From Fimbriimonadaceae bacterium (GTDB lineage Bacteria; Armatimonadota; Fimbriimonadia; Fimbriimonadales; Fimbriimonadaceae), in contig CP075366.1 in assembly GCA_019454145.1 (NCBI GenBank), positions 2,087,564 through 2,151,563 of the forward strand: a DNA stretch of 64,000 bases. Reading direction: 5' to 3'. The notes under the pieces are model-generated. The model was not told the origin of the DNA and searched no databases. It worked only from the letters and a program-made list of their open reading frames with translations. A program made the translations under genes and the position numbers. Every line of letters begins with the position of its first letter. Within the stretch, counting starts at the first letter, position 1. This document shows, piece after piece, positions 1-64,000 of the stretch.

Positions 1-477
1 ACGCTGGTCTTCTTGGTTGAACATTTGCGCTTCAAACGCATAGGCGGTGTTGACGTCAAAAATAAAACTGCCTCCTGGTTCCAAGTGGCGAGCGACACTG
101 GCGATGGATTGTTGTAGCCCTTCCAAGGTGGTGATGTAGTTGAGGCTATCGAAAAACGAATACGCGCCTTCAAACTTTTCGCCGAGATCAAGGGTGCAAG
201 CATCAGCGACATGATAGGTGATAGGCAGATCTTGCCGAACCGCTTTTGCTTTGGCTTCGGCGATCATAGCCTCGCTGAGATCAAATCCAGTGACTTGATA
301 TCCTTGCTCGGTTAATATTTCTGCAACTGTGCCTGTTCCACAAGCAACGTCAAGCAATGTGTCAGGGTCTAGCCCTTGCTGGGTGAGCAAAAGACGATAA
401 TAACCAGCCCACATGTCGTAGGGGACATTGGCCATGAGAAGATCGTAGTGCGCGGCAATCGGGCCGAAGCTCGGCAT
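1..477 (-). CDS. class I SAM-dependent methyltransferase (partial, C-terminus outside window)
   Basis: The reading frame begins with ATG at 477 and stays open to the window edge, giving 159 residues. The N-terminal half reads like a small-molecule class I methyltransferase: a glycine-rich SAM motif I (DVACGTGTVAE) near residue 43, followed by the acidic end of strand 2 (GFDLSEAM), and a later Asp-containing strand (ADACTLDLG). The substrate cannot be told. It starts 9 bases after the pstA stop on the same strand, so it may be co-transcribed with the phosphate transporter, at the place where pstB would normally be expected. Confidence 0.85.
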   Translation of the reverse strand, partial: MPSFGPIAAHYDLLMANVPYDMWAGYYRLLLTQQGLDPDTLLDVACGTGTVAEILTEQGYQVTGFDLSEAMIAEAKAKAVRQDLPITYHVADACTLDLGEKFEGAYSFFDSLNYITTLEGLQQSIASVARHLEPGGSFIFDVNTAYAFEAQMFNQEDQR

Positions 478-486
478 TGGCGAAGA

Positions 487-1371
487 TTAAACCTTTTTCT
501 GCGCGCGGGCCCGAATGATAATCGCTGCTGAGTTAAGAATAATCAACAACGCCATCAGCACAAGAATTGCTGCCGCGGCAGCGGTTCGGAACTCGGCGCG
601 AGGCTGACCAATCCAGTCGAGAATTTGCAACGGCAACACGGTGTAGCGGTCGTCCAGTGAATCGGGAAGGAAAGTAACCAATCCAACCGCGCCAACCACG
701 ATAAGCGGAGCGGTTTCACCAATTGCGCGGCTAGCCGCGAGGATGATCCCAGTGAGGATTCCTGGCAGTGCACTTGGAAGTACGGCTCGTCGGATGGTTT
801 GCCACTGCGTCGTTCCTAATGCGAGCGATGCTTCGCGGTAGTGCTTGGGCACGGCTTTTAGTGCTTCTTGTGTGACCAGGATAACCATCGGCAGCACGAG
901 GATGCTCATGGTGAGTGCCCCTGTGAGAACGCTTTTTCCGAGACCCATAATTACCACGAATACCGTGAGGCCAAGCATTCCAAATACGATAGATGGCACA
1001 CCTGCAAGATTGCTAATGTTGACTTGAATAAATCGTACGAGCCGTGTTTTCTGCGCAGTGAACTCTTCCAAATAAATCGCGGCAGCAACTCCAACCGGCA
1101 CTACAAAAAGCACCGTGAGGAGCATTACGAAAATACTTCCGAGCAACGGGCTCAAAATACCTGCTTTGCCAGGAAACATCTGTGAGGGCATCGAAGTGAT
1201 GAACTTCGGGCTGACTCGCCCCATGCCGTCCATTACAACCTTTCCAACGAGGATAAACAAAATCGAAACCGCTAACAACGCCGCTAATGTACAGATGGAT
1301 TGGAAAATGAAATTCTTTCGACGGCGTTTGATGGTCGAAGCACTGGGAGAAAGAAAAGCGGGCGAACTCAC
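487..1371 (-). CDS. pstA: phosphate ABC transporter permease PstA
   Basis: Inner-membrane permease of the high-affinity phosphate importer. It is 294 residues, normal for PstA, with about six hydrophobic segments. The cytoplasmic ABC-coupling (EAA-type) loop is visible near residues 165-205 (KAVPKHYREASLALGT followed by VLPSALPGI). The start overlaps the stop of pstC by 4 bases, so the two subunits are translationally coupled. It would form the PstC-PstA channel heterodimer. Family assignment is firm from the EAA loop and from the order pstS-pstC-pstA. Confidence 0.95.
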   Translation of the reverse strand: MSSPAFLSPSASTIKRRRKNFIFQSICTLAALLAVSILFILVGKVVMDGMGRVSPKFITSMPSQMFPGKAGILSPLLGSIFVMLLTVLFVVPVGVAAAIYLEEFTAQKTRLVRFIQVNISNLAGVPSIVFGMLGLTVFVVIMGLGKSVLTGALTMSILVLPMVILVTQEALKAVPKHYREASLALGTTQWQTIRRAVLPSALPGILTGIILAASRAIGETAPLIVVGAVGLVTFLPDSLDDRYTVLPLQILDWIGQPRAEFRTAAAAAILVLMALLIILNSAAIIIRARAQKKV

Positions 1372-2360
1372 GATCCTGTTCTCCCCATTTTTCTTACAAA
1401 CCGCTGAGCAAGGATATTGAGCGCAAATGTGATGAGGAATAGAGTTAAACCAATCGCGAAGATGCTCTGGTAGCGCATATCTCCGCGAGAAACGTCGCCC
1501 TTGCTGACGTTAACAATCTGCGCGGTCATGGTCATTACCTCGTTCCCCGGGTTGAACGTCAGTTGAGGTGTCGCACCAGCGGCAATCGTAACCGCCATCG
1601 TTTCCCCGACTGCGCGAGAAAGAGCGAGGATAAAACTCGCGATAATCCCGCTGAGTGCACTGGGAATGACGATCTTTGCAATAACCTCTGCTTTCGTGCA
1701 CCCCAAGCCGTAGGCGGCTTCGCGTAGAGATTTAGGAACGGCGGTCAGGGCATCCTCGCAAAGACTGCAGACCAAGGGCAGAGTCATGAATCCGACCACA
1801 ATCGCACCCGCCGCCGCGTTTGCCGGACGGAATTCTGGGAGCAGAGGGTTGAGGGTGGGCAAGATTTCACCAATCCAACTGGTGCCTCCACGCAAAGCGG
1901 GAGTGACTAGAGAAAGTGCGAAATAACCGAAGACGACCGAAGGAACACCAGCGAGGAGTTCAAGAATTGGTTTAAGAACTTTGCGTACCTTGCTCGGCGC
2001 ATATTCACTGAGATAGATGCCAACAAATAAACCCAGGGGAATCGAGACAATCCCTGAACCAATTGTGATGAGCAGTGTTCCAACTAAGAGCGGGAGAACT
2101 CCGAATTTCTGTTGAGCCCCCATCATCGTCCATTCGCGACCAGTGAAGAACTCAACGACCGATACTTTTTGGAAGAATGGGAGAGATTCAGAGAAAAGAA
2201 TGAAAAAGATGCTTGCCGTCGCGATGATTGAAAACATCGCGCAGCAAAAACAGATGGCCCGGACAATTGTTTGAGAAATTGTCCGGGCTCGGTTTTGACT
2301 GGTGACCTGGGTAAAAGCAGCTCGCTTAGTGAGGCTTTGGTTCAGATCAGCAAGTGCCAT
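1368..2360 (-). CDS. pstC: phosphate ABC transporter permease PstC
   Basis: Second inner-membrane permease of the phosphate importer, 330 residues. It has an N-terminal cytoplasmic leader, a first membrane helix near residues 33-58, and the EAA loop near residues 200-240 (TAVPKSLREAAYGLGC, then VIPSALSGI). The periplasmic segment after helix 1 (VEFFTGREWTMMG) is the typical PstC substrate-side element. The gene lies 15 bases downstream of pstS and overlaps pstA by 4 bases, so pstS-pstC-pstA is one minus-strand operon. Confidence 0.95.
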   Translation of the reverse strand: MALADLNQSLTKRAAFTQVTSQNRARTISQTIVRAICFCCAMFSIIATASIFFILFSESLPFFQKVSVVEFFTGREWTMMGAQQKFGVLPLLVGTLLITIGSGIVSIPLGLFVGIYLSEYAPSKVRKVLKPILELLAGVPSVVFGYFALSLVTPALRGGTSWIGEILPTLNPLLPEFRPANAAAGAIVVGFMTLPLVCSLCEDALTAVPKSLREAAYGLGCTKAEVIAKIVIPSALSGIIASFILALSRAVGETMAVTIAAGATPQLTFNPGNEVMTMTAQIVNVSKGDVSRGDMRYQSIFAIGLTLFLITFALNILAQRFVRKMGRTGS

Positions 2361-2375
2361 GTTCTTTGTTGAGCT

Positions 2376-3422
2376 TTAGTGAGCTTCTGCGAGGACTTCG
2401 TCCAGAGTTTTGCCTGGTTCAGCCTTGCTAAACAAGCTTCCTGTCATGCCTTTTTCCACACGGACTTTAATGAGGCCGTAGGTTTGAGCCGGGAACGGAA
2501 TGTACTGGGCCGCTTCAACGCCCGCCGCAGCGTTTTCGCCGAGGCAGTACATCACGAAATCTTTGCAAAGAGTGCTGCTATCCATCGCCTTCTTGCTCAC
2601 ATACATGAACAGAGGTCGTGAAAACGGTGCATAGGTGCCGTCAATGATCGTGTCTTTACTTGGCGAGATTGGCCCCTTGCCACCATCAACTGGGATAATG
2701 CGGAGCTTGTCCATGTTTTGCTCAACGTAAGCGTAGCCAACGTAACCAAGCGCGTTAGGTTCGTTTGCGACGCCAGTGATCAGGGTGTCGTACTCAGCTT
2801 GTTGGCTGTAATCAGATCGAACGTTGTCTTTCTTTCCGTTTACGACTTCGTTAAAGTATTCGTAGGTGCCGTGAGCGTCGGTTGGTCCGTAAAGTTTGAT
2901 TTCTTCTTTCGGCCAGCTTGGGTCAACGTCGCTCCACATCTTGACCTTGGAATCTTGGTTCCACATCTTGTTGAGTTGCTCAATGGTGATTGACTTGAGC
3001 CAAGTGTTCTTTGGGTTTACGACGATGCAGATTCCGTCGTAGGCGATTGGCACTTCAATGAACTCGATTCCTGCGGCAGCGAGCTTTTCCATTTCGCTGT
3101 CTTTGATCGGTCGCGAAGCGTTGGAGATCATGGTCTCGCCTTTTTCAAACTTCTCCATTCCAGCGCCTGTTCCGGCTTTACCGACAGTAATTTCAACTCC
3201 TGGATTTGCTCCAAGGAACATCTCGGTGAATGCTGCGCCGATTGGATAAACCGTTCCTGAGCCGTCAATGTCGAGTTTTTGACCGCTATAGTCCGCCTTT
3301 GCGGCGGAGCCTGGATTTCCGGTTTCTCCAGTGGTTGGTTCAGCAGGTGGGTTGCATCCAATAACCAGCCCGGCGAACAAAACGGCTAGGCCAGCGATGG
3401 CCGCGATTTGAATCAGTTTCAT
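2376..3422 (-). CDS. pstS: phosphate-binding lipoprotein PstS
   Basis: Periplasmic phosphate-binding protein that delivers phosphate to PstC/PstA. A lipoprotein signal peptide ends in a lipobox (LVIGC) with Cys23 as the lipidation site. The phosphate-contact segments of the family are visible: GSGTVYPIG near residue 54, KAGTGAGMEKF near 82, NASRPIKDSE near 100 and GPTDAHGTYEYF near 182. First gene of the operon. The AT-rich leader carries a perfect 8-base inverted repeat (3456-3486), a plausible binding site for a phosphate regulator. Confidence 0.95.
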   Translation of the reverse strand: MKLIQIAAIAGLAVLFAGLVIGCNPPAEPTTGETGNPGSAAKADYSGQKLDIDGSGTVYPIGAAFTEMFLGANPGVEITVGKAGTGAGMEKFEKGETMISNASRPIKDSEMEKLAAAGIEFIEVPIAYDGICIVVNPKNTWLKSITIEQLNKMWNQDSKVKMWSDVDPSWPKEEIKLYGPTDAHGTYEYFNEVVNGKKDNVRSDYSQQAEYDTLITGVANEPNALGYVGYAYVEQNMDKLRIIPVDGGKGPISPSKDTIIDGTYAPFSRPLFMYVSKKAMDSSTLCKDFVMYCLGENAAAGVEAAQYIPFPAQTYGLIKVRVEKGMTGSLFSKAEPGKTLDEVLAEAH

Positions 3423-3455
3423 AAGTGCCTCTTCGTCAACGAAGTTACAAGTGAA

Positions 3456-3486
3456 TTGTTAAGGAATTATTAATGCGTCTTAACAA
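3456..3486 (-). promoter_or_regulatory. inverted repeat upstream of pstS, possible operator
   Basis: TTGTTAAG (3456-3463) and CTTAACAA (3479-3486) are perfect inverted copies separated by 15 bases, 34 bases before the pstS start. The spacer is AT-rich (TAATAATT on the minus strand). The stem has little GC and no T-run, so it is not a good terminator for acpS. A transcription factor site, for example of a PhoB-like regulator, is an inference; the sequence does not match a textbook PHO box. Confidence 0.4.
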
Positions 3487-3493
3487 AGGACCT

Positions 3494-3832
3494 CTATCCC
3501 GGGCCTTCTAGAATCGCGATGGCAGTTGCATACCTTGTTTCGTGACTGATGGAGACGTGAATAGAGTGCTGAGAGGGCAACAAACCAGGGGCTAGACTCA
3601 CTGTTGGGGGCGAACCTGGCTCGCTGATCACCTCTGCATCATGCCAAGAGTTAATGTTTGGTAAACATTTCTTAATCGCCTCCTTAACGGCCCACCGCCC
3701 GGCGACATATTGAGGAGTTATCTCCCGTTCTTGTTCGGTAGGTGTGAGGATTCGATTAACGAATTCTGGATTCTTCATCGCCGACTCGATTCGCTCAATT
3801 TGAACGATATCTGTACCAATCGCGACGATCAT
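3494..3832 (-). CDS. acpS: holo-[acyl-carrier-protein] synthase
   Basis: Transfers 4'-phosphopantetheine from CoA to acyl carrier protein. The 112-residue length is typical of the AcpS type. Mg-binding residues are in place: Asp8 in IGTDIVQIERI and Glu51 in WAVKEAIKK, and the C-terminal strand VSISHETRYATAIAI closes the fold. Start ATG at 3832 overlaps the stop of the upstream Fe-S oxidoreductase gene by 4 bases (ATGA), so the pair is coupled. The functional link between the two is unclear. Confidence 0.93.
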   Translation of the reverse strand: MIVAIGTDIVQIERIESAMKNPEFVNRILTPTEQEREITPQYVAGRWAVKEAIKKCLPNINSWHDAEVISEPGSPPTVSLAPGLLPSQHSIHVSISHETRYATAIAILEGPG

Positions 3833-5889
3833 GAATTCGCATCCTGGAGGATTTCTGCCATATCCACAAGGTTGATTTCTTTATCGCTGATTTGCTTGAG
3901 GCTGGCATCCAGCATAATGCGGCAGAAAGGGCAACTGACAGCAACTGTATCAGCACCAGTGGCGATGAGTTCTTCGGCTCGGCGGTTGCCGGGGCGTTGA
4001 TTCGGTTCCTCTTCCATCCACATCCGACCGCCACCAGCACCGCAACAGAGCGTTTTTTTGCCTTTGTTGACCGGTTCCGCAAGATTTTGGTTGTGATTTG
4101 CCTCGGTTGTGAGCTCACGCAAGAACAAAGGCGCGCCGGAATCTAAATCGGTCTTGTCTCCGACCAGAGCGCGCGGTGCATCCGAAATATTGTTGACCCG
4201 GGCCAGGTAGCAAGGGTCGTGGTAGGTGACTTTTCCTCTAGCCGGAAGCGCGGATTTGAGTTTGCCTTGTTCAACGAGATTGGCGAGAAGCTGTGTGTGG
4301 TGAACCACCTCAAGCTGTAAACCAAGCTGACTATATTCGTTTTTGAGAGTGTTAAGGCAGTGGGGGCAGGCGGTGACAACTTTTTTTACTCCATATTTTT
4401 TGAAAGCTTCAACGTTGATGCCAGCTTGGTTTTGGAAGGTCGCTTCGTCGCCAATGCGGCGAGCCGGGTCGCCAGTACATGATTCCTCGGCTCCTAAGCA
4501 GGCAAACGAAACTCCACCCTTTTGGAGAAGCTTTGCAAACGCTTTAGTTGTGCGAACAGCGGCAGGATCAGTTGCCCCCGCACATCCCACCCAGAACAGA
4601 TATTCAAACTTTGCATTTTCCCGCGCTAGCTGAATATTGAGTCCTGTCATCCATTCCTCGCGCTCGTTGACTGCTTGCCCCCAGGCAGAGCCAGTTCCCG
4701 CGATTTGCTTAAGCGGAACGGTTGCGGTTCCCGTAAGTGCGCCTTCGCTGACCAAATTTCGCCTAGCATCCACAATCACATCCACATGACGGATAAGCAC
4801 AGGGCAGGCTTCCACGCAAGCGTTGCAGGTCGTGCAAGCCCAAAGAGCTTCTTCACTCACAATTCCTGCAACTGGCTCACCAGTTCGCAATGCGCGATGA
4901 GTGTCCTGCACCACTTGCTTAGGGTTGAGAATTTTGCCGACGTTGTAAGCCGGGCAGACCTCTGTGCATCTCCCGCAAGACATGCAGGCATCTAGCGACA
5001 TCAAGTGCCAACGAGAGTAGTCGCTGGCAACGGCCGCTCCGAGGGGTTCGCCCGATTCAATTTCTGCCGCGGCAACCGGAGGAAGCTGACCCATCGGAGA
5101 TTCTTGCGTTCCAGCGGCAGTGAGAGTGGCGACGACAATATGTTTGAGCCGCATTTGGGGCAAGGTGGCAAAAAAGAGCCATACCCAAACCATGTGTTGC
5201 CACCAGATCAATACATAGCCTTGAGGGGTTAGCCCCGGTAGGAGTTTAGAAATTCCGTATCCGACAAAGCTGAAATGATCCCACGGTTGGGGATTTGAAG
5301 AAATCCGTGCTGCTTCTAAGACATATCCGCTGACTCCCAAAATCAGCAGAAGGTAGAGAGCGGCGTAATCCTTCCATTCGGTTGTGATCGGATTCTTTGA
5401 GTGATTGAGCTTGCCTGTGACTGGATCAGGCATTGGCGGAATTGACTCTTTAGCAAACCGATACCGCCTTTGTAATGCCCAAAGAACGCCAGCAACAAAG
5501 AGCAATCCGAGGGCATCAAAAATTGCCTCGTAGGCTAAATAGTAGTTACCTTGGTGCCAATTTTTGATTCCGAGCAATGGCGCGTAAGTCGCCATCGCCA
5601 GCAAAGTCGTTGCGATCAAGAGAGCGAGAAAGCCGTAAAAAATCAACAGATGGAGTGGTGCTCCTTCTTTGGGCCGCGATCCCATCACCTTTCGCTGAGC
5701 TACGACGTAGGTGAGAATTCCTTTAATGTATTTCGGTCGGTATGTGAGCTTGCGACCCTTCATCCAAAACCGCATCGGCCCGATGAACTGCCAGAACATG
5801 ATGGCGATACTGCCAAACGTCAGAATGTAAAAGACCGCTTTGAGAAGCGGACTCTCCATAAAAAGGAATTCGTGACGTGTTGGGTTCAC
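3829..5889 (-). CDS. membrane-bound Fe-S oxidoreductase, EtfD-like (heterodisulfide-reductase-type)
   Basis: A 686-residue fusion. Residues about 15-260 hold five or six membrane helices of the nitrate reductase gamma/cytochrome b type. Two 4Fe-4S motifs follow: Cys302, 305, 308, 312 (CMSCGRCTEVCP) and Cys352, 355, 358, 362 (CTTCNACVEACP). The C-terminal half has two cysteine-rich CCG domains (for example CPHCLNTL, then LCCGAGGGRMW and CPFCRIML). This architecture matches HdrD/GlpC-like proteins such as mycobacterial EtfD, which pass electrons from electron-transfer flavoprotein to quinone. No etfA/etfB lie in the window, so the partner is inferred. The GTG start at 5889 could be replaced by an internal ATG at residue 11. 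Confidence 0.85.
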   Translation of the reverse strand: MNPTRHEFLFMESPLLKAVFYILTFGSIAIMFWQFIGPMRFWMKGRKLTYRPKYIKGILTYVVAQRKVMGSRPKEGAPLHLLIFYGFLALLIATTLLAMATYAPLLGIKNWHQGNYYLAYEAIFDALGLLFVAGVLWALQRRYRFAKESIPPMPDPVTGKLNHSKNPITTEWKDYAALYLLLILGVSGYVLEAARISSNPQPWDHFSFVGYGISKLLPGLTPQGYVLIWWQHMVWVWLFFATLPQMRLKHIVVATLTAAGTQESPMGQLPPVAAAEIESGEPLGAAVASDYSRWHLMSLDACMSCGRCTEVCPAYNVGKILNPKQVVQDTHRALRTGEPVAGIVSEEALWACTTCNACVEACPVLIRHVDVIVDARRNLVSEGALTGTATVPLKQIAGTGSAWGQAVNEREEWMTGLNIQLARENAKFEYLFWVGCAGATDPAAVRTTKAFAKLLQKGGVSFACLGAEESCTGDPARRIGDEATFQNQAGINVEAFKKYGVKKVVTACPHCLNTLKNEYSQLGLQLEVVHHTQLLANLVEQGKLKSALPARGKVTYHDPCYLARVNNISDAPRALVGDKTDLDSGAPLFLRELTTEANHNQNLAEPVNKGKKTLCCGAGGGRMWMEEEPNQRPGNRRAEELIATGADTVAVSCPFCRIMLDASLKQISDKEINLVDMAEILQDANS

Positions 5890-5933
5890 CGTCGTTCATT
5901 TTGCCGGATTTGACCGATAGAATGCCGTGCAAC

Positions 5934-6626
5934 TCAGATCAAATTTGGTGCGTGGCTTTGGCTGTTGATGCGAGCGGCGGCCTGAGAGAGCGGAAGAATC
6001 TCAATGAGGTCGTTATTTTGCGACAGGTATTCCACTAACTCTTTGTGAGCTTCTGCATCTATTGACCGTCTTCCGCTCCCGATTCCATCGAACGTAAAAA
6101 TCAACCATCCGGTGGATTGAACTGCTTGCCGAGCAATCTGGCAAAGTTCCGGGCCATCCAAGTCGCTGGGATCAACCGTGACCAGGTTGGAGAGGTCAGT
6201 TTTGCCGTTTGGGTTGACTCCGGTTTTGCCGCTTCTCACTAGCGGATAAGTTGCTTTTAGTAGGTTTTGATAATTTGAAGAATCCGCGCAAGTGGCTTTG
6301 CCCAATGGTAGGCCGACTGGGAAACTTGGCTGACTTGGAAAAAGCTCGGCTAGGAGTTCCTGCGCTTCGGCAAGATCATCCAAGATCATTTCCGTCGTCC
6401 AGGCAGGAAGCGATCCATCAGGCAACGCGGCGGCGAGCAATGAACCATTACCGAGTTCATGCCCCCTGGATTGAGCGGTACGCCAGCCAGGATAAGCATC
6501 AAGTAGGTTGCTGGGTTCGGCGAAGAATGTCCCTTTGAAGCCATAGAGGTCAAGTTGAGGGATTGCCGTTTCCAGGTGGCAGAGTTGGGTGCCGTCGTAG
6601 GCCAGGGTCACAATTCCGTAGGACAT
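5934..6626 (-). CDS. polysaccharide deacetylase-like protein with degraded metal site
   Basis: A 230-residue protein shaped like a NodB-homology deacetylase. Motif 1, normally TFDDG, is LAYDG at residues 8-12, so the catalytic-base Asp is Tyr and only the metal-ligand Asp11 remains. Motif 2, normally a GHE-GN segment followed by His-Ser/Thr-x-x-His, reads GHELGNGSLLA, so both metal-binding histidines (expected at 61 and 65) are Gly and Ala. The strand GFKGTFFAEPS is conserved. No signal peptide is seen. It is probably catalytically inactive as a deacetylase and may bind glycans or have a new role. Confidence 0.6.
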   Translation of the reverse strand: MSYGIVTLAYDGTQLCHLETAIPQLDLYGFKGTFFAEPSNLLDAYPGWRTAQSRGHELGNGSLLAAALPDGSLPAWTTEMILDDLAEAQELLAELFPSQPSFPVGLPLGKATCADSSNYQNLLKATYPLVRSGKTGVNPNGKTDLSNLVTVDPSDLDGPELCQIARQAVQSTGWLIFTFDGIGSGRRSIDAEAHKELVEYLSQNNDLIEILPLSQAAARINSQSHAPNLI

Positions 6627-6686
6627 AACTTTGCTCAGGCGGTCACCTAAAAGCAGTGTAAGGGATAAACCGTAAATTTGTCGGGT

Positions 6687-7403
6687 TCAAGTGCCTTTTG
6701 TGTCGCCAAATAGGTCGATTTGTAGGCGGGGGGCAATGCGATAACCTGTTTTGAGACAGAGAGGCACAAGTGCTTTCATTTGTTTAGCGAGAACTTTTGC
6801 ATCGCGCCCTTCCGGCATCAAATAGATGTTTTCTGCCGGGATTTGCTTCCCAGTGGTTGCTTCTATTTCACGCAGTACCGACTGGATTTCGGCGATTTCT
6901 TGCTCGTTTTCTGGGCAGACAACGAATTTAAATTGAAAATCGTTCTTCTCAACTAGCTTGGCGAGCAGCTCAGGTTGGAGGCGAGTGGATTCGTGGCGCT
7001 CGTGCCACCCGTTTGGAGTCTCAATTGGCGGGGCTGAATTCGCTAGTTTTGGGCTGATCGAAAAAAATGCTCCTGGAATTGATCGATAGATTGTTCCGGC
7101 CGTTTCGATCGTTACGTAATGGCCTTGTTCAATCAGTTCGTTAGCAAAGTCTTGGATTGAATCGAAAAGCATCGGCTCTCCGCCTGTCAGCACCACATGA
7201 TTGACGCCAGAATCTCGCACGACTTGATGCAACTCTTCTAAAGAAAAGTAGTCGCCTTCGGGATTCCAACTAGCGTAAGGAGTGTCGCACCACACGCACC
7301 TGAGATTGCATCCACTCGTGCGGATGAACACGCTGGGCACACCAATGAACTTGCCTTCGCCTTGAATTGAAGTAAAAGTTTCACTGATGCGCAAGGTTTT
7401 CAT
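6687..7403 (-). CDS. queE: 7-carboxy-7-deazaguanine synthase QueE (radical SAM)
   Basis: Converts 6-carboxy-tetrahydropterin to 7-carboxy-7-deazaguanine in queuosine biosynthesis. Residues 8-17 ([10 protein letters not shown]) are the QueE N-terminal signature. The radical SAM cluster motif is [10 protein letters not shown] with Cys32, 36 and 39, followed by TGGEPML near residue 93. It overlaps queC by 4 bases on the minus strand. The length of 238 is in the range of the longer QueE group. queA lies at 41-42 kb, so the pathway is split. Confidence 0.95.
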
Positions 7404-8068
7404 CGCTGTAATGCTGGGTCAACCATACCGATCTCGGCGAAGGCTTTCATGCGGATAAGGCACGAATCACAATGCTCGCAAGGGCGACCATCAACCGGAT
7501 CGTAACATGAATGAGTAAGACCGTAGTCAACTCCTAGCTGCAAACCCGTGCGTATGATTTCCGGCTTTGTCATTTGGATAAGCGGGGCGTGAATCACAAT
7601 TTCTTCGCCGCTCACCCCGGATTTTGTGGCTAAACGGGCGAGATTTTGGAAAGCGTTGATGAATTCCGGGCGGCAGTCTGGGTAGCCGCTGTAATCCACT
7701 GCGTTGACACCAACGTAAATATCGTTTGCCTGGCGAGTTTCAGCATAAGCAAGGGCGAGAGATAGCATCACCGTATTCCTCGCCGGAACATAAGTAACCG
7801 GGATCTCCTCGCTAAGAGAATCCTTTGGCACAGGAATATCATCCGTAAGCGCACTGCCACCGAACGCTGAAAGATCAACTTCAATGATCTTGTGCTCTTT
7901 AGCCTCCATTGAATTGGCAATTAGCCTGGCTGATTCCAATTCAATTTCGTGTCGTTGCCCGTACTGGATTGTGAGGCAGTACAAAGTGAACCCGCGTGAC
8001 TTGGCAATGGCAAGGCAGGTGGCAGAATCAAGGCCTCCGCTGAGGAGGATGACGGCGTTTTTCGACAT
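7400..8068 (-). CDS. queC: 7-cyano-7-deazaguanine (preQ0) synthase QueC
   Basis: ATP-dependent enzyme that makes preQ0 from 7-carboxy-7-deazaguanine. The PP-loop motif [12 protein letters not shown] is at residues 8-19, PARNTVML marks the family, and a C-terminal zinc site is formed by four cysteines in [16 protein letters not shown]. Start ATG at 8068. The queE start overlaps its stop by 4 bases, so the two form one unit. It is divergent from serC with an intergenic region of about 96 bases. Confidence 0.96.
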
Positions 8069-8152
8069 AGCGGGCGGGTTGTTAAGGTACCAGGTTGCAA
8101 TAAGATTCCAGTTTTTTGGTCTAGGGATTTTAGTTTAAGGAAATCGGGCGGT

Positions 8153-8164
8153 TAAAATGGCAAC
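8153..8164 (+). promoter_or_regulatory. -10-like element of serC, predicts leaderless transcript
   Basis: TAAAAT at 8153-8158 is followed by 6 bases and then the serC ATG at 8165. There is no Shine-Dalgarno sequence. The same spacing recurs at many starts in this window (see findings). Confidence 0.5.
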
Positions 8165-9259
8165 ATGAGCCTGCCTTACGGTCGCGTTTACAATTTTTCT
8201 GCTGGTCCGGGAGCGATTCCGGTTCCGGTTCTCGAAGAAGCCCGAGATAACATGATGAATTATCAGGGTTGTGGTGTTGGTGTTATGGAAATGAGCCACC
8301 GAGGCAAGGTTTACACCGAAATCGCGGCGGATGCTGACAAATATGTTCGGCAGCTCATGGGAATCCCAGACAACTACAAGGTTCTATTCCTGCACGGCGG
8401 AGCGAGTTTGCAGTTCACGATGCTGGCCATGAATTTCATGAACGGTGGTCAAGCCGACTATGTAACGACCGGCACCTGGGGCAAAAAAGCAATTGAAGCG
8501 GGTGGACTTCACGGAATAGGTACCGCTATTTTTGATGCAAAAGCCACGGGATACGACAACGCTCCGGCATTTGGTGACCTCAATCATACGCCAGGTGCGA
8601 AGTACTGCCACTTTACGATGAACGAGACCATTCAAGGTGTGGACTTCTTGGGTGATCCACCTGCGGATAGAACCGATTGGATCTGCGACATGAGTAGCTG
8701 CATTGCTAGCCGTGAATTCGATGTCAGTCGTTACGCGATGATTTATGCTGGGGCGCAAAAAAATCTTGGGCCAGCTGGGACTTGTTTGGTGATTCTCCGT
8801 GAAGATATGTTGGATCGAGTTCCGAACGGTTTGCCGCCAATGTTGGATTACAAAGTTGCCGTCGAAAACGACTGGATGTACAACACCCCATCTACTTGGA
8901 GCGTGTACGTCTGCTCATTGGTCTTCAAGCACTGGATTGACTTCGGTGGTTTGAGTGCTGTCCAAAAGTACAATGAAGATAAGGCCGCCCACATCTACAC
9001 GGCAATTGATGGATCGGCAGGATTCTTTAAGGGACACGCGCAGTTCAATAATCGTTCATTGATGAACATCTCGTTTACTTTGCCGGATGAAGACGTGACG
9101 CAAAAATTCCTAAGTGAATCAAAAGCGGCGGGATTCCATGAACTCAAGGGCCATCGCAGTGTGGGTGGATGCCGGGCCAGCATTTACAATGCATTTCCCG
9201 CAGAAGGATGCGTTGAGCTTGCCAAATTCATGGGCGAATTTGCCAAGGCGAACGGCTAA
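8165..9259 (+). CDS. serC: phosphoserine aminotransferase SerC
   Basis: PLP enzyme that converts 3-phosphohydroxypyruvate and glutamate to phosphoserine, the second step of serine synthesis. It begins with the family motif FSAGPGAIP (residues 11-19). The PLP lysine lies in YAGAQKNLGPAG, and the C-terminal segment GHRSVGGCRASIYNA is the SerC substrate-phosphate loop. The 364-residue length is normal. The stop TAA (9257-9259) shares its last base with the proposed ATC start of the acyltransferase gene. No serA or serB is nearby. Confidence 0.96.
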   Translation: MSLPYGRVYNFSAGPGAIPVPVLEEARDNMMNYQGCGVGVMEMSHRGKVYTEIAADADKYVRQLMGIPDNYKVLFLHGGASLQFTMLAMNFMNGGQADYVTTGTWGKKAIEAGGLHGIGTAIFDAKATGYDNAPAFGDLNHTPGAKYCHFTMNETIQGVDFLGDPPADRTDWICDMSSCIASREFDVSRYAMIYAGAQKNLGPAGTCLVILREDMLDRVPNGLPPMLDYKVAVENDWMYNTPSTWSVYVCSLVFKHWIDFGGLSAVQKYNEDKAAHIYTAIDGSAGFFKGHAQFNNRSLMNISFTLPDEDVTQKFLSESKAAGFHELKGHRSVGGCRASIYNAFPAEGCVELAKFMGEFAKANG

Positions 9260-10428
9260 TCGCCACCGCGCAAGTAGCGGCTCCATCTGTTGCAGTAGTT
9301 GATGATCGCTCTCGGGCGATCATCAAGCCTCTAAACGGCTTTCGTGCCCTTGCTGCACTTTGGGTCGTTCTGGTTCACATTGAAACCCTCCATTCGCGCG
9401 ATCTCCCCGAATCTGCCCGTGAGTTTTTAAGGGGCTATGGCATTTTGCCAGTAGTTTTCTTTTTTGCGCTATCAGGATTTATCCTGACCGTGGTTTATCT
9501 GCCTCGGGTTGAAGATAGTGGGTTTACGAAATCGCGGATCAAACATTACGGTTGGTCGCGGGTTGCGCGGATCGTTCCTTTGTATCTGTTTTCAATCATT
9601 CCTGGTGTGCTGATGCACTTGATTTGGCTAGGTAATGGGAATTCTCGGATGCCGTTTGTGAACGAGACTGCCATTGGCTCTTGGGGATTTGCTCGCGACG
9701 GGTTCCTGTTTAATTCTCTCTGGCGGAGCAATGTGCCTGCCTGGACTCTGACAGCGGAGCTTTTGTTTTATCTCATGTTCCCCTGGGTGTTGGGCCGGAT
9801 CATGCAGTTTGATAAACCCAAGCTGGTTCATCGTTTCGTTTGGTATTCGATCGGTTATTTTGCAATCCAACTCTTGTTTGGCTTGATGCAGATTTTGGGA
9901 ACGGGCGTGATTGCTAAGGTCGGATATGGGCTAGGACATTTTGGATCGCCGATTTTTATTCCCGTGTTTATTGCTGGCTCCCTCATCGGTTTGGCATATT
10001 ATCGGGGTTGGGTGCCGGAGTGGGTTTTCAGGCGACCGGAAGCAATTTACGGCACCGCGTTGGTGCTTACGCTATCGTTGACCTTGTATCGTTGGCCCCA
10101 CTTGCCTCCATCACTTGTTTCCGGTCTATTGGCTCCCGTGTATTGTTTGGCGATCCTCACCGCCGCCGGCGCACGCGGCGCGCTGAATAACTGGTTAGCT
10201 AGCCCGGTGCTTCAGTCGTTAGGAGCCGCGAGTTATGCGATCTACATCACGCACTGGCCGACTAAAGAGATCGCCCAGCCGTTTTTAGAATCTCTGGGGT
10301 TTGCCAACCGCCCAGTACTGATGGGGCTGATTGTTTTCGGAGCCGTGATTTTAGTCGGCTATTTGGCGCACTTTTGGGTTGAAAAACCCGTTTACAAGTG
10401 GGTCATGAAACGGGCCGATAAGGTCTAA
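9259..10428 (+). CDS. acyltransferase family 3 membrane protein (start probably ATC)
   Basis: Membrane O-acyltransferase with about ten hydrophobic helices, of the type that acetylates or acylates cell-surface sugars. The canonical first helix of the family (LNGFRALAALWVVLVH, with the catalytic-type His) is encoded at about 9331-9378. The first ATG, GTG or TTG in frame is TTG at 9445, which would delete this helix. The frame is open upstream to a stop at 9214. ATC at 9259 overlaps the serC stop as TAATC and has AAGG 10 bases before it. Other signatures: FFFALSGFIL and the C-terminal HFWVEKPVYKW. It abuts the next gene's stop on the other strand. Confidence 0.8.
   Translation: MATAQVAAPSVAVVDDRSRAIIKPLNGFRALAALWVVLVHIETLHSRDLPESAREFLRGYGILPVVFFFALSGFILTVVYLPRVEDSGFTKSRIKHYGWSRVARIVPLYLFSIIPGVLMHLIWLGNGNSRMPFVNETAIGSWGFARDGFLFNSLWRSNVPAWTLTAELLFYLMFPWVLGRIMQFDKPKLVHRFVWYSIGYFAIQLLFGLMQILGTGVIAKVGYGLGHFGSPIFIPVFIAGSLIGLAYYRGWVPEWVFRRPEAIYGTALVLTLSLTLYRWPHLPPSLVSGLLAPVYCLAILTAAGARGALNNWLASPVLQSLGAASYAIYITHWPTKEIAQPFLESLGFANRPVLMGLIVFGAVILVGYLAHFWVEKPVYKWVMKRADKV
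9301..9324 (+). repeat. 9-bp perfect hairpin at the serC/acyltransferase junction
   Basis: GATGATCGC (9301-9309) and GCGATCATC (9316-9324) pair perfectly around a 6-base loop (TCTCGG). No T-run follows, so it is not a classic terminator. It lies 42 bases after the serC stop and within the extended acyltransferase frame, where it could influence reinitiation or mRNA stability. Confidence 0.55.
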
Positions 10429-12021
10429 TCACCGCTCACCGGGAAGAACGATTCCCCGCATGATCACGTTTTGTGCCGCCAGGAACACGAACAGGGTTGG
10501 GATCGCCGCCAGTGTTACCGCCGCCATGGTCACCGATTTTGGGGCTGTCAACTGAAGTTGGTAGATGAACACCATCAGGGTCCACATTTCGCGGCTTTGG
10601 GCAACTAAGAACGCATAAATGAACGCGCCGTAAGCTCCCATGAACGCAAGCAACGCCATGTAGCCGAAGACCGGTTTACTCAGCGGGAATGCGATCTTCA
10701 GCATCATTTTCCACTCTGGTGCCCCGTCAATCTGGCCAGATTCGAACACTTCTTGCGGGAGTGAATCGAAGAATCCTTTGAGCAGAAAGATCATGTATCC
10801 ACTGGCCGCCGCTGGCAGAACAAGCGCGGCAAAAGTGTTGAGAAGATGCAAATCTTTGAGAAGCAAAAACGAGGGAATCATCGCAACTTCCGCCGGGAAC
10901 GCCATAGTCGCCAGGAGGAATAACAAAATCCGCCCGGTCGTTTTCATGGGGAATCGACTCAGGGCATAAGCAGCCATTGGGTTCACGGTCAGCTGAATGA
11001 GAATGGTGAGGAGACAAAAAATAACCGTGTTTGCAACCGCTCTCCCATTAAGCAGGATGTAATCCAAAACATAGAGGTAATTCCGCCACGTGAATTCGTT
11101 GCGAATTTCCTTTTGATGCTCGTTGACAAAATGTTTTTCGTATGCCGCGATAGGTGGTTCAACTACAGGGCCGGAATTAGCCGACGATCCAACGAATGCG
11201 GCAAGATAATTGCTCCATTGAGCCTCAATAGTGCCAGAGGCGATAAAAGTTTTCGGTACTCCGGATGCAAAAAATGCCTTTTCGTCAGCGGATTGTTTGC
11301 CAGATCGGCTGAGCGTGAGTTGCTCGAATTCAGAGGGATTTTTAGTTGCAGATGCGGCAATCACATCTGCTGGCACATCGCCGAATTGATTTTTGTATTT
11401 CGATTTGACGAATTCTTGATACAGGCGGTTCGCGGTGATGGGAATGCGGAAATCTGCGGGAAGCGTTTTTTTGAACGCAATCCAATCCGCCCATTTTTGA
11501 TCGTCTTTTGGGTTCCAGGCGGGGTCTTCGAGTCGTTCGGGCGGAGGTGTGACTTGCTGGAAAGCACCGTTGATTTCGTTGTACGCTTCGTTCACATCCT
11601 CAACGGTTTTGTATTTGGTTTTAAGAAAGGCTTGCCACGCCACGTTCATCCGGCTGGTGACGTTGTTGCTGGGCGTTTTGAATCCGGCGATCCATTGATC
11701 GGGGGGAAGTTGGTTAAGAAAATCTTTGTAGGCTTCAAGTTCGTTTGAACTGGAAACGGTGTTTTGAATCGAACTGATCAGGCTGGCGTTGCCACTGTAC
11801 TTGTCATCCAGATATTTAGTGAGCAGTTCCTCGTCGTCGCTCCAGTAGCTCGGAATGAGTTTGTTGTCGTTTTGGTCAGTGTTCGATTTGAACCCAGTTG
11901 TGACCATTGTGAGGAATGGGTAAATCGTTGTTAATGCGCCCAAGGTCAGAGCAAAGTAGACGAACGCCATCGCAATTCGAGCGCGTGGGCGTTTGCGTCC
12001 TACCTTTCCGACGAGGGGCAT
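10429..12021 (-). CDS. carbohydrate ABC transporter permease, MalG-like, with large extracytoplasmic insert
   Basis: C-terminal residues about 325-530 are a standard MalG-family permease: five membrane helices and the EAA loop (QEVFESGQIDGAPEW followed by IAFPLSKPVFG). Residue 15-40 is helix 1. Between helix 1 and helix 2 sits an insert of about 260 residues (45-308) rich in Trp, Lys and Tyr, with three similar Trp/Phe-x-x-Phe-x-x-x-Lys-Tyr blocks near 129-137, 200-210 and 269-275. The insert should face the periplasm. No MalF partner, binding protein or ATPase is adjacent. The divergent neighbour is a GH57 enzyme, which fits an alpha-glucan role, but this is inference. Confidence 0.8.
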   Translation of the reverse strand: MPLVGKVGRKRPRARIAMAFVYFALTLGALTTIYPFLTMVTTGFKSNTDQNDNKLIPSYWSDDEELLTKYLDDKYSGNASLISSIQNTVSSSNELEAYKDFLNQLPPDQWIAGFKTPSNNVTSRMNVAWQAFLKTKYKTVEDVNEAYNEINGAFQQVTPPPERLEDPAWNPKDDQKWADWIAFKKTLPADFRIPITANRLYQEFVKSKYKNQFGDVPADVIAASATKNPSEFEQLTLSRSGKQSADEKAFFASGVPKTFIASGTIEAQWSNYLAAFVGSSANSGPVVEPPIAAYEKHFVNEHQKEIRNEFTWRNYLYVLDYILLNGRAVANTVIFCLLTILIQLTVNPMAAYALSRFPMKTTGRILLFLLATMAFPAEVAMIPSFLLLKDLHLLNTFAALVLPAAASGYMIFLLKGFFDSLPQEVFESGQIDGAPEWKMMLKIAFPLSKPVFGYMALLAFMGAYGAFIYAFLVAQSREMWTLMVFIYQLQLTAPKSVTMAAVTLAAIPTLFVFLAAQNVIMRGIVLPGER

Positions 12022-12033
12022 GGCTTTATTTTA
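12022..12033 (-). promoter_or_regulatory. -10-like element of the MalG-like gene
   Basis: On the minus strand TAAAAT (12033-12028) is followed by AAAGCC and the ATG at 12021. The 12-mer TAAAATAAAGCC also occurs at 45529, and TAAAATAGAGCC at 55490 and upstream of 61644. Confidence 0.5.
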
Positions 12034-12099
12034 GACGGATTCAACAGGCTTCTATTTTCTTGAAGTGTAATGGTTCTGGGTTAAAGCAGCGGAACAAGC

Positions 12100-12111
12100 T
12101 AAACTGAACCT
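12100..12111 (+). promoter_or_regulatory. -10-like element of the GH57 gene
   Basis: TAAACT at 12100-12105, 6 bases before the GTG start at 12112. No Shine-Dalgarno sequence is visible, so the transcript is predicted to be leaderless. Confidence 0.4.
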
Positions 12112-13827
12112 GTGGCGATTGGGCGATTCATGTTGGTTTTGCACTCACACATGCCTTATGTGTTGAGCCACGGAAAGTCGCCGCACGGAACCGATTGGAT
12201 TTTTGAAAGCGCAATCGAGTGCTATCTGCCGCTATTGGATGCGCTGGAACGACTTCGCCAACAAGGCATCAAACCTCGCTGGACAGTGAACATCACGCCG
12301 ATCCTCGCCGAGCAATTAGATGACCCCGCATTCAAAGCTGGGTTTGAAGAATATTGCGAAGAAAAAATACGATACGCCGAAGAAGACGCAGAAATGTTTT
12401 CCAATAGCGGCGAACTTTGGATGACTGGCCTCGCGGCAATGTGGCAACGCCTATTCAGAAAGGGATTGGTGCAGTTTCGCCATCAGTGGGGACGGTCGAT
12501 CACCGGTGCATTCAAAAGCTTGCACGAAGACGGCTGTATTGAACTCATCACATGCGGCGCTACCCACGGTTATTTTCCTTTGGCTGGGACGGATGAGTCC
12601 ATCCAGGCTCAAGTTAAGATTGCCGTCGATACTCACAAAAAACGGTTTGGATTTCAACCCAGAGGCATTTGGCTCCCAGAATGCGCGTACCGCCCGGGAT
12701 ATGGCTGGAAAGCTCCGGCGGGAACCGATGAAAGTATTTGGGAACGAAAGGGTGTTGAGCAGTTCTTGCAAGAAAACGGTTTGGAATACTTTTTTGTCGA
12801 TAGCCACATGATTCGAGGAGGTGAACCTCTCGGAACCTATTGGCAGAAATTTCCTCAGCTTGCTGAGATGTTCGCCCGAAGTAAAAAGCTATTCACGCCT
12901 CCCGCCGAAGAACGTAGTGAATACGAGCATTATCTGATTCCTGAAGGCGTCACTATTTTCGCCCGCGATCCGCAGAGTACGGTGAAAGTGTGGAGCGGTG
13001 AAGTCGGATATCCCGGCAGCGAGTGGTATTTGGAGTTCCACAAACAGCAGTACCCCGGGCGGCATCGGTATTGGCGGATTAGTCCAGATAAAGCCGATTT
13101 AGGTGCAAAGCAGCCTTACGACCCGTGGCAAGCCCATGAACACACGGGAGTGCATGCGGCCGATTTTGTTGAAATTGTTAAAGGTGTTCTCGCTCAATAC
13201 AAAGGCGAGCACAACCGCGAAGGCACACTTGTCGCGATGTACGATACGGAGCTTTTTGGTCACTGGTGGCGGGAAGGGCCAGAGTTTTTATATGAGGTTG
13301 GCGTTCGGATGCATCAGGATGGAAATATCTCCATGTGCAGCGGTGGTGACGTGATTGACCAAGACCCTGCCCGCCACATGATCCACCTTCCTGAAGGAAG
13401 CTGGGGCGAAGGCGGTTACCACTCGGTTTGGATCAATGAAGACAATGCCTGGACTTGGGAGAAGCTTTATCCCTGTCAGAAAAAGATGCGAACTCTCGCG
13501 TCAACAATTCGCGATGGCCTGGCTTACGAAATCAGCGTGCAAGCGGCCAGGGAATTATTGCTTGCCGAAGCGAGTGATTGGCAGTTCTTGATTTCAACCT
13601 GGGCGGCGCGTGACTATGCCGAAGCCAGATTCCAAGACCACATAGATCGTTTTAACCGACTAGCCGAGATGGCGGAACGAACAGCCAATGGTGGTACGTT
13701 GAATAGCGAAGAAAAAGATTTTCTCCTGGAATGTCAGCAAAAAGATGCCTGCTTCCCAGATTTAGAAACGCATTATTGGGCCCGGCTTGATCATCCTCTC
13801 ATGCCCCCAGATGCCTACAAAGCGTAA
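12112..13827 (+). CDS. glycoside hydrolase family 57 protein, probable 1,4-alpha-glucan branching enzyme
   Basis: A 571-residue GH57 enzyme. The N-terminal barrel motif LVLHSHMPYVLSHG is at 8-21. The catalytic nucleophile is Glu190 in GIWLPECAYRPGY, and the acid/base is probably Asp378 in AMYDTELFGHWW. A C-terminal helical domain (about 440-560, with EKLYPCQKKMR and WQFLISTWAARDYAE) matches the DUF1957 region of GH57 branching enzymes, which add alpha-1,6 branches to glycogen. The product could also be an alpha-amylase type GH57. GTG start at 12112 gives the full first strand. The downstream lipoprotein gene begins 16 bases later. Confidence 0.88.
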   Translation: MAIGRFMLVLHSHMPYVLSHGKSPHGTDWIFESAIECYLPLLDALERLRQQGIKPRWTVNITPILAEQLDDPAFKAGFEEYCEEKIRYAEEDAEMFSNSGELWMTGLAAMWQRLFRKGLVQFRHQWGRSITGAFKSLHEDGCIELITCGATHGYFPLAGTDESIQAQVKIAVDTHKKRFGFQPRGIWLPECAYRPGYGWKAPAGTDESIWERKGVEQFLQENGLEYFFVDSHMIRGGEPLGTYWQKFPQLAEMFARSKKLFTPPAEERSEYEHYLIPEGVTIFARDPQSTVKVWSGEVGYPGSEWYLEFHKQQYPGRHRYWRISPDKADLGAKQPYDPWQAHEHTGVHAADFVEIVKGVLAQYKGEHNREGTLVAMYDTELFGHWWREGPEFLYEVGVRMHQDGNISMCSGGDVIDQDPARHMIHLPEGSWGEGGYHSVWINEDNAWTWEKLYPCQKKMRTLASTIRDGLAYEISVQAARELLLAEASDWQFLISTWAARDYAEARFQDHIDRFNRLAEMAERTANGGTLNSEEKDFLLECQQKDACFPDLETHYWARLDHPLMPPDAYKA

Positions 13828-13842
13828 AGGAAACAACGAAAA

Positions 13843-14778
13843 GTGAAAGTCAACCCGTCTCTTGCAGTAATGAATCGATTTGGATGGATGCTCTTGGCCT
13901 GTGGTTTGCTGGTGCTGATTGGCTGCCAACCAAAGAAAACGGAATTAGCTCCGACTTCAGTTCCTACTGATAATAGTCAGGCAAACAACGATCCAAAGAC
14001 TGAAGAAGAAAAACAGATTGAAGACATGAAGGCTGCGATTGAAAAGCGAATGGAGGGAAATCCAAAAGCTCATGTTATCAATGCGGAAAGCTGGCCCGCC
14101 GTCTCACCCGACAAGCCAGTGGCAAAGAGAGGACTGGGTGAGATCATTGATGATGGAATTGAGAACCTTGATCCCACATTTGTAAGCGTTAGGCTGGAGT
14201 GCTTGAACCGTGGAGACGTACTCTCCATGAGCCCGACGCTAAAGATTAAAGATGATCGCCACTTCGTTATTGAGTACGCGTTACCAGAAACGGAGGCGAC
14301 AATGAACGCTTTAGCGTCAGATGGGCAAGAACGTGCCTACTACGAAGGTCAAAAAATAAAGGAATTGGCGCCATTCGGCAAAAATGAAGTCCGCAAAACG
14401 ATGAACAAGGCTGAAATCAAACAGTTTATCGAGCGCATGCCAGTCGAAGGTTTTCGATACTTCTCTCACGGTGACCGCCCTTGGTCTGCGTTCATTGCTG
14501 GTCTTGCCGATCCAAAAAATGGATTCAAAGTTTCCTTGGAAGAAAAGAATCTCGAAGCTGTGGGCGATAAGCGTGCTTTTTATCGCTACGTTGCTAAATC
14601 CAAAGGTAAGGAACCGACCGAAATTGAAATTATCGTTGATTCTAAGCGAAACGTTCCGGTGACCTTCCGAGCGAATCAAAAGTTTGCCGATGGCAAGGAA
14701 CGGAAATTGATTTGGAGCGCGCAGTGGAACTTTGGCGGCAAATTTGATCCCAAGGACTTTAGCATCCCTACAAAGTAG
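13843..14778 (+). CDS. predicted lipoprotein of unknown function
   Basis: 311 residues. A signal peptide with lipobox LIGC places the lipidated Cys at residue 28 if translation starts at GTG 13843, or residue 19 from the internal ATG at 13870. A charged linker rich in Glu and Lys (about 45-75) follows, then a globular domain. The C-terminal third (from FKVSLEEKN to NFGGKFDPKDFSI) has the strand pattern of DUF1571/LolA-type domains that end in a property-weighted strand of type VDSKRNVPVTFRA. I cannot name the family with certainty. Confidence 0.7.
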   Translation: MKVNPSLAVMNRFGWMLLACGLLVLIGCQPKKTELAPTSVPTDNSQANNDPKTEEEKQIEDMKAAIEKRMEGNPKAHVINAESWPAVSPDKPVAKRGLGEIIDDGIENLDPTFVSVRLECLNRGDVLSMSPTLKIKDDRHFVIEYALPETEATMNALASDGQERAYYEGQKIKELAPFGKNEVRKTMNKAEIKQFIERMPVEGFRYFSHGDRPWSAFIAGLADPKNGFKVSLEEKNLEAVGDKRAFYRYVAKSKGKEPTEIEIIVDSKRNVPVTFRANQKFADGKERKLIWSAQWNFGGKFDPKDFSIPTK

Positions 14779-14836
14779 ATTTACTGAACCCTCAAGAAAG
14801 CTGAGACGTCGGGTTTTACGGAAGGATTCCTAAACT

Positions 14837-15817
14837 ATGTTGACGGCAACAACTCTCGCGGCCAGCCTTGTGCTTGGTCAAACCTCTGGCTTTAAACTCA
14901 CTCGTGTGAAGACCTTGGATGGTCTTCGCGCGGTTGCAGTGGCGGCAGCTCCAACTGGCTCACAGTTCATTGCATGCCTAGAAAATTCGGAAGTTCGAAT
15001 TATGGATGCAGGCGGCAAAATACCGACGATCAAGTTGGTCGGTCACGTTCAACCAGCTTATGGGGCAGCATTTTCACCTGATGGAAAGTACATTTTAACG
15101 GGCGACGAACAAGCTAAGATTTTTCTTTGGGAAGCAAAAACGGGCAAAAAAATACGGGAATATCCGCGGGCAAAAGGGCATCAGCGCGGAATTCAATCGA
15201 TTTCATTTAACAAAACAGGCACTCAGTTTCTCTCGGTTGGTCGAGATGACGCGATTTGCGTTTGGAACGTAAGCGGCGGCGATCCGGTGGCGAAAGTAAC
15301 CGGTGAACCAGCTAACTTTTACGGTGCATATTTCCTAAAGACAGGCGCGATCTACACCGGAACCCAAGTTGACGGCTGGCGTGTTCTCGCCCCTAAAACG
15401 CTGGCGACTGTGGCGAAAGTCAAAGTTCCGGGTGGGCAAGGCGCGAACAACTTTGCAATCAACCGCAACGAAACTCTTGGCTTAACTTGCGGCCGAGACG
15501 GCGTCGTTTCCATCTACGACCTAAGCAAGCGAACGCTACTTTCTTCACTCAAAGGACACGGCGACTTCGTTTCTGAAGCTGACTTCACTCCATCCGGACG
15601 ATACGCTGGCACTAGCGCAATCGACGGAACCCTGCGAGTGTGGGACGTCAAGGCCTATAAGCAAGTCGCGCAGTTGGATAACCGATCCTATGTAGGTTCA
15701 CCAGTTGCCTTTACCGGCGACGGTAAGTACCTGCTGAGCACAAACAGCGGCGATACGATTGAGATTCATATGCTCTATCCGCCTCAGCCAGCTTTGGCAC
15801 CAACCAAGAAACGCTAA
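14837..15817 (+). CDS. secreted WD40-repeat protein
   Basis: 326 residues with a short N-terminal hydrophobic signal (residues 1-15). At least five WD40 blades are visible, with the GH...WD pattern: GHVQPAYGAAFSPDGKY, HQRGIQSISFNKTG with AICVWNVSGG, and GHGDFVSEADFTPSG with LRVWDVKAYK. Such propellers act as protein-binding scaffolds. The target is unknown. A strong intrinsic terminator at 15828-15852 ends the unit. Confidence 0.85.
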   Translation: MLTATTLAASLVLGQTSGFKLTRVKTLDGLRAVAVAAAPTGSQFIACLENSEVRIMDAGGKIPTIKLVGHVQPAYGAAFSPDGKYILTGDEQAKIFLWEAKTGKKIREYPRAKGHQRGIQSISFNKTGTQFLSVGRDDAICVWNVSGGDPVAKVTGEPANFYGAYFLKTGAIYTGTQVDGWRVLAPKTLATVAKVKVPGGQGANNFAINRNETLGLTCGRDGVVSIYDLSKRTLLSSLKGHGDFVSEADFTPSGRYAGTSAIDGTLRVWDVKAYKQVAQLDNRSYVGSPVAFTGDGKYLLSTNSGDTIEIHMLYPPQPALAPTKKR

Positions 15818-15827
15818 TAGTGAGAAG

Positions 15828-15852
15828 CGGCTCCGAAAGGAGCCGTTTTTTT
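15828..15852 (+). terminator. intrinsic terminator after the WD40 gene
   Basis: CGGCTCC (15828-15834), loop GAAA, GGAGCCG (15839-15845), then seven T. The T-run touches the stop codon of the convergent aminopeptidase gene. Confidence 0.9.
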
Positions 15853-16900
15853 ATTCTTCTTCGATTAAATATTCGGCGATAAGGGTTGCCGTATCCCGCA
15901 GGGCATCAATATGAGTGCGTTCGTAGCCGTGTGAAGTATCAACTCCGGGGCCGATCAGTGCGACCTGAGCCGTGCCTCCACTTCGCCAGTATGCGGAACC
16001 ATCGCTACCATAGTACGGATAGATGTCGCGGCGGATATCGATTCCTGCTTGTGAAGCGAGATTAGAAAGCTTGTCGTTGAGAGCTTTGCTGTACGGTCCA
16101 GAGCTATCCTTGATACAGAGCGAGCAGTGGGATTCATCACCGTTTTGACCATTCCCAACCACCGCCATATCGAGCACGAGATACTCGTTGAGGTCGTTGG
16201 GGAGGCTGTCCATTCCTCCGTGCCCTACTTCTTCAAAGTTGCTGACAAGAAAATGAGTGCGTTGAGCAGGGCTGACCCCTGCATCATGAAGTGCCTTCAG
16301 GGCCGCGATCGCACAGGCAACACAAGCCTTATCATCCAAGAACCGGGATCGTATGAATCCGCTACTGTTCGCTTCGTACCGAGGATCAAGATAAACGAAG
16401 TCGCCGACGTCAATGCCGAGCATTCGGGTTTCGTCGGCAGAGTTGGTGACTTCGTCAATTCGGATTTCCAGTGTATCGGCATTGCGCGGCGCGGTTGACG
16501 CTTCTTTATTAACATGAACGGCCCCGTTGGCAAGCACGATTGAGCCACGAATCTGTTGCCCAGATTTTGTTTGAATGGTGACGCCTTCACTCTCGATCGT
16601 CGGCCACATGATGCCGTTGAGCGCAGTCATACGCAGGCGACCGCTTGATTTGATCTCTGCGACCATTACGCCAAGAGTATCGATGTGCGCGGTGATTGCT
16701 CTGGGTTTGTTGTCTTTCAGCCCGGGGTATTGTGCGACGAGGGCCCCTTTCGGGGTGATGAACGTGGAAGCTCCGAGGTTTTCCAGTTCGTTCTGCGCAA
16801 ACGAAACCGCCCAGGCCGTATCTCCGGTTGGGCTAGGCGTGTTGATAAGATCTTGCAGCACGGACTTGAGATAGTCCACATCGATCTGAAATCTCGGCAT
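15851..16900 (-). CDS. M42 family metallo-aminopeptidase (glutamyl aminopeptidase/endoglucanase type)
   Basis: Cytoplasmic two-metal aminopeptidase of 349 residues. Metal and catalytic elements of M42/M20 are in order: TAHIDTLG (His and Asp near 70), FLDDKACVA (Asp near 191), FEEVGHGG (catalytic Glu pair near 222), LVLDMAVVG (Asp near 242) and SHGYERTH (last His near 325). The proteins self-assemble into tetrahedral shells in characterised members. ATG at 16900 is preceded at 6 bases by TAAAAT. Confidence 0.92.
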   Translation of the reverse strand: MPRFQIDVDYLKSVLQDLINTPSPTGDTAWAVSFAQNELENLGASTFITPKGALVAQYPGLKDNKPRAITAHIDTLGVMVAEIKSSGRLRMTALNGIMWPTIESEGVTIQTKSGQQIRGSIVLANGAVHVNKEASTAPRNADTLEIRIDEVTNSADETRMLGIDVGDFVYLDPRYEANSSGFIRSRFLDDKACVACAIAALKALHDAGVSPAQRTHFLVSNFEEVGHGGMDSLPNDLNEYLVLDMAVVGNGQNGDESHCSLCIKDSSGPYSKALNDKLSNLASQAGIDIRRDIYPYYGSDGSAYWRSGGTAQVALIGPGVDTSHGYERTHIDALRDTATLIAEYLIEEE

Positions 16901-16912
16901 TCGTTGATTTTA
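16901..16912 (-). promoter_or_regulatory. -10-like element of the M42 peptidase gene
   Basis: On the minus strand TAAAAT (16912-16907) stands 6 bases before the ATG at 16900, with no ribosome-binding site. Predicted leaderless start. Confidence 0.45.
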
Positions 16913-16947
16913 GCCTGAATGACGTGTTTATGTGTTCGAGATGTTTG

Positions 16948-17042
16948 GTGCCCCTACCTGGCCCACAGCAAGGTAGGGAAATCTTCTATGAGAAAACAAA
17001 GACATAAATCACCCTACCTTGGTGACTCCAAGGCAGGGGCAC
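16948..17042. repeat. REP/BIME-like palindromic pair between two aminopeptidase genes
   Basis: Two 31-base arms (16948-16978 and 17012-17042) are imperfect inverted copies, starting GTGCCCCTACCT and ending AGGCAGGGGCAC, around a 33-base AT-rich loop. Each arm is itself a hairpin: CCTACCT/AGGTAGG in the left arm and CCTTGG-TGACT-CCAAGG flanked by CCCT/AGGG in the right arm. Two palindromic units in opposite orientation separated by a short linker is the layout of bacterial interspersed mosaic elements. The pair lies between the start of one gene and the end of another, the usual extragenic location. No second copy was found in this window. Confidence 0.65.
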
Positions 17043-17068
17043 GGAACTACTCTTCGTGAATATTGAAG

Positions 17069-18193
17069 CTACTTGCCCAACTGATCTGGATTCAGCGCCT
17101 GCAACTGAGGCAATGTGAAAACTCCATCCTTGCGGATGAGAACATCATCGAACCAAACTTCACCGCCGCCGTATTCCGGGCGTTGGATGCAGACGATATC
17201 CCAATGGATTGCCGACGTGTTCCCATTTCCACCTGGGCCGGTGTATGCGTTGCCCGGAGTGAGGTGGAATGATCCGGCAATTTTTTCATCGAAAAGCGTA
17301 TCGCGCATTGGGTGCAGAATATGAGGGTTGTATCCTAGGCTCCATTCGCCGAAGTAACGACCACCTTCATCGGTATCCAGAATTTGGTTCAGCTTTTCTG
17401 TCATCGGGCCAGCGGTGGCATCGACGATTTTTCCGTTTTTGACTTCAAATCGAATGTCCTTGAAGTCTGAGCCTTGGTACAAGTTGATCGTATTATATTG
17501 AACCGTGCCGTTCACCGAATCTTTGACCGGACAGGAGAAACACTCTCCATCGGGGATGTTCCGCTTGCCATGGCAGCTGACGGCACCAATGCCTTTGATG
17601 CTGAATGAAAGGTCGGTACCTGGCCCTTTCAGGTGAACTCGGTCGGTGTTGTTCATTAGTTCGACCAATGGCTTTGCCGCTTCTTCCATCCGTTTGTAAT
17701 CAAGCGTGCAGACCTTGAAATAAAAATCTTCAAATGCGACCGTCGGAAGATTTGCCATTTGTGCCATTCCGGGCGAAGGCCAGCGCAGAGCCGCCCATTT
17801 GGTATGAGGAACCCGTTGACCAAACACAACTGGTGTGGCGTACAGTTTTTGCCACATAGTGTTTTTATCTCCGGGCACGTCACTGAGTTCAGCCGAATTG
17901 GCGCCTCCCCGTAAGGCGATGTAAGCTGTCATCTGCTTCATTTCATGAAGTTCGATATCGGCAATGAGGTTCACATTTGCTTCCGTCATCCCATGGAGTA
18001 GTTGCCGTTTGATGACATTCGATTCCATCCGAACTGCAACGTTCGCACCCGTGGATTGAGCAACCCGTACCAATTCGGCAACGCATTCCTCGGGAATATC
18101 GAACGCGTGGATCAAAACGTTGTCTTCAGAAGAGAGATTGGTGGAGTGAGAGCAAAGCATCTCAGCAAGTTGGGTAACTCGGGAATCAAGCAC
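17069..18193 (-). CDS. M29 family aminopeptidase
   Basis: Metallopeptidase of the thermophilic aminopeptidase (AmpS/PepS) family. I place the start at GTG 18193 (MLDSRVTQLAEML), giving 374 residues, because this matches the family N-terminus; the frame stays open upstream but that part is antisense to the rng start and looks unlike a protein. Metal-ligand segments: KNGKIVDATAG, RYFGEWSLGYNPHI (Glu and His) and SAIHWDIVCI (His and Asp near the C-terminus). It follows the M42 peptidase on the same strand, separated by the REP-like element. Confidence 0.88.
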   Translation of the reverse strand: MLDSRVTQLAEMLCSHSTNLSSEDNVLIHAFDIPEECVAELVRVAQSTGANVAVRMESNVIKRQLLHGMTEANVNLIADIELHEMKQMTAYIALRGGANSAELSDVPGDKNTMWQKLYATPVVFGQRVPHTKWAALRWPSPGMAQMANLPTVAFEDFYFKVCTLDYKRMEEAAKPLVELMNNTDRVHLKGPGTDLSFSIKGIGAVSCHGKRNIPDGECFSCPVKDSVNGTVQYNTINLYQGSDFKDIRFEVKNGKIVDATAGPMTEKLNQILDTDEGGRYFGEWSLGYNPHILHPMRDTLFDEKIAGSFHLTPGNAYTGPGGNGNTSAIHWDIVCIQRPEYGGGEVWFDDVLIRKDGVFTLPQLQALNPDQLGK

Positions 18194-18353
18194 AAGGCTC
18201 AGGTTACCTGTGCCCACAAACGATTCTTCAACCTGGTAATCTTTTCCACACCCAGCGAGGACGCGTTTGAGTGCGACGGAGACTGACCTTCCGCCAGGAT
18301 CGCTTGACCCCGGGTAGCTGCCAAATGATCTTGGTCGCGAGGAAAAGAATTTA

Positions 18354-20153
18354 GTGAAAAAAATGACTAGTCGGCCCAAAACTCGGGCCGCTCGAAAAAC
18401 TGCCAATGCAAGCAACGCCAGCCGGAGTGGTAAAGCCCCTGGCGCAATCGAAATCCTTGTGAACTCCGCAAACCGCGAAACCCGCATTGCGGTGCTTGAG
18501 GACAACAAGCTTTTTGAATACCGCGTCGAGCGAGAAGAACGCGTTGTCGGTTCGATTTTTAAGGGAATTGTTCAAAACGTTCTGCCTGGCATGGACGCGG
18601 CATTTGTAGACATTGGGCTGGAACGCAACGCATTTTTGTATGTAGGCGACATCGTTCCCGAAGAAGGCGACGATTCAACCCCCGCATCAGTAAGGCGAAG
18701 TGAGCTCCGCCGCCGCAAGATCAAAGAACTCATCCGCCCTGGGCAAGAACTGATGGTGCAGGTCACCAAAGGCCCGCGCGGAACCAAAGGTGCCCGCGTC
18801 ACCACTCGGATCAGCCTGCCGGGCCGCTACGTGGTTCTGGTGCCTGAAGGCGGGCACATGGGAGTCTCCCGGAAGATCGAAGATCGCAAAGAGCGGGAGC
18901 GACTTCGCAAGATCGGCGACAAGCTGATGCCGCAAGGATTCGGCTTAATTATGCGAACCGAATGTGAAGGTCGCACCGAAGCAGAACTGCGGGCTGATAT
19001 TGCATTCCTAGAACAACTTTGGAGTCAAGTTGTTGATAGCGCGAAAAAGCTCCGCGCACCGTGTGTCGTTCACCGCGATCAAACTCTGCTTTATCGCACC
19101 ATTCGCGATGTCTTCGGCGACGAAATTGACCGACTGATTATTGATGATCCGGATGAATACGAAAAGGTTGCGTTAGTCGCTCAGATGGTCGCACCTAAGC
19201 TGAAAGACAAGATTTATCTCTACGACCAAGAAGAGCCTATTTTCGACCATTACAAGATCGAAAAAGACCTTGACACGCTATTGGAGCATAAGGTTTGGCT
19301 GAAAGCGGGTGGTTATTTGATCATTGATCAAATGGAAGCTTTGACGGCAATTGACGTCAACACTGGGAAGCAAGTCGGTTCTACTAGCTTGAATGACACG
19401 ATCTTGCGCACCAACCTCGAAGCGGCGGATGAAGTTTGCCGTCAACTCCGGTTGCGAGATATGGGCGGGATCATCGTTATCGACTTTATTGATATGGAAG
19501 ACGCCGCCGATAAAAAGCGGCTGATGGATCACTTCACCAAGATTCTGGAACGCGACCGCGCGCGCACTCGAGTAGGCAAGGTCAGTAGCCTAGGATTGGT
19601 GGAAATTACGCGCAAACGCACTGGCGAAAGCGTAACGGAATCCATTACGAATCTCTGCCCAACCTGTGAAGGTCGCGGTCGAATACCAAGCCCCGACACA
19701 GTGAGTTTGTGGATCGAACGCGCTATGCGCCGCCGAATTGCAGAACCAGGTAACGCATTCTCCGTGGAATGTCACCCGGCGGTAATCGAAAATCTCATTG
19801 GCGCTGATGGCGAAGCGATTGAGGAACTTGAGCACGAACTCCGTCGCGGACTTTACATTCGGGCGAATTTCGACTTTGAAATCGACGAATTTGAAGTCGT
19901 CGGTGGCACGATAGATGAGTTCAATAAAACTCTTATGGGCTTCCGCCGTGCGCAGGTTTTGGAATGCAACGTTCGGTCTTCCTCGGTAGAAGGAGCAACT
20001 AAGGCGATCGGTTGGACTGACGGTGGCTTTTACGTGGAACTGCTGGATGGTCATGACTTGGTTGGCCAACGTGTGAAGGTTGTCCTGCAAGATATCCGCC
20101 GTGCATTTGCGGTGGCCGACGTTGTGATTCCGGGCAAAGGCGTACTGCGCTAA
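18354..20153 (+). CDS. ribonuclease E/G
   Basis: Endoribonuclease for rRNA maturation and mRNA decay. 599 residues: N-terminal S1 domain embedded in the RNase H-like region (GSIFKGIVQNVLPGMDAAFVD near 65), catalytic Mg sites in AIDVNTGKQVG and VIDFIDMEDAADK, and the zinc-link CPTCEGRG (two Cys per monomer). It has an additional C-terminal segment of about 130 residues with a KH-like patch (CHPAVIENLIG) but not the long scaffold of E. coli RNase E, so it is closest to RNase G or the short RNase E/G type. GTG start at 18354 follows a GAGGA ribosome-binding site. Confidence 0.92.
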   Translation: MKKMTSRPKTRAARKTANASNASRSGKAPGAIEILVNSANRETRIAVLEDNKLFEYRVEREERVVGSIFKGIVQNVLPGMDAAFVDIGLERNAFLYVGDIVPEEGDDSTPASVRRSELRRRKIKELIRPGQELMVQVTKGPRGTKGARVTTRISLPGRYVVLVPEGGHMGVSRKIEDRKERERLRKIGDKLMPQGFGLIMRTECEGRTEAELRADIAFLEQLWSQVVDSAKKLRAPCVVHRDQTLLYRTIRDVFGDEIDRLIIDDPDEYEKVALVAQMVAPKLKDKIYLYDQEEPIFDHYKIEKDLDTLLEHKVWLKAGGYLIIDQMEALTAIDVNTGKQVGSTSLNDTILRTNLEAADEVCRQLRLRDMGGIIVIDFIDMEDAADKKRLMDHFTKILERDRARTRVGKVSSLGLVEITRKRTGESVTESITNLCPTCEGRGRIPSPDTVSLWIERAMRRRIAEPGNAFSVECHPAVIENLIGADGEAIEELEHELRRGLYIRANFDFEIDEFEVVGGTIDEFNKTLMGFRRAQVLECNVRSSSVEGATKAIGWTDGGFYVELLDGHDLVGQRVKVVLQDIRRAFAVADVVIPGKGVLR

Positions 20154-20158
20154 ACACT

Positions 20159-20192
20159 AAGTTTCTGAGACCATGAATGGTCTCAGAAACTT
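20159..20192. terminator. bidirectional terminator between rng and serS
   Basis: A perfect 15-bp stem (20159-20173 with 20178-20192) around a TGAA loop, flanked by TTTT on the plus side. Located between the convergent RNase E/G and serS stops. GC content of the stem is modest but its length is high. Confidence 0.85.
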
Positions 20193-21467
20193 TTAACCAA
20201 TCGGTTCAATCCGATCAACACCCATATATCGCCGTAATGGTTCTGGGATAGTGATGCCACCATCTGCCTCGCGGTAAGTTTCCATGAGCGCGACCATCAG
20301 GCGGGGAATTGCAAGCCCGGAGCCATTTAGGATATGGACGAACTCAGGGGCGGCCCCTGCTTCTGGGCGGAACCGGATATTTGTCCGGCGAGATTGAAAT
20401 GCTTCAAAGTTAGTGCACGAACTGACTTCTAAGTATCGTTCTTCGCCTGGCGCCCAGACTTCTAGGTCGTAGCACTTGCATCCCTTGTCGCCCATATCTC
20501 CGGCACACAGAAGCAGAACCCGGTAATGCAACCCAAGAGCCTGCAGAATGGATTCGGCATCACTCGTCAAAAGCTCTAGCTCGTTGTAGCTTTCGTTCGG
20601 GTGAACGTATTTCACCAACTCGACTTTATCGAATTGGTGCATCCGCAAAATTCCGCGTGTGTCTCGACCAGCGGCTCCCGCTTCTCGGCGGAAACATGGC
20701 GTATACGCCGCATATTTGATCGGTAACTGGAATCCGTCGAGGATTTCATCCCGAAGCAGGTTTGTCACAGGAACTTCGGCGGTTGGAACAAGCCACAAGT
20801 CGTCGCTGGTTTTATAAAGGTCTTCCGCGAATTTCGGCAGGTTGCCAGTTCCGGTCAAGCTTTCACTGCTGACGAGCGCGGGCGGATAAACCTCATAGTA
20901 GCCGTTTCGCTCGGTTTGAAAATCGAGCATGAAGCTGATAAGGGCGCGGACGAGTTTTGCGCCCAGGCCTGTGTAAACCACAAAGCCTGATCCGCTGACT
21001 TTTGCCCCGGCGGCGAAGTCAATGATCTTCAAATCTTCGGCGATTTGCTGGTGAGGAAGAAATTCGCCGCTTGGCTTTTCACCCCATGCCCGGACTTCGA
21101 CGTTTTCTTCGGAAGTGAGCCCGTCAGGTGTACTTTCGTGCGGCATGTTGGGGAATTGAAGCTCTAGCTTGTGGAGCTTGGCTTCAAGTTCTCGTTCAAT
21201 CGGCTCAAGGTCTTTGATATCCAATTTAAGTTGTGCGGTTTGAGCTTTAGCCTCTTCCGCTTCGGCGGTTTTGCCTTGACTCATGAGTTGGCCGATGGAT
21301 TTGCTGATTGAGTTGGATTCGGCTTTTTTTTGTTCGAGTTGTTGCACGCTCGCGCGCCATTCTTGATCAATCTGCAGGAATTCATCAACCGGCGCATCAA
21401 TGCCTTTACGTTTTGCCCCGGCACGCACGAGTTCGGGGTTTTCTCGAATCAGCTTTCGATCCAACAT
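20193..21467 (-). CDS. serS: seryl-tRNA synthetase
   Basis: Charges tRNA-Ser. 424 residues, normal length. The N-terminal long coiled-coil arm that grips the tRNA is at about 30-100 (rich in Glu, Lys and Gln). Class II motifs are visible: motif 2 FRREAGAAGRDTRG near 260 and motif 3 GSGLAIPRLMVALME near 383. Stand-alone gene on the minus strand, 59 bases after the CNNM/CorC gene start-to-stop boundary. Confidence 0.97.
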   Translation of the reverse strand: MLDRKLIRENPELVRAGAKRKGIDAPVDEFLQIDQEWRASVQQLEQKKAESNSISKSIGQLMSQGKTAEAEEAKAQTAQLKLDIKDLEPIERELEAKLHKLELQFPNMPHESTPDGLTSEENVEVRAWGEKPSGEFLPHQQIAEDLKIIDFAAGAKVSGSGFVVYTGLGAKLVRALISFMLDFQTERNGYYEVYPPALVSSESLTGTGNLPKFAEDLYKTSDDLWLVPTAEVPVTNLLRDEILDGFQLPIKYAAYTPCFRREAGAAGRDTRGILRMHQFDKVELVKYVHPNESYNELELLTSDAESILQALGLHYRVLLLCAGDMGDKGCKCYDLEVWAPGEERYLEVSSCTNFEAFQSRRTNIRFRPEAGAAPEFVHILNGSGLAIPRLMVALMETYREADGGITIPEPLRRYMGVDRIEPIG

Positions 21468-21526
21468 GGTAGGGGCAATTTACCTTTTTGAAGCTAATTG
21501 CCCGGTTGCGGATGACCTAAGCAATA

Positions 21527-22831
21527 TTAAGAAGCAGTTTCTTCGGCTTTGGGTCGACGTCGGGGATAAAAACCGATGCGGGTGATTCGCCGCTGAGCTG
21601 CTTGCTCCACGCGGAACTTTCCGATTGGCAGTTCAATAGCGTCTCCTAGCCCGGCGGTGCGTCCAAGTTTTTCGACGACTATTCCCGCCAGGGTTTGGGT
21701 GGTGAACTCGTCTTGCTCGTCCGGTTCAATTTCAAGAAATTCTAATAGTTCGTCGTATCGGACATCTGGACGAAGGCTAATGCGGCCTGGGCTGGTGCGT
21801 TCAATCGGAGCGCGTTCGCTTTCGATGCTGTCTTCCATGTCGCCGAAGACTTCTTCAATCACGTCTTCCAGCGTGACCAAACCTTGAGTTCCGCCGTACT
21901 CATCCTGAACAATCGCAATCTGCGACTTTGTATCGCGCATGATCTCAATCAGTCGGTTCAGGGTGAGTGATTCCGGAACATAAACAGGCTGGCGGGCGAC
22001 GTCAGCGAGATTGAAGTCCGGTTTGCCCATGTTGCAAACGATGTCATGCAGGTAAGCAATTCCCACCACGTCGTCAATATCTCCGCGACAAACCGGGATT
22101 CGGCTATGAGGAATCTCTGCGATTTTTGCGATCAAGTGGTCAGGGTGTGTATCAACATCCAACCATTTGATGTCGAGCCGGTGGAGCATTGCGTCTTCAG
22201 CGTCAAGCTCGTCAAGCCGCAGGGTTTTGGTGATGTAGTCGGCGTGATCTTCGTGTAGACCGCCGCCTTCTTCACCGGAGCGGATCATGTAGTAAAGTTC
22301 TTCACGGGAAATTGCCGGGCCGCCTTCGTCGGCGGGGATGCGGAGGAGTTTGAGCACAAACTGCCCCACCTTTTGAAGCATAAAACTGATCGGCTTGATG
22401 ATAAGAGTCAGCAAGCGCAACGGGGCAATGGTGAGGCGCAGAACTTTTTCAGGGAATTGTAAGGCCAGATATTTCGGCACCAGTTCACCAAGAACAACGA
22501 GCGGGAAGGCTACGATGAGAACCGAGATAATGCTGACAACAAACTCTGGAACGGATTTCGGGAACAGAGGATCGAGCTTGGATGAGAGCCACGGTTCCAG
22601 AACCGCACCCATTCCAATACCGAGCAAGGTAATCCAAACTTGAATACCGGCGACATAGCTAGTTTGTTGTTGAACGGCGGCAACCGCGAGGCGATCCCAT
22701 GCGCTCCCTTTTTTTGCCGCGGCTTCAAGTTTGCTCGGGCGAGCAGAAACCATTGCGTATTCGGCGGCAACAAAAAATCCTGATAAAAGGACAAGTACCA
22801 GCCCAATTAAGGTGAAAACTAGGTCATTCAT
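21527..22831 (-). CDS. CNNM/CorC-type membrane protein (DUF21-CBS-CorC)
   Basis: 434 residues: DUF21 transmembrane domain at about 1-180 with three or four helices, a pair of CBS domains at about 205-330 (IPVCRGDIDDVVGIAYL and QIAIVQDEYGGTQGLVTLEDVIEEV), and the small C-terminal CorC/HlyC domain (about 345-425). The family is often called hemolysin-like but characterised members handle Mg or other divalent cations. Here the role is likely Mg efflux or homeostasis at the inner membrane. Confidence 0.92.
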   Translation of the reverse strand: MNDLVFTLIGLVLVLLSGFFVAAEYAMVSARPSKLEAAAKKGSAWDRLAVAAVQQQTSYVAGIQVWITLLGIGMGAVLEPWLSSKLDPLFPKSVPEFVVSIISVLIVAFPLVVLGELVPKYLALQFPEKVLRLTIAPLRLLTLIIKPISFMLQKVGQFVLKLLRIPADEGGPAISREELYYMIRSGEEGGGLHEDHADYITKTLRLDELDAEDAMLHRLDIKWLDVDTHPDHLIAKIAEIPHSRIPVCRGDIDDVVGIAYLHDIVCNMGKPDFNLADVARQPVYVPESLTLNRLIEIMRDTKSQIAIVQDEYGGTQGLVTLEDVIEEVFGDMEDSIESERAPIERTSPGRISLRPDVRYDELLEFLEIEPDEQDEFTTQTLAGIVVEKLGRTAGLGDAIELPIGKFRVEQAAQRRITRIGFYPRRRPKAEETAS

Positions 22832-22916
22832 GGCATTTCAGCCATGAGCGGGAAGCCCTTGCGGGCCATGTAGGGAGCGGGTCGGCACTCATGCGCGCAG
22901 TTATTTTATCAGAAAA

Positions 22917-22944
22917 TTGATTTTTTGCATTTTGTGCGTAAAAT
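22917..22944 (+). promoter_or_regulatory. promoter of the DapA family gene
   Basis: TTGATT (22917-22922), 16-base spacer, TAAAAT (22939-22944), then 8 bases to the ATG at 22953. This is the most complete -35/-10 pair among the near-start promoters of the window and supports a leaderless start. Confidence 0.55.
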
Positions 22945-22952
22945 GGCGAGCA

Positions 22953-23864
22953 ATGGAAGTGGCACGAATCCGGGGAGGGATTATGCCCGCAAGTGTAACG
23001 CCGTTTGATGAAAACGAGCGAATTGATTTCGTTTCGCTTGCCAAGCTGTTTTCGTATTTTGAGGCATGCGGATGTTCGGGTGTGGTCGTAGCTGGTACCA
23101 ACGGTGAAGGCCCAAGCCTGAGTGCAGTTGAAAAACGTGATCTGGTTAAGGAGTCAGTACAGCTGACAAGTTTGCCGGTGATTCTCGGCGTAGCAACCCC
23201 AAGCCTGGATGAAGCCGTTTGGCTTTGTGGCCAAGCGGGAAAATCTGGAGCGGCGGGAATCCTGCTCATGCCTCCAGGATATTTTAAGATCGCCACTGAA
23301 TCTGGAACGATGAACTGGATGAAAGCGGTTGCAGATACTTCCCCAATTCCGGTTATTGCCTACAACTTCCCGAAGTATTCCGGATTCACGATGTCTGCGG
23401 ATTTTGTAGCTGAGCTTGCCCAGCACCCAAACATTCTTGGATTCAAGGATAGCAGTGGCGAACTTGGTAACTTAGCGGCCTATCGTAGAGCTGCGCCAGA
23501 AAAAGTTTTGCTGGTTGGCGATGAGACACTATTGCTACAAAGTTTAGAGGCTGACTGGAACGGTTCAATCAGCGGGGCTGCCAATTTGGTTCCCCAATGG
23601 TTGGTCCGCATTTATCAGCAATGGCACGAAGATTCAGAAAAGGCCGAAGTCAAGTTTAAGATTCTTGTGGACGTACTCAGCGAAATCCGGCGCGGGCCAC
23701 AACCTGCATTAAACAAAGCATCTCTCGCGGAGTGGGGCGTAATTGCTCGTTCAGATGTTCGATTACCGCTCGAAAAAGGTGACTGCTCTGAGTTGTTGAA
23801 GCATATAGAAGATCGGCTGGGAATGAATTCTCAGAATTTAGCAATTCCTAAAAGCCGCGTGTGA
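22953..23864 (+). CDS. dihydrodipicolinate synthase/N-acetylneuraminate lyase family aldolase
   Basis: Class I aldolase barrel of 303 residues. The start ATG 22953 gives the family opening RGGIMPASVTPFDE. GTNGEGPSLS is the pyruvate-binding loop, the Schiff-base Lys lies in ILGFKDSSGE, and the proton-relay Tyr in VIAYNFPKYSG. Substrate specificity inside the family is not readable: no dapB or other lysine genes adjoin, so DapA, a sugar-acid lyase or a related aldolase are all possible. Confidence 0.85.
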   Translation: MEVARIRGGIMPASVTPFDENERIDFVSLAKLFSYFEACGCSGVVVAGTNGEGPSLSAVEKRDLVKESVQLTSLPVILGVATPSLDEAVWLCGQAGKSGAAGILLMPPGYFKIATESGTMNWMKAVADTSPIPVIAYNFPKYSGFTMSADFVAELAQHPNILGFKDSSGELGNLAAYRRAAPEKVLLVGDETLLLQSLEADWNGSISGAANLVPQWLVRIYQQWHEDSEKAEVKFKILVDVLSEIRRGPQPALNKASLAEWGVIARSDVRLPLEKGDCSELLKHIEDRLGMNSQNLAIPKSRV

Positions 23865-23901
23865 TTGGCACCTTCATATAGCTTCGCACGTTTCATACAA
23901 T

Positions 23902-25113
23902 ATGAATCCGTCTCGGTGGACCCTGCTAACAATTGCTCTCTTGGGCACTTGCGCTTCGCATGCGAGATGGGCGATGCCGGAACAGGTGCCGATTGATCGA
24001 GCCATTAAGAATCTTGAAAAGAGGGCCGAATCGGGCGATTGGAAAACTAAGCTGACTCTGGCACGCATTCACAGCTATGCGTACGCAAGCCAATCAAAGA
24101 CAGTCGGTTTGTTTGGCGAAGAATTGCCAGATTATGATTCAGTTCAACCTTACTTACAGAAATCACCAACCGCTACGTCATTGATGCATTTGAGAAAATC
24201 GCTGGCTTATTATAGTGAAGTCACTCTGAGCAAGTCCAATGAAGGTTTGGCTTGGCTTGGCTCCGGATATGTGTTAGAGCAAGCCTCTCGCTGGACGGCT
24301 CAAAACGGCACTTTGAAATTCGGCACACAAAAATTGACGACTCAAAAAGATTTTCAGACTGCTGCACTGAACGCTTACCGCAAATGTTTTAACATCGGCT
24401 TGAATTCTGATTTCAAGTTCAAAGATTATGTCATGGAAGGAATCGAATCTCAATGGCTTTGTAAAGAATCGGGCGAAGCTATTGTCCGCGTTGTTGAAAA
24501 AGAAAAATTTGGCAAATACGTAACAGGTGAAAAAGCAAAAATTCAAGCCGCAATTAAGAGAAGCAATTCTCGTTCATCGGCAATTACGCCGATCCTTTTC
24601 CCGGTTCATCAACCTTTACCGCTGAACTCCTTGATCAACCAATCCGCGCGAGCTAAATTCGACCTGGTGGGCGATCAGCAAAAACGGAGTTGGCCCTGGA
24701 TAACCAACCAAGCGGCTTGGCTTGTGTGGGATCCCAAGTTGACGGGCAAAGTCACCTCTGGTCGGCAGTTGTTTGGGAATTCGACGTGGTGGATGTTTTT
24801 CGACCACGGTTTCTCAGCTTTGTCAGCACTTGATGATAATGGTGATTACTGGCTTCAGGGACGAGAATTAACTGGAATATCCGTTTGGCACGACCGCAAC
24901 TCAAACGCGGTCAGTGATCCAGGCGAGGTGGTTCCTGCGAATTTGTGGGGAATCCAAGCGATCCGCACAACTTATGATTACAAATCGCGCGAAGCGCTGA
25001 CCTCAAAGATTGGAATAATTATGCGGGATGGTCAGACGTTGCCAACCTACGACTGGATTCCTGTGAGCCATACGCATAATCTGCTAGCCGATTTTTTCAA
25101 ACAGAATTTGTAG
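23902..25113 (+). CDS. secreted protein with C-terminal EF-hand-like module, tandem paralogue 1
   Basis: 403 residues. A signal peptide (residues 1-22, ending SHARWA) is followed by a helical, TPR-like N-terminal half. The C-terminal part (about 275-355) follows the calcium-module pattern known from RTX/VCBS-type proteins: SGRQLFGNST, GFSALSALD, a 12-residue EF-hand loop D311-E322 (Asp/Asn/Asp at 311, 313, 315 and Glu at 322), VW, a second loop D331-E342 (Asp, Asn, Asn, Asp339, Glu342), then LWGIQAIR. The first loop of the usual module (before QLFG) is degenerate. Function unknown. Immediately followed by a close paralogue. Confidence 0.8.
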   Translation: MNPSRWTLLTIALLGTCASHARWAMPEQVPIDRAIKNLEKRAESGDWKTKLTLARIHSYAYASQSKTVGLFGEELPDYDSVQPYLQKSPTATSLMHLRKSLAYYSEVTLSKSNEGLAWLGSGYVLEQASRWTAQNGTLKFGTQKLTTQKDFQTAALNAYRKCFNIGLNSDFKFKDYVMEGIESQWLCKESGEAIVRVVEKEKFGKYVTGEKAKIQAAIKRSNSRSSAITPILFPVHQPLPLNSLINQSARAKFDLVGDQQKRSWPWITNQAAWLVWDPKLTGKVTSGRQLFGNSTWWMFFDHGFSALSALDDNGDYWLQGRELTGISVWHDRNSNAVSDPGEVVPANLWGIQAIRTTYDYKSREALTSKIGIIMRDGQTLPTYDWIPVSHTHNLLADFFKQNL

Positions 25114-25153
25114 AAGAGTGCACTTCCAGGCACGTGGGATCGTTCATAAGAAT

Positions 25154-26377
25154 ATGAAGTTCGCTCGCCTATGTCTCACAGCGTTTGCTTTGGTTGTGTT
25201 GTCCGCTGCGCAAGCTATGTGGATGAGGCCCGAGGAAGTTCCTACCGAACGGGTTATTGAAAACTTAAATGCAAAGCTAAAAGAAAACCCAGAAGATTGG
25301 GATTCAAGGCTGACTCTTGCGCGAGTTTATGGATATGCCTACGCTAGCAATTCTAATACGATCTGGGTTTATGACGGAGTTGATGTACCTTCGTATCAAT
25401 CGGTCAAGCAACGTGGAATAGGCGAACCCACTGAGCTTTCAATTAATTACCTGAAATTGGCACTTAGTAATTACAATCTGGTAACTGCTTACGAGCCAAC
25501 AAATGGATTAGCTTGGCTTGGCGGAGCATTTACGCTGGGTGAGTCTGCAAGGTGGATGAAGTTTGACACTCCGATGCGGTTCTGGGGCAAAACCCTAGTT
25601 ACAAAGAATGATTACCTTAATGCACAACTAGCGGCTTACCGGAAGTGCTTCTCAATTGGTCTTAAAGCGGATTTTGATCGTGGCAGTACTTTTGGGCATG
25701 AGCCAGATAATCTGTGCAGAGAAGCAGGCGCAGCAATTATTCGCATGATAGAAAGTGATCATGTAGGTGAATTCAAGCCAGGCGAAAAAGAGAAAATTCA
25801 GGATGCCATAAAACGAAGCAACGAGCGAATGGTAATGGTAACCCCCATCCTCTTTCCCGTTCATCAATCTCTGCCGCTAGCGAGCCTCATCAATCCATCT
25901 GCTAGAACGAAGTTCGATTTAAGTGGAGATCGGCAAACTCGTGAGTGGCCCTGGATCAACGCTCAAGCGGCCTGGCTTGTTTGGGATCCAAAGATGAGCG
26001 GCAAAATTACTTCAGGTCGCCAACTGTTTGGAAGCGCCACGTGGTGGATGATGTTCCGTAACGGGTACGACGCTTTGGATACCCTTGATGACGATCATGA
26101 CCAGCTTTTGAGTGGCAGGGAACTGTCAGGCATATCGGTTTGGCATGACCGTAACTCAAACGCGGTCAGTGAACCAGGTGAAGTGGTTCCTGCAAGCTTG
26201 TGGGGAATTCAAGCAATTCGTACGACTTACGATTACACATCGCGCGATGCGCTAACTTCAAACAACGGAATCATCATGCGGGACGGTCAAACGTTGCCGA
26301 CCTATGACTGGATTCCGGTCAGCCATGCGCCTATTCCAAAACTCGGCGCGATCCCTACCTTTAATCTCCAAAAGTAG
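25154..26377 (+). CDS. secreted protein with C-terminal EF-hand-like module, tandem paralogue 2
   Basis: 407 residues from ATG 25154, which gives a clean signal peptide (MKFARLCLTAFALVVLSAAQA); the GTG at 25118 would add a polar stretch before it. It aligns with the preceding gene over the whole length: LTLARVYGYAYASNSNT, ITSGRQLFGSATWWM, LDDDHDQLLSGRELSGI and HDRNSNAVSEPGEVVPA. The last 90 residues are nearly identical at amino acid and DNA level, which points to recent duplication or gene conversion. The N-terminal halves have diverged more. Confidence 0.8.
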   Translation: MKFARLCLTAFALVVLSAAQAMWMRPEEVPTERVIENLNAKLKENPEDWDSRLTLARVYGYAYASNSNTIWVYDGVDVPSYQSVKQRGIGEPTELSINYLKLALSNYNLVTAYEPTNGLAWLGGAFTLGESARWMKFDTPMRFWGKTLVTKNDYLNAQLAAYRKCFSIGLKADFDRGSTFGHEPDNLCREAGAAIIRMIESDHVGEFKPGEKEKIQDAIKRSNERMVMVTPILFPVHQSLPLASLINPSARTKFDLSGDRQTREWPWINAQAAWLVWDPKMSGKITSGRQLFGSATWWMMFRNGYDALDTLDDDHDQLLSGRELSGISVWHDRNSNAVSEPGEVVPASLWGIQAIRTTYDYTSRDALTSNNGIIMRDGQTLPTYDWIPVSHAPIPKLGAIPTFNLQK

Positions 26378-26477
26378 GGGCACAGGCTGACCTCTAAACG
26401 CTTAGAGTGAGAAGCACAAGAAATCGATCTCAAATTTAGAAAATTCACCAAAGTATTTTTGCTAGGTTCAAAAAATC

Positions 26478-26510
26478 CTGGTAAAAACACTGAATACTGG
26501 TAATTATACT
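26478..26510 (+). promoter_or_regulatory. possible flagellin promoter region with CTGGTAA direct repeat
   Basis: CTGGTAA occurs at 26478-26484 and 26497-26503 (19 bases apart), and the second copy runs into TATACT (26505-26510), a -10-like hexamer. The region does not match the sigma-28 consensus (GCCGATAA) or a sigma-54 consensus. The leader to the flagellin ATG would be about 108 bases. Confidence 0.35.
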
Positions 26511-26624
26511 AGGTGAACAAGTAATTCTAACAGGGAACAAGACGTTTGTTGATCCACCTGGACACACAAAAGGAACCGAATGGAGTTGGTTCTTGCTCAG
26601 GGGGATTCACGGAGGAAAACACAA

Positions 26625-28064
26625 ATGTCTTTTCGCATTAACTCAAACGTCGCAGCAATGAACGCCCTTCGCAACTTGGGCATGACCGGAGCATCGTTCT
26701 CCAAAAGCATCACACGACTTTCAACAGGTCTGCGCATCAACAGTGCAGCCGATGATCCAGCTGGCTTGATTGTCAGCGAAAACTTCCGCGCCCAAATCAC
26801 CGGCGTAACCCAAGCGATTCAAAACAACCAAGACGCAATGAACTACGCCAAGACAGCAGAAGGTTCATTAGAAGAAATTGCTCGCCTTCTTCGAGAAGGG
26901 CGACAGCTCGCAGTTGCCAGTGGTAACACGGCTCTGCTCGACGCAAACCAAATTCAAGCGAACCAAAACCAGTGGAATCTGATGGTCAATTCAATCAACC
27001 GAATTGCAACCGAAACCCAATTTGGCCGCAAACGACTTCTTGACGGTTCCAGTGGGGTCAACGCGAGTGTTGTCAACCTGGCAAACGTTAAAAACATTAG
27101 CCTCAGCGGTGTGTTTGGTGGACAATCTGTTACTCAAACAGGCGCCATTGACATCAACATCACCCAGGCGGCAACCCTTGCTACCGTTACTGGTAACCGA
27201 ACAGTGGCTTCCGCCAACGTTAACGCTTACTTGAACGCAGCAGTAGGTACGGCAGCAGGTCAATTCTCAATCAACGGCACCACTTTCCAAGTCAGCGCAA
27301 CCGATACTTGGGGACAAGTTGTTGCTCGAATCAACGAAGCCAGCGCATTCACTGGCGTTGTTGCAGAAGCTGTTCACAACGGGGCTACTGGTTCCATTAA
27401 GCTCTCAAGCACCACCTACGGTACAAAAGGCGACTTCCGAGTCTCTGACTCCGGCGTTCTGCACACAGCGGCTAACATTTATGGCCCAGCCGTGCCACCA
27501 ACCAACGCGATTGCTGACGTCACCATCGGTGGTCAAACCGTGACCATGAACGGCGGCATGATGGGCCATGACGGCTTGACTCTGACTGACACCGACGGCA
27601 ACGTTATCACTCTTCAGCCAGCGGCTGGGGTTGCTAACCTCACCGGTGCAGGACACGTCATTGTTGGATCGGCTCAATTCCAAACTGGCGGCAACGCTGG
27701 ACAGCGAACCACCTTGAGCATTGGTAGCTTCTTGAGCAGCGCTCTTGGAATTGATAACCTTGATCTCACCACCGCAAACGGTGTGAACAATGCGATCACT
27801 CAAATGGAAGCTGCAATCAGCGAACTCAGCCGAAAGCGAGGCGAAATCGGTTCGTTCATGCGAAACGTGCTGGAAAGCAATGTCCGATCACTCGGCATCG
27901 CTAAGGAAAACCTGGTTGCGACGGAATCTTCAATCCGCGACGTAGACATCGCTGAAGAAATGACCAACTACACCAAGTTGCAGATTCTTCAACAAAGCGG
28001 TTTGAGCGTTCTTGCCCAAGCTAACCAAGCCCCGCAAGGCGTATTGAGCCTGCTTCGGGGATAA
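26625..28064 (+). CDS. fliC: flagellin
   Basis: Filament subunit, 479 residues. Start ATG 26625 (MSFRINSNVAAMNA) follows GGAGG at 26611-26615. N-terminal D0/D1 domain (1-150) carries RLSTGLRINSAADDPAGL, and the C-terminal D1/D0 domain (about 390-479) carries RGEIGSFMRNVLESN and ends VLSLLRG. The central variable domain (about 155-385) is Thr/Asn/Gly rich, as expected for surface-exposed D2/D3. No other flagellar gene is in the window. A terminator follows. Confidence 0.95.
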   Translation: MSFRINSNVAAMNALRNLGMTGASFSKSITRLSTGLRINSAADDPAGLIVSENFRAQITGVTQAIQNNQDAMNYAKTAEGSLEEIARLLREGRQLAVASGNTALLDANQIQANQNQWNLMVNSINRIATETQFGRKRLLDGSSGVNASVVNLANVKNISLSGVFGGQSVTQTGAIDINITQAATLATVTGNRTVASANVNAYLNAAVGTAAGQFSINGTTFQVSATDTWGQVVARINEASAFTGVVAEAVHNGATGSIKLSSTTYGTKGDFRVSDSGVLHTAANIYGPAVPPTNAIADVTIGGQTVTMNGGMMGHDGLTLTDTDGNVITLQPAAGVANLTGAGHVIVGSAQFQTGGNAGQRTTLSIGSFLSSALGIDNLDLTTANGVNNAITQMEAAISELSRKRGEIGSFMRNVLESNVRSLGIAKENLVATESSIRDVDIAEEMTNYTKLQILQQSGLSVLAQANQAPQGVLSLLRG

Positions 28065-28098
28065 GATGAAGTGAAATTCAAAAAACCTTATAACGTGA

Positions 28099-28134
28099 AA
28101 AGACCGCCCGGGAAACTCCACCCGGGTAGTCTTT
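28099..28134 (+). terminator. intrinsic terminator after flagellin
   Basis: Inner stem CCCGGG (28107-28112 with 28121-28126) inside an outer stem AAAGAC/GTCTTT (28099-28104 with 28129-28134), followed by a T-rich stretch. Confidence 0.8.
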
Positions 28135-28185
28135 ATTTGTTTTGGTCGTTTAAGAACTCGACCATCCGGTTAGTTTTAGGTTCAA

Positions 28186-28623
28186 ATGACTGAGTATTCC
28201 GTAAGCACTGAAAAGGAGATGCGCGAACTAGGAAGCGAGCTTACTCGGGCCTGGAGGGTGGGAGATATTGTTTTGCTCAGCGGAGAACTCGGAGCCGGAA
28301 AAACGACGCTCGTTCGCGGAGTGCTCGAAGCATTGAACTGGGAAGGAGCGGTTCGGTCACCCAGCTTTACGCTGATGCAGGTTTATCCAACCAAAGTTCC
28401 GGTTCTTCATGCTGATTTGTATAGACTTACGGGAGCCGCAGGGATTGGCTTGGAGGAGTATTTTGAGGATCACTTGTGTTTGATCGAATGGCCCGATCGG
28501 CTCGGTGACTTAGTTGATCCGGCACAGTGTTGGAGAGTTCAGATTGACTTCGATGGTGAGGGTAGGAAAGTTAATGTTTTGGCTCCCTCAGAAAGTTGCA
28601 AGTTTCCGAATATAAATCCGTAG
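28186..28623 (+). CDS. tsaE: tRNA threonylcarbamoyladenosine biosynthesis ATPase TsaE
   Basis: Small P-loop ATPase that works with TsaB and TsaD in making t6A37 of ANN-decoding tRNAs. 145 residues. Walker A is GELGAGKTTLVRG near residue 34, the switch region SPSFTLMQ near 60, and VLHADLYRL plus LIEWPDRL complete the family pattern. Neither tsaB nor tsaD is adjacent. Confidence 0.94.
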   Translation: MTEYSVSTEKEMRELGSELTRAWRVGDIVLLSGELGAGKTTLVRGVLEALNWEGAVRSPSFTLMQVYPTKVPVLHADLYRLTGAAGIGLEEYFEDHLCLIEWPDRLGDLVDPAQCWRVQIDFDGEGRKVNVLAPSESCKFPNINP

Positions 28624-28656
28624 CTATTTGGGGTTGCCAACGTTCAACATCTTCGT

Positions 28657-28992
28657 ATGGACAGCCTAAAACCATTCATTCTCGGCTCATTAGCCACATT
28701 TGTTATCGGCAGTGCCTTATTTGGTGCTTCTGCCTATGCTGAATTCAACCAAGAACTAATCGGTAAGCAACAAAGTACGCATTTAATTACGCTCAAAGAA
28801 GATTCCTTCACGCTCATGATTTCTGCCGATTTGATTGATCTTGTCAACGCCTTTCACACAGAGAATGGGGTCGAAGTCCATATTTCTTCGGTAAACGATT
28901 TGTCGGGAGAAGTTAAAGAAATTGCTAGTTTGACTGTAACGGCCAAAGAGTTCAATAACTTCATGGCGGAAGTCAATAAATACAGAAAGTAA
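28657..28992 (+). CDS. small membrane-anchored protein of unknown function
   Basis: 111 residues. One hydrophobic segment at about 7-27 (ILGSLATFVIGSALFGASA) can act as an uncleaved anchor or signal peptide. The rest is a small mixed domain with no family I recognise. It begins 33 bases after tsaE on the same strand and is closed by a strong hairpin, which supports it being a real gene of the same transcript. Confidence 0.6.
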   Translation: MDSLKPFILGSLATFVIGSALFGASAYAEFNQELIGKQQSTHLITLKEDSFTLMISADLIDLVNAFHTENGVEVHISSVNDLSGEVKEIASLTVTAKEFNNFMAEVNKYRK

Positions 28993-28999
28993 ACGAAAA

Positions 29000-29030
29000 G
29001 TGGGCTGATTCGAAATGCGAATCAGCCCAC
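29000..29030. terminator. bidirectional terminator between the small membrane gene and gyrB
   Basis: A perfect 13-bp stem (GTGGGCTGATTCG at 29000-29012 with its complement at 29018-29030) around a 5-base loop, between two convergent stops. AAAA precedes and AATTT follows. Confidence 0.85.
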
Positions 29031-29037
29031 AATTTGC

Positions 29038-31113
29038 TTAGTAGTGCCAGTCGAGATCGCCAGCATCGCGGGCGTGCTTCATGATGAAGTCGCGGCGGGG
29101 TTCAACCTTATCGCCCATTAACCGCATGAACATAGTTTCGATTTCATTATCGAATTCCTTGTCGTAACCGACACGCACGAGTTGGCGGCTACTGATGTTC
29201 ATGGTCGTTTCCTCAAGTTCGTCGGAGTTCATTTCACCCAGACCTTTAAAGCGGGTAACCGAATAGTTCTTTTTCTTGAGGTTCTTCACGATGTCATCCC
29301 GATCTTCTTCGGTCATTGCATAGAATCGCTCGTCTTTCCCCGCTCGGATAACGAACAGAGGCGGCTGGGCAAAGTACAAGTAGCCCTCTGTGATCAGCGG
29401 CTTCATGTAGCGGTAGAAGAACGTGAGGAGCAAGGTGCGGATGTGTTCGCCGTCGACGTCGGCGTCAGTCATGATGATGACTTTGTGATAGCGCAATTTG
29501 CTAATGTCGAAGTGTTCGGACTTTCCGACTTCATCGGCTGGCTGTTCGCCTCCATCATCGGCTTGAGATCGGCTAGTTTGGATATCAACTCCTGCGCCAA
29601 GAGCCGCAATGAGTGACTTAATTTCTTCGTTGTCCAGTGCCTTATCAATACGGGCGCGTTCGACGTTTAGGATTTTTCCTCGGAGCGGCAATAGAGCCTG
29701 CGTGAGTCGGTCACGGGCTTGTTTTACTGTTCCACCTGCCGAATCACCTTCAACCAAGAACAGTTCGCATTCCTCCGGCTTACGGCTCACACAGTCGCTG
29801 AGCTTTCCAGGTAGGCCAAAGCTATCCATAGCTGAGGAGCGTTTTACGGCTTCTGCGGCTTTGCGCGCAGCTTCGCGAGCTTGTTGAGCGAGTTGGGCTT
29901 TTTCAACAACGCGTTTGGCAACCGCCGGATTTTCTTCTAGGTAGGTGCCAAGGCCGTCACCAACAAGTGAGTTAGTTGCCCCCTGAACTTCTGGCGTTAC
30001 AAGCTTAACTTTATCTTGCGAGTTGTAGCTCGGGTTTTGGATCTTCAATGAGATAACGGCGGTGACCCCTTCTGCTACGTCATCGGCGGTGAAATTCTTA
30101 TCCTTTTCTTTCAGCAAGTTCATCCGGCGGGCATAGCTATTGATGACCCGGGTGAGGGCTTGACCAAAACCAGAAACGTGAGTTCCACCATCCGGTTGAT
30201 GTATGTTATTGCAGTAAGCAAGAATGTTTGTATGGAAGCCTGTGTTGTACTGAAGGGCTACTTCAAGTTCCATATCTTCACGAACTCGGTGGAAATAAAT
30301 TGGTTTGTGAATCGCGGTTTCCGCATCATTCACGTCTTCAACCAATTGGACGATTCCTTTCTCGAAGTAGAACTCTTCGCTGTTTTCTGGGTCGTTTTCA
30401 ATAGTGAAAATAAATCGAACCGCAGGGTTGAGGTAGGCAAGTTCTTTCATTCGGCGGCGAATGATGTGCGGATCATGTTCTACAACTGTAAGAGCGGTTG
30501 GATCTGGCTTCCAGTGTTGGATTGTCCCGTTGCCTTTGGACTTTCCGATTTCTTCAACATCGGTGACAGGAGTTCCGGCTTCAAATCGCTGACGATAGAG
30601 TTTGCCGTTGCGCTTTACCGTGGTTTCCATCCACTCCGAGAGAGCGTTGGTACAAGAAATCCCAACTCCGTGCAGACCGCCAGAGACTTTGTAGCCTCCA
30701 CCATCGCCGAACTTACCGCCTGCGTGGAGTTTGGTCATGATAACGGTGAGCGCCGAGATTCCCTCTTTCTCGTGCATGTCCACCGGAATCCCGCGACCAT
30801 TATCTTCTACGGAGATTGAGCCGTTTTCGTATAGAACAACCGTGATCGTGTCGCAGTGGCCCGCCATGGCCTCGTCAACTGCGTTGTCCAGTGCCTCGCG
30901 AAACATCTGGTGAAGGCCTTTCTTGCCGTTGTCGCCAACATACATGCCAGGGCGCTTGCGGACAGCCTCTAAACCTTCCAGAACCGTGATGCTGCTTGCA
31001 TCATAGGTGCCTTCAATTTTCTTGGTGAGTTTATCGGCGGCGGTTGCCTCGCGAGATGAAATATCTTGTGGCTTTTCGATCTCTGGATTTTGCGGCTCTA
31101 CGTTTTCGCTCAT
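29038..31113 (-). CDS. gyrB: DNA gyrase subunit B
   Basis: ATPase subunit of gyrase. 691 residues: GHKL ATP-binding domain with EALDNAVDEAMAG, EDNGRGIPVD and GGLHGVGISC, the transducer domain, then TOPRIM motifs EGDSAGGTVKQ and MTDADVDGEHIRTLL, and the C-terminal GLGEMNSDELEETT. The length and lack of the Gram-negative insert fit the short GyrB type. A non-conserved stretch with Glu/Gln (about 520-535) lies inside TOPRIM. gyrA is not adjacent. ParE cannot be fully excluded without phylogeny. Confidence 0.93.
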   Translation of the reverse strand: MSENVEPQNPEIEKPQDISSREATAADKLTKKIEGTYDASSITVLEGLEAVRKRPGMYVGDNGKKGLHQMFREALDNAVDEAMAGHCDTITVVLYENGSISVEDNGRGIPVDMHEKEGISALTVIMTKLHAGGKFGDGGGYKVSGGLHGVGISCTNALSEWMETTVKRNGKLYRQRFEAGTPVTDVEEIGKSKGNGTIQHWKPDPTALTVVEHDPHIIRRRMKELAYLNPAVRFIFTIENDPENSEEFYFEKGIVQLVEDVNDAETAIHKPIYFHRVREDMELEVALQYNTGFHTNILAYCNNIHQPDGGTHVSGFGQALTRVINSYARRMNLLKEKDKNFTADDVAEGVTAVISLKIQNPSYNSQDKVKLVTPEVQGATNSLVGDGLGTYLEENPAVAKRVVEKAQLAQQAREAARKAAEAVKRSSAMDSFGLPGKLSDCVSRKPEECELFLVEGDSAGGTVKQARDRLTQALLPLRGKILNVERARIDKALDNEEIKSLIAALGAGVDIQTSRSQADDGGEQPADEVGKSEHFDISKLRYHKVIIMTDADVDGEHIRTLLLTFFYRYMKPLITEGYLYFAQPPLFVIRAGKDERFYAMTEEDRDDIVKNLKKKNYSVTRFKGLGEMNSDELEETTMNISSRQLVRVGYDKEFDNEIETMFMRLMGDKVEPRRDFIMKHARDAGDLDWHY

Positions 31114-31128
31114 GAGGGTGATATGGGG

Positions 31129-31187
31129 CCTGGAAAATCCAGGTTAAAATGAACCTAGATTATACCCGGCAATTTCCCCATGATAAA
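31129..31187 (-). promoter_or_regulatory. gyrB promoter and leader with two small hairpins
   Basis: On the minus strand TATAAT (31164-31159) with a weak -35 TTTATC (31187-31182) at 17 bases. The leader then contains AGGTT/AACCT (31156-31141) and CCTGGA/TCCAGG (31143-31129) inverted repeats before the ATG at 31113. These could shape translation or be supercoiling-sensitive elements; that is speculation. Confidence 0.5.
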
Positions 31188-31235
31188 GGACGGTTTTGTG
31201 CCTACTAAAGAGTCAGGAAAAAGCTAGTTTGAGAC

Positions 31236-31808
31236 TTAGTCAACCATCTTCCAGCGAGAGGTTCGCACGAACCCTGCCTTGCCTTTCAGAATGGTTTCCA
31301 GAGAGCTATTTTCTACCGTTCGCTCAATCGCTTTTTTGTCCCAGATTGTAAAAAATCCGAGTCCGCCACGGGCCAAAGTGATCGGCATCGCGACTTGGTA
31401 CTTGCCGTCGGCATTCAGAGTGTTGCCATCCACCAGCACCGTTCGGATGCGCTCATCTGGATTGGCTGATTTACTGAACGACACTTCTAATCCAGAAATC
31501 TGTAAAAAGCTCGGGTTAGCAGAAGGATATAGGCTGACTGACCGCTCAAGCGCGAGTTTGATTTGTTTGCCCGTGAGATTTACGACTGCAATTTCGTCGG
31601 TACCAAACTTAACATAAGTGCTGAGATCGCCTTTGCCTTCTTCATTCAGCATTCCAGCGGGGATCCAGGCGATATCGGTTCCGGCAAACTGCTTAATTTC
31701 GTCCGCTATCGCTTGGCCAGGGCCAAACGCTTCCTTATCCGGCCCGGTTGCCTGAAGCACGGGGGTCAGAATCAAAATTGCGGCGAGCACGGAATTAAGA
31801 CGGTTCAT
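31236..31808 (-). CDS. secreted stand-alone 5'-nucleotidase C-terminal domain protein
   Basis: 190 residues from ATG 31808, which opens directly on a signal peptide (MNRLNSVLAAILILTPVLQA). The mature part matches the substrate-binding C-terminal domain of secreted 5'-nucleotidases/UDP-sugar hydrolases: an ADEIKQFAGTDIAWIPAG segment, VVNLTGKQIKLALERSV and a late YQVAMPITLARGG strand. The N-terminal metallophosphatase domain that carries the metal site is absent, so it cannot be a nucleotidase on its own. It may be a nucleotide-binding protein or a partner of a separate phosphatase. Confidence 0.65.
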   Translation of the reverse strand: MNRLNSVLAAILILTPVLQATGPDKEAFGPGQAIADEIKQFAGTDIAWIPAGMLNEEGKGDLSTYVKFGTDEIAVVNLTGKQIKLALERSVSLYPSANPSFLQISGLEVSFSKSANPDERIRTVLVDGNTLNADGKYQVAMPITLARGGLGFFTIWDKKAIERTVENSSLETILKGKAGFVRTSRWKMVD

Positions 31809-31908
31809 TTCGGAAATGAGAATCACTGCTCTCAATCAATTATTAGATGTTCGAGCAGTGATGTCGTATCAATTATTGGGCCTTTTTCAGATTTAGCCAG
31901 GATTAAAC

Positions 31909-32334
31909 TTAAAAGTTTGTGTCAATACCCATCGAACGAGCGGTTCCCGCAACGATTTTGATGGCTTCTTCCACATCGTCGGTGTTCAAGTCGGCCATCT
32001 TAGCTTTGGCGACTTCAATCGCTTTTTCTTTGGTCAACATACCGGCGGATTCTTTACTGGGGTTGCTGCTTCCTTTTTTGATGCCCATCGCGTTCAATAT
32101 CAGTGCGCTCATCAGCGGTTGTTTGACAATGAACGTGTAAGAACGGTCTTCGAAAACGGTGATTTCAACGGGGAGTTTGAATCCCATTTGTTTAGCGGTC
32201 ATTTCGTTGAATTTCTTAAGAAATTCCATCATGTTGATACCGGCTTGACCGAGGGCGGGACCGACTGGAGGAGCGGGGTTACCTTTTCCTGCGTCGATGT
32301 TCAACTTGATGACACTGGTCACTTTTTTTGCCAT
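31909..32334 (-). CDS. rplK: 50S ribosomal protein L11
   Basis: Ribosomal GTPase-centre protein that binds 23S rRNA helices 43/44. 141 residues; NIDAGKGNPAPPVGPALGQ at 11-29 is the conserved proline-rich switch, and GTARSMGI closes the C-terminal RNA-binding domain. It lies alone: neither rplA downstream nor nusG/secE upstream, which is the usual arrangement. It has its own TATAAT promoter and a leader of about 75 bases. Confidence 0.97.
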   Translation of the reverse strand: MAKKVTSVIKLNIDAGKGNPAPPVGPALGQAGINMMEFLKKFNEMTAKQMGFKLPVEITVFEDRSYTFIVKQPLMSALILNAMGIKKGSSNPSKESAGMLTKEKAIEVAKAKMADLNTDDVEEAIKIVAGTARSMGIDTNF

Positions 32335-32401
32335 GAAAAATTCTCCAATTGCCGCGGAAAGGAGCCAAGAACTGTGGAAGCGTCAGCCAGGTCGCCAAAT
32401 G

Positions 32402-32422
32402 CGGTTGCAACCGGGAATTATA
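32402..32422 (-). promoter_or_regulatory. rplK promoter with palindrome at the predicted start site
   Basis: On the minus strand TATAAT (32422-32417) is a perfect -10. Just downstream, CGGTTGCAACCG (32402-32413) is a perfect 12-bp palindrome covering the predicted transcription start. No -35 of normal strength is seen. The palindrome could be an operator or a 5'-end hairpin. Confidence 0.5.
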
Positions 32423-32654
32423 TCCGGTTTAGGCTAGGTTCGCGGGACCCTGGAAATCAAGCGAAAATCTCTATCAACGCTATCACGGCGTGTAGCAAAT
32501 TAATGCCGTATATCGTATTAACAATATCCAGCCATAGCAAATCCAAGTAACATTCTTCCTACTTTTATACAACGGGGCTTCGTCTGATGTATAGTTTTGC
32601 GCGAGGCATTGGGCTTAGCTGATCAAAAAAGTTTTCGGGGAATTAAGGTAAAAG

Positions 32655-32667
32655 TACTTCTGAAGTA
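32655..32667 (+). promoter_or_regulatory. dyad upstream of the three-gene cassette
   Basis: TACTTC and GAAGTA are perfect inverted hexamers around one T, 50 bases before the first cassette gene. A site for a small dimeric regulator is possible, as autoregulation is common in toxin-antitoxin operons, but no DNA-binding domain is recognised in the cassette proteins. Confidence 0.3.
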
Positions 32668-32717
32668 GCTGAAGACGACTGAAATTGAACCAAGAATGAC
32701 TACTAGGCGTCAATGAA

Positions 32718-33485
32718 ATGAGTTTGAGAAGCGAAGACGGAGCAAAATTTGATGACTTCACTTATACGTTGTCGCCTATTCGTGAAGCCATGTTTGGAAT
32801 CCAATTTGAAGAGGATTCACCAGATTGCATACATTTATTGCAAAAGGTGGAGAGCGCCCTTTCTGATTTTAGCTTTTTGGATCATAAAACCAACTCAAAG
32901 CGCAAATCAGGTATCGGGTTTTTCCCGCTAAGCGAAGCTCATCCAACATTCGTGATATCTAACGATTATAGCATCGTGGTTCAGGCTTCAAAGCGCACCT
33001 TCGCCGTTAATTACAGGTCACCCTATAAAGGGTGGCACGTTTTCCAGATTCAACTTAAGAATATTTTTTCCGCTATCGAGGAGAGCCTGTCTGCAAATTC
33101 GATTCATGATACTTGCTTGCGGTATGTAAACCAAGTAAACATGTCAAAAATGGGAGAACGATCTATCTTCGACCTATTTGAACTTTTGCCCCTTTCGCCG
33201 AGTACATATGAAGTTAGGGATGTAGGTAATTTTTCGATAAAGTTAGAGTATGATGTTGCCGAGCAGAGAATGCTTGTAGCTGATATGTCCACTTACTTTG
33301 AAAGTGATGAAAATTATGGAGTTTCCCTTATCGTCTCTTCGTTTGACTTCGTTGAGCAACCTCTGGATTTACGCGCCCTCATGTCTAGTGTTGATGAACA
33401 ACATTTAGAAAATAAAAAGTTTTGGCGAGCAGCAATACGTGACGAGTTGCATCAATTTTATCTGAGCGGAGGAAAGCATGAGTAG
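32718..33485 (+). CDS. TIGR04255-like protein, first gene of AT-rich cassette
   Basis: 255 residues, no signal peptide, predicted cytoplasmic. The layout resembles TIGR04255 family proteins: an N-terminal PIREAMFGIQF strand (about 18-28), the central YSIVVQASKRTFAVN and PYKGWHVFQIQ segments, RYVNQVNMSK near 135, and a C-terminal helix with FWRAAIRDELHQFY, the place where the family has its final acidic helix. The molecular function of this family is not established. Its stop overlaps the next gene by 8 bases. Codon and base use differ from neighbours. Confidence 0.65.
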   Translation: MSLRSEDGAKFDDFTYTLSPIREAMFGIQFEEDSPDCIHLLQKVESALSDFSFLDHKTNSKRKSGIGFFPLSEAHPTFVISNDYSIVVQASKRTFAVNYRSPYKGWHVFQIQLKNIFSAIEESLSANSIHDTCLRYVNQVNMSKMGERSIFDLFELLPLSPSTYEVRDVGNFSIKLEYDVAEQRMLVADMSTYFESDENYGVSLIVSSFDFVEQPLDLRALMSSVDEQHLENKKFWRAAIRDELHQFYLSGGKHE

Positions 33486-34080
33486 CGCAGGTGCTCGATT
33501 AGTCCCAAAATTAGATTTCGACACTAGTAGAAAACTAGCTGATCGTAATCTTTCTTGGATAATCCCTATCTCAAAGGATGTTTTCCCACCCCCTAGTTTT
33601 CCTGACCTAGTAGTTTCTCTCATTTACGATGTAAGAGAAGCTTGCAAAGTTGCAACCGCATTACGTAGTTTGCCATTTTATGGGCCAACTGCAGCTGAGT
33701 ATGCTTGCGTACCTCATCTCTCGATTGATGAGAATCCAGAGTATCGAGATAGCGTGTTAAGGTGTTTTTTCTTAAAAAATGAACCTGAAATTCGTCAGTT
33801 TCTTGAAATTCATCCTAAGTACATTTCCTATCTGGATCAACTTGTCGATAAAGTGAATAATTCTCCTTTTAGCAAATATCTACCTGATCTCGAATTATCG
33901 TTTCTCATGGATTGGGAAGAAGCCGAAATACTTTTTGTAGGAGTATTGTCTTCTTCAAATTATCAATCTTCTGACTTAGTAAAGTGGCTGGTGGAAAATT
34001 GGCAAATTTTTATTGACGATGACTGCATTGATAACTTTGCTTTAGGAGAAGTTGCGGAGAATGTCAAGTCAAATCAATGA
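33478..34080 (+). CDS. unknown protein, second gene of AT-rich cassette
   Basis: 200 residues, cytoplasmic, no family recognised with confidence. The start ATG at 33478 follows a GGAGG-like site (GCGGAGGAAAGC) inside the preceding gene. The C-terminal half (LPDLELSFLMDWEEAEI, then LVKWLVENW) has the feel of an alpha/beta domain in which an acidic strand is followed by a Trp-rich helix. The third gene overlaps its 3' end by 20 bases. Tight packing says the three products act together. By position it is a candidate partner or antidote of the HEPN protein, which is inference. Confidence 0.6.
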   Translation: MSSAGARLVPKLDFDTSRKLADRNLSWIIPISKDVFPPPSFPDLVVSLIYDVREACKVATALRSLPFYGPTAAEYACVPHLSIDENPEYRDSVLRCFFLKNEPEIRQFLEIHPKYISYLDQLVDKVNNSPFSKYLPDLELSFLMDWEEAEILFVGVLSSSNYQSSDLVKWLVENWQIFIDDDCIDNFALGEVAENVKSNQ

Positions 34081-34459
34081 ATTTTTAGACTCAGCAAAGT
34101 GGATTCATAAACTTGGAACACGTGCTCAGAAGGCACATATTAAGGAGAGCTACTTCAGAGCTTCGGCGAGTCGATCGTATTATGCCGCATACCATTCGCT
34201 TCGGGATTTTTGTATAGAAAATTATGGCGAAGTGTGGGATTCATATCAATTAAGAGACGACGTAAAAGATAAGGGGTTACATGAAAGGTTGATCAGGTTT
34301 GTACGAAATGAAGTTGATCGAACACTAAGCGCAAAAATGAGCAATTTGAAAGCGTTACGTACAAAGGCTGACTATCAAATTCTGGAAGCATTTAACGAGT
34401 CAGATGCTATTTATATGCAAGAACGGTGTGCGGAGCTAGTTGAACGGTGCAAGCTTTGA
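34061..34459 (+). CDS. HEPN-domain protein, third gene of AT-rich cassette
   Basis: 132 residues, all alpha. The core SRSYYAAYHSLRDFC holds Arg-x6-His, the HEPN RNase-type signature (consensus R-x4-6-H), and the later LRTKADYQI matches the C-terminal helix of UPF0332/MNT-HEPN proteins. HEPN domains are frequent RNases in toxin-antitoxin and phage-defence systems. Here the usual nucleotidyltransferase partner is absent, and the partners are a TIGR04255-like and an unknown protein. I chose ATG 34061 over TTG 34052. Confidence 0.7.
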   Translation: MSSQINEFLDSAKWIHKLGTRAQKAHIKESYFRASASRSYYAAYHSLRDFCIENYGEVWDSYQLRDDVKDKGLHERLIRFVRNEVDRTLSAKMSNLKALRTKADYQILEAFNESDAIYMQERCAELVERCKL

Positions 34460-34465
34460 ACTGAA

Positions 34466-34477
34466 CATAATCAATCC
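34466..34477 (+). promoter_or_regulatory. -10-like element of the HIT gene
   Basis: CATAAT at 34466-34471 stands 6 bases before the ATG at 34478, directly after the end of the cassette. Predicted leaderless start. Confidence 0.35.
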
Positions 34478-34825
34478 ATGCCGACTTTGTTCACCAAGAT
34501 TATCAACCGCGAGATTCCGGCGGAGATCATATACGAAGATTCTCATGTGGTTGCGTTCAAAGATATTCAGCCCCAAGCCCCGGTTCATGTGTTGATTGTG
34601 CCTCGGCAGGAAGTTGTGAGCATCGCCGAACTTCCGGAAGAAGGCGACCATCGGCATTTACTGAATGCCGCCAAAAAAATTGCTGAGCAGCTCGGCCTCA
34701 GCAGTTTTCGGCTCGTAATCAACACTGGCCCGGATGCTGGGCAGACGGTTTTTCATCTCCATATGCACTTGCTGGGCGGCGATCAACTCGGGCATTTCGG
34801 CGTACCAGGTTTCGGAGAATCTTAG
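34478..34825 (+). CDS. HIT family protein (HinT-like nucleotide phosphoramidase)
   Basis: 115 residues, the size of bacterial HinT/YcfF proteins that hydrolyse adenosine phosphoramidates and adenylated lysine. The histidine triad HLHMHLLGG is at about 96-104, and FTKIINREIPAEIIYED plus VHVLIVPR are conserved upstream strands. GC content returns here to about 60% (36 of 60 bases from 34681), against about 33% in the cassette line beginning at 33961, so it belongs to the host backbone. Confidence 0.92.
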   Translation: MPTLFTKIINREIPAEIIYEDSHVVAFKDIQPQAPVHVLIVPRQEVVSIAELPEEGDHRHLLNAAKKIAEQLGLSSFRLVINTGPDAGQTVFHLHMHLLGGDQLGHFGVPGFGES

Positions 34826-34832
34826 TTCGGCA

Positions 34833-34853
34833 ACAGGTTCCCCGCGAACCTGT
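34833..34853. repeat. hairpin between HIT and E2 genes
   Basis: ACAGGTTC (34833-34840) pairs with GAACCTGT (34846-34853) around CCCGC. No T-run follows. Eleven bases of it recur in opposite orientation at 32436-32446. Confidence 0.5.
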
Positions 34854-34879
34854 GTCAAAATCGCGGTAAGAGTGCAACG

Positions 34880-36385
34880 ATGCCAGAAATCACGCTGAAC
34901 ATTCCATCCATCGGTGAGGGCCTGCAAGAAGCCCGAGTCGTCGCTTTGCTGAAGCAACCAGGCGAAGAAATCCGCCGAGACGAGGCGATTTACCAAATGG
35001 AAACCGATAAAGCCGTCATGGACGTGGAATCGTCGGTCAGCGGTCGCGTGGTTCGCTGGCTTGCCGCGCCGGATGATGTTCTTTCAATCGGCGCACCTAT
35101 CCTGGTTGTTGAATCAGCAGATGAAGGCGCAAGTGCTGAACCAGCAACAGAAGCAGCGCCAGCCGTGACGGCTTCAGGTTCAGCCGACGGCGTCGTAAGT
35201 TTGAGAATCCCTTCCATTGGAGAAGGTTTGCAAGAAGCTCGAGTGGTTGCATTGCTCAAGAACCCAGGTGATCAAGTCAAGCGTGACGACGTGATCTACC
35301 AAATGGAAACCGACAAGGCCGTTATGGATGTCGAGTGCCCCTACGAAGGCGTTGTTGTTGAATGGCTCGCTAAGGTGGATGACGTTCTCAGCATCGGGGC
35401 CGAGGTGATGCGGTTCCAAACCAGTGAGGTGATTGCTGGCGGCGATGTTTCCAGCCCAGCGCCAGCTGCGAGTGCCGCACCAACTCAATCCACTACTCCG
35501 GTAGCAACTGGCGGACGCCGCCGCGACGTTCCGCCACGCGCCCGCGCCTATGCTAAAGAAAAAGGCGTGAGCAACGATCAGCTTGAGACTATTCCGGCAA
35601 GTGGAAGCAAACTCATGCCAGCCGATGTAGATGCGTTTCTTGCTGGCGGGGCAGTCGCTGCTCCAGCCGCGAAGGCGGGCAAATCAAGTTCTGGCAAATC
35701 GTATTCCGAACAACCAATGGGTGGTAAGCAACGTGTGCTTTCCAGCCGGTTGCAGCGCGGAAACCAGCTCGTTGTGCCCGGCATGATGTCGGTTGTTGCG
35801 AACTGGGGAGAAGTTGAAACTCTGCGCGACGAGCAAAAAGCGGCAGGTGGAGATTTCCAACCAAGCAGCTTCACTTATTTCGCTTATGCAGTTGCCAAAG
35901 CTGCCGCTGATCACCCGATCATGCGGTCTACCATGGTGGGTGATTCAAATATCCGCACCTATGATCACATTCAGCTTGGAATCGCTGTCGCTCTACCCGG
36001 TGACGAACTCGTAGTTGCCGTAGTAGAAAACGCAGACACTTTGGATTGGAAGACATTTGCTGCCAACGCCCGTAGCCAAATCAACCTTGCCCGCAATGGC
36101 AAGGATCAAGCCGACGAATCGGTGACGCTCAGTATCACCAATATGCAGGGCCACGGAATTCGAGAAGCAATGGCGGTCGTTGTTCCTCCTGGAGTCGCGA
36201 CAATCTTCCTCGGCGAGGTCTACAACGGTTTGGCGAACGACGAGCCAGGCAAGCTCACGGTTCAGCGGTGCGCGAATATCGGCATCACGATTGACCACCG
36301 ATTGATTAACGGAGTCGGTGGTGCGGAATTCCTGAATGCGATCAAATCAAATGTAGAAGGAATTCGCCAACTGGTGAATGCATGA
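34880..36385 (+). CDS. 2-oxoacid dehydrogenase E2-type dihydrolipoamide acyltransferase
   Basis: 501 residues: lipoyl domain 1 (1-77, lipoyl-Lys44 in METDKAVMDV), lipoyl domain 2 (105-182, Lys146 in the same motif), Ala/Pro linker, E3-binding domain (about 215-254) and catalytic domain (about 280-501). The active-site motif reads DHRLINGVGG with His473; Asn477 replaces the usual Asp of DHRxxDG. The two lipoyl domains are nearly identical. No E1 or E3 gene is adjacent, so substrate is unknown; the operon with biotin carrier and HMG-CoA lyase favours branched-chain oxoacids. Confidence 0.9.
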   Translation: MPEITLNIPSIGEGLQEARVVALLKQPGEEIRRDEAIYQMETDKAVMDVESSVSGRVVRWLAAPDDVLSIGAPILVVESADEGASAEPATEAAPAVTASGSADGVVSLRIPSIGEGLQEARVVALLKNPGDQVKRDDVIYQMETDKAVMDVECPYEGVVVEWLAKVDDVLSIGAEVMRFQTSEVIAGGDVSSPAPAASAAPTQSTTPVATGGRRRDVPPRARAYAKEKGVSNDQLETIPASGSKLMPADVDAFLAGGAVAAPAAKAGKSSSGKSYSEQPMGGKQRVLSSRLQRGNQLVVPGMMSVVANWGEVETLRDEQKAAGGDFQPSSFTYFAYAVAKAAADHPIMRSTMVGDSNIRTYDHIQLGIAVALPGDELVVAVVENADTLDWKTFAANARSQINLARNGKDQADESVTLSITNMQGHGIREAMAVVVPPGVATIFLGEVYNGLANDEPGKLTVQRCANIGITIDHRLINGVGGAEFLNAIKSNVEGIRQLVNA

Positions 36386-37095
36386 AGCCGATCATCGGAA
36401 TTTCGGCCGCAACTATGACGAGCCCGCGTAGCGGGCGGGAGCATAGTCGAATTTACTTGGAACGCGATTACGCTGACAGAGTGATTGAAGCAGGCGGAGT
36501 TCCGATTTTGATCCCACCTGGGGCAGATTTTGTATCTCTTGGTCCAATCCTAGATGGACTCATCATCCCAGGGGGAAACGATATTGACGCAAGCAATTGG
36601 GGTGCAGAAAACCATCCGGAAGTCACCATCGAAAATCCCGAACGCACAAAAACTGAACTCGGAATTTTTGATCACTTGCGACCAGAAGTTCCGGTTCTTG
36701 GAATCTGCTATGGATGCCAACTGCTTAATGTGCACCTCGGCGGAAGCTTGATTCAGCACTTGCCAGACGTGATTGGTAAGGACTATCACCGTGGCGACCC
36801 AATTCAAAATTACCGAATCGAGCCAGACACCCGACTTGCCGGGATTCTTGGAGACTCAGCCCAAGGCAAGAGTTGGCATCATCAAGCCGTAGATAAAACT
36901 GGAGAGAATTTGCGAGTATCGGCTTGGCACGAAGACGGAACGGTTGAAGCGATCGAAAGCACGTCCGGTCGCTGGTTTGTTGGAGTGCAGTGGCATCCTG
37001 AGCGAACCGAAGGCGAGGATGCTGAAAAGCTGTTTTCCGCGTTTATTCAAGCTGTATTAGATGCAAAAGCCGCAAGGATGGTGAGCAGCAGATGA
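36382..37095 (+). CDS. gamma-glutamyl-gamma-aminobutyrate hydrolase-like class I amidotransferase
   Basis: 237 residues of the PuuD-like group of class I glutamine amidotransferases/peptidases (C26). The N-terminal KPIIGISA strand, LIIPGGNDID near 55-65, nucleophile Cys in GICYGCQLLNVHLGG, and the His-Glu pair in GVQWHPERTEG are all present, so it should be catalytically able. Substrate is inferred as a gamma-glutamyl compound. ATG overlaps the E2 stop by 4 bases and its own stop overlaps the biotin carrier gene by 4 bases. Confidence 0.88.
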   Translation: MKPIIGISAATMTSPRSGREHSRIYLERDYADRVIEAGGVPILIPPGADFVSLGPILDGLIIPGGNDIDASNWGAENHPEVTIENPERTKTELGIFDHLRPEVPVLGICYGCQLLNVHLGGSLIQHLPDVIGKDYHRGDPIQNYRIEPDTRLAGILGDSAQGKSWHHQAVDKTGENLRVSAWHEDGTVEAIESTSGRWFVGVQWHPERTEGEDAEKLFSAFIQAVLDAKAARMVSSR

Positions 37096-37529
37096 AGGTT
37101 CTGGTTGATGGTGTTGAATTCTACTTGGTCGAATCAGGGGCAACAATCCGACAAGATGGAGACCGGCTCCGAATTCAAACGCCCGAAGGCGCAAGAACCG
37201 CGGTCGTCGTGCGCCAGGGCGATAAAACCTATGTATCCGTCGGCGGGCGGGTTTACGAAGTTGAGAAGTTTTCCGCAACGCGAAAAGCAAGCGGCGGTGT
37301 TTCTAGCGGCGAGGGCCGAGCGCCGATGCCTGGAATGATTGTTGAAGTGTTGGTCAAAGCTGGCGACACAGTTGCCAAAGGCGATCAGTTATTGATCTTG
37401 GAAGCGATGAAAATGCAGCAGCCAGTCACCGCGGGTATTGATGGCGTTGTGAGCGAGTTGAACGTGACAAAAGGCGATCAGGTAACCGATGGCCAACTAC
37501 TCGTCAAGGTGACGGCTCCCGGTGAGTGA
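37092..37529 (+). CDS. biotin carrier protein of an acyl-CoA/pyruvate carboxylase type enzyme
   Basis: 145 residues. The C-terminal 70 residues are a biotinyl domain with EAMKMQQPVTAG, where the Lys is the biotinylation site, and a preceding GRAPMPGMIVEVLVKAGD strand. The N-terminal half is a small beta domain of the kind seen before biotinyl domains in methylcrotonyl- and propionyl-CoA carboxylases. The carboxylase and carboxyltransferase subunits are not in this window. It overlaps both operon neighbours. Confidence 0.9.
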   Translation: MKVLVDGVEFYLVESGATIRQDGDRLRIQTPEGARTAVVVRQGDKTYVSVGGRVYEVEKFSATRKASGGVSSGEGRAPMPGMIVEVLVKAGDTVAKGDQLLILEAMKMQQPVTAGIDGVVSELNVTKGDQVTDGQLLVKVTAPGE

Positions 37530-38424
37530 TTCTATTCGGATCATCGAGGTTTCTCCTCGCGACGGCTTACAAAACGAAAAAACCGCCGTCCCCACTCCAC
37601 TAAAAGCAGAATTCATTCGTGCGCTGGCAAAGGCTGGCGCAAATGAGATCGAAGCCACCAGTTTCGTGCATCCTAAATGGGTACCGCAACTTGCCGATGC
37701 TGGCGAATTATTGAGCGAAATTGGTGATCTGCTAGTTCGAATTTCAACTTTGGTTCCGAACGAAAAAGGACTGGAGCGAGCGATTGAAAACAAGGTTCAA
37801 GCGATTGCGCTGTTTACGGCCGCGAGTGAGGACTTCGTCAAAAACAACATCAATATGTCGATTGATGAGTCTTTAGAAGTGTTTGCCCGCGTTATCTCAG
37901 CATACCGTGAGGCGATTCCCGGCGGATTTGTAAGGGCGTATGTTTCGACGATCGTTCAATGTCCGATAGCGGGAAAGATTGCTCCCGAAAAGGTAGCGAG
38001 TGTTTGCGAAAAGCTACTTAATCTTGGGGTGGATGAACTCAGTCTAGGCGATACGATTGGGGTTGCCGTACCGAACGAAATCATTAAAGTGGCAAGTTTG
38101 TTAGAACTCTTGACCGAAAAGTCAAAAATAGTCTGGCATTTCCACGATACACGTGGAACGGCTATCGCCAACGTCAGCGCGATGCTAGATCGAGGGTATC
38201 GAGCATTTGATTCCAGCGCAGCTGGTCTGGGTGGATGCCCTTACGCTCCGGGAGCAGGCGGAAACCTGGCTACCGAAGATTTGGTTTATTTTGCCGAGCG
38301 CAATGGACTAACTACCGGTTTTGATCCGGTTGCTCTTGCGGAGGCAAGTCTCCCGGTTTTGGCGGTGCTTGGGAAGGATCCATTTGCAAAGGCTCAGTTG
38401 GCAACGCTGGCGGCTTGTAGGTAA
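37522..38424 (+). CDS. mvaB: hydroxymethylglutaryl-CoA lyase
   Basis: Cleaves HMG-CoA to acetyl-CoA and acetoacetate, the last step of leucine breakdown. 300 residues. EVSPRDGLQNEK at 9-20 holds the catalytic Arg and metal-binding Asp, WHFHDTRGTAIAN the metal His pair, and the flexible catalytic loop GLGGCPYAPGAGGN holds the active-site Cys. GTG start overlaps the biotin carrier gene by 8 bases. The 3' 113 bases overlap, on the other strand, the end of a membrane protein gene. Confidence 0.94.
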   Translation: MSDSIRIIEVSPRDGLQNEKTAVPTPLKAEFIRALAKAGANEIEATSFVHPKWVPQLADAGELLSEIGDLLVRISTLVPNEKGLERAIENKVQAIALFTAASEDFVKNNINMSIDESLEVFARVISAYREAIPGGFVRAYVSTIVQCPIAGKIAPEKVASVCEKLLNLGVDELSLGDTIGVAVPNEIIKVASLLELLTEKSKIVWHFHDTRGTAIANVSAMLDRGYRAFDSSAAGLGGCPYAPGAGGNLATEDLVYFAERNGLTTGFDPVALAEASLPVLAVLGKDPFAKAQLATLAACR

Positions 38425-39307
38425 TCCTCGCATACAAGCCGTAACCTGCCATGGCTAAGGCGATAAACGCCACAAGCCATGTCGCGGCTTTTTCATCCTT
38501 CTTCATCTGGAATTCGCGCCAGTTGATGATGAGAACCGTCAACCCAATCGGCACGAGCGCGGGCAAAGGCATCGAAGTAGCGAAGACAACGAATAGATAG
38601 CCCAGCAAAACTGGCCCGAGCCAAGTTGCCGTTTCTTTAGCCCTCATTTTGTAGCGGAACATCGCCGCAAAAAACATGGCACTGATAAACAAATCTGCTG
38701 GCCCGACGTAACCCAGATCGTTCACGCCGACTGGAACATTGGGATTTTCCGGAGTCGTGCTTTTCACGCTGGGGATTCGCAAGCCCATATTGCCGACAAT
38801 TTCCGGATTCTGCGCGACGATCTGAGCTTGGGGGGTCATGGGAGCTAAGATCAGCAAAGCATCCATCCCCGCTAAAAACAGAGCAATCGGAAGAAGCATA
38901 TTCTTTTCCCGAATGAGAATCGAAACTAAAACGCCCAGCCCGAGAGTCCAGCAAAGCATCCCGAACTGCATAAAATTTTGTGAAAGCAATGCGGCAATCG
39001 GGTCTAGCTTTACTTGCCGCATGAGCATGAAGTTCCCACCATGCAAAAGACCACCGACCAGCAAAAGAATCCATGCTTTGCCCGGTTCCCAATCTGCGGC
39101 GGCTCCGGCAAACAACGCGATGATCGGCACGAGAATAAAAATCGCGGTTGTCAGAATACTGAGCACCATTGCAACTTGTGGCGGTACAGCCACGAATCCG
39201 AGAATTAGCCGCAACACGAACAACAAGGCGCATCCGCCAAAAAATATGACGAGTGGCTTAGAAGGGCGCCAGCCTTGTGGCTCCATTACAGTTGCTTCAG
39301 CGGACAT
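38312..39307 (-). CDS. multi-pass membrane protein of unknown function
   Basis: 331 residues with eight or so hydrophobic helices between about 20 and 290 and a proline-rich tail (about 297-331). No family recognised. The tail is encoded in the 113 bases that overlap the end of mvaB on the opposite strand. Its start overlaps the GT4 gene stop by 11 bases, so HTH-GT4-membrane protein form one minus-strand unit. A role in envelope or lipid glycosylation alongside the glycosyltransferase is a guess. Confidence 0.75.
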   Translation of the reverse strand: MSAEATVMEPQGWRPSKPLVIFFGGCALLFVLRLILGFVAVPPQVAMVLSILTTAIFILVPIIALFAGAAADWEPGKAWILLLVGGLLHGGNFMLMRQVKLDPIAALLSQNFMQFGMLCWTLGLGVLVSILIREKNMLLPIALFLAGMDALLILAPMTPQAQIVAQNPEIVGNMGLRIPSVKSTTPENPNVPVGVNDLGYVGPADLFISAMFFAAMFRYKMRAKETATWLGPVLLGYLFVVFATSMPLPALVPIGLTVLIINWREFQMKKDEKAATWLVAFIALAMAGYGLYARITYKPPALPTEPLQMDPSQAPPKPGDLPPQEQPDQNR

Positions 39308-40475
39308 AAACTTCTTGCTCCTCAGTTTGACTCAAGGTAGTCCGATAGACGCCGATCACCCGATCAACCATTTTAGAAATCGTATTTTCTCGGTATGTTG
39401 TTAACGCTCCCACACTAAGACGTTGTGCGAATTTTGAATCTGAAATTACACGATTCACTGCCGCGGAGAATTCTTCAATCGAATTTGGAACAACCAGTCC
39501 ATTTTCGCCGGAAATAAGAGTGTCGTCGGCTCCACCACCTCCAACCATCACGCAGGGCAAACCGTAGGACATCGCTTCATGGACGACCAGCCCTTGAGTT
39601 TCGGTTCGGGAAGCAAACACAAACAGATCGGCAGCCGAATAGTACTGACCAATTTCTTCGCGAGGAATGAACCCCCAAAATTTGACATTATCGCCAATGC
39701 CAAGGTCGCGTGCCAGGAGCATATATTCTTCTCTCGCAGGGCCGTCTCCAACAATCCAAAGCCGCAAGTTAGGGTTGGTCTTCATGGATTCCGCCATTGC
39801 GTGGATCAGAACGCCGAGGTTCTTTTCTTTGGCGATTCTTCCGCAATAAAGGGCAATTGTGCGATCAGGCTGGACTTTTAGATGTTGGCGGGCAATATCC
39901 AGCGGGACAACAATGGGTTCGGGAACTCCGGTTGGAATCACTGTGATCGGTCGGCGGATTTGGTGGCTGCTGAGCCAGTCACGGCTGAATTGGCTTGGCG
40001 TAATCACATGCTGAACACGATTGTAGTAGTAGTTGGTGTGCTTTGCGATTTTATATTTGAGATAACTGTTCGGCACAAGCGGTATGTAGTGCGTGTATTT
40101 ATCGTAAAGCGTGTGGTAGGTGGTTACGAGCGGGATTTCGTGCGACTCCGCCCATCGTAAACCTACAAAGCCGATTGTAAACGGCGTGTGGGTGTGAATC
40201 AGGTCAAATTTGTGTTGCCGAAATTGCGCGAGCATCGGATAAAACGGCGGTAATGAAAGGGGATAATCCCGAGCAAAAAAAGTTTTGAGGGCAAAGAACC
40301 GATGAGTGTTTGGGTCCTGGTCTTTGTGGTTCCAGTAGCCAGAAGTAAAGAGATGGACTGAGTGGCCCCGTTCACGGAGCCCTTCGATTAGCGCATCAAT
40401 GCTAACACTTACGCCATTGAGAATGGGTAAGGCGCTATCAGAGAAAATGGCAATGCTGAGTGGCTTGCCGTCCAA
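39297..40475 (-). CDS. family 4 glycosyltransferase
   Basis: 392 residues with GT-B fold. N-terminal acceptor side: NGVSVSIDALIEGLRERGH and DLIHTHTPFTIGF. C-terminal donor side: YCGRIAKEKNLGVLI and the E-x7-E motif in ETQGLVVHEAMSYGLP. It is closest in style to GT4 enzymes that transfer mannose or glucose to diacylglycerol or phosphatidylinositol-type lipids (MgtA, diglucosyl-diacylglycerol synthase). Exact acceptor cannot be read. Located 7 bases after the HTH regulator. Confidence 0.9.
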   Translation of the reverse strand: MDGKPLSIAIFSDSALPILNGVSVSIDALIEGLRERGHSVHLFTSGYWNHKDQDPNTHRFFALKTFFARDYPLSLPPFYPMLAQFRQHKFDLIHTHTPFTIGFVGLRWAESHEIPLVTTYHTLYDKYTHYIPLVPNSYLKYKIAKHTNYYYNRVQHVITPSQFSRDWLSSHQIRRPITVIPTGVPEPIVVPLDIARQHLKVQPDRTIALYCGRIAKEKNLGVLIHAMAESMKTNPNLRLWIVGDGPAREEYMLLARDLGIGDNVKFWGFIPREEIGQYYSAADLFVFASRTETQGLVVHEAMSYGLPCVMVGGGGADDTLISGENGLVVPNSIEEFSAAVNRVISDSKFAQRLSVGALTTYRENTISKMVDRVIGVYRTTLSQTEEQEVYVR

Positions 40476-40482
40476 TTGTGGA

Positions 40483-40992
40483 TCACTCCTCCGGCAGTCG
40501 GCCGTGTTCTTCTACAAACTTGACGATTCCGCTAAGCCGGAAGCGTCGCTGTCCGCCTTTTGTGCGGTGGTGTCCCAACCAGCCACGGTTGGTATAGCGA
40601 CGCACCGTAGCTGGGCAAACACCAAGCAAGCGAGAAGCTTCTTCTAAAGTTAATTCTGGATTGAGCAGTCTGCGAATAAGATCTTCGCGGCTTTCCTTGA
40701 ATTCGCCTTGATAATATTTGCTGGTGACAGAATCGGTGAAGAATTGGCCCAAGAATTCAATGTTTTTTGGAAGGTTTTCGAGAATGATTTTCAGATCATC
40801 GTCCAAAACGCCATTTGACTCCACTTCGGCCGATTTTCGTGGTCGGGGTGCGCTTAATTTAGTTTTACGAAACTTAGATTTTTGGCTCGCTGACTTCTTC
40901 GATTCAGCACTGCCGTTCTTGCTTTCCTTTTTCGGTTCATCAAGAAATGCATTCTCAATATAAGCCAGCGGGTCAAATTCCTTTGTGGGCAT
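40483..40992 (-). CDS. MerR/excisionase-type helix-turn-helix protein
   Basis: 169 residues. The first 90 are low-complexity and basic (Lys/Ser rich, KSASQKSKFRKTKLSAPRPRKS is within 31-52). The C-terminal 55 form a BldC/excisionase-like winged helix: LTLEEASRLLGVCPATVRRY, then a basic wing RTKGGQRRFRLSGIVKF. Presumably a DNA-binding regulator. It is the first gene of the unit with GT4, which it may control. Confidence 0.8.
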   Translation of the reverse strand: MPTKEFDPLAYIENAFLDEPKKESKNGSAESKKSASQKSKFRKTKLSAPRPRKSAEVESNGVLDDDLKIILENLPKNIEFLGQFFTDSVTSKYYQGEFKESREDLIRRLLNPELTLEEASRLLGVCPATVRRYTNRGWLGHHRTKGGQRRFRLSGIVKFVEEHGRLPEE

Positions 40993-41043
40993 AAGCGTAG
41001 CTTCGTATATTACACAACAATTTTGCGGTTTACGGACCCTCGG

Positions 41044-42054
41044 CTAGAGGATAAGCATAGAATCTCCAAAAGAAAGGAATCGATACCGTAAATTTACTGC
41101 CTCGCTGTATGCTGTGGCAATCGCTTTTGGTGATGCAAGGGCGGAGATCATTAGAAGCATGGTAGTCCTAGGCATGTGGAAGTTGGTGAACATCCCATCA
41201 ACAATTTGGAATTCGTAGCCAGGCTGGATGAACAGTTTTGAAACAGTTTTTCCTGGTTGGAGTTGTCTTTTTCCGGTGGCAAAAGTTTCTAGTGTTCGCG
41301 TTGTTGTTGTTCCCACTGCGATAATGCGTCCCTGACATTCAGAGACCAATCGGGCAGTTTTCTCCGGCACTTCACAAACTTCGCCGTGCATTTGGTGGTC
41401 GGCTAGCGATCCTGTTTGAACTGGGCGAAACGTATCCACTCCCACGTGGAGAGTGACCTCGGCAAGCTGGATACCTTTCTTGATTATTCGATCTAAATAT
41501 TCTTGAGTGAAGTGAAGCCCGGCGGTTGGAGCAGCCGCTGAGCCAGGATGCTGAGCAATAACGGTCTGATAGCGTTCTCGGTCACGCAAATGCGTGTGAA
41601 TGTACGGTGGGAGGGGAGCGACACTGATTGCCTCTAAAGTTTTTCGCCAGCCCTCGGAATCATGAAAGGTAATTTCATTGACGCCATCTTTGTCTTTTGC
41701 ACTTACAGTTGCTACTAAGCCTGATTCAAACTGGATTTCCGTGCCAACGGGTAGCCGCTTCGCAGGCTTCAGCAAACATTCAAAAACTCCCGCACTGGCT
41801 TCCTTTAGCAAAAGTGCTTCAACCGCACCTCCAGATATTTTATGACCAAACAGTCTCATCGCCGAAACCCGAGTGTTATTGAGAATCAGTAAGTCGCAGG
41901 GCTCAAGCAAATCAATCGAATCTACAAACTGTTTATGATGAATTTCGCCATTGTTGCGGTTAATGTGAAGCATGCGGCTCGCCGTCCGATCCGCAAGCGG
42001 TTCCTGAGCGATAAGCTCCTCTGGCAGAAAATAATCAAGGTCTTCCAAGTTCAT
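41044..42054 (-). CDS. queA: S-adenosylmethionine:tRNA ribosyltransferase-isomerase QueA
   Basis: Adds the epoxycyclopentane moiety to preQ1-tRNA in queuosine synthesis. 336 residues, normal length. LDYFLPEELIAQEPLADRTASRML at the start, SAAAPTAGLHFT in the centre and NFHMPRTTMLLMISAL at the end are the QueA signatures. It overlaps the HAD hydrolase gene by 4 bases. It complements queC/queE at 7 kb. Confidence 0.96.
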   Translation of the reverse strand: MNLEDLDYFLPEELIAQEPLADRTASRMLHINRNNGEIHHKQFVDSIDLLEPCDLLILNNTRVSAMRLFGHKISGGAVEALLLKEASAGVFECLLKPAKRLPVGTEIQFESGLVATVSAKDKDGVNEITFHDSEGWRKTLEAISVAPLPPYIHTHLRDRERYQTVIAQHPGSAAAPTAGLHFTQEYLDRIIKKGIQLAEVTLHVGVDTFRPVQTGSLADHQMHGEVCEVPEKTARLVSECQGRIIAVGTTTTRTLETFATGKRQLQPGKTVSKLFIQPGYEFQIVDGMFTNFHMPRTTMLLMISALASPKAIATAYSEAVNLRYRFLSFGDSMLIL

Positions 42055-42749
42055 ATCAAATCAAGAACCTCGGCAAGCGACTGAATTTGAGTTGGTGGAT
42101 CTGAGGGCGAACATCGATCAATCAACGTAGCCGTAAACCCAGCATTGCGTGCTCCGTGAACATCTGCTAAAGGATCATCGCCAATGTGCAGAATCTCGCT
42201 GGCAGGCAAACCTAGCTGGTTCGCCGCAATATCGAACAGTTTTTTTTCTGGCTTTTCGACGCCTTCTTCCAGGCTGGCGATGATTGTGTGGAAATATTGG
42301 GTGATTCTTAGCATTTCGCACGTTCGGTGCAGGCTTACATCCCAGTTGCTCAGAATGATCATCGGAATTCCTCGCTGTTTTAAACCATCCAGAACTGCCA
42401 GTGAATCATCGAAAAGCTGAAATACGGATGAGCCCTCACCAAAAATAATGTTGTCTGCGCATTTAGCAAGCTCTTCAATTGGATGATCTTCGTGTCCAAT
42501 CGCCTTCAGCCAGTCTCGACCTAACTCAATCCAGAATTCATCACATACTTCACGCGACCGCTGAAGATTGAGTTGCTGAAAATGGCCCCAGCGCGACTGG
42601 AGCATCCGCCCGTAAGTTTCTTCTGCAACCTGGGGATCACTGGGGGTAAGTCCAGTTTTTACCGCGGCCTCTACGGCAATTGCGACCGGGTTCCACTTGA
42701 CATCAATCAAGGTTCCGGCCGCGTCAAAACTGACCGCGCGAATACTCAT
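42051..42749 (-). CDS. HAD superfamily hydrolase (subfamily IA)
   Basis: 232 residues. Motif I FDAAGTLIDV carries one catalytic Asp while the second Asp of DxD is Ala, which is unusual for phosphatases of this group; motif II IILSNWD, the conserved Lys in EKPEKKLFD, and the HIGDDPLADV motif IV are intact. The missing acid/base Asp suggests reduced or altered activity (FDAAGT is also seen in the HDHD3-like group). Overlaps both neighbours by 4 bases. Confidence 0.85.
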   Translation of the reverse strand: MSIRAVSFDAAGTLIDVKWNPVAIAVEAAVKTGLTPSDPQVAEETYGRMLQSRWGHFQQLNLQRSREVCDEFWIELGRDWLKAIGHEDHPIEELAKCADNIIFGEGSSVFQLFDDSLAVLDGLKQRGIPMIILSNWDVSLHRTCEMLRITQYFHTIIASLEEGVEKPEKKLFDIAANQLGLPASEILHIGDDPLADVHGARNAGFTATLIDRCSPSDPPTQIQSLAEVLDLI

Positions 42750-42979
42750 CGTCTGCTGACCATACCGATAAGCCAGAGAATAAAGCTGAGACCGACACTG
42801 ACCAAAATCATCGTGGTAATTGGAAAATAGAAAGAGGCTCCAGGTTTTTCGATTGCAATATCGCCTGGCAACCGTCCTGGTTTGAATCCAGGGAACACCG
42901 ACATAATCGCCCAGGCAATCAGCCCCGCTATGATGAGCGCCATTCCGATTCCGATGAGTGTCTTTGCAACCTGTGGCAT
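42746..42979 (-). CDS. DUF2905 small membrane protein
   Basis: 77 residues with two membrane helices (about 7-29 and 52-72) flanking the conserved loop GRLPGDIAIEKPGASFYFPI, which is the DUF2905 signature. The function is unknown. It is commonly found near queA and ruvB genes, and here it heads the DUF2905-HAD-queA unit. An AAGGA site stands 7 bases before the ATG. Confidence 0.88.
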   Translation of the reverse strand: MPQVAKTLIGIGMALIIAGLIAWAIMSVFPGFKPGRLPGDIAIEKPGASFYFPITTMILVSVGLSFILWLIGMVSRR

Positions 42980-43090
42980 GGAGTCCTTAGACTTTTCGTA
43001 AAAACGTCCTGACTTTTTAATACGTCTTAAACGAGTGCTCGAATAATTCAGTAGAGTAATTCAGATTCCTCTGAGGGACTGGGACAAATC

Positions 43091-43780
43091 ATGTTTAAAC
43101 GCATTTCAGTTTTCATTGCCGTAGCCGCCGCTGTGAGTGCGGTTGCTGTGGCTCAAGAAGTCATTCAGCTTAAGCTCAACGTTGCTAAAGATCAAGTCTT
43201 TGCTTATAAGATGACGGTCAATGTCGAATTTCAAGGAATGCCGATCACCGTAACTGGCAAAACCATTAGCACCGCAACCAAGGTCGATAAAGATTCCATC
43301 ACATGGAAGAACGAGTCCAAAGAAACCACGATTGATATCGGCGGCGGACAAACCATGGATCAACCTGATTCAGAGACGACGATGGTTCAAAGTCTTGACG
43401 GAAAAATTCTGAAAATGGAAGGTGCAGAAGCAACTCCAGAAGCAAACCGCTTGGCCAACGCTTTTAATTTCGCGTTCCCAGCTAAGGGATTCAAAGTCGG
43501 CGATAAATACGAAGCAACGGTTCCTGCTGACAAAGATTTGGGCACCGAAGAAATCGCGGTTTCCTACACCTTCAAAGAAGTTAAGGAAGTCAAAGGCAAA
43601 AAATGTGTGGTCATCGTTTTCTCTCACCAAGAAAAAACCACTGACGGCATTGTTGCTAACGGAACGGCGGTTGTTGACCTCAAAACTGGTATGCCAGTTA
43701 GCGTGGAAGCAACTTTCAAGAATATGCAACAGCAAGGCATGATGTTCGACGGAACATACAAGACCGAGCAAATCAACTAA
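43091..43780 (+). CDS. secreted protein of unknown function, paralogue 1
   Basis: 229 residues with a signal peptide (1-21, ending AVAQ). The mature part is beta-rich: a LKLNVAKDQVFAYKMTVNVE opening strand pair, a FAFPAKGFKVGDKYEA segment, and VDLKTGMPVSVEATF near the end. The layout is like DUF6263-type outer periplasmic proteins that measure or bind lipids. It is related to the next gene, which shares the L-R/K-LN-LK opening, V-VGD-W/Y middle and IKTGMVVRV end. Confidence 0.7.
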   Translation: MFKRISVFIAVAAAVSAVAVAQEVIQLKLNVAKDQVFAYKMTVNVEFQGMPITVTGKTISTATKVDKDSITWKNESKETTIDIGGGQTMDQPDSETTMVQSLDGKILKMEGAEATPEANRLANAFNFAFPAKGFKVGDKYEATVPADKDLGTEEIAVSYTFKEVKEVKGKKCVVIVFSHQEKTTDGIVANGTAVVDLKTGMPVSVEATFKNMQQQGMMFDGTYKTEQIN

Positions 43781-43790
43781 TCATATCCTG

Positions 43791-43825
43791 AACTCCCGGC
43801 CCAATTTGCGCCGGGAGTTTCTTTA
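43791..43825 (+). terminator. intrinsic terminator after 43091-43780 gene
   Basis: A 10-bp perfect stem (AACTCCCGGC at 43791-43800 with GCCGGGAGTT at 43810-43819), 9-base loop, then TTCTTTAT. Confidence 0.85.
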
Positions 43826-43879
43826 TATTTTCTCTACGTAAACCTGCAACGACCAAGTTTTAAGTTGCTTCTTAGAACC

Positions 43880-44572
43880 ATGGTCAAACGAATTTTGATT
43901 TTGGGCTCTGTAATGGGTGGGGCCGCTTTTGCCGCCTCAGCGGCTGAGCCAGTGCTTCTTAGATTGAATTTGAAGCCAGGCGATGTCTACGTTCACTCCG
44001 GAAAAACGACGATCACCACGCTTGATCAAAACGGGCATGAAAGCAGCGCGACTCGCCATATCAACAGTTCAATGAGAGTGAAGTCTCGCCAGGGAGATGC
44101 TTATGTGATGGAATTCCAAGAATCAAGCACCTACGCAGATGAATCGGTTCCCGGCGCATATGTTGAAGTGAACGTCAATTCTCCATCTAAAACGATTCGT
44201 GGCTTCGACATTCTGAACCAAAAAGCAAACGACGCTTCTATGTCGAGCTTCTTTGCGTTTGAGTTGCCGAAGAAGAAAGTTAAAGTCGGAGATCGTTGGA
44301 GCCAAATGGTGCGAACCAATAACGAAGTCGCCCGTGTGGATTACGAAATCGTTGAACGTGCGAAAGTGAAAGGCTATGACGCGTTTATCGTTAATTTCTA
44401 CAGTGATCCAGCGCAAACGCCTAACCAAGTCTTCTCGGGCAACATTTGCTACGACATCAAAACAGGCATGGTCGTGCGAGTCAACATGAAGGGCCAGTTG
44501 AAGTCCATGCACGGCGCGATGACGAAGATCGCGGGCAATATGGAACTTACGAAAGTCAAACGTGGCCGGTAA
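43880..44572 (+). CDS. secreted protein of unknown function, paralogue 2
   Basis: 230 residues from ATG 43880. Signal peptide about 1-23 ending AASAAE. Beta-rich mature part starts LLRLNLKPGDVYVHSGK and ends YDIKTGMVVRVNMKG, matching the strand order of the preceding gene at low identity. Divergent tandem duplicate. The gene abuts tdk end to end on the opposite strand with no spacer. Confidence 0.7.
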   Translation: MVKRILILGSVMGGAAFAASAAEPVLLRLNLKPGDVYVHSGKTTITTLDQNGHESSATRHINSSMRVKSRQGDAYVMEFQESSTYADESVPGAYVEVNVNSPSKTIRGFDILNQKANDASMSSFFAFELPKKKVKVGDRWSQMVRTNNEVARVDYEIVERAKVKGYDAFIVNFYSDPAQTPNQVFSGNICYDIKTGMVVRVNMKGQLKSMHGAMTKIAGNMELTKVKRGR

Positions 44573-45154
44573 CTAAGCTTTCTTTTTCGGTTTTTTCATC
44601 TGATAACAGGCGCGGCAGCGAGCTTCGTAGCTCTCCGTCGCGCCGATGAGAACGATTGGGTCATCCCATTTGGCTGGCTTGCCTTCGATAATTCGCTGAG
44701 TATGCGAAGCTGGTCGTCCGCATTGCACACAGATAGCTCGTAACTTAACAACTTGATCCGCCGCCGCCATGAGCTCAGCCATCGGTCCAAACGGTTGCCG
44801 TCGAAAATCTTGATCCAGCCCAGCGCAGATCACTTCCATGCCCTTATCGGCAAGCTCAATGAGCACCTCCACAATAGATTTATCAAAAAACTGTACTTCC
44901 TCCACGCACACAACCTCGGTATCTGGTTTGAGAGCTTTGCAAAGCTCACGGACGCCCTTAACCGGAACCGCCTCATGTTGTACGCCCATGTGAGTCACAA
45001 CGTGTTGCTCGTCGTATCGGGTGTCGATTGCGGGCTTGAAGACTTGAACCTTTTTCTTTGCATAAAGGGCACGTCGTGCTAATCGGATCAGTTCTTCCGA
45101 CTTTCCTGCGTACATGCTTCCGCATACAAGTGTGAGTTGGCCCAGTTTCTTCAT
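44573..45154 (-). CDS. tdk: thymidine kinase (type II)
   Basis: Phosphorylates thymidine in the salvage pathway. 193 residues. Walker A GSMYAGKSEELIR at 12-24, the catalytic VCVEEVQFFD region near 83-93, and the zinc-site Cys pairs CVQCGRPASH and CRACYQ. It overlaps the FmdB-like gene by 4 bases. Confidence 0.95.
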   Translation of the reverse strand: MKKLGQLTLVCGSMYAGKSEELIRLARRALYAKKKVQVFKPAIDTRYDEQHVVTHMGVQHEAVPVKGVRELCKALKPDTEVVCVEEVQFFDKSIVEVLIELADKGMEVICAGLDQDFRRQPFGPMAELMAAADQVVKLRAICVQCGRPASHTQRIIEGKPAKWDDPIVLIGATESYEARCRACYQMKKPKKKA

Positions 45155-45486
45155 TCGGTGTTGTCCGTTGTGGAATCAGATTCTAGATCAGATTCCAACA
45201 TTTCTTCGAGGTCGTCCGCCATATCGTCGTCGGTTGCCCGCCCAATTTCTTTCACGAGTTCACGAATTTCTGATGCTGACCCTGGTTCGCCCATCGTTTC
45301 CAACTGATCAGCAATATGGTCAATTCTGTCGTCGTCGCTCCGACCCCGGCGGAATCGGCTGACCAACTTGCTGAGCTTCGCTTGCCCGCAATGAGGACAC
45401 GGCTCATCGGCAAACTCGGCGTTGGCGCTCATCAAGAGTTCGCTTTTTTTGCCACAAGCGAGGCATCGGAACTCGTAGATCGGCAT
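45151..45486 (-). CDS. FmdB-type zinc ribbon protein
   Basis: 111 residues. MPIYEFRCLACGKKSELL opens the FmdB/CxxC zinc ribbon, with Cys pairs at 8/11 and 31/34 (CPHCGQ). The rest is acidic and low complexity (Asp/Glu/Ser), likely disordered. Function of the family is not settled; members near fmdA were proposed to be regulators. Confidence 0.85.
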   Translation of the reverse strand: MPIYEFRCLACGKKSELLMSANAEFADEPCPHCGQAKLSKLVSRFRRGRSDDDRIDHIADQLETMGEPGSASEIRELVKEIGRATDDDMADDLEEMLESDLESDSTTDNTE

Positions 45487-45528
45487 CGTTTTTCATATTA
45501 CCGGCCCAATGCTAACCGAGTGACTTGG

Positions 45529-45722
45529 TAAAATAAAGCCCTCATGAAGCTCTAACCACTCTGCAAGACCGCCAAATTTCCCGCATTTTCGTGCGTCGGT
45601 GGTTTTGTTATTCTCGTTCCTTTTTGGTGCAGAGTGCTTGTTGAGTCCCCGTTTGAACTGGTTTTTTGCCTGCATGCATGCGCCCCTGTGATACGCTTAC
45701 AGAAAGCGGAGAGAGGCTTGTT
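45529..45722 (+). promoter_or_regulatory. hflX leader with mini-ORF and long-range stem
   Basis: TAAAAT (45529-45534) is a -10-like element, 9 bases before ATG AAG CTC TAA (45544-45555), a three-codon leaderless mini-ORF. CACTCTGCA (45557-45565) can pair with TGCAGAGTG (45628-45636). A TTTTTT run lies at 45662-45667. The total leader to hflX is about 180 bases. The arrangement looks like a translation-coupled attenuator, which is inference. Confidence 0.4.
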
Positions 45723-47003
45723 TTGGCCACCCAAGAAAAGAGAAGTCATAGTAACGAAATAGTAAAAGAGCGCCTGTTTTTGGTGTTTGTGAACCAAGAA
45801 TCAGAAGAAGATAGCTACGTTGAAGCGGAATTAGAAGGTCTTGTCGATGCGGCGGGCGGAGAAGTCTGCGGAATGGCTCGCCAACGTGTTGACCACAAAA
45901 CTAAGGCAACCTACGTCGGTTCTGGCAAAGCGATTGAAATCAAAGAAGCAGTTGCGGAACTCGCGGCGGATGCAGTTGTGTTCGACTGCGAACTCAGCGG
46001 AATTCAAATCCGTAATTTAGAGGAAATTATCGAGCAGCGAGTGATTGACCGCACGCAGTTGATTCTGGATATCTTCGCAAATCGGGCAAAAACTCGGGAA
46101 GGTCAGCTTCAAGTTGAACTTGCGCAATACACCTACCGATTGCCCCGGCTCATGAGTGTTTACACGAAGTTTGAGCGTCAACGAGGGGGTATCGGGATGC
46201 GTGGTCCCGGTGAAACAAAGCTTGAAAGCGACCGACGTATGGTTCGGGATCGCATCGCAAAGCTCAAGCGCGACATTGAGATGGTGAAGCAACACCGCAC
46301 CCTGCAACGGGAAAGTCGGCGTGACCAACCTTATCCAACGGTTGCGATTGTGGGCTACACCAGTGCGGGTAAGTCGACGTTGATGAACCGCATGGCGGAA
46401 ACCGAGGTTCTGGTGGATGCAATGCCGTTTGCAACGCTTGACCCCACCACTCGGCTGGTCGATCTCCCCGATGGCTACCGGTTCTTCTTGAGTGACACGG
46501 TCGGATTCATCCGCAACCTGCCGACATTGCTCGTTGCCGCATTCCGCGCGACACTAGAAGAGCTGGTCTATGCCGATCTTCTTCTTCACGTCGTCGATGT
46601 CAGCAATCCCGAATGGGAAATGCAGGTCGAAGCGGTAGTCAAGACAATCGATGATTTGGGTGCTTTCAACGTGCCGGTTCTCACCGTATTCAACAAAATT
46701 GACGCGGCGGTTGATCAAACAGCCGTGAGGAGGATGGCAAGTGAACATCCAGATTCTGTAGCAATCAGTGCCCTCAATGGTGAGGGCATGGATGACCTGT
46801 TCGCAACGATCAAAAGCCTAGTCAGCGACCGTTTAGGCATCATTAAAGCAATCGTGCCGTATACCGACGCACAGCTCGTTGAGCGGGCGTATGATTACGG
46901 AAGGGTGCTCAAAAAAGAGTACCGAGACGAAGGCATTTATCTGGAAGCGGAGATTGTTGCCGAACACAGAGGCAAGCTTGAACCGTTCTTAGTAAAAGAG
47001 TGA
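45723..47003 (+). CDS. hflX: GTPase HflX
   Basis: Ribosome-associated GTPase that splits stalled 70S ribosomes under stress. N-terminal HflX domain (RVDHKTKATYVGSGKAIEI, GGIGMRGPGETKLE) then a G domain with G1 GYTSAGKSTLMNR, G3 DTVGFIRNLP and G4 NKIDAA. I place the start at TTG 45723 after GAGAGG (45711-45716), giving 426 residues. Upstream ATG at 45678 in the same frame is possible but lacks a ribosome-binding site. First gene of hflX-prmC-def-fmt; prmC overlaps its stop. Confidence 0.93.
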   Translation: MATQEKRSHSNEIVKERLFLVFVNQESEEDSYVEAELEGLVDAAGGEVCGMARQRVDHKTKATYVGSGKAIEIKEAVAELAADAVVFDCELSGIQIRNLEEIIEQRVIDRTQLILDIFANRAKTREGQLQVELAQYTYRLPRLMSVYTKFERQRGGIGMRGPGETKLESDRRMVRDRIAKLKRDIEMVKQHRTLQRESRRDQPYPTVAIVGYTSAGKSTLMNRMAETEVLVDAMPFATLDPTTRLVDLPDGYRFFLSDTVGFIRNLPTLLVAAFRATLEELVYADLLLHVVDVSNPEWEMQVEAVVKTIDDLGAFNVPVLTVFNKIDAAVDQTAVRRMASEHPDSVAISALNGEGMDDLFATIKSLVSDRLGIIKAIVPYTDAQLVERAYDYGRVLKKEYRDEGIYLEAEIVAEHRGKLEPFLVKE

Positions 47004-47851
47004 CGCAAAAACCATTGACCCTGGGCGACTGGATTCAGTCCGCTACCGAACAGTTACAGCGAGCAGGAGTAGATTCTGCTCGCTTAGATGCTCAGGTCTT
47101 GGCGGCTCACGGTTTTGGTCAGGATCGGAGTTGGGTGCTTGCCCACCCGGAAGCTGAAATCACCAGCGACCTTGATTCAATCCTTGCTCGGCGCGTCAAC
47201 CGCGAACCGCTGGCGTACATTGTTGGGTCGCGCGAGTTCTATGGTCGCCGATTTTTTGTTGACCACGACGTTTTAGTGCCTCGCCAGGAAACTGAATTCG
47301 TGGTTGAAAGGGCTCTGCTTTGGATGCGCGACGACTCTCTGCCCTGGTCGGTTTTGGATGTCGGTACGGGTAGCGGCTGTATTGGCATCACTCTCGCACT
47401 AGAAAAACCTGATGCACAAGTTACGTTGCTTGATAAATCCGCTAACGCCTTGCGGGTGGCGTCTAAGAATGCGGATGCCCTAGGTGCGCGTGTGGATTTT
47501 GTTCATTCCGACCTCTTTACTTATCTTCCCAAAAGCATGTACCGGATGGTGGTGAGCAATCCTCCATACGTGGCCCATAGTGATGATCTACCTCCAGAAG
47601 TGCGCGAATTTGAACCTGCAGACGCCCTTTTTGCCGAAGCCCAAGGCACCGCTTTTTATCGCCGCTTAGCCGCCGACTGCTATCACCGAACCCTCTGTGA
47701 TGTATTGATCGTTGAAATTGGTCAAGGCCAATCGGATGCAGTGGAATCAATTTTCGGCGAATACGGATGGGTGCTAGCCGATGCGCTCGCTGATCTTTCT
47801 GGCATTGTGCGCACCTTGACCTTTACGCCCGATAGTGCCATCTTCAAATAA
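47000..47851 (+). CDS. prmC: peptide chain release factor N5-glutamine methyltransferase PrmC
   Basis: Methylates the GGQ glutamine of RF1 and RF2. 283 residues. SAM motif DVGTGSGCIGITLAL near 116-130, and the NPPYVA motif (residues about 190-195) that binds the glutamine. The N-terminal helical domain (RAGVDSARLDAQVLAAH) is complete. GTG start overlaps the hflX stop by 4 bases (GTGA), so the two are coupled. Confidence 0.95.
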   Translation: MTQKPLTLGDWIQSATEQLQRAGVDSARLDAQVLAAHGFGQDRSWVLAHPEAEITSDLDSILARRVNREPLAYIVGSREFYGRRFFVDHDVLVPRQETEFVVERALLWMRDDSLPWSVLDVGTGSGCIGITLALEKPDAQVTLLDKSANALRVASKNADALGARVDFVHSDLFTYLPKSMYRMVVSNPPYVAHSDDLPPEVREFEPADALFAEAQGTAFYRRLAADCYHRTLCDVLIVEIGQGQSDAVESIFGEYGWVLADALADLSGIVRTLTFTPDSAIFK

Positions 47852-47862
47852 GTTGCCCTGGA

Positions 47863-47876
47863 TATAATTAGCTTGA
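47863..47876 (+). promoter_or_regulatory. -10-like element of def
   Basis: A perfect TATAAT (47863-47868) is 8 bases before the def ATG at 47877, so def may have its own leaderless promoter inside the hflX-prmC-def-fmt cluster. No convincing -35 was found. Confidence 0.5.
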
Positions 47877-48401
47877 ATGGAGATCGTTGTACCAACTGAA
47901 TTTCAATATTTGTATGTGACCAATGATGAACGTCCGGTCACAAAAATTCCCGAGCAAGTTCTCCGGCAAGTGGCAAAACCAATCGAAAAAGTCACCAAGC
48001 GCCATGTCAAGTTAGCGGAGCGGATGATTTCTATCATGAAAGCGGCCAATGGGGTTGGCATCGCCGCGCCTCAAGTCGGAGTGAGTGAACGCATCGTTGT
48101 TATCGCGCCGGAACGCAAACCGATTGTTTTGGTGAATCCTACGATTACCGAAAAGAGCGGCACTCAAGTAGGCGAAGAAGGCTGCCTCAGCATTCCTGGC
48201 TTGTATGGCGATGTTGAGCGTTTTGAATCGGTGATTGTGGAAGCGTACGACATCAAGGGTCGCCCAATAGAGTTTGAAATGAAGGGTTATCCGGCAGTAG
48301 TGGTTCAACATGAAATTGACCATCTCGATGGCATCCTTTTTATTGACAAAGTGAATGAAGCAACGCTCCACTGGATGGATCCGAATCCGGAGCGAGATTA
48401 A
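47877..48401 (+). CDS. def: peptide deformylase
   Basis: Removes the formyl group from nascent N-terminal methionine. 174 residues. Motif 1 GVGIAAPQVG, motif 2 EEGCLSIPG (Cys metal ligand) and motif 3 QHEIDHLDG (two His ligands and catalytic Glu) are all intact. The fmt gene starts directly at the next base after the def stop, as in most bacteria. Confidence 0.96.
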   Translation: MEIVVPTEFQYLYVTNDERPVTKIPEQVLRQVAKPIEKVTKRHVKLAERMISIMKAANGVGIAAPQVGVSERIVVIAPERKPIVLVNPTITEKSGTQVGEEGCLSIPGLYGDVERFESVIVEAYDIKGRPIEFEMKGYPAVVVQHEIDHLDGILFIDKVNEATLHWMDPNPERD

Positions 48402-49316
48402 TTGAGGATTGTTTACTTCGGTACAGCCGATTTCGCGGTTCCCGCATTGCAAGCGGTCGGCGAGTACGTCACGCTAGTAGTGAGCCAACCCGACCGTCCG
48501 AAGGGTAGAGGACTTAACCTACAACCTTCACCAGTGAAGCAAGCGGCTCTGGAACTCGGTATTCCAGTTCAAACACCTGAAAAAAGCCGTTCACCGGAGT
48601 TTTTGCCCATCTTAGAGGGCGAGCAAGCGGATGTTTTTTTGGTCGCCGCTTATGGGCAGATTTTGAGTCAGCGAGTCTTAGATATTCCCCGCTGCGGCTG
48701 TATTAATCTGCACGGATCAATCCTTCCGCGATGGCGAGGAGCGGCACCTATCCAACGGGCAATTGAAGCGGGAGACACCGAATCTGGTGTGACCCTGATG
48801 CAGATGGATAAGGGCATGGATACGGGTGATATGATCGAAATCACCCGAACTCCAATCGGCACAGATGAAACTGCCGGAGAACTTTACGCGCGGCTTTCGG
48901 AATTGGCGGGTGATTTAGCCAAAGAGTGGATGCCAAAAATCGTGTCGGGCAATTACACCCGTACTCCGCAATATGATTCCCTTGCCACCCATGCACCAAA
49001 GGTCGAAAAAGCTGATGCTGAGCTGACCAGCGATCTCTCAGCTGAAGTAGCTTACAACCGGTTTCGAGCATTTACACCCGCTCCGGGAGCTTGGATGAAA
49101 ACGACATCGGGAATAGTTAAAGTTCACTCTGCACGTCGTGATTCGCGATCTGGCGAGCCTGGCGTGATTCTTGATACGCAAGATGGCATCACGGTTGCAT
49201 TGGCAGATGGTTCGCTTTGCCTTAAAGAATTACAACCAGAAGGAAAGCGCAGGATGTCGGCAAAAGAATTCCTGAATGGGGCACAAATCACAGCTGGTAT
49301 GCGTTGGTTGGTATGA
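48402..49316 (+). CDS. fmt: methionyl-tRNA formyltransferase
   Basis: Formylates initiator Met-tRNA. 304 residues. The catalytic NLHGSILPRWRGAAPIQ (Asn, His) and the Asp in GVTLMQMDKGMDTGD are in place; the C-terminal OB-fold tRNA-binding domain (about 205-304) ends ITAGMRWLV. TTG start at 48402 gives the canonical MRIVYFGTADFAVPAL opening. Confidence 0.96.
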   Translation: MRIVYFGTADFAVPALQAVGEYVTLVVSQPDRPKGRGLNLQPSPVKQAALELGIPVQTPEKSRSPEFLPILEGEQADVFLVAAYGQILSQRVLDIPRCGCINLHGSILPRWRGAAPIQRAIEAGDTESGVTLMQMDKGMDTGDMIEITRTPIGTDETAGELYARLSELAGDLAKEWMPKIVSGNYTRTPQYDSLATHAPKVEKADAELTSDLSAEVAYNRFRAFTPAPGAWMKTTSGIVKVHSARRDSRSGEPGVILDTQDGITVALADGSLCLKELQPEGKRRMSAKEFLNGAQITAGMRWLV

Positions 49317-49378
49317 ACCGTTGCCCGGAAGAAGGAATTCAAATTCAGCCAAAATAAGCGACAGTTCGGATTTTTGAC

Positions 49379-50635
49379 ATGAAGAAAGCCACTCAAATAC
49401 GGTTCTTAATCGGGTTTCTCCTCATTGTAGGGTTGCTCTATGGATATAAGGTGCTCAAGAATGTGACCGATGATCCAGATCCGGGTGAATTCACTTCTGT
49501 TGGCTACGTTGCTGCATTGGAAATGACCAAACAAGGTGGCCGGGTGGTTTTGTTTGATGAAAACGGAAAGAGAATCGAACCTAATAAACCCGCCAAAGAC
49601 GGCAGTTCGCAATGGGAAGACCGCGAGGTGAGCTGGTCTGTTGATGGTCAACGTATTTTTATGTCGAGCACTAGGGAAAGTGATTCGTTTTTGGTTTACC
49701 GTTGGAATCCAGATCGGCAAGATATTAGTAAAAGAGCAATAGGTTCTCGTAGCCAATCGGCACCGTGGTTTGGCCCGTTTGATGACCCCGATGCAAAGAA
49801 GCTTGGTCTTATTCAGTCTGGGGGGCAAATCCTAGAGATTAACATTAAGACTGGAACGACCAAGCAGATATTGCCACCAGCCGTTGATGAAACTGCCGCC
49901 GCTGAAGAAGGGCGTCGCGGAACGATGGAAGTTCTATATGGCAAATTTGGTGAAAGTTTTGTAAAAGCACGGTACGCAGGAAATAAAAACGATCTCGTGG
50001 CCATCATGTTGAACGATGAAGGTCAAACTGCGATTCTGCATCGATTAGGTTTCAATAATGAGGGCCAATTGAACCGCCCTATAGAGATTTTCCGTGGCAA
50101 AAAAGTGGCTATCGATGTTGCACCGGATGGGCGTGTAGCGATGATGGTGCGCAATATGACTTTTCCCGATCAAGCAAATATTCCTAGCGAGTTTATTAAA
50201 GACGGCAAAGTCACGAAACCATTTGAATCGGGAATTTTTGTTATCACTATTGGCGAAGATGGTTTTCCAAAGGCGGATGCAATTGCGGTTCTTCCGTTTG
50301 GAAGTGAGGAATCATTTGGCGACATTGCTGTTTCTCCCGATGGGTCAAAAATCGCAGTCGTCGTAGGAGTTTCAGATGGAATGGGTGGCTTCACTCCAAG
50401 TGGACTAATGACAATGCCATTTGAAACGAACGGAGGCGGATCACCCTCGCCAGTAATAGGAGGCCAAATTAGCTCGCCCAGTTGGTCATCTGATGGTAAG
50501 AAACTCACTTACTTGAAAACCGAAGGTTCAGACACTGACGTATTCGTCATCGGCGTGGACGGCTCAGGAGAGCGAAAGTTGACTTCTGGCGGAACGTACG
50601 CTATGCCTCAGTTCAGCCCTCAGGTGGCGAAGTAA
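49379..50635 (+). CDS. membrane-anchored TolB/PD40-like beta-propeller protein
   Basis: 418 residues. An N-terminal hydrophobic segment (8-24) acts as signal anchor. The rest repeats strands of the TolB/PD40 type: [16 protein letters not shown] near 75-90, [16 protein letters not shown] near 310-325, [16 protein letters not shown] near 375-390. Periplasmic propeller presumably scaffolding. It starts 62 bases after fmt. Its 3' end overlaps the rfaE2 stop on the other strand by 23 bases. Confidence 0.75.
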
Positions 50636-51077
50636 GTCTTTGAAGAATTGAAGTAGTTGATCTTCCCGGCAAGAACGGGAGGATCACGACTTTTCCGCCA
50701 TAAGATTCAACGATTTTTGTTTCTGGCAATTGCTCTGGCGTGTAGTCGCCGCCTTTTACGTGAATATCCGGTTTGATCTCGGCAATCAGATTTTCTGGCG
50801 TTGATTCCGAGAAACTGACGACAAAATCAACTGCGCGCAATGCCGATATGACTGTCGCCCGGTCTGCGAGTGTATTGATTGGGCGATCTGCGCCCTTGTT
50901 GAGGGTTCGTACGCTTTCATCGGTATTAAGCGCGACGACGAGGAGATCACCAAGTTCCTTTGCTGCTTGAAGGTACTGGACATGCCCAGCATGAAGGATA
51001 TCGAAGACGCCGTTGGTGAACACCAGTGTTTTTCCAACACGGGCTGATTGGATTTCTTCGGCTGTGGCAATACTCAT
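50613..51077 (-). CDS. rfaE2: D-glycero-beta-D-manno-heptose 1-phosphate adenylyltransferase
   Basis: Activates heptose-1-phosphate as ADP-heptose for the LPS core. 154 residues from ATG 51077 ([12 protein letters not shown]); the longer frame to 51158 is the end of the neighbouring GT9 read in another frame. [17 protein letters not shown] carries the HxGH nucleotidyltransferase motif and GRSTTSIL the C-terminal phosphate loop. The kinase half (HldE1) is not fused, and is absent from the window. It overlaps the GT9 gene by 4 bases. Confidence 0.92.
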
Positions 51078-51994
51078 GAGTTGATTAATTCTAGAGCGAG
51101 CGGGATGACTTGCTCTGGATTTGTGGACTGACAATGTCCAAACTGACCGTACGGACAAGAGCGTTCTGGCCTGGTGAGAGTATAGAGCCCAATGCAGGGT
51201 GTGTTCAACCCGGCGGCAAGGTGAATCGAGCCAGTATCTCCGGCAACGTGTAGGTCGGCAAGCGATAGTAATGCGATGAGTTCACGGATGTTTGTTTTGC
51301 CGAGCAGACTGATTGGCTTGGTTTTGCAGTGAGTCAAAACTTCATCTACCGCAGGCGAATCACCTTGCGTGCCGATAAAGGCAACTCTCGCGCGGTGCGC
51401 TGCAAGTTCTTCAGAGAGTCGGGCAAAGTTCTCGGCTGGCCATCGCTTTGATACCCAACCAGCCCCCGCATGGAGCACGGCGAGCTTTTGTCCTGGTTCA
51501 TATCCTAGATCTTCAAGCATCGCCTTTACTCTATGGGTTTCCTCGGTTCCCGGTTCTAAACCAAAGTCAACTGATTTAACGCTTCCACTTGCGGCGAGCG
51601 CAACATCGAGGTATTGATCTACAACGTGGATAGAAGTTTTTCTTGGCTGCACGGCTTGGGTGAAAAGCCACGACGCCTCGCGTTGCCAGTGATAACCGAG
51701 CTTTAATTTGGCGTTCGAGAGGTAGATTGGTAATGCCGACTTTAAGAGTCCCTGAAGGTCTAACGCAGCATCAAATTCGCCTAAAGACTGAACGGTCTTC
51801 TTCCATGTTTTCCAATCCTTGCCTAACACCACAACTTCGGTGACATGGCGGCAAGAGCGTACGACATCCCCGAATCGTTTGTCGCCGATCCAGACGATTT
51901 CACAGTCGGGATGAGCTTGCTTGAGGGCACCGGCGGCTGGCAAAGAGCAGGCTACGTCGCCAAGCGCACTTAGTCGGCTAATGAGGAAGCGGAT
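51074..51994 (-). CDS. GT9 family heptosyltransferase, start probably ATC
   Basis: LPS core heptosyltransferase of 306 residues if ATC 51994 starts it. The frame gives [19 protein letters not shown], the opening of GT9 enzymes (family: M-R-x-L-I-x-R-x-S-A-x-G-D), just after a strong AGGAGG (52006-52001) at 6 bases spacing. The first canonical start is TTG 51943, which loses this motif. The donor domain is intact: [19 protein letters not shown] and [23 protein letters not shown]. It overlaps the preceding GT9 gene and rfaE2. Confidence 0.85.
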
Positions 51995-52917
51995 GATCGT
52001 CCTCCTAATCGTTCATTGATTGCTTGGCAGATTTCATGAGCGGTGACATCGTTTGGATCAGGACCAACACGTAAAACAGTACTGATCGATCCATAAGGTT
52101 GGTATCGCCGTGGATCGGTTCGCCCGAATATGGTCACCGTAGGAATTCCATATGCGCTTGCTGCGTGAGCCGTTCCAGTATCGGCACTTACATGGAGCTT
52201 ACAATTTGCAACAAGATCGAGTGATCGTTCTAGCGATATTGACCCTACATGATTGGTAATTCCTTCAACAGGAATTTCATCATCATTTGCGCCCCCGATA
52301 GCAGTCACTTCATAACCATCAGAAATCAGTTGTCGGGCGACCTGAGCCCATCTTTCTTGTGAAAGTTTTTTGTGGGGGTGCCCGCTTCCGGTTTGGATGA
52401 CAATTTGACCGTTCGGTTTATTATTGCTAGGAGGCATATAGGGGCGTTGAGGGATTTGGCATTCATGCCATTGACTTAGAAGCCTCCAAGTCGCTTCAAC
52501 CTCATGAACGCTACCGAGCAAGCAATCAACTGTGGGATTAAGGCGGTTCGCAAATTTATCATAACCATGGGTGGCAAATCTCTTTTTGGCTCCACACAAT
52601 TTTAAGCATAGAGATGTTTTCGCTTGTCCTTGCAAATCAAAAGCAACGTCAAACCTCTCCTTCCGCAAACCTGCGAACATTCTGAGTTGGTTTGCCCAAG
52701 TTGTCGGTGCCCAGCGGTGAGATTTCCATTTAAGAGTGTCGCCGTAGACCACTCGGTCAACTAATCGAGATCGATCAATTACCGGGGCAAATCGATCCTG
52801 AACTGCCCAAGTAATTTGGGATTCAGGCAAAGTTTGCCGAAGCCCAGTTAGCGCCCATGCCGCCATGATACAGTCGCCCATCGCACTGAACCGGATCACT
52901 AAGATTTTTGGCTTCAA
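51970..52917 (-). CDS. GT9 family heptosyltransferase
   Basis: 315 residues. The opening KPKILVIRFSAMGDCIMAAW is the GT9 N-terminus, IVIQTGSGHPHKKLSQERWA and HVSADTGTAHAASAYGIPTVTIF are the ADP-heptose-binding C-terminal segments. Similar to the next gene but clearly diverged, so the two likely add successive heptoses to the lipid A-Kdo region. Overlaps the LpxL-like gene by 4 bases. Its 3' coding end holds the AGGAGG of the next gene. Confidence 0.92.
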   Translation of the reverse strand: MKPKILVIRFSAMGDCIMAAWALTGLRQTLPESQITWAVQDRFAPVIDRSRLVDRVVYGDTLKWKSHRWAPTTWANQLRMFAGLRKERFDVAFDLQGQAKTSLCLKLCGAKKRFATHGYDKFANRLNPTVDCLLGSVHEVEATWRLLSQWHECQIPQRPYMPPSNNKPNGQIVIQTGSGHPHKKLSQERWAQVARQLISDGYEVTAIGGANDDEIPVEGITNHVGSISLERSLDLVANCKLHVSADTGTAHAASAYGIPTVTIFGRTDPRRYQPYGSISTVLRVGPDPNDVTAHEICQAINERLGGRSSASSLAD

Positions 52918-53810
52918 ATCAACCCCTTGCGCTTCGCATTGCGCCAGCGATCATGCATCCAAAGCCATTGTTCTGGGTTTTCTCGAATCCGGTCTTCCAG
53001 CCATTTGTTGATCGCCTTCATCAATCCTTCTCCAGTTGCAGTTTCTGGCATGATCGGCTCAAGTTCAGGATAAAACGTTATTTCGTATTGCGAATTACCC
53101 TTATAGACGCAGACGACTGGCACGATTGCCGCTCCGGTGCGAGAGTGGAACACGCCAGGGCCAAGCGCGGTTCCGGCTGGATGCCCAAAAAAAGGAATAT
53201 ACACATCGGAGGCGTTTTGGTCGGGAAGAATTCCTACAATTTGATTTTCGCGGAGCTTCACAAGCACTTGCCTGGCTGCGGCTCCTCGGGCGATGACCTG
53301 AGTGCCAGGCGCGCGGCGAATATCGTTGACAATCTTATTTACACCCTCGTCGTCGGCATCGCGGGCGATAACGTTGAGTGGATATCCAGAAAGACTGAGC
53401 CAGGCCGAGGCTCGCTCCCAGTTGCCGATATGCCCGGTAATCAAAAGTGCCCCTTTGCCTTTGGCAAGAGCTTCATCCATGTAGTGAGCGTTCACGATGG
53501 TGGTTGAAGCTTCGATATCGGCTTTGGTTCGATCTAAACTCGCCAAAAAGTCGGTAGTTGATCTGCCGAAGTGCTCGAAAACTCCTTTTGCAATGGCAAG
53601 AATTTCGCTCTCCGACTTCTCAGGAAAAGCCCGTCGCAGATTTTCGAGCGTGCGCTCTTTGCGCTTGCCTGCGAATGCCCATAGTAACCGACCGTATCGC
53701 TTGCCAAGGTTTTCCGCTTGCTGTGGAGTTTTCCGGGCGACCGATTTTTGTACGGTCTTCATGAATCGCTCTGCAAACTTACCGAGCAGTTTTTTCTTTG
53801 TGGAGCTCAT
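52914..53810 (-). CDS. lipid A biosynthesis acyltransferase, LpxL/HtrB-like
   Basis: 298 residues. The HX4E acyltransferase motif is GHIGNWERA near residue 115, IGILPDQNASD is the next conserved block, and FFGHPAGTALGPG and NPEQWLWMHDRW complete the LpxL/LpxM layout. It would add a secondary acyl chain to lipid A at the inner membrane. The N-terminus lacks a strong single membrane helix. It overlaps lpxK by 32 bases. Confidence 0.9.
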   Translation of the reverse strand: MSSTKKKLLGKFAERFMKTVQKSVARKTPQQAENLGKRYGRLLWAFAGKRKERTLENLRRAFPEKSESEILAIAKGVFEHFGRSTTDFLASLDRTKADIEASTTIVNAHYMDEALAKGKGALLITGHIGNWERASAWLSLSGYPLNVIARDADDEGVNKIVNDIRRAPGTQVIARGAAARQVLVKLRENQIVGILPDQNASDVYIPFFGHPAGTALGPGVFHSRTGAAIVPVVCVYKGNSQYEITFYPELEPIMPETATGEGLMKAINKWLEDRIRENPEQWLWMHDRWRNAKRKGLI

Positions 53811-54765
53811 CGATAATGCTTTCGATCCATGGATAAAATTCGTGTTCGTTGCGCGGAGTCACCCGGTAGTGGGCGATGGAAATTCTTCGTCCCTCAAGAT
53901 TCTGACGTTTTCGAAGTTTGACAAAATCTTTTGCCGTGACTACCAATGGCAGAAGCGGGTTCAATTTTTCAAGCAGATTACCTGCGTCGAGGCGGTCATG
54001 GTCAGCTTTAACGACGGCCTCAGTTACTTGATATCCGGCGGTGAGCAAAGCGTTCGAAAACCTGTGCGGCTGACCGATCGCGCAAAGCACAGCTACCCGG
54101 CTGCCTTTTTCTAATGGCTCTCCCTGCACATTTTCGATCGTGATTGGTCGCGCAATCAAATCGGCTCCGTATGTCATCACTCGGTCGGCACGAGAATGCC
54201 CCACAGAAATTGGTTCGCGATAAGGGCCGGCTGGGAAGCAAAAATCGTTTTCTACTTCCGGTTCAATGATGATAGAGATATCTGGCTTGATGCGCAAATG
54301 CTGGAAACCATCGTCCATCAGCATCACATGGTCGGCAAAGTTCTTAGCCGCGAGTTTTGCCGCTTCCACTCGGTCGTGACCAACAATGAGCGGCGTATCC
54401 GGCAAAAGCGTACGGAACATCGTGGATTCGTCGCCCCAGATATCTATATCCAGTTCTCCTGACGGGGCAACTGAAGCTCCGTGATATTTAGGGGATCCAT
54501 AACCAGAGGTGCTGATAACAACTTTTCGCCCCGTGCTCATGAGATGCTCTGCGATCGCAAGGGTGAAAGGAGTTTTTCCCGAACCGCCAGCCGTGAGGTT
54601 GCCGATGCAGATAGTAGGCACTTCCGGAATATGGGCTTTTTTGATACCAAGCTGATAGATCGCCAGGTATCCACGCCAGCCTAACTGATACAAAAATGAA
54701 GATGGCAAGAGTAACCAAGCCGCCATTCCTTTAGTGGCCCAAGTATCTTCAAAAAATTTCTTCAC
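53779..54765 (-). CDS. lpxK: tetraacyldisaccharide 4'-kinase LpxK
   Basis: Phosphorylates the 4' position of the lipid A disaccharide. Membrane-anchor helix AAWLLLPSSFLYQLGWRG, then Walker A GNLTAGGSGKTPF, and the kinase sequence DDGFQHLRIKPD (catalytic Asp). The start is uncertain: ATG 54828 would share bases with the divergent neighbour's ATG, while GTG 54765 (MKKFFEDTW) keeps the whole conserved N-terminus; ATG 54726 is also possible. 328 residues from 54765. Confidence 0.88.
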   Translation of the reverse strand: MKKFFEDTWATKGMAAWLLLPSSFLYQLGWRGYLAIYQLGIKKAHIPEVPTICIGNLTAGGSGKTPFTLAIAEHLMSTGRKVVISTSGYGSPKYHGASVAPSGELDIDIWGDESTMFRTLLPDTPLIVGHDRVEAAKLAAKNFADHVMLMDDGFQHLRIKPDISIIIEPEVENDFCFPAGPYREPISVGHSRADRVMTYGADLIARPITIENVQGEPLEKGSRVAVLCAIGQPHRFSNALLTAGYQVTEAVVKADHDRLDAGNLLEKLNPLLPLVVTAKDFVKLRKRQNLEGRRISIAHYRVTPRNEHEFYPWIESIIDELHKEKTAR

Positions 54766-54814
54766 TAGGTTCAAAGGATTGTGACACGCTAGCACGTCAC
54801 GCGGGCGAATTTGG

Positions 54815-54826
54815 TAACTTACAAGC
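54815..54826 (+). promoter_or_regulatory. -10-like element of the 54827 gene
   Basis: TAACTT at 54815-54820 stands 6 bases before ATG 54827, so the transcript is predicted leaderless. The element lies inside the lpxK extended frame. Confidence 0.4.
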
Positions 54827-55453
54827 ATGGATGAACATCCTTTGGTCTCCGCTTACAAAGAAGGTGCGTGGAAAGGCGTGAATGGTTCGTTGCCTGGATT
54901 AAGTCTTGAAGAACAGATCAAAGGACTGAATTCGTTGATGATCCATTTACGTTGGCAGGAAAAGGATTTACCCGGGATTGCAAGGGCCGCCGAACTGGCA
55001 GAAAAATTGATCGGCAATTCGGGTGATGAAGGTGCGCTTGGCTCCTGGAAAGCCGTGTGTTTCAATCGCGCCGCGTTTTTTTGGCGAGGATGGGGCGACG
55101 AGGACGTTGAAATTTCAAAGACCGATGAAGCCGCCTCAGAAAGATTTGCCCACCTCAATCTCGAACTGGGATTAAGACTTGGTCGGGGAGCAGTTCCTAT
55201 TGGTCGAGCGGAATGGCTTGTCGGGGCATTCGCCTGGTCGCGGGGAGACAAGGATGAAGCCAAGACTAGATTTGAAAAATCTTTGAAGTTAGTTCAAGAA
55301 GGCGACGATCCGCTTGAAGTAAAGATGGTTGAGGCCTACGTTAACGCAGTATCGGGACAAGACAACTCTGATTTGCTCGCCGAGCTTGATGCGGCGGAAA
55401 AGGGCGAATTCTACGCGACCCAAGTTCGGAATGCGACTCAAATTCTCGGTTAA
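54827..55453 (+). CDS. TPR-like helical protein of unknown function
   Basis: 208 residues, no signal peptide. All-helical, with TPR-like pairs: ARAAELAEKLIGN, FNRAAFFWRGWGDEDVE, and WSRGDKDEAKTRFEKSLKLV. The helical repeats suggest protein binding. Family not recognised. It sits divergent to lpxK and 56 bases before mtaB on the same strand. Confidence 0.7.
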   Translation: MDEHPLVSAYKEGAWKGVNGSLPGLSLEEQIKGLNSLMIHLRWQEKDLPGIARAAELAEKLIGNSGDEGALGSWKAVCFNRAAFFWRGWGDEDVEISKTDEAASERFAHLNLELGLRLGRGAVPIGRAEWLVGAFAWSRGDKDEAKTRFEKSLKLVQEGDDPLEVKMVEAYVNAVSGQDNSDLLAELDAAEKGEFYATQVRNATQILG

Positions 55454-55489
55454 GCAAGGCATACTCCACGAGCTATAAACCCGAGTAAG

Positions 55490-55501
55490 TAAAATAGAGC
55501 C
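55490..55501 (+). promoter_or_regulatory. -10-like element upstream of mtaB
   Basis: TAAAATAGAGCC at 55490-55501, identical to the 12-mer that precedes the small gene ending at 61459, here 8 bases before the mtaB ATG at 55510. Confidence 0.5.
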
Positions 55502-55509
55502 TCAGGCAA

Positions 55510-56826
55510 ATGCCGAAAGCCGCGTTCACAACCCTCGGTTGCAAAGTTAACCAATACGAAACTCAGCGAATTTTAGATTCCTTCGCTGAGATCGGTTTTG
55601 AGGTTGTGCCGTTCGATCAACCGGCAGACGTGTACGTGATCAACACCTGCAGCGTTACCAGCCAAGCGGAAAGCAAAAGTTGGTACACGGTTCGCAAAGC
55701 CTCCCGCACCAATCCGAGCGCAAAAGTCGTTGTGACCGGGTGCGCGGTGCAAATGGGCATCAATAAGCAAGAACAGATGCCAGGGGTGGATGTGATCGTT
55801 CCGAACCCAGAAAAGCTCCGTGCTCGGGATTATCTGTTCAAAGAATTCCCCGAAGTAGAAAACTGGGTGAAAGCGGAACCCAAGTTTGCCGAAATTGACC
55901 ACAAAAAGGGCCGAACAAGGGCGACGCTTAAGGTTCAAGATGGCTGTAGTGTTATGTGCAGCTACTGCAGTATCCCATTCACGCGCCCGGGAATGGTCAG
56001 CCGACCTTGGCGTGAGGTTTTAGACGAAGCCAAGCGGCTCCACAATATGGGCTACCACGAAGCGGTTCTCACCGGCGTTCTGATCGGAGCCTACGGGCCA
56101 GAATCGGGTAGCGGCGGCTTGCAGTTCGAAGAACTCGTTACCAAACTCAGTGAGGAAAGCGGTTTAGAGCGCATCCGGATCAGCTCTATTGAAATGCACC
56201 AAGTCACTGATCCGATCATTGACCTCGTACGGCATGGAGCGGTGGTTCCGCAGTTCCATATTCCGCTTCAAAGCGGCGATACGGGCGTGCTCAAGGATAT
56301 GAACCGCCGCTACAACCAGCAGATGTACCTTGACCTGTGCGCTAAGTTGTACGCCGAGCTCCCGGATGTGACGATTACAACCGACATCATGGTGGGTTTC
56401 CCCACCGAAACTGAAGAACGTTTTGAATCGAGCTTGGAAGTCTGCCGGCAAGTAAATTACCTCAAAGCCCATGTTTTCCGGTTCAGCCCGCGCTTTGGCA
56501 CTCCGGCTGACCAGTGGGGTGATCCGGTGACTCCGCAAGAAAAACAAGACCGGGCCAAACGATTGGCGGAATTCACCGCAGAAGCTGGTCGCCAGCAAGT
56601 GCGGCGCTTCCTTGGCCGAACGATGCGGGTTTTGGTAGAGCGCAAGGATAAAAATGGGTTGCTTGAAGGCACTACAGATAACTGGTTGACGGTGAAATTC
56701 GCCGGGCCAGAGAGTATATTGAAATCGCTCCAATGGGTGCGGCTAGATGAAGAACGGGACGGAATCGCTTATGGCGAACTCTCATCCCCGGTGCGAGATA
56801 ATTTACGGCCGCTTGTGCAGGTTTAG
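55510..56826 (+). CDS. mtaB: tRNA (t6A37) C2-methylthiotransferase MtaB
   Basis: Adds a methylthio group to t6A37 to form ms2t6A in tRNA. 438 residues: N-terminal methylthiotransferase domain with TLGCKVNQYETQ and three cysteines, then the radical SAM domain with CSVMCSYCSIPFTRP, and a C-terminal TRAM-like segment near 360-438. It links to tsaE (t6A synthesis) elsewhere in the window. Confidence 0.94.
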   Translation: MPKAAFTTLGCKVNQYETQRILDSFAEIGFEVVPFDQPADVYVINTCSVTSQAESKSWYTVRKASRTNPSAKVVVTGCAVQMGINKQEQMPGVDVIVPNPEKLRARDYLFKEFPEVENWVKAEPKFAEIDHKKGRTRATLKVQDGCSVMCSYCSIPFTRPGMVSRPWREVLDEAKRLHNMGYHEAVLTGVLIGAYGPESGSGGLQFEELVTKLSEESGLERIRISSIEMHQVTDPIIDLVRHGAVVPQFHIPLQSGDTGVLKDMNRRYNQQMYLDLCAKLYAELPDVTITTDIMVGFPTETEERFESSLEVCRQVNYLKAHVFRFSPRFGTPADQWGDPVTPQEKQDRAKRLAEFTAEAGRQQVRRFLGRTMRVLVERKDKNGLLEGTTDNWLTVKFAGPESILKSLQWVRLDEERDGIAYGELSSPVRDNLRPLVQV

Positions 56827-56877
56827 CCCTGCCATTCCAACCTTTAGGGCACCTCATCCGTACTTACTGTAAAAGAA

Positions 56878-57777
56878 ATGGGTGCTCTCGTTTTAGGAAT
56901 CATGATTTTTGTCTGCGGGCTGGTGCTCCGGGCAAGTGCAAAACAACCGGCTCAGGCAAACCTCAAGCCAGTTGCCGGACTATTAACCGTTGTTGGGCCG
57001 CTCATCGCCATTTTTGGCACGATGTTCAGCTCGGTGGTGATCGTTGAATCGGGTTACGCTGGCGTAAAGCTTCGCTTAGGAGCGGCGGTTGGTCAAGTAC
57101 GGGAAGGAATGCACTTCCTGGTGCCCGGTATGGAAGAAATCGTACAGATGGAAGTCCGTACGCAGAAAGTGGAAAGCAAAGCCACGGCTGCGAGCCGTGA
57201 CCTCCAACCCGTTACCGCTGATCTTGCGTTGAACTTCCGCATTGATCCGGCCAAAGCATCCGACCTTTACAAAAATTTGGGTACGGATTACAACTCTCGA
57301 ATTATCGCTCCAGCAATTCAAGAAGCAATCAAGGTTGTGACGGCTCAATACACGGCGGAAGATTTGATCCGCCAACGCCAAAAGGTGAAAACCGAGGTCG
57401 AGGCAGAAATGACTCGTCGCCTCAGCCAATACTGGATCATTGTTGATCCAGGCGGACTTTCGATCACGAACTTTGAATTCTCCGCCGAATTCAACCGAGC
57501 GATTGAAGCTAAGCAGATTGCTCAGCAAGATGCAGAAAAGCAGAAGTTCGTACTCCAACGAGCTGAACTAGAAAAGCAGACCAAGATCGCTCAGGCGCAA
57601 GGTGAAGCCGAAGCGGCCAAACTTAACGCATTGGCACTTAAAGAAGCTGGTGGTGAACTTGTTGTGGCTCGCGAATGGATAGCCAAGTGGGATGGCAAAG
57701 TCCCGCAAGTCAGCGGTGGTCAAGGGATGATCATTGACCTTCGTTCGATCTTGAACGACATGAAAACTACTCCATAA
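56878..57777 (+). CDS. SPFH/Band 7 (prohibitin-like) protein
   Basis: 299 residues. Two N-terminal hydrophobic segments (about 2-20 and 33-52), then a SPFH domain (GYAGVKLRLGAAVG, VREGMHFLVPG, and RTQKVESKATAASRDLQPV), followed by a coiled-coil Ala/Glu/Lys segment (about 215-265) and a short tail. Prohibitin-type proteins scaffold membrane domains. -10-like TACTGT is 7 bases before the ATG. Confidence 0.9.
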   Translation: MGALVLGIMIFVCGLVLRASAKQPAQANLKPVAGLLTVVGPLIAIFGTMFSSVVIVESGYAGVKLRLGAAVGQVREGMHFLVPGMEEIVQMEVRTQKVESKATAASRDLQPVTADLALNFRIDPAKASDLYKNLGTDYNSRIIAPAIQEAIKVVTAQYTAEDLIRQRQKVKTEVEAEMTRRLSQYWIIVDPGGLSITNFEFSAEFNRAIEAKQIAQQDAEKQKFVLQRAELEKQTKIAQAQGEAEAAKLNALALKEAGGELVVAREWIAKWDGKVPQVSGGQGMIIDLRSILNDMKTTP

Positions 57778-57787
57778 AACGAAAAAA

Positions 57788-57819
57788 AGCGGCTCGCCAA
57801 ACTGGCGAGCCGCTTTTTT
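57788..57819. terminator. bidirectional terminator after the SPFH gene
   Basis: An 11-bp perfect stem AGCGGCTCGCC (57788-57798) with GGCGAGCCGCT (57804-57814), preceded by seven A and followed by TTTTTT. Serves the convergent SPFH and barrel-like genes. Confidence 0.93.
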
Positions 57820-57832
57820 ACTGTAAGTAAGC

Positions 57833-58384
57833 TCAGAACTTTGCGATGCCGTATTTGAGCGTGATGCTCAAACCATCGAAGTTAAAACCATCGTAGTTGG
57901 GGCTCACGTCGTAGCGAGCCGCGAGCGAAAGTCGGTCTCCGATCAGGATTCCAAGTTCCACGTTTGCGTTATAACCAATTCGCTTTGCACCGACGCGGCT
58001 CAATCCAACTCCGATTGCGTAATCGGTGTAAGAAATTCCAGCGCGGAGAGCGATGTACGGCTGTGAATCTGCGCGAGGGGTGTATTCGCCTAGCGGTTGA
58101 ACAATTCCAAGCGTGTAGCTACCCAAGAACACCTTATTGCCATTTTTGGCTTGGGTGATCATGTTGAGGTTGGTGCCCATCCGTCGCTGCAGAACTTGGC
58201 TTTCCTTCATGGTGCTAATACCAATGGAATACCAATTGCTTCCCAAAGCTTGTCGGAGGTTGCTATCCGATGGGATAAATACGCCAAATTCTGGCCCAAA
58301 ATATTGGTTTTGAGCGGTGGCCGCGATCGGGAGAATCGCGATTGCCAAAGTTCCGAGGGCGATCATGCGGTTGCGCATGAACAT
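57833..58384 (-). CDS. secreted beta-barrel-like protein of unknown function
   Basis: 183 residues with a signal peptide (1-25, ending IAATAQ). The mature part has alternating strands and glycine-aromatic pattern (YFGPEFGVFIPS, YIALRAGISYTDYAIG, LSLAARYDVSPNY) and ends on a C-terminal strand with LKYGIAKF, a terminal Phe typical of outer-membrane barrels. A small OmpW/OmpA-type eight-strand barrel is likely; the ligand is unknown. Confidence 0.75.
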   Translation of the reverse strand: MFMRNRMIALGTLAIAILPIAATAQNQYFGPEFGVFIPSDSNLRQALGSNWYSIGISTMKESQVLQRRMGTNLNMITQAKNGNKVFLGSYTLGIVQPLGEYTPRADSQPYIALRAGISYTDYAIGVGLSRVGAKRIGYNANVELGILIGDRLSLAARYDVSPNYDGFNFDGLSITLKYGIAKF

Positions 58385-58401
58385 AATTTACCCGTTTGAA
58401 C

Positions 58402-59154
58402 TCATTGTTGTGCGCCGAGAAAATGATATCCGTCGGCGAAACCTTGAACCGCTTGAACTCCGCCTGCAACAATTGCCTGCCACAGAGCGGCACCGGTTTC
58501 AGCGGAAGCATAGGTTGCGTGACCAAGCGAACCTTGCTCAGTGATTTCATCGAATTGGGTGATGAGGCCAGGAATGGCGGGCGTCGGTTCAAGGCCATCA
58601 TCACGGATTCGATCCTTACGGACAAGGTGAGGGAACTTGTGGAGCATCAGGCTTGCTTCGGCTTCACAGGCGTGGCGGATGTTTTTGGTCGGCCCTTTGA
58701 GGGTGTCTTTCCAAGTGGATGCTTCAGGAAAATCGAAGTAATTGGCGGCGGCAAGTTGGAGATTCGGATTCTGCGATTTCAAATCCCGCATGGCAACCCG
58801 GTTCAAATCGCAATTTCCGCCATGCCCGTTTATCGTCATGAACTTGATGAATCGGTGCTCGGCTAAGCTCAAAATCACTCGTTTTAAGGCTTCGTCGTAG
58901 CCAGTAAATGAATGAGAGAGGGTGCCGGAGAACGGCATGTGGTGGAGCGATGCCCCAAGCCACAAAGTTGGCGTAAGCAGAGTGAGGTCTGGGAGTTGAG
59001 CCTCAATATCTTCAGCCGCCGCAGTCGCTAGCAAAGTATCTGTCGCGAGCGGTAAATGAGGGCCGTGCTGTTCAACGGCTCCAGTAGGAATCAGAACCAC
59101 AATGTCACGGCTCAGTTCAGCGACATCTTGCCAAGTGAGTTCCGCGAGCTTCAT
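58402..59154 (-). CDS. creatininase family amidohydrolase
   Basis: 250 residues. Metal-site motifs: PTGAVEQHGPHLPLATDT (Glu, His, Asp) near 22-40 and TINGHGGNCDL near 110, with a late Glu in RHACEAEASLM. The family includes creatininase, ArfB-like amidases and MftE peptidases; exact substrate is unknown here. It is next to dnaA by 9 bases, downstream on the same strand, which is an unusual neighbour for dnaA. Confidence 0.88.
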   Translation of the reverse strand: MKLAELTWQDVAELSRDIVVLIPTGAVEQHGPHLPLATDTLLATAAAEDIEAQLPDLTLLTPTLWLGASLHHMPFSGTLSHSFTGYDEALKRVILSLAEHRFIKFMTINGHGGNCDLNRVAMRDLKSQNPNLQLAAANYFDFPEASTWKDTLKGPTKNIRHACEAEASLMLHKFPHLVRKDRIRDDGLEPTPAIPGLITQFDEITEQGSLGHATYASAETGAALWQAIVAGGVQAVQGFADGYHFLGAQQ

Positions 59155-59163
59155 GGTTCTGAA

Positions 59164-60540
59164 TTACTGGTGAGGGAAAAGGTCTTGGATAAGAGCTTTT
59201 ACCGAGGCGTTCATTTCTCGGTTCAAATTCAGCAGTTGGCGCACCTTTTTGTAGCCGTGCATCATGGATGTGTGGTCTTTGTTGCCGAATCGCGCCCCAA
59301 TTTGCTTCCAACTGTCGCCGAGGATTTCTCGAGTGATGTAGATGGCCACATGTCGTGCTTGAGCAATATGGGCTTTGCGTGAAATTCCCAGAATTTCATC
59401 CTCGCCCACTCGGTAATGCTTACTCACCGAACCAAGAATTTGCTCGAAACTGGGTTTAGTTGCAACGAGGTTTGCGTAATATCGTTCGACAAGTTCGTGT
59501 GCCAGCTCAGCGTTCACTGGTCGTTTTTCGAGACTGGCTTGAGCGGCAAGTCGGTGAATCGCACCTTCCAGATGCCGAACTGTGCCAGAAACCCCTTCCG
59601 CGAGGATCATTGCAGTTTCGTTGTCGATGCTTAGGCCTTCGTTTTCTGCTCGCTTGAGGATGATCGCGCATTTAGTTTCGAGATCTGGGTGCTGAACGTC
59701 AACGACGAGGCCGCTTTCAAATCGAGATCGGAGTCGTTCGTCCATCAGGAGGAGATCACGAGGTGGGCGATCCGAGCAGAGAACGATCTGCTTGCCTAAT
59801 CCTTGCAGATAATTGAACGTGTGGAAGATTTCTTCCAGCGTTTTATCTTTACCAGCGACGAGTTGGATATCGTCTAGGAGCCAAACGTTGACCCCACGCT
59901 GTTGGCGTCGGAATCGCTCGATCTGGTTGTTTTTGAGCGCAGTGACAAAGTCTTCCATGAACTGAGCCGCCGTCACATACATGATGCTGTGGTACGGGTC
60001 TTTGGTGAGGAGTTCGTTTGCGATTGCATGCAAGAGGTGGGTCTTGCCGAGACCGCTGGGTCCATAAATAAATAGTGGGTTGTAGCGAGTGCCAGGTGCC
60101 GATGCAACAGCCTTAGCTCCACCGACAGCAAGCCTGTTGCTTTGACCAACTACGAAGTTGTCGAATGTGAGCCGTTCGACAGGTTTGAACCGAGTTGGTT
60201 CGGATGCCTTTGGTGAAATCGAAGAAACCGTGTGGCTTTGCGGAGTTTGTCGCTCTCTGCTGGCAAGGCGTAAGTCAAGACGAACGGGTTGACCAAGATG
60301 AAGAATCAACGATGTTTGAAGTTTTTCGAGGTAGCGACCAGTAACCCAATCGTGAACAAAGCGACCCGGAGCGCGAACCACTGCACAGCCATCCTTAAGC
60401 TCAATTGGCTCTAAAGGCTTCAGAAATCTGATTAGCACAGTCTCCGGCACCTGAAGTGCCATGTCGTTTAGAACTCGTTCCCAAGCGGTCTTGAGGCGTA
60501 TCCTATCTTCGTGTTCGTCGAGTGAGTATTGGTCTGACAT
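59164..60540 (-). CDS. dnaA: chromosomal replication initiator DnaA
   Basis: 458 residues. Domain I (1-85, KTAWERVLNDMAL), short domain II, AAA+ domain III with Walker A GPSGLGKTHLLHAI and Walker B VWLLDDIQLVAG, and the DNA-binding domain IV with DHTSMMHGYKKV that reads DnaA boxes. Length normal. It is flanked by a 292-base AT-rich intergenic region upstream and followed by a creatininase-like gene rather than dnaN. Confidence 0.97.
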   Translation of the reverse strand: MSDQYSLDEHEDRIRLKTAWERVLNDMALQVPETVLIRFLKPLEPIELKDGCAVVRAPGRFVHDWVTGRYLEKLQTSLILHLGQPVRLDLRLASRERQTPQSHTVSSISPKASEPTRFKPVERLTFDNFVVGQSNRLAVGGAKAVASAPGTRYNPLFIYGPSGLGKTHLLHAIANELLTKDPYHSIMYVTAAQFMEDFVTALKNNQIERFRRQQRGVNVWLLDDIQLVAGKDKTLEEIFHTFNYLQGLGKQIVLCSDRPPRDLLLMDERLRSRFESGLVVDVQHPDLETKCAIILKRAENEGLSIDNETAMILAEGVSGTVRHLEGAIHRLAAQASLEKRPVNAELAHELVERYYANLVATKPSFEQILGSVSKHYRVGEDEILGISRKAHIAQARHVAIYITREILGDSWKQIGARFGNKDHTSMMHGYKKVRQLLNLNREMNASVKALIQDLFPHQ

Positions 60541-60832
60541 TGGTCCAAAAGAAAAACCCCAAATGGGGAAATGAAGTGGGGGGCAGTATACACATGGTAC
60601 GCCGTGAAATCCTGATATGAATAAGGGGATTTTTATAGTTTTTTATGATCGTTGAAGGAAAGGGGTTGGCAAGCATGGCGTGGCAGATGAATATTGTATG
60701 TGATTGACTAAGTAAATCAAAAGATAATTCGTTAGATAACGTCCTGGTCTGAAAGTGCTGGGTATCGAAAGGGCAATTTTTAGTGAAAACGAAGGCGGTT
60801 CATGTTTTTTGAGGATAGGTTAGACTAATCAC
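60541..60832. other. AT-rich intergenic region between dnaA and thiN
   Basis: 292 bases. A small hairpin CCCC-ATTT-GGGG followed by TTTTTCTTTT on the minus strand (60568-60547) lies in the dnaA leader, terminator-like though short. No canonical DnaA box (TTATCCACA) is present; GTATACACA near 60586 is two mismatches away. The right end carries the thiN promoter. Confidence 0.5.
60821..60832 (+). promoter_or_regulatory. -10-like element of thiN
   Basis: TAGACT at 60821-60826, 6 bases before ATG 60833. Predicted leaderless start. Confidence 0.4.
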
Positions 60833-61462
60833 ATGGCGAAGCGAATTCTGGCGGTTTTGGGGGGAGTCAGCACCGCAAATCAGTCGCTTAGCCAACTTGC
60901 GAAAAGGGCAGATCGTATCATTGCCGCCGATTCTGGTCAAGATGTCTGCAAAGCTGCTGGATTTCTACCTCATCTCGTGGTCGGGGACTTTGATAGTCTG
61001 AGCGAAAAGCTACCAGCCATTGAATACCGAGAAGATTTAGATCAAGACCGATCTGATTGTGATAAGTTGCTCGACGCGTTGATGACCGAAGGCGAAGCAG
61101 ATGTTATCATTGGCGGGTTAGAGGGCGACCGGCTTGACCACATGCTAAGCAGCCTGACAAGCATTGCGAAAAGTTCTCTTTCTCCTCGAATACTATTGAT
61201 GGGCGGAGTGGGCCATGTGTTACGTGCGGGTAATTGGAAATTCGCGGAATTTCAGCCTGGAACAACATTCTCGCTACTTCCTCTGGCACCAAGTGTGGTT
61301 ACCGTAAAGGGAGTCGAGTGGGAGCTAGAAAATGCGACTCTTGAGTTTGGGAAATTTCTATCCTTGAGCAATATTATTCGTGACAACTTTGAGTTGATCA
61401 TCCAATCGGGAGTTGTGCTCGCAGTTTTCAACGGAGAACTAGCTCGCTGGCAACCCGATTAG
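60833..61462 (+). CDS. thiN: thiamine pyrophosphokinase
   Basis: Converts thiamine to thiamine diphosphate. 209 residues. VVGDFDSLSEKL near 48-60, DQDRSDCDKLLDALM and GGLEGDRLDHMLSSL are the TPK catalytic segments. The C-terminal substrate-binding domain is short but complete. The stop overlaps the convergent small ORF by 4 bases. Confidence 0.93.
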   Translation: MAKRILAVLGGVSTANQSLSQLAKRADRIIAADSGQDVCKAAGFLPHLVVGDFDSLSEKLPAIEYREDLDQDRSDCDKLLDALMTEGEADVIIGGLEGDRLDHMLSSLTSIAKSSLSPRILLMGGVGHVLRAGNWKFAEFQPGTTFSLLPLAPSVVTVKGVEWELENATLEFGKFLSLSNIIRDNFELIIQSGVVLAVFNGELARWQPD

Positions 61463-61644
61463 TTATTGAAATCGTTTCCGTTTGGAAATCCTAAATCTGC
61501 CCAAATTCGATAGAACTCGTAGGCGAAGACACACGCACCAACAATTATTGCAACAAAAAAGAGTTTGAGCATCAGCATGGAAAATTTCCCCTTTTTGGAA
61601 ATTGGGGTTCCTTCTTGTTGGGGAGGCTGCCGAAGTTTGTCCAC
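61459..61644 (-). CDS. small single-pass membrane protein of unknown function
   Basis: 61 residues: polar Pro/Gln-rich N-terminus, one membrane helix at about 25-44 (LKLFFVAIIVGACVFAYEFY) and a short tail. GTG start at 61644. TAAAATAGAGCC (61656-61645) directly precedes it on the minus strand, the same 12-mer as before mtaB, which supports the ORF being expressed. Confidence 0.55.
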   Translation of the reverse strand: MDKLRQPPQQEGTPISKKGKFSMLMLKLFFVAIIVGACVFAYEFYRIWADLGFPNGNDFNN

Positions 61645-61656
61645 GGCTCTATTTTA
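61645..61656 (-). promoter_or_regulatory. -10-like element of the 61-residue gene
   Basis: On the minus strand TAAAAT (61656-61651) plus AGAGCC directly before the GTG. One of the four TAAAATARAGCC copies in the window. Confidence 0.5.
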
Positions 61657-61784
61657 AGTTAAAATAAGCAACAGTTTGCTAAAGATATTTTCAGAGTTGT
61701 GCAACGGATAACCTACGCAAACTCGTCGAAATACCGAGAGAATTAACAGGTTCGCTTGCAAACGAACTGATTTTTGGAAAAACC

Positions 61785-62228
61785 ATGAGTACGCCGCACG
61801 AAATGTCAGAAGAAATGATTCAAGATGCACCGCCCATAATTGATGAATCGGAACAAACCGAAGTCAGTGAGGAAGCGGTTATTGAAGAAGCATCTGAAAC
61901 CACTGGGCCACGATTGATAGTCAAGCGTGCAGGCGCAGAGACCGACATCAGTTTTAGTTTTTCTTGCCCAGCCATCATTGGAAGATTTGATCCTTCCGTA
62001 GGGCCGATTGATATTGATCTCGGCAATCTGGATGAAGGCGTTTACGTTTCTCGCAAACACGCCAAGATCACCGAAGCAGATGGGGTTTATTCTATTAGCG
62101 ATCTGGGTTCGAGCAACGGAACCTACGTTCTTCAAGACGATGAATTCAAGAAAGTGGATGAAACGGAAATCAACGATGGCGATGAAATTGCGCTCGGCAA
62201 TGCCCGCTTCGTTTTCCGACTGAGCTAG
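61785..62228 (+). CDS. FHA-domain protein
   Basis: 147 residues. An acidic, possibly disordered N-terminus (1-45, Glu-rich) precedes a forkhead-associated domain (about 45-147) with GR (IIGRFDP), VSRKHAKI and SSNGTYV, the residues that read phosphothreonine. It presumably binds a Ser/Thr kinase product; no kinase gene is close. The purM stop lies 4 bases after its stop on the other strand. Confidence 0.92.
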   Translation: MSTPHEMSEEMIQDAPPIIDESEQTEVSEEAVIEEASETTGPRLIVKRAGAETDISFSFSCPAIIGRFDPSVGPIDIDLGNLDEGVYVSRKHAKITEADGVYSISDLGSSNGTYVLQDDEFKKVDETEINDGDEIALGNARFVFRLS

Positions 62229-62231
62229 ACG

Positions 62232-63269
62232 CTAAACAATCTGAACGTCTTTTGATCCGCTGATGATTTTTCCGATGCTCGCGGCGTGAGTTCCGGATTC
62301 ATTCAGTGAGTTGATCACATGGTCGGCGGAATCATCATCCACCACTAGAATCATGCCAATGCCCATGTTAAAGGCCCGGTACATATCAGCATCTGGAATC
62401 TGACCAAGCTGCTGGATGACCTGGAAGATTGGTAGAGGCTCCCAGGTGCGCCGATTGATCTTCGCTTGAACGTTAGAAGGCAATACTCGCGGGAGATTGT
62501 CGTATAAACCGCCGCCGGTAATATGCGCCGCCGCTTTGATGTGATCGCTCTGTATGAGCGGATACACGGCATTGAAGTAGCACGTGTGCGGCTGGAGGAG
62601 AGCATCTGCAATCGTCATTTCCTCAAATCCAGGAAGTGGATCGCGAACGCTAAGAGAGTGGTCGTTAAACAAAACTTTGCGGGCCAAGGTGTATCCGTTA
62701 GTGTGAAGTCCGTTACTCGCCAAGCCAATTAAGCGGTCACCAGCCGAAATCCGTGGTCGAGGAAGTTTATTTGGCTCGTCAACGACGCCAACGATTGAGC
62801 CGACGATATCAATCTCTGCGTCTTCGTAGACACCCGGCATTTCGGCGGTCTCGCCACCAATGAGCGCGCACCCTACGGCTTGGCAAGCTTCCGCCGCGCC
62901 AGTGACAATAGAATGAAAAACGCTGGGTTCTAGCTTGCTACAGCCAAAATAATCCATGAAGTAGAGTGGTTTCGCACCCTGACACAGAATGTCGTTTATG
63001 CAGTGGTTAACAATATCGTGACCAAGTCCAGAATAGTCACCCGCCATTTGAGCAACTTTGGTTTTAGTGCCGATCCCGTCAATCGAACTCACGAGGATCG
63101 GAGCAGAACTGCCCGGAAAATCTGCTCTAAACATCGCACCAAAACCGCCGACCCCACCGACAACTGATTCGTTGTATGTCGCGGTGACCGCTTCTTCGAC
63201 CGACTTGAGCGAAGCATGAGCGGCATCAATATCCACTCCGGCCGCCGAGTAGCTTTGGCCCGTATCCAT
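62232..63269 (-). CDS. purM: phosphoribosylformylglycinamidine cyclo-ligase PurM
   Basis: Makes aminoimidazole ribonucleotide in purine synthesis. 345 residues from ATG 63269 (MDTGQSYSAAGVDI), the family N-terminus; the frame extends upstream but that part is not conserved. SSIDGIGTKTKVAQ, HDIVNHCINDILCQGA, GGETAEMPGVY and HITGGGLYDNLPR are the ATP- and FGAM-binding loops. Confidence 0.95.
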   Translation of the reverse strand: MDTGQSYSAAGVDIDAAHASLKSVEEAVTATYNESVVGGVGGFGAMFRADFPGSSAPILVSSIDGIGTKTKVAQMAGDYSGLGHDIVNHCINDILCQGAKPLYFMDYFGCSKLEPSVFHSIVTGAAEACQAVGCALIGGETAEMPGVYEDAEIDIVGSIVGVVDEPNKLPRPRISAGDRLIGLASNGLHTNGYTLARKVLFNDHSLSVRDPLPGFEEMTIADALLQPHTCYFNAVYPLIQSDHIKAAAHITGGGLYDNLPRVLPSNVQAKINRRTWEPLPIFQVIQQLGQIPDADMYRAFNMGIGMILVVDDDSADHVINSLNESGTHAASIGKIISGSKDVQIV

Positions 63270-63351
63270 GCTTGCAGGGTACCCCTGGTCCCGTGGGGGA
63301 AAGCCCAAAATGCCCCGATTCTCATTCCAGGGCGGTATAGTTTTTGTGATT

Positions 63352-63426
<75 letters not shown>

Positions 63427-63434
63427 AAATTTTA

Positions 63435-63467
63435 AGCCAGCTTTTAATAAAGCTGGCTCTTTCTTTT
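63435..63467 (+). terminator. intrinsic terminator after tRNA-Lys
   Basis: AGCCAGCTTT (63435-63444), loop TAAT, AAAGCTGGCT (63449-63458), then CTTTCTTTT. Confidence 0.88.
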
Positions 63468-63481
63468 ACAAGTTTATAGTT

Positions 63482-64000
63482 TTAGATGATCTTGCCAAAC
63501 GCATCAAATTCATGGCGGTAATGGGAGAAACCTTCTTCGGCGGGTCGGCCCATAGCGACCAAAGCTGGTACTTGAACATGGTCGGGAAGATTGAACAGTT
63601 CTTTAACCATTTCAGGATCAAAACCCAGCATCCCAGAAGTTGCATAACCCTGCGACTGAGCTTCCAACATCAAGAATCCCATAAATGTATAACCCTGCGC
63701 CCGCCCCCACCAATGCAGATCATATTCCGACATTTTGGCAAAGGTATCGCGGATAGATTTCGCAGTTTCAGCTTCACGATCCTTCATGCCCGGATGAATG
63801 GTGTTTTCTACGTTGTCCAAAACATCTGTCATATCCGTGTAGATCACGAAAGTTACGGCAGATGCGCCAACCTGAGGTTGTCCGTAAGCCGCTTCCATGA
63901 GTTTGGCTTTGGTTTCCGGGTCTTTCACGGCGATGATCCGCCACGGCTGGAGGTTCCAAGGCGAAGGGGCCAATCCGGCGGTTGTGACCAGCGCTTTTAT
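63482..64000 (-). CDS. nitroreductase family protein (N-terminus outside window)
   Basis: FMN-dependent oxidoreductase. The visible 172 residues include APSPWNLQPWRIIAV, the FMN-contact segment, and RAQGYTFMGFLMLEAQSQGYAT with the PALVAMGRP strand near the end. The reading frame stays open to the window edge at 64000, so the first part is missing. The TTG at 63973 is inside the conserved domain and is not the start. Confidence 0.88.
   Translation of the reverse strand: MKALVTTAGLAPSPWNLQPWRIIAVKDPETKAKLMEAAYGQPQVGASAVTFVIYTDMTDVLDNVENTIHPGMKDREAETAKSIRDTFAKMSEYDLHWWGRAQGYTFMGFLMLEAQSQGYATSGMLGFDPEMVKELFNLPDHVQVPALVAMGRPAEEGFSHYRHEFDAFGKII

Follow-up and report, generated by a model that had tools for sequence, protein, structure and literature searches.

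The question raised by this locus is what three overlapping genes, of which the last encodes a HEPN protein, do together in an AT-rich stretch between rplK and a HIT-family gene. An earlier, sequence-only reading had taken them as one unit and as a candidate toxin-antitoxin or defence system. Here, the window, i.e., the whole 64-kb stretch of DNA that was analysed, was followed up by comparative and structural methods. The reading that is favoured, at a probability of about 0.6, is that of a mobile tripartite toxin-antitoxin cassette, in which a HEPN RNase toxin would be neutralised by the product of gene 2, with the TIGR04255 protein acting as the guardian of this antitoxin. The features on which the text relies are as follows.

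32459..34462, no strand: inserted segment that separates rplK from a HIT-family gene and holds the cassette and about 260 bp in front of it (sister-genome comparison, G+C)
32718..33485, plus strand: gene 1, TIGR04255, 255 aa, proposed antitoxin guardian, chaperone-like or sensor (NCBIfam, E 2.3e-13)
33478..34080, plus strand: gene 2, 200 aa, proposed antitoxin (homology to the middle gene of other cassettes)
33478..33717, plus strand: residues 1-80 of gene 2, an N-terminal tail predicted to be disordered (pLDDT; its length tracks the third gene)
33718..34068, plus strand: residues 81-197 of gene 2, a C-terminal domain predicted to be folded (pLDDT >90 for most residues)
34061..34459, plus strand: gene 3, HEPN, 132 aa, proposed RNase toxin of AF0298 / HEPN-T type (PF05168, phrog_5176, profile)
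34172..34174, plus strand: codon of Arg38 of gene 3 (invariant, 49/49)
34280..34282, plus strand: codon of His74 of gene 3, candidate catalytic His (invariant, 49/49; alternative site according to PMC3710099)
34358..34375, plus strand: R-x3-D-Y motif of gene 3, Arg100, Asp104 and Tyr105 (49/49, 48/49 and 49/49)

An inserted segment of distinct composition

The three open reading frames lie on the plus strand as described before, with an overlap of 8 bases between genes 1 and 2 and of 20 bases between genes 2 and 3. The shift in composition, which had been noticed from two single lines of sequence (20 of 60 bases G+C against 36 of 60), holds over a longer distance as well: the 2004-bp stretch has 39.9% G+C compared with 50.2% in the rest of the window, and none of the 2004-bp samples taken elsewhere in the 64 kb fell below 45.7%. 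This segment of about 2.0 kb is absent from a sister genome of the same genus, where some 30 bp are found instead and the spacing from rplK to the HIT-family gene is 171 bp. Outside the insertion, the window and the sister genome align again, at 95% nucleotide identity on one side and 91% on the other. Matches to TIGR04255 and PHROG 5176 were found in none of the seven other genomes of the genus. The cassette arrived by insertion and is probably mobile. No integrase or transposase gene is present inside the insert of about 2.0 kb. A search for promoters and terminators at the locus gave no signal exceeding that of shuffled sequences. The upstream dyad that had been pointed out at 32655-32667 does exist, with 6-bp arms and a 1-base centre, but it is not above chance, because the window contains dyads of this kind at a density of about 0.6 per 260 bp.

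Recurrence and neighbourhood of the cassette

Among 291 genomes of the Armatimonadota, TIGR04255 was detected in 41 and PHROG 5176 in 64. In six genomes, both occur on the same contig, about 480-590 bp apart, and the middle gene between them was read directly in four of these (G105, G116, G184 and G205) and recognised by profile in the other two (G193 and G208). When 84,980 species genomes were scanned by an alignment-based search with the TIGR04255 proteins of these cassettes, 80 loci were obtained. At 55 of them, TIGR04255 is followed by the middle gene and then by HEPN, in this fixed order, and neighbouring genes mostly meet within a few bases; in the 48 cleanest cassettes, the junction of genes 1 and 2 ranges from +13 to -34 bases. 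Judging by record titles, the carriers include Chloroflexota, Acidobacteriota, Nitrospirae and Rubrobacter, as well as Thermosipho, Cloacimonadota, Calditrichaeota and Methanomicrobiales, and cover many phyla and archaea; some of the records are metagenome bins, so that misbinning may account for single placements (e.g., those of L100 and L101, which stem from one sampling). The pairwise distances of the three proteins co-vary, with r of 0.80 for TIGR04255 and HEPN, 0.70 for TIGR04255 and the middle protein and 0.79 for the middle protein and HEPN, and none of 2000 permutations was as high. The triplet recurs across phyla, and the cassette is real and widespread.

The flanks were also searched for defence genes. 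At E<=1e-15, 201 PADLOC models had matches among 119 proteins flanking HEPN cassettes, compared with 2 models among 119 control proteins from this window and from the flanks of secB genes; the contrast is indicative only, as one protein can match several models and the genomes were unmatched. Type I, II and III methyltransferases and specificity subunits lead these matches. A type III Res gene directly follows the HEPN cassette at six loci, and a type III Res-like gene directly follows two other cassettes. On a plasmid of Thermus brockianus, the genes near one cassette include a VapC pair, an Argonaute-PAZ gene and cas6. The flanks that are rich in restriction-modification models are those of other copies; around the window copy itself, a defence gene was not found.

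As a separate observation, the six HEPN cassettes followed by Res (L064, L075, L084, L087, L097 and L098) in places overlap it and look nested inside restriction-modification operons.

The HEPN protein

The assignment of the third gene to HEPN stands. It matches PF05168 with E 5.9e-4, just under the cut-off, and phrog_5176 with E 2.4e-10, while the profile of its family reaches solved HEPN chains in the PDB with E 9.6e-9 and AF0298 (2hsb) with E 0.0017. The Arg-x6-His segment SRSYYAAYH had earlier been taken as its HEPN signature. Across the HEPN proteins of 49 cassettes, however, the His at this position (His45 in the window) is found in the window protein only, with Cys in 34 of the 49, and no canonical Rx4-6H active site is conserved. 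Since this His is unique to the window protein, Rx6H is not the active-site motif. The other segment that had been singled out, LRTKADY, is a genuine motif: R100 and Y105 are invariant, as are R33, R38, Y40 and H74, and D104 is kept in 48 of 49.

For HEPN-T proteins of the AF0298 type (2hsb; PF05168), Anantharaman et al. report that the motif has lost its His, for which a second conserved His further upstream may substitute (PMC3710099). Going by its residues, gene 3 follows this pattern, as the motif Arg100 is kept, the His is replaced and a second conserved His, His74, lies N-terminal to the motif; it differs in belonging to a dedicated three-gene cassette. An RNase activity of gene 3 is plausible because of this likeness, and uncertain because the canonical Rx4-6H motif is missing.

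The middle protein and its tail

The second gene, which had been called unrecognised, indeed has no convincing family in Pfam, NCBIfam, PADLOC or PHROGs. A search with its single sequence found no close relatives in phages, plasmids or the phylum; it took the alignment-based search to detect relatives, as the single sequence had not sufficed. Gene 2 matches the folded-domain profile of the middle genes of other cassettes with E 2.4e-12, and A5 with E 1.5e-13. In an AlphaFold2 model made with 50 family members, residues 1-80 have pLDDT mostly below 50 and appear to form a disordered tail, and residues 81-197, mostly with pLDDT above 90, are predicted to fold into a small alpha/beta domain. It is proposed that gene 2 is the antitoxin.

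Relatives of the folded domain occur in two-gene pairs with HEPN too, and the length of the tail could be compared between the two forms. It was taken from the furthest ATG to the folded domain at de-duplicated loci. With TIGR04255 directly upstream, the tail has 30-101 aa with a median of 74 (n=63 loci), against a median of 22 aa without it (n=33 loci); the difference has a Mann-Whitney p of 9e-8, uncorrected for kinship among these loci, which are related by descent. Of the 33 loci free of TIGR04255, 21 have a tail of at most 25 aa and no recognised abutting third gene, and at 7 of the 12 with a long tail another gene occupies the third-gene slot. There are 26 loci with no third gene, and 21 of these have a tail of at most 25 aa.

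The other five (L039, L246, L256, L199 and L260) are long-tailed without a separate third gene, which counts against the favoured reading. L199 and L260 have shorter alternative starts. In L246, an XRE-type HTH (PF01381, E 7e-14) is fused to the middle-protein domain upstream of the HEPN gene, a fusion that resembles type II antitoxins. In L039 (genome G187), the middle gene starts with MGKKCANPPVVEE, which is TIGR04255-like, and runs into a folded domain of the short-tailed kind; its counterpart is MGKRYANPPIVEA, the start of TIGR04255 in the full cassette of G184, a genome of the same genus. A single deletion may have joined the beginning of gene 1 to the main part of gene 2, so that guardian and tail were lost together; with a match of 14 residues (E 0.18), which is short, this reading is no more than suggestive.

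The TIGR04255 protein

The likeness of gene 1 to TIGR04255 that had been noted is well founded. It scores 50.6 bits against NCBIfam TIGR04255 ('sporadTIGR04255'), above the curated cut-off of 30, over positions 5-249 of 252. With gene 1 in this family and gene 2 without one, the absence of the usual MNT gene is confirmed as well. The NCBIfam model carries no function; here, the family is linked to toxin-antitoxin modules. Neither TIGR04255 nor DUF6941 is mentioned in the literature searched.

The AlphaFold2 model of gene 1 (mean pLDDT 86) shows a duplicated sheet-and-helix arrangement in two halves. Its best Foldseek match is AdoMetDC, with E 6e-4 but a TM of 0.3, and its best VIA match is to the phosphagen / McsB kinases (Z 9.0, rmsd 4.1, 189 aligned), where an identity of 8-11% may mean just a common arrangement. 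Further weak matches are to viral proteins, including a TATA-binding protein, and none of the matches obtained with this model is convincing. An alignment of 67 members has one invariant column and no evident catalytic cluster. A match of the TIGR04255 profile to 9hnh (PDB) was set aside as a coincidence arising from a repeat protein.

SecB was an obvious candidate, because gene 1 gives a faint match (E 0.005) to PD-T4-9_C; among the 67 members, it is given by the window protein alone. The identity of TIGR04255 with SecB is unsupported. In a profile-profile comparison with 38 SecB sequences (hhalign), the probability was about 1%, equal to that of controls; PF02556 (SecB) matches none of the 67 members, and SecB is not among the fold matches listed for gene 1. 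As TIGR04255 is not detectably SecB, a chaperone role of gene 1 would rest on analogy.

Comparison with known systems

The closest analogy is with the toxin-antitoxin-chaperone (TAC) systems, namely HigB1-HigA1-Rv1957 of M. tuberculosis and CmdTAC/PD-T4-9, the latter an anti-phage system (PMC5105189, PMC11618068, PMC9519451). Like them, the present cassette has three adjacent genes, here in fixed order at 55 of the 80 loci and with predicted toxin and antitoxin roles. In both published cases, the toxin targets RNA, as is proposed for HEPN here. Also in common are the reuse of the third gene with several toxin families and an extension of the antitoxin that is linked to the third gene. In TAC systems, this extension imposes the need for a SecB-like chaperone (PMC5105189), which is drawn away by a phage capsid protein (PMC11618068). 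The differences are equally clear. The third protein here is TIGR04255, not detectably SecB, and the toxin is HEPN, whereas that of CmdTAC (PD-T4-9) is an ADP-ribosyltransferase. The order is guardian-antitoxin-toxin instead of toxin-antitoxin-chaperone, and the extension is N-terminal, unlike the known addiction region, which is C-terminal. A dependence tail at this end is feasible, since the TAC tail was functional when grafted onto the N-termini of other proteins (PMC5105189).

With HEPN-MNT (HepT-MntA), the cassette shares a conserved C-terminal Tyr and a toxin that belongs to the HEPN-T clade and whose gene lies 3' of that for the antitoxin. It differs in that there is no nucleotidyltransferase, the predicted neutraliser being of an undescribed alpha/beta family, and in the extra first gene. 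No HEPN system with this pairing is described in the literature searched, which agrees with the sequence-only reading. A new tripartite form of toxin-antitoxin system is the most likely identity of the cassette.

Proposed mechanism

In the mechanism that is proposed by analogy with the TAC systems, the HEPN protein would be an RNase toxin with a site of the AF0298 type, composed of His74 with Arg38/Arg100 and Tyr105. Gene 2 would be its antitoxin and bind it through the C-terminal domain, with the long N-terminal tail making the antitoxin dependent on gene 1. The product of gene 1, translated first, would bind the tail, and the antitoxin would stay folded or shielded from proteases. Once gene 1 is titrated off or inhibited, e.g., by a phage protein, the antitoxin would fail, HEPN would cut RNA and growth would stop. 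Toxicity, neutralisation, tail binding, the phage trigger and a role in defence are what we infer. The partners, for which neutralising or sensing had been suggested before, are thereby refined to an antitoxin and its guardian. As a candidate for a HEPN-based toxin-antitoxin or defence unit, the cassette has good support from its recurrence in fixed order across phyla and from its restriction-modification neighbours; the Rx6H signature and the dyad dropped out.

Exchangeable partners and alternative readings

The positions of the proposed guardian and of the toxin are both variable. At four cyanobacterial loci (L253, L255, L257 and L262), a family of 228-236 aa without a Pfam match replaces TIGR04255 before the antitoxin-HEPN pair. 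A DUF3467 protein (PF11950, above cut-off) occupies the slot upstream of the HEPN pair in L032, and small proteins are found in the third-gene slot of L239 and of the viral contig L148. On an Enterococcus faecium plasmid (L274), a DUF6941 gene is followed by a short middle gene with a hydrophobic N-terminus and by HEPN; this is possibly a further case of a replaced third gene. Conversely, TIGR04255 precedes other partners. At five loci (L079, L090, L129, L133 and L137), it is followed by an unrelated middle gene and a PIN/VapC toxin (PF01850; VapC models), and a search for TIGR04255-free relatives of these PIN-type middle genes gave one chance-level match only. At four loci (L104, L106, L123 and L131), it is followed by a QGD-F...SQSCDL protein, which is immediately followed by a type III Res-like gene in L106 and L131, and at four more (L011, L018, L134 and L140) by another protein; neither has an assigned family. 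Thus, TIGR04255 is a general add-on, and the common element is the gene at the first position.

As an alternative, gene 1 could be the sensor proper: a ligand from the phage, either protein or nucleic acid, would bind to its duplicated sheet, upon which gene 1 would actively trigger HEPN, and the tail would serve as a tether and not as a switch of folding or degradation. This would suit the modelled architecture of gene 1, its weak matches to AdoMetDC, a phosphagen kinase and a viral TATA-binding protein, and its combination with many different toxins, as expected of a reusable sensor. However, short-tailed two-gene pairs exist and are presumably functional without gene 1, and the unrelated proteins in the third slot suit the guarding of an antitoxin better than one common ligand, so that this reading is held to be unlikely. 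Less probable still is that the middle protein is no antitoxin and, as part of a HEPN ribonuclease complex, guides RNA or binds the substrate, the cassette then being a defence nuclease that acts directly. Fold searches with the folded domain of gene 2 gave no confident match and nothing above Z 5.4; the weak matches are to KH-like and ribosomal RNA-binding domains, which would agree with such a role, as would the cassettes inside type III restriction operons. Against it, the gene order and tight overlap are typical of an antitoxin followed by a toxin, and the XRE-HTH fusion and the swap for PIN/VapC pairs fit toxin-antitoxin modules. Least credible is an enzyme that modifies HEPN or the antitoxin in place of the MNT nucleotidyltransferase, which AMPylates HEPN at a conserved Tyr: invariant Tyr105 may equal the conserved C-terminal Tyr of MNT-linked HEPN (PMC3710099) and phosphagen and protein-arginine kinases come up in the fold search, with Z 9 across about 190 residues, but these matches, at 4 Å, may reflect the common arrangement only, the family has no evident catalytic cluster around its one invariant column, and an enzyme acting on HEPN leaves the association with PIN toxins unexplained.

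The tripartite toxin-antitoxin reading may, tentatively, be extended. The upstream slot could be a general guardian position, in which TIGR04255, DUF3467, DUF6941 and the cyanobacterial family of about 230 aa, interchangeable and apparently unrelated, would each impose dependence via an N-terminal tail and turn two-gene pairs (HEPN, PIN and others) into phage-sensing switches without SecB; this extension is somewhat less probable than not.

If the main reading is true, TIGR04255, so far a sporadic family without function, would, through its links to several kinds of toxin-like partner, be a control element that is common in bacterial defence. In the literature searched, chaperone-dependent toxin-antitoxin systems are described with SecB-like proteins only. 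A second, apparently unrelated solution, with its tail at the opposite end, would show the principle to be general, and the natural two-gene and three-gene forms of one toxin-antitoxin pair allow a direct comparison.

Some further arrangements may be recorded. At L088, L096, L127, L132, L139 and L141 and the five loci named above, taken together, PIN/VapC toxins of at least three kinds are seen after TIGR04255 and unrelated antitoxin-like genes. The QGD-type proteins, putative effectors of about 180 aa with QGD(I/F)F and M(S/T)QSCDL-like motifs, occur with TIGR04255 in L013, L023 and L007 too. In L020:1348-3358, TIGR04255 has an unusual partner: behind a protein of 209 aa comes one that is retropepsin-like (CIYVPFRIEG...LVDTGSPW), with no Pfam match. 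Lastly, in L103:3956-6900, a second set of TIGR04255, middle gene and HEPN lies right behind the first, apparently as tandem cassettes.
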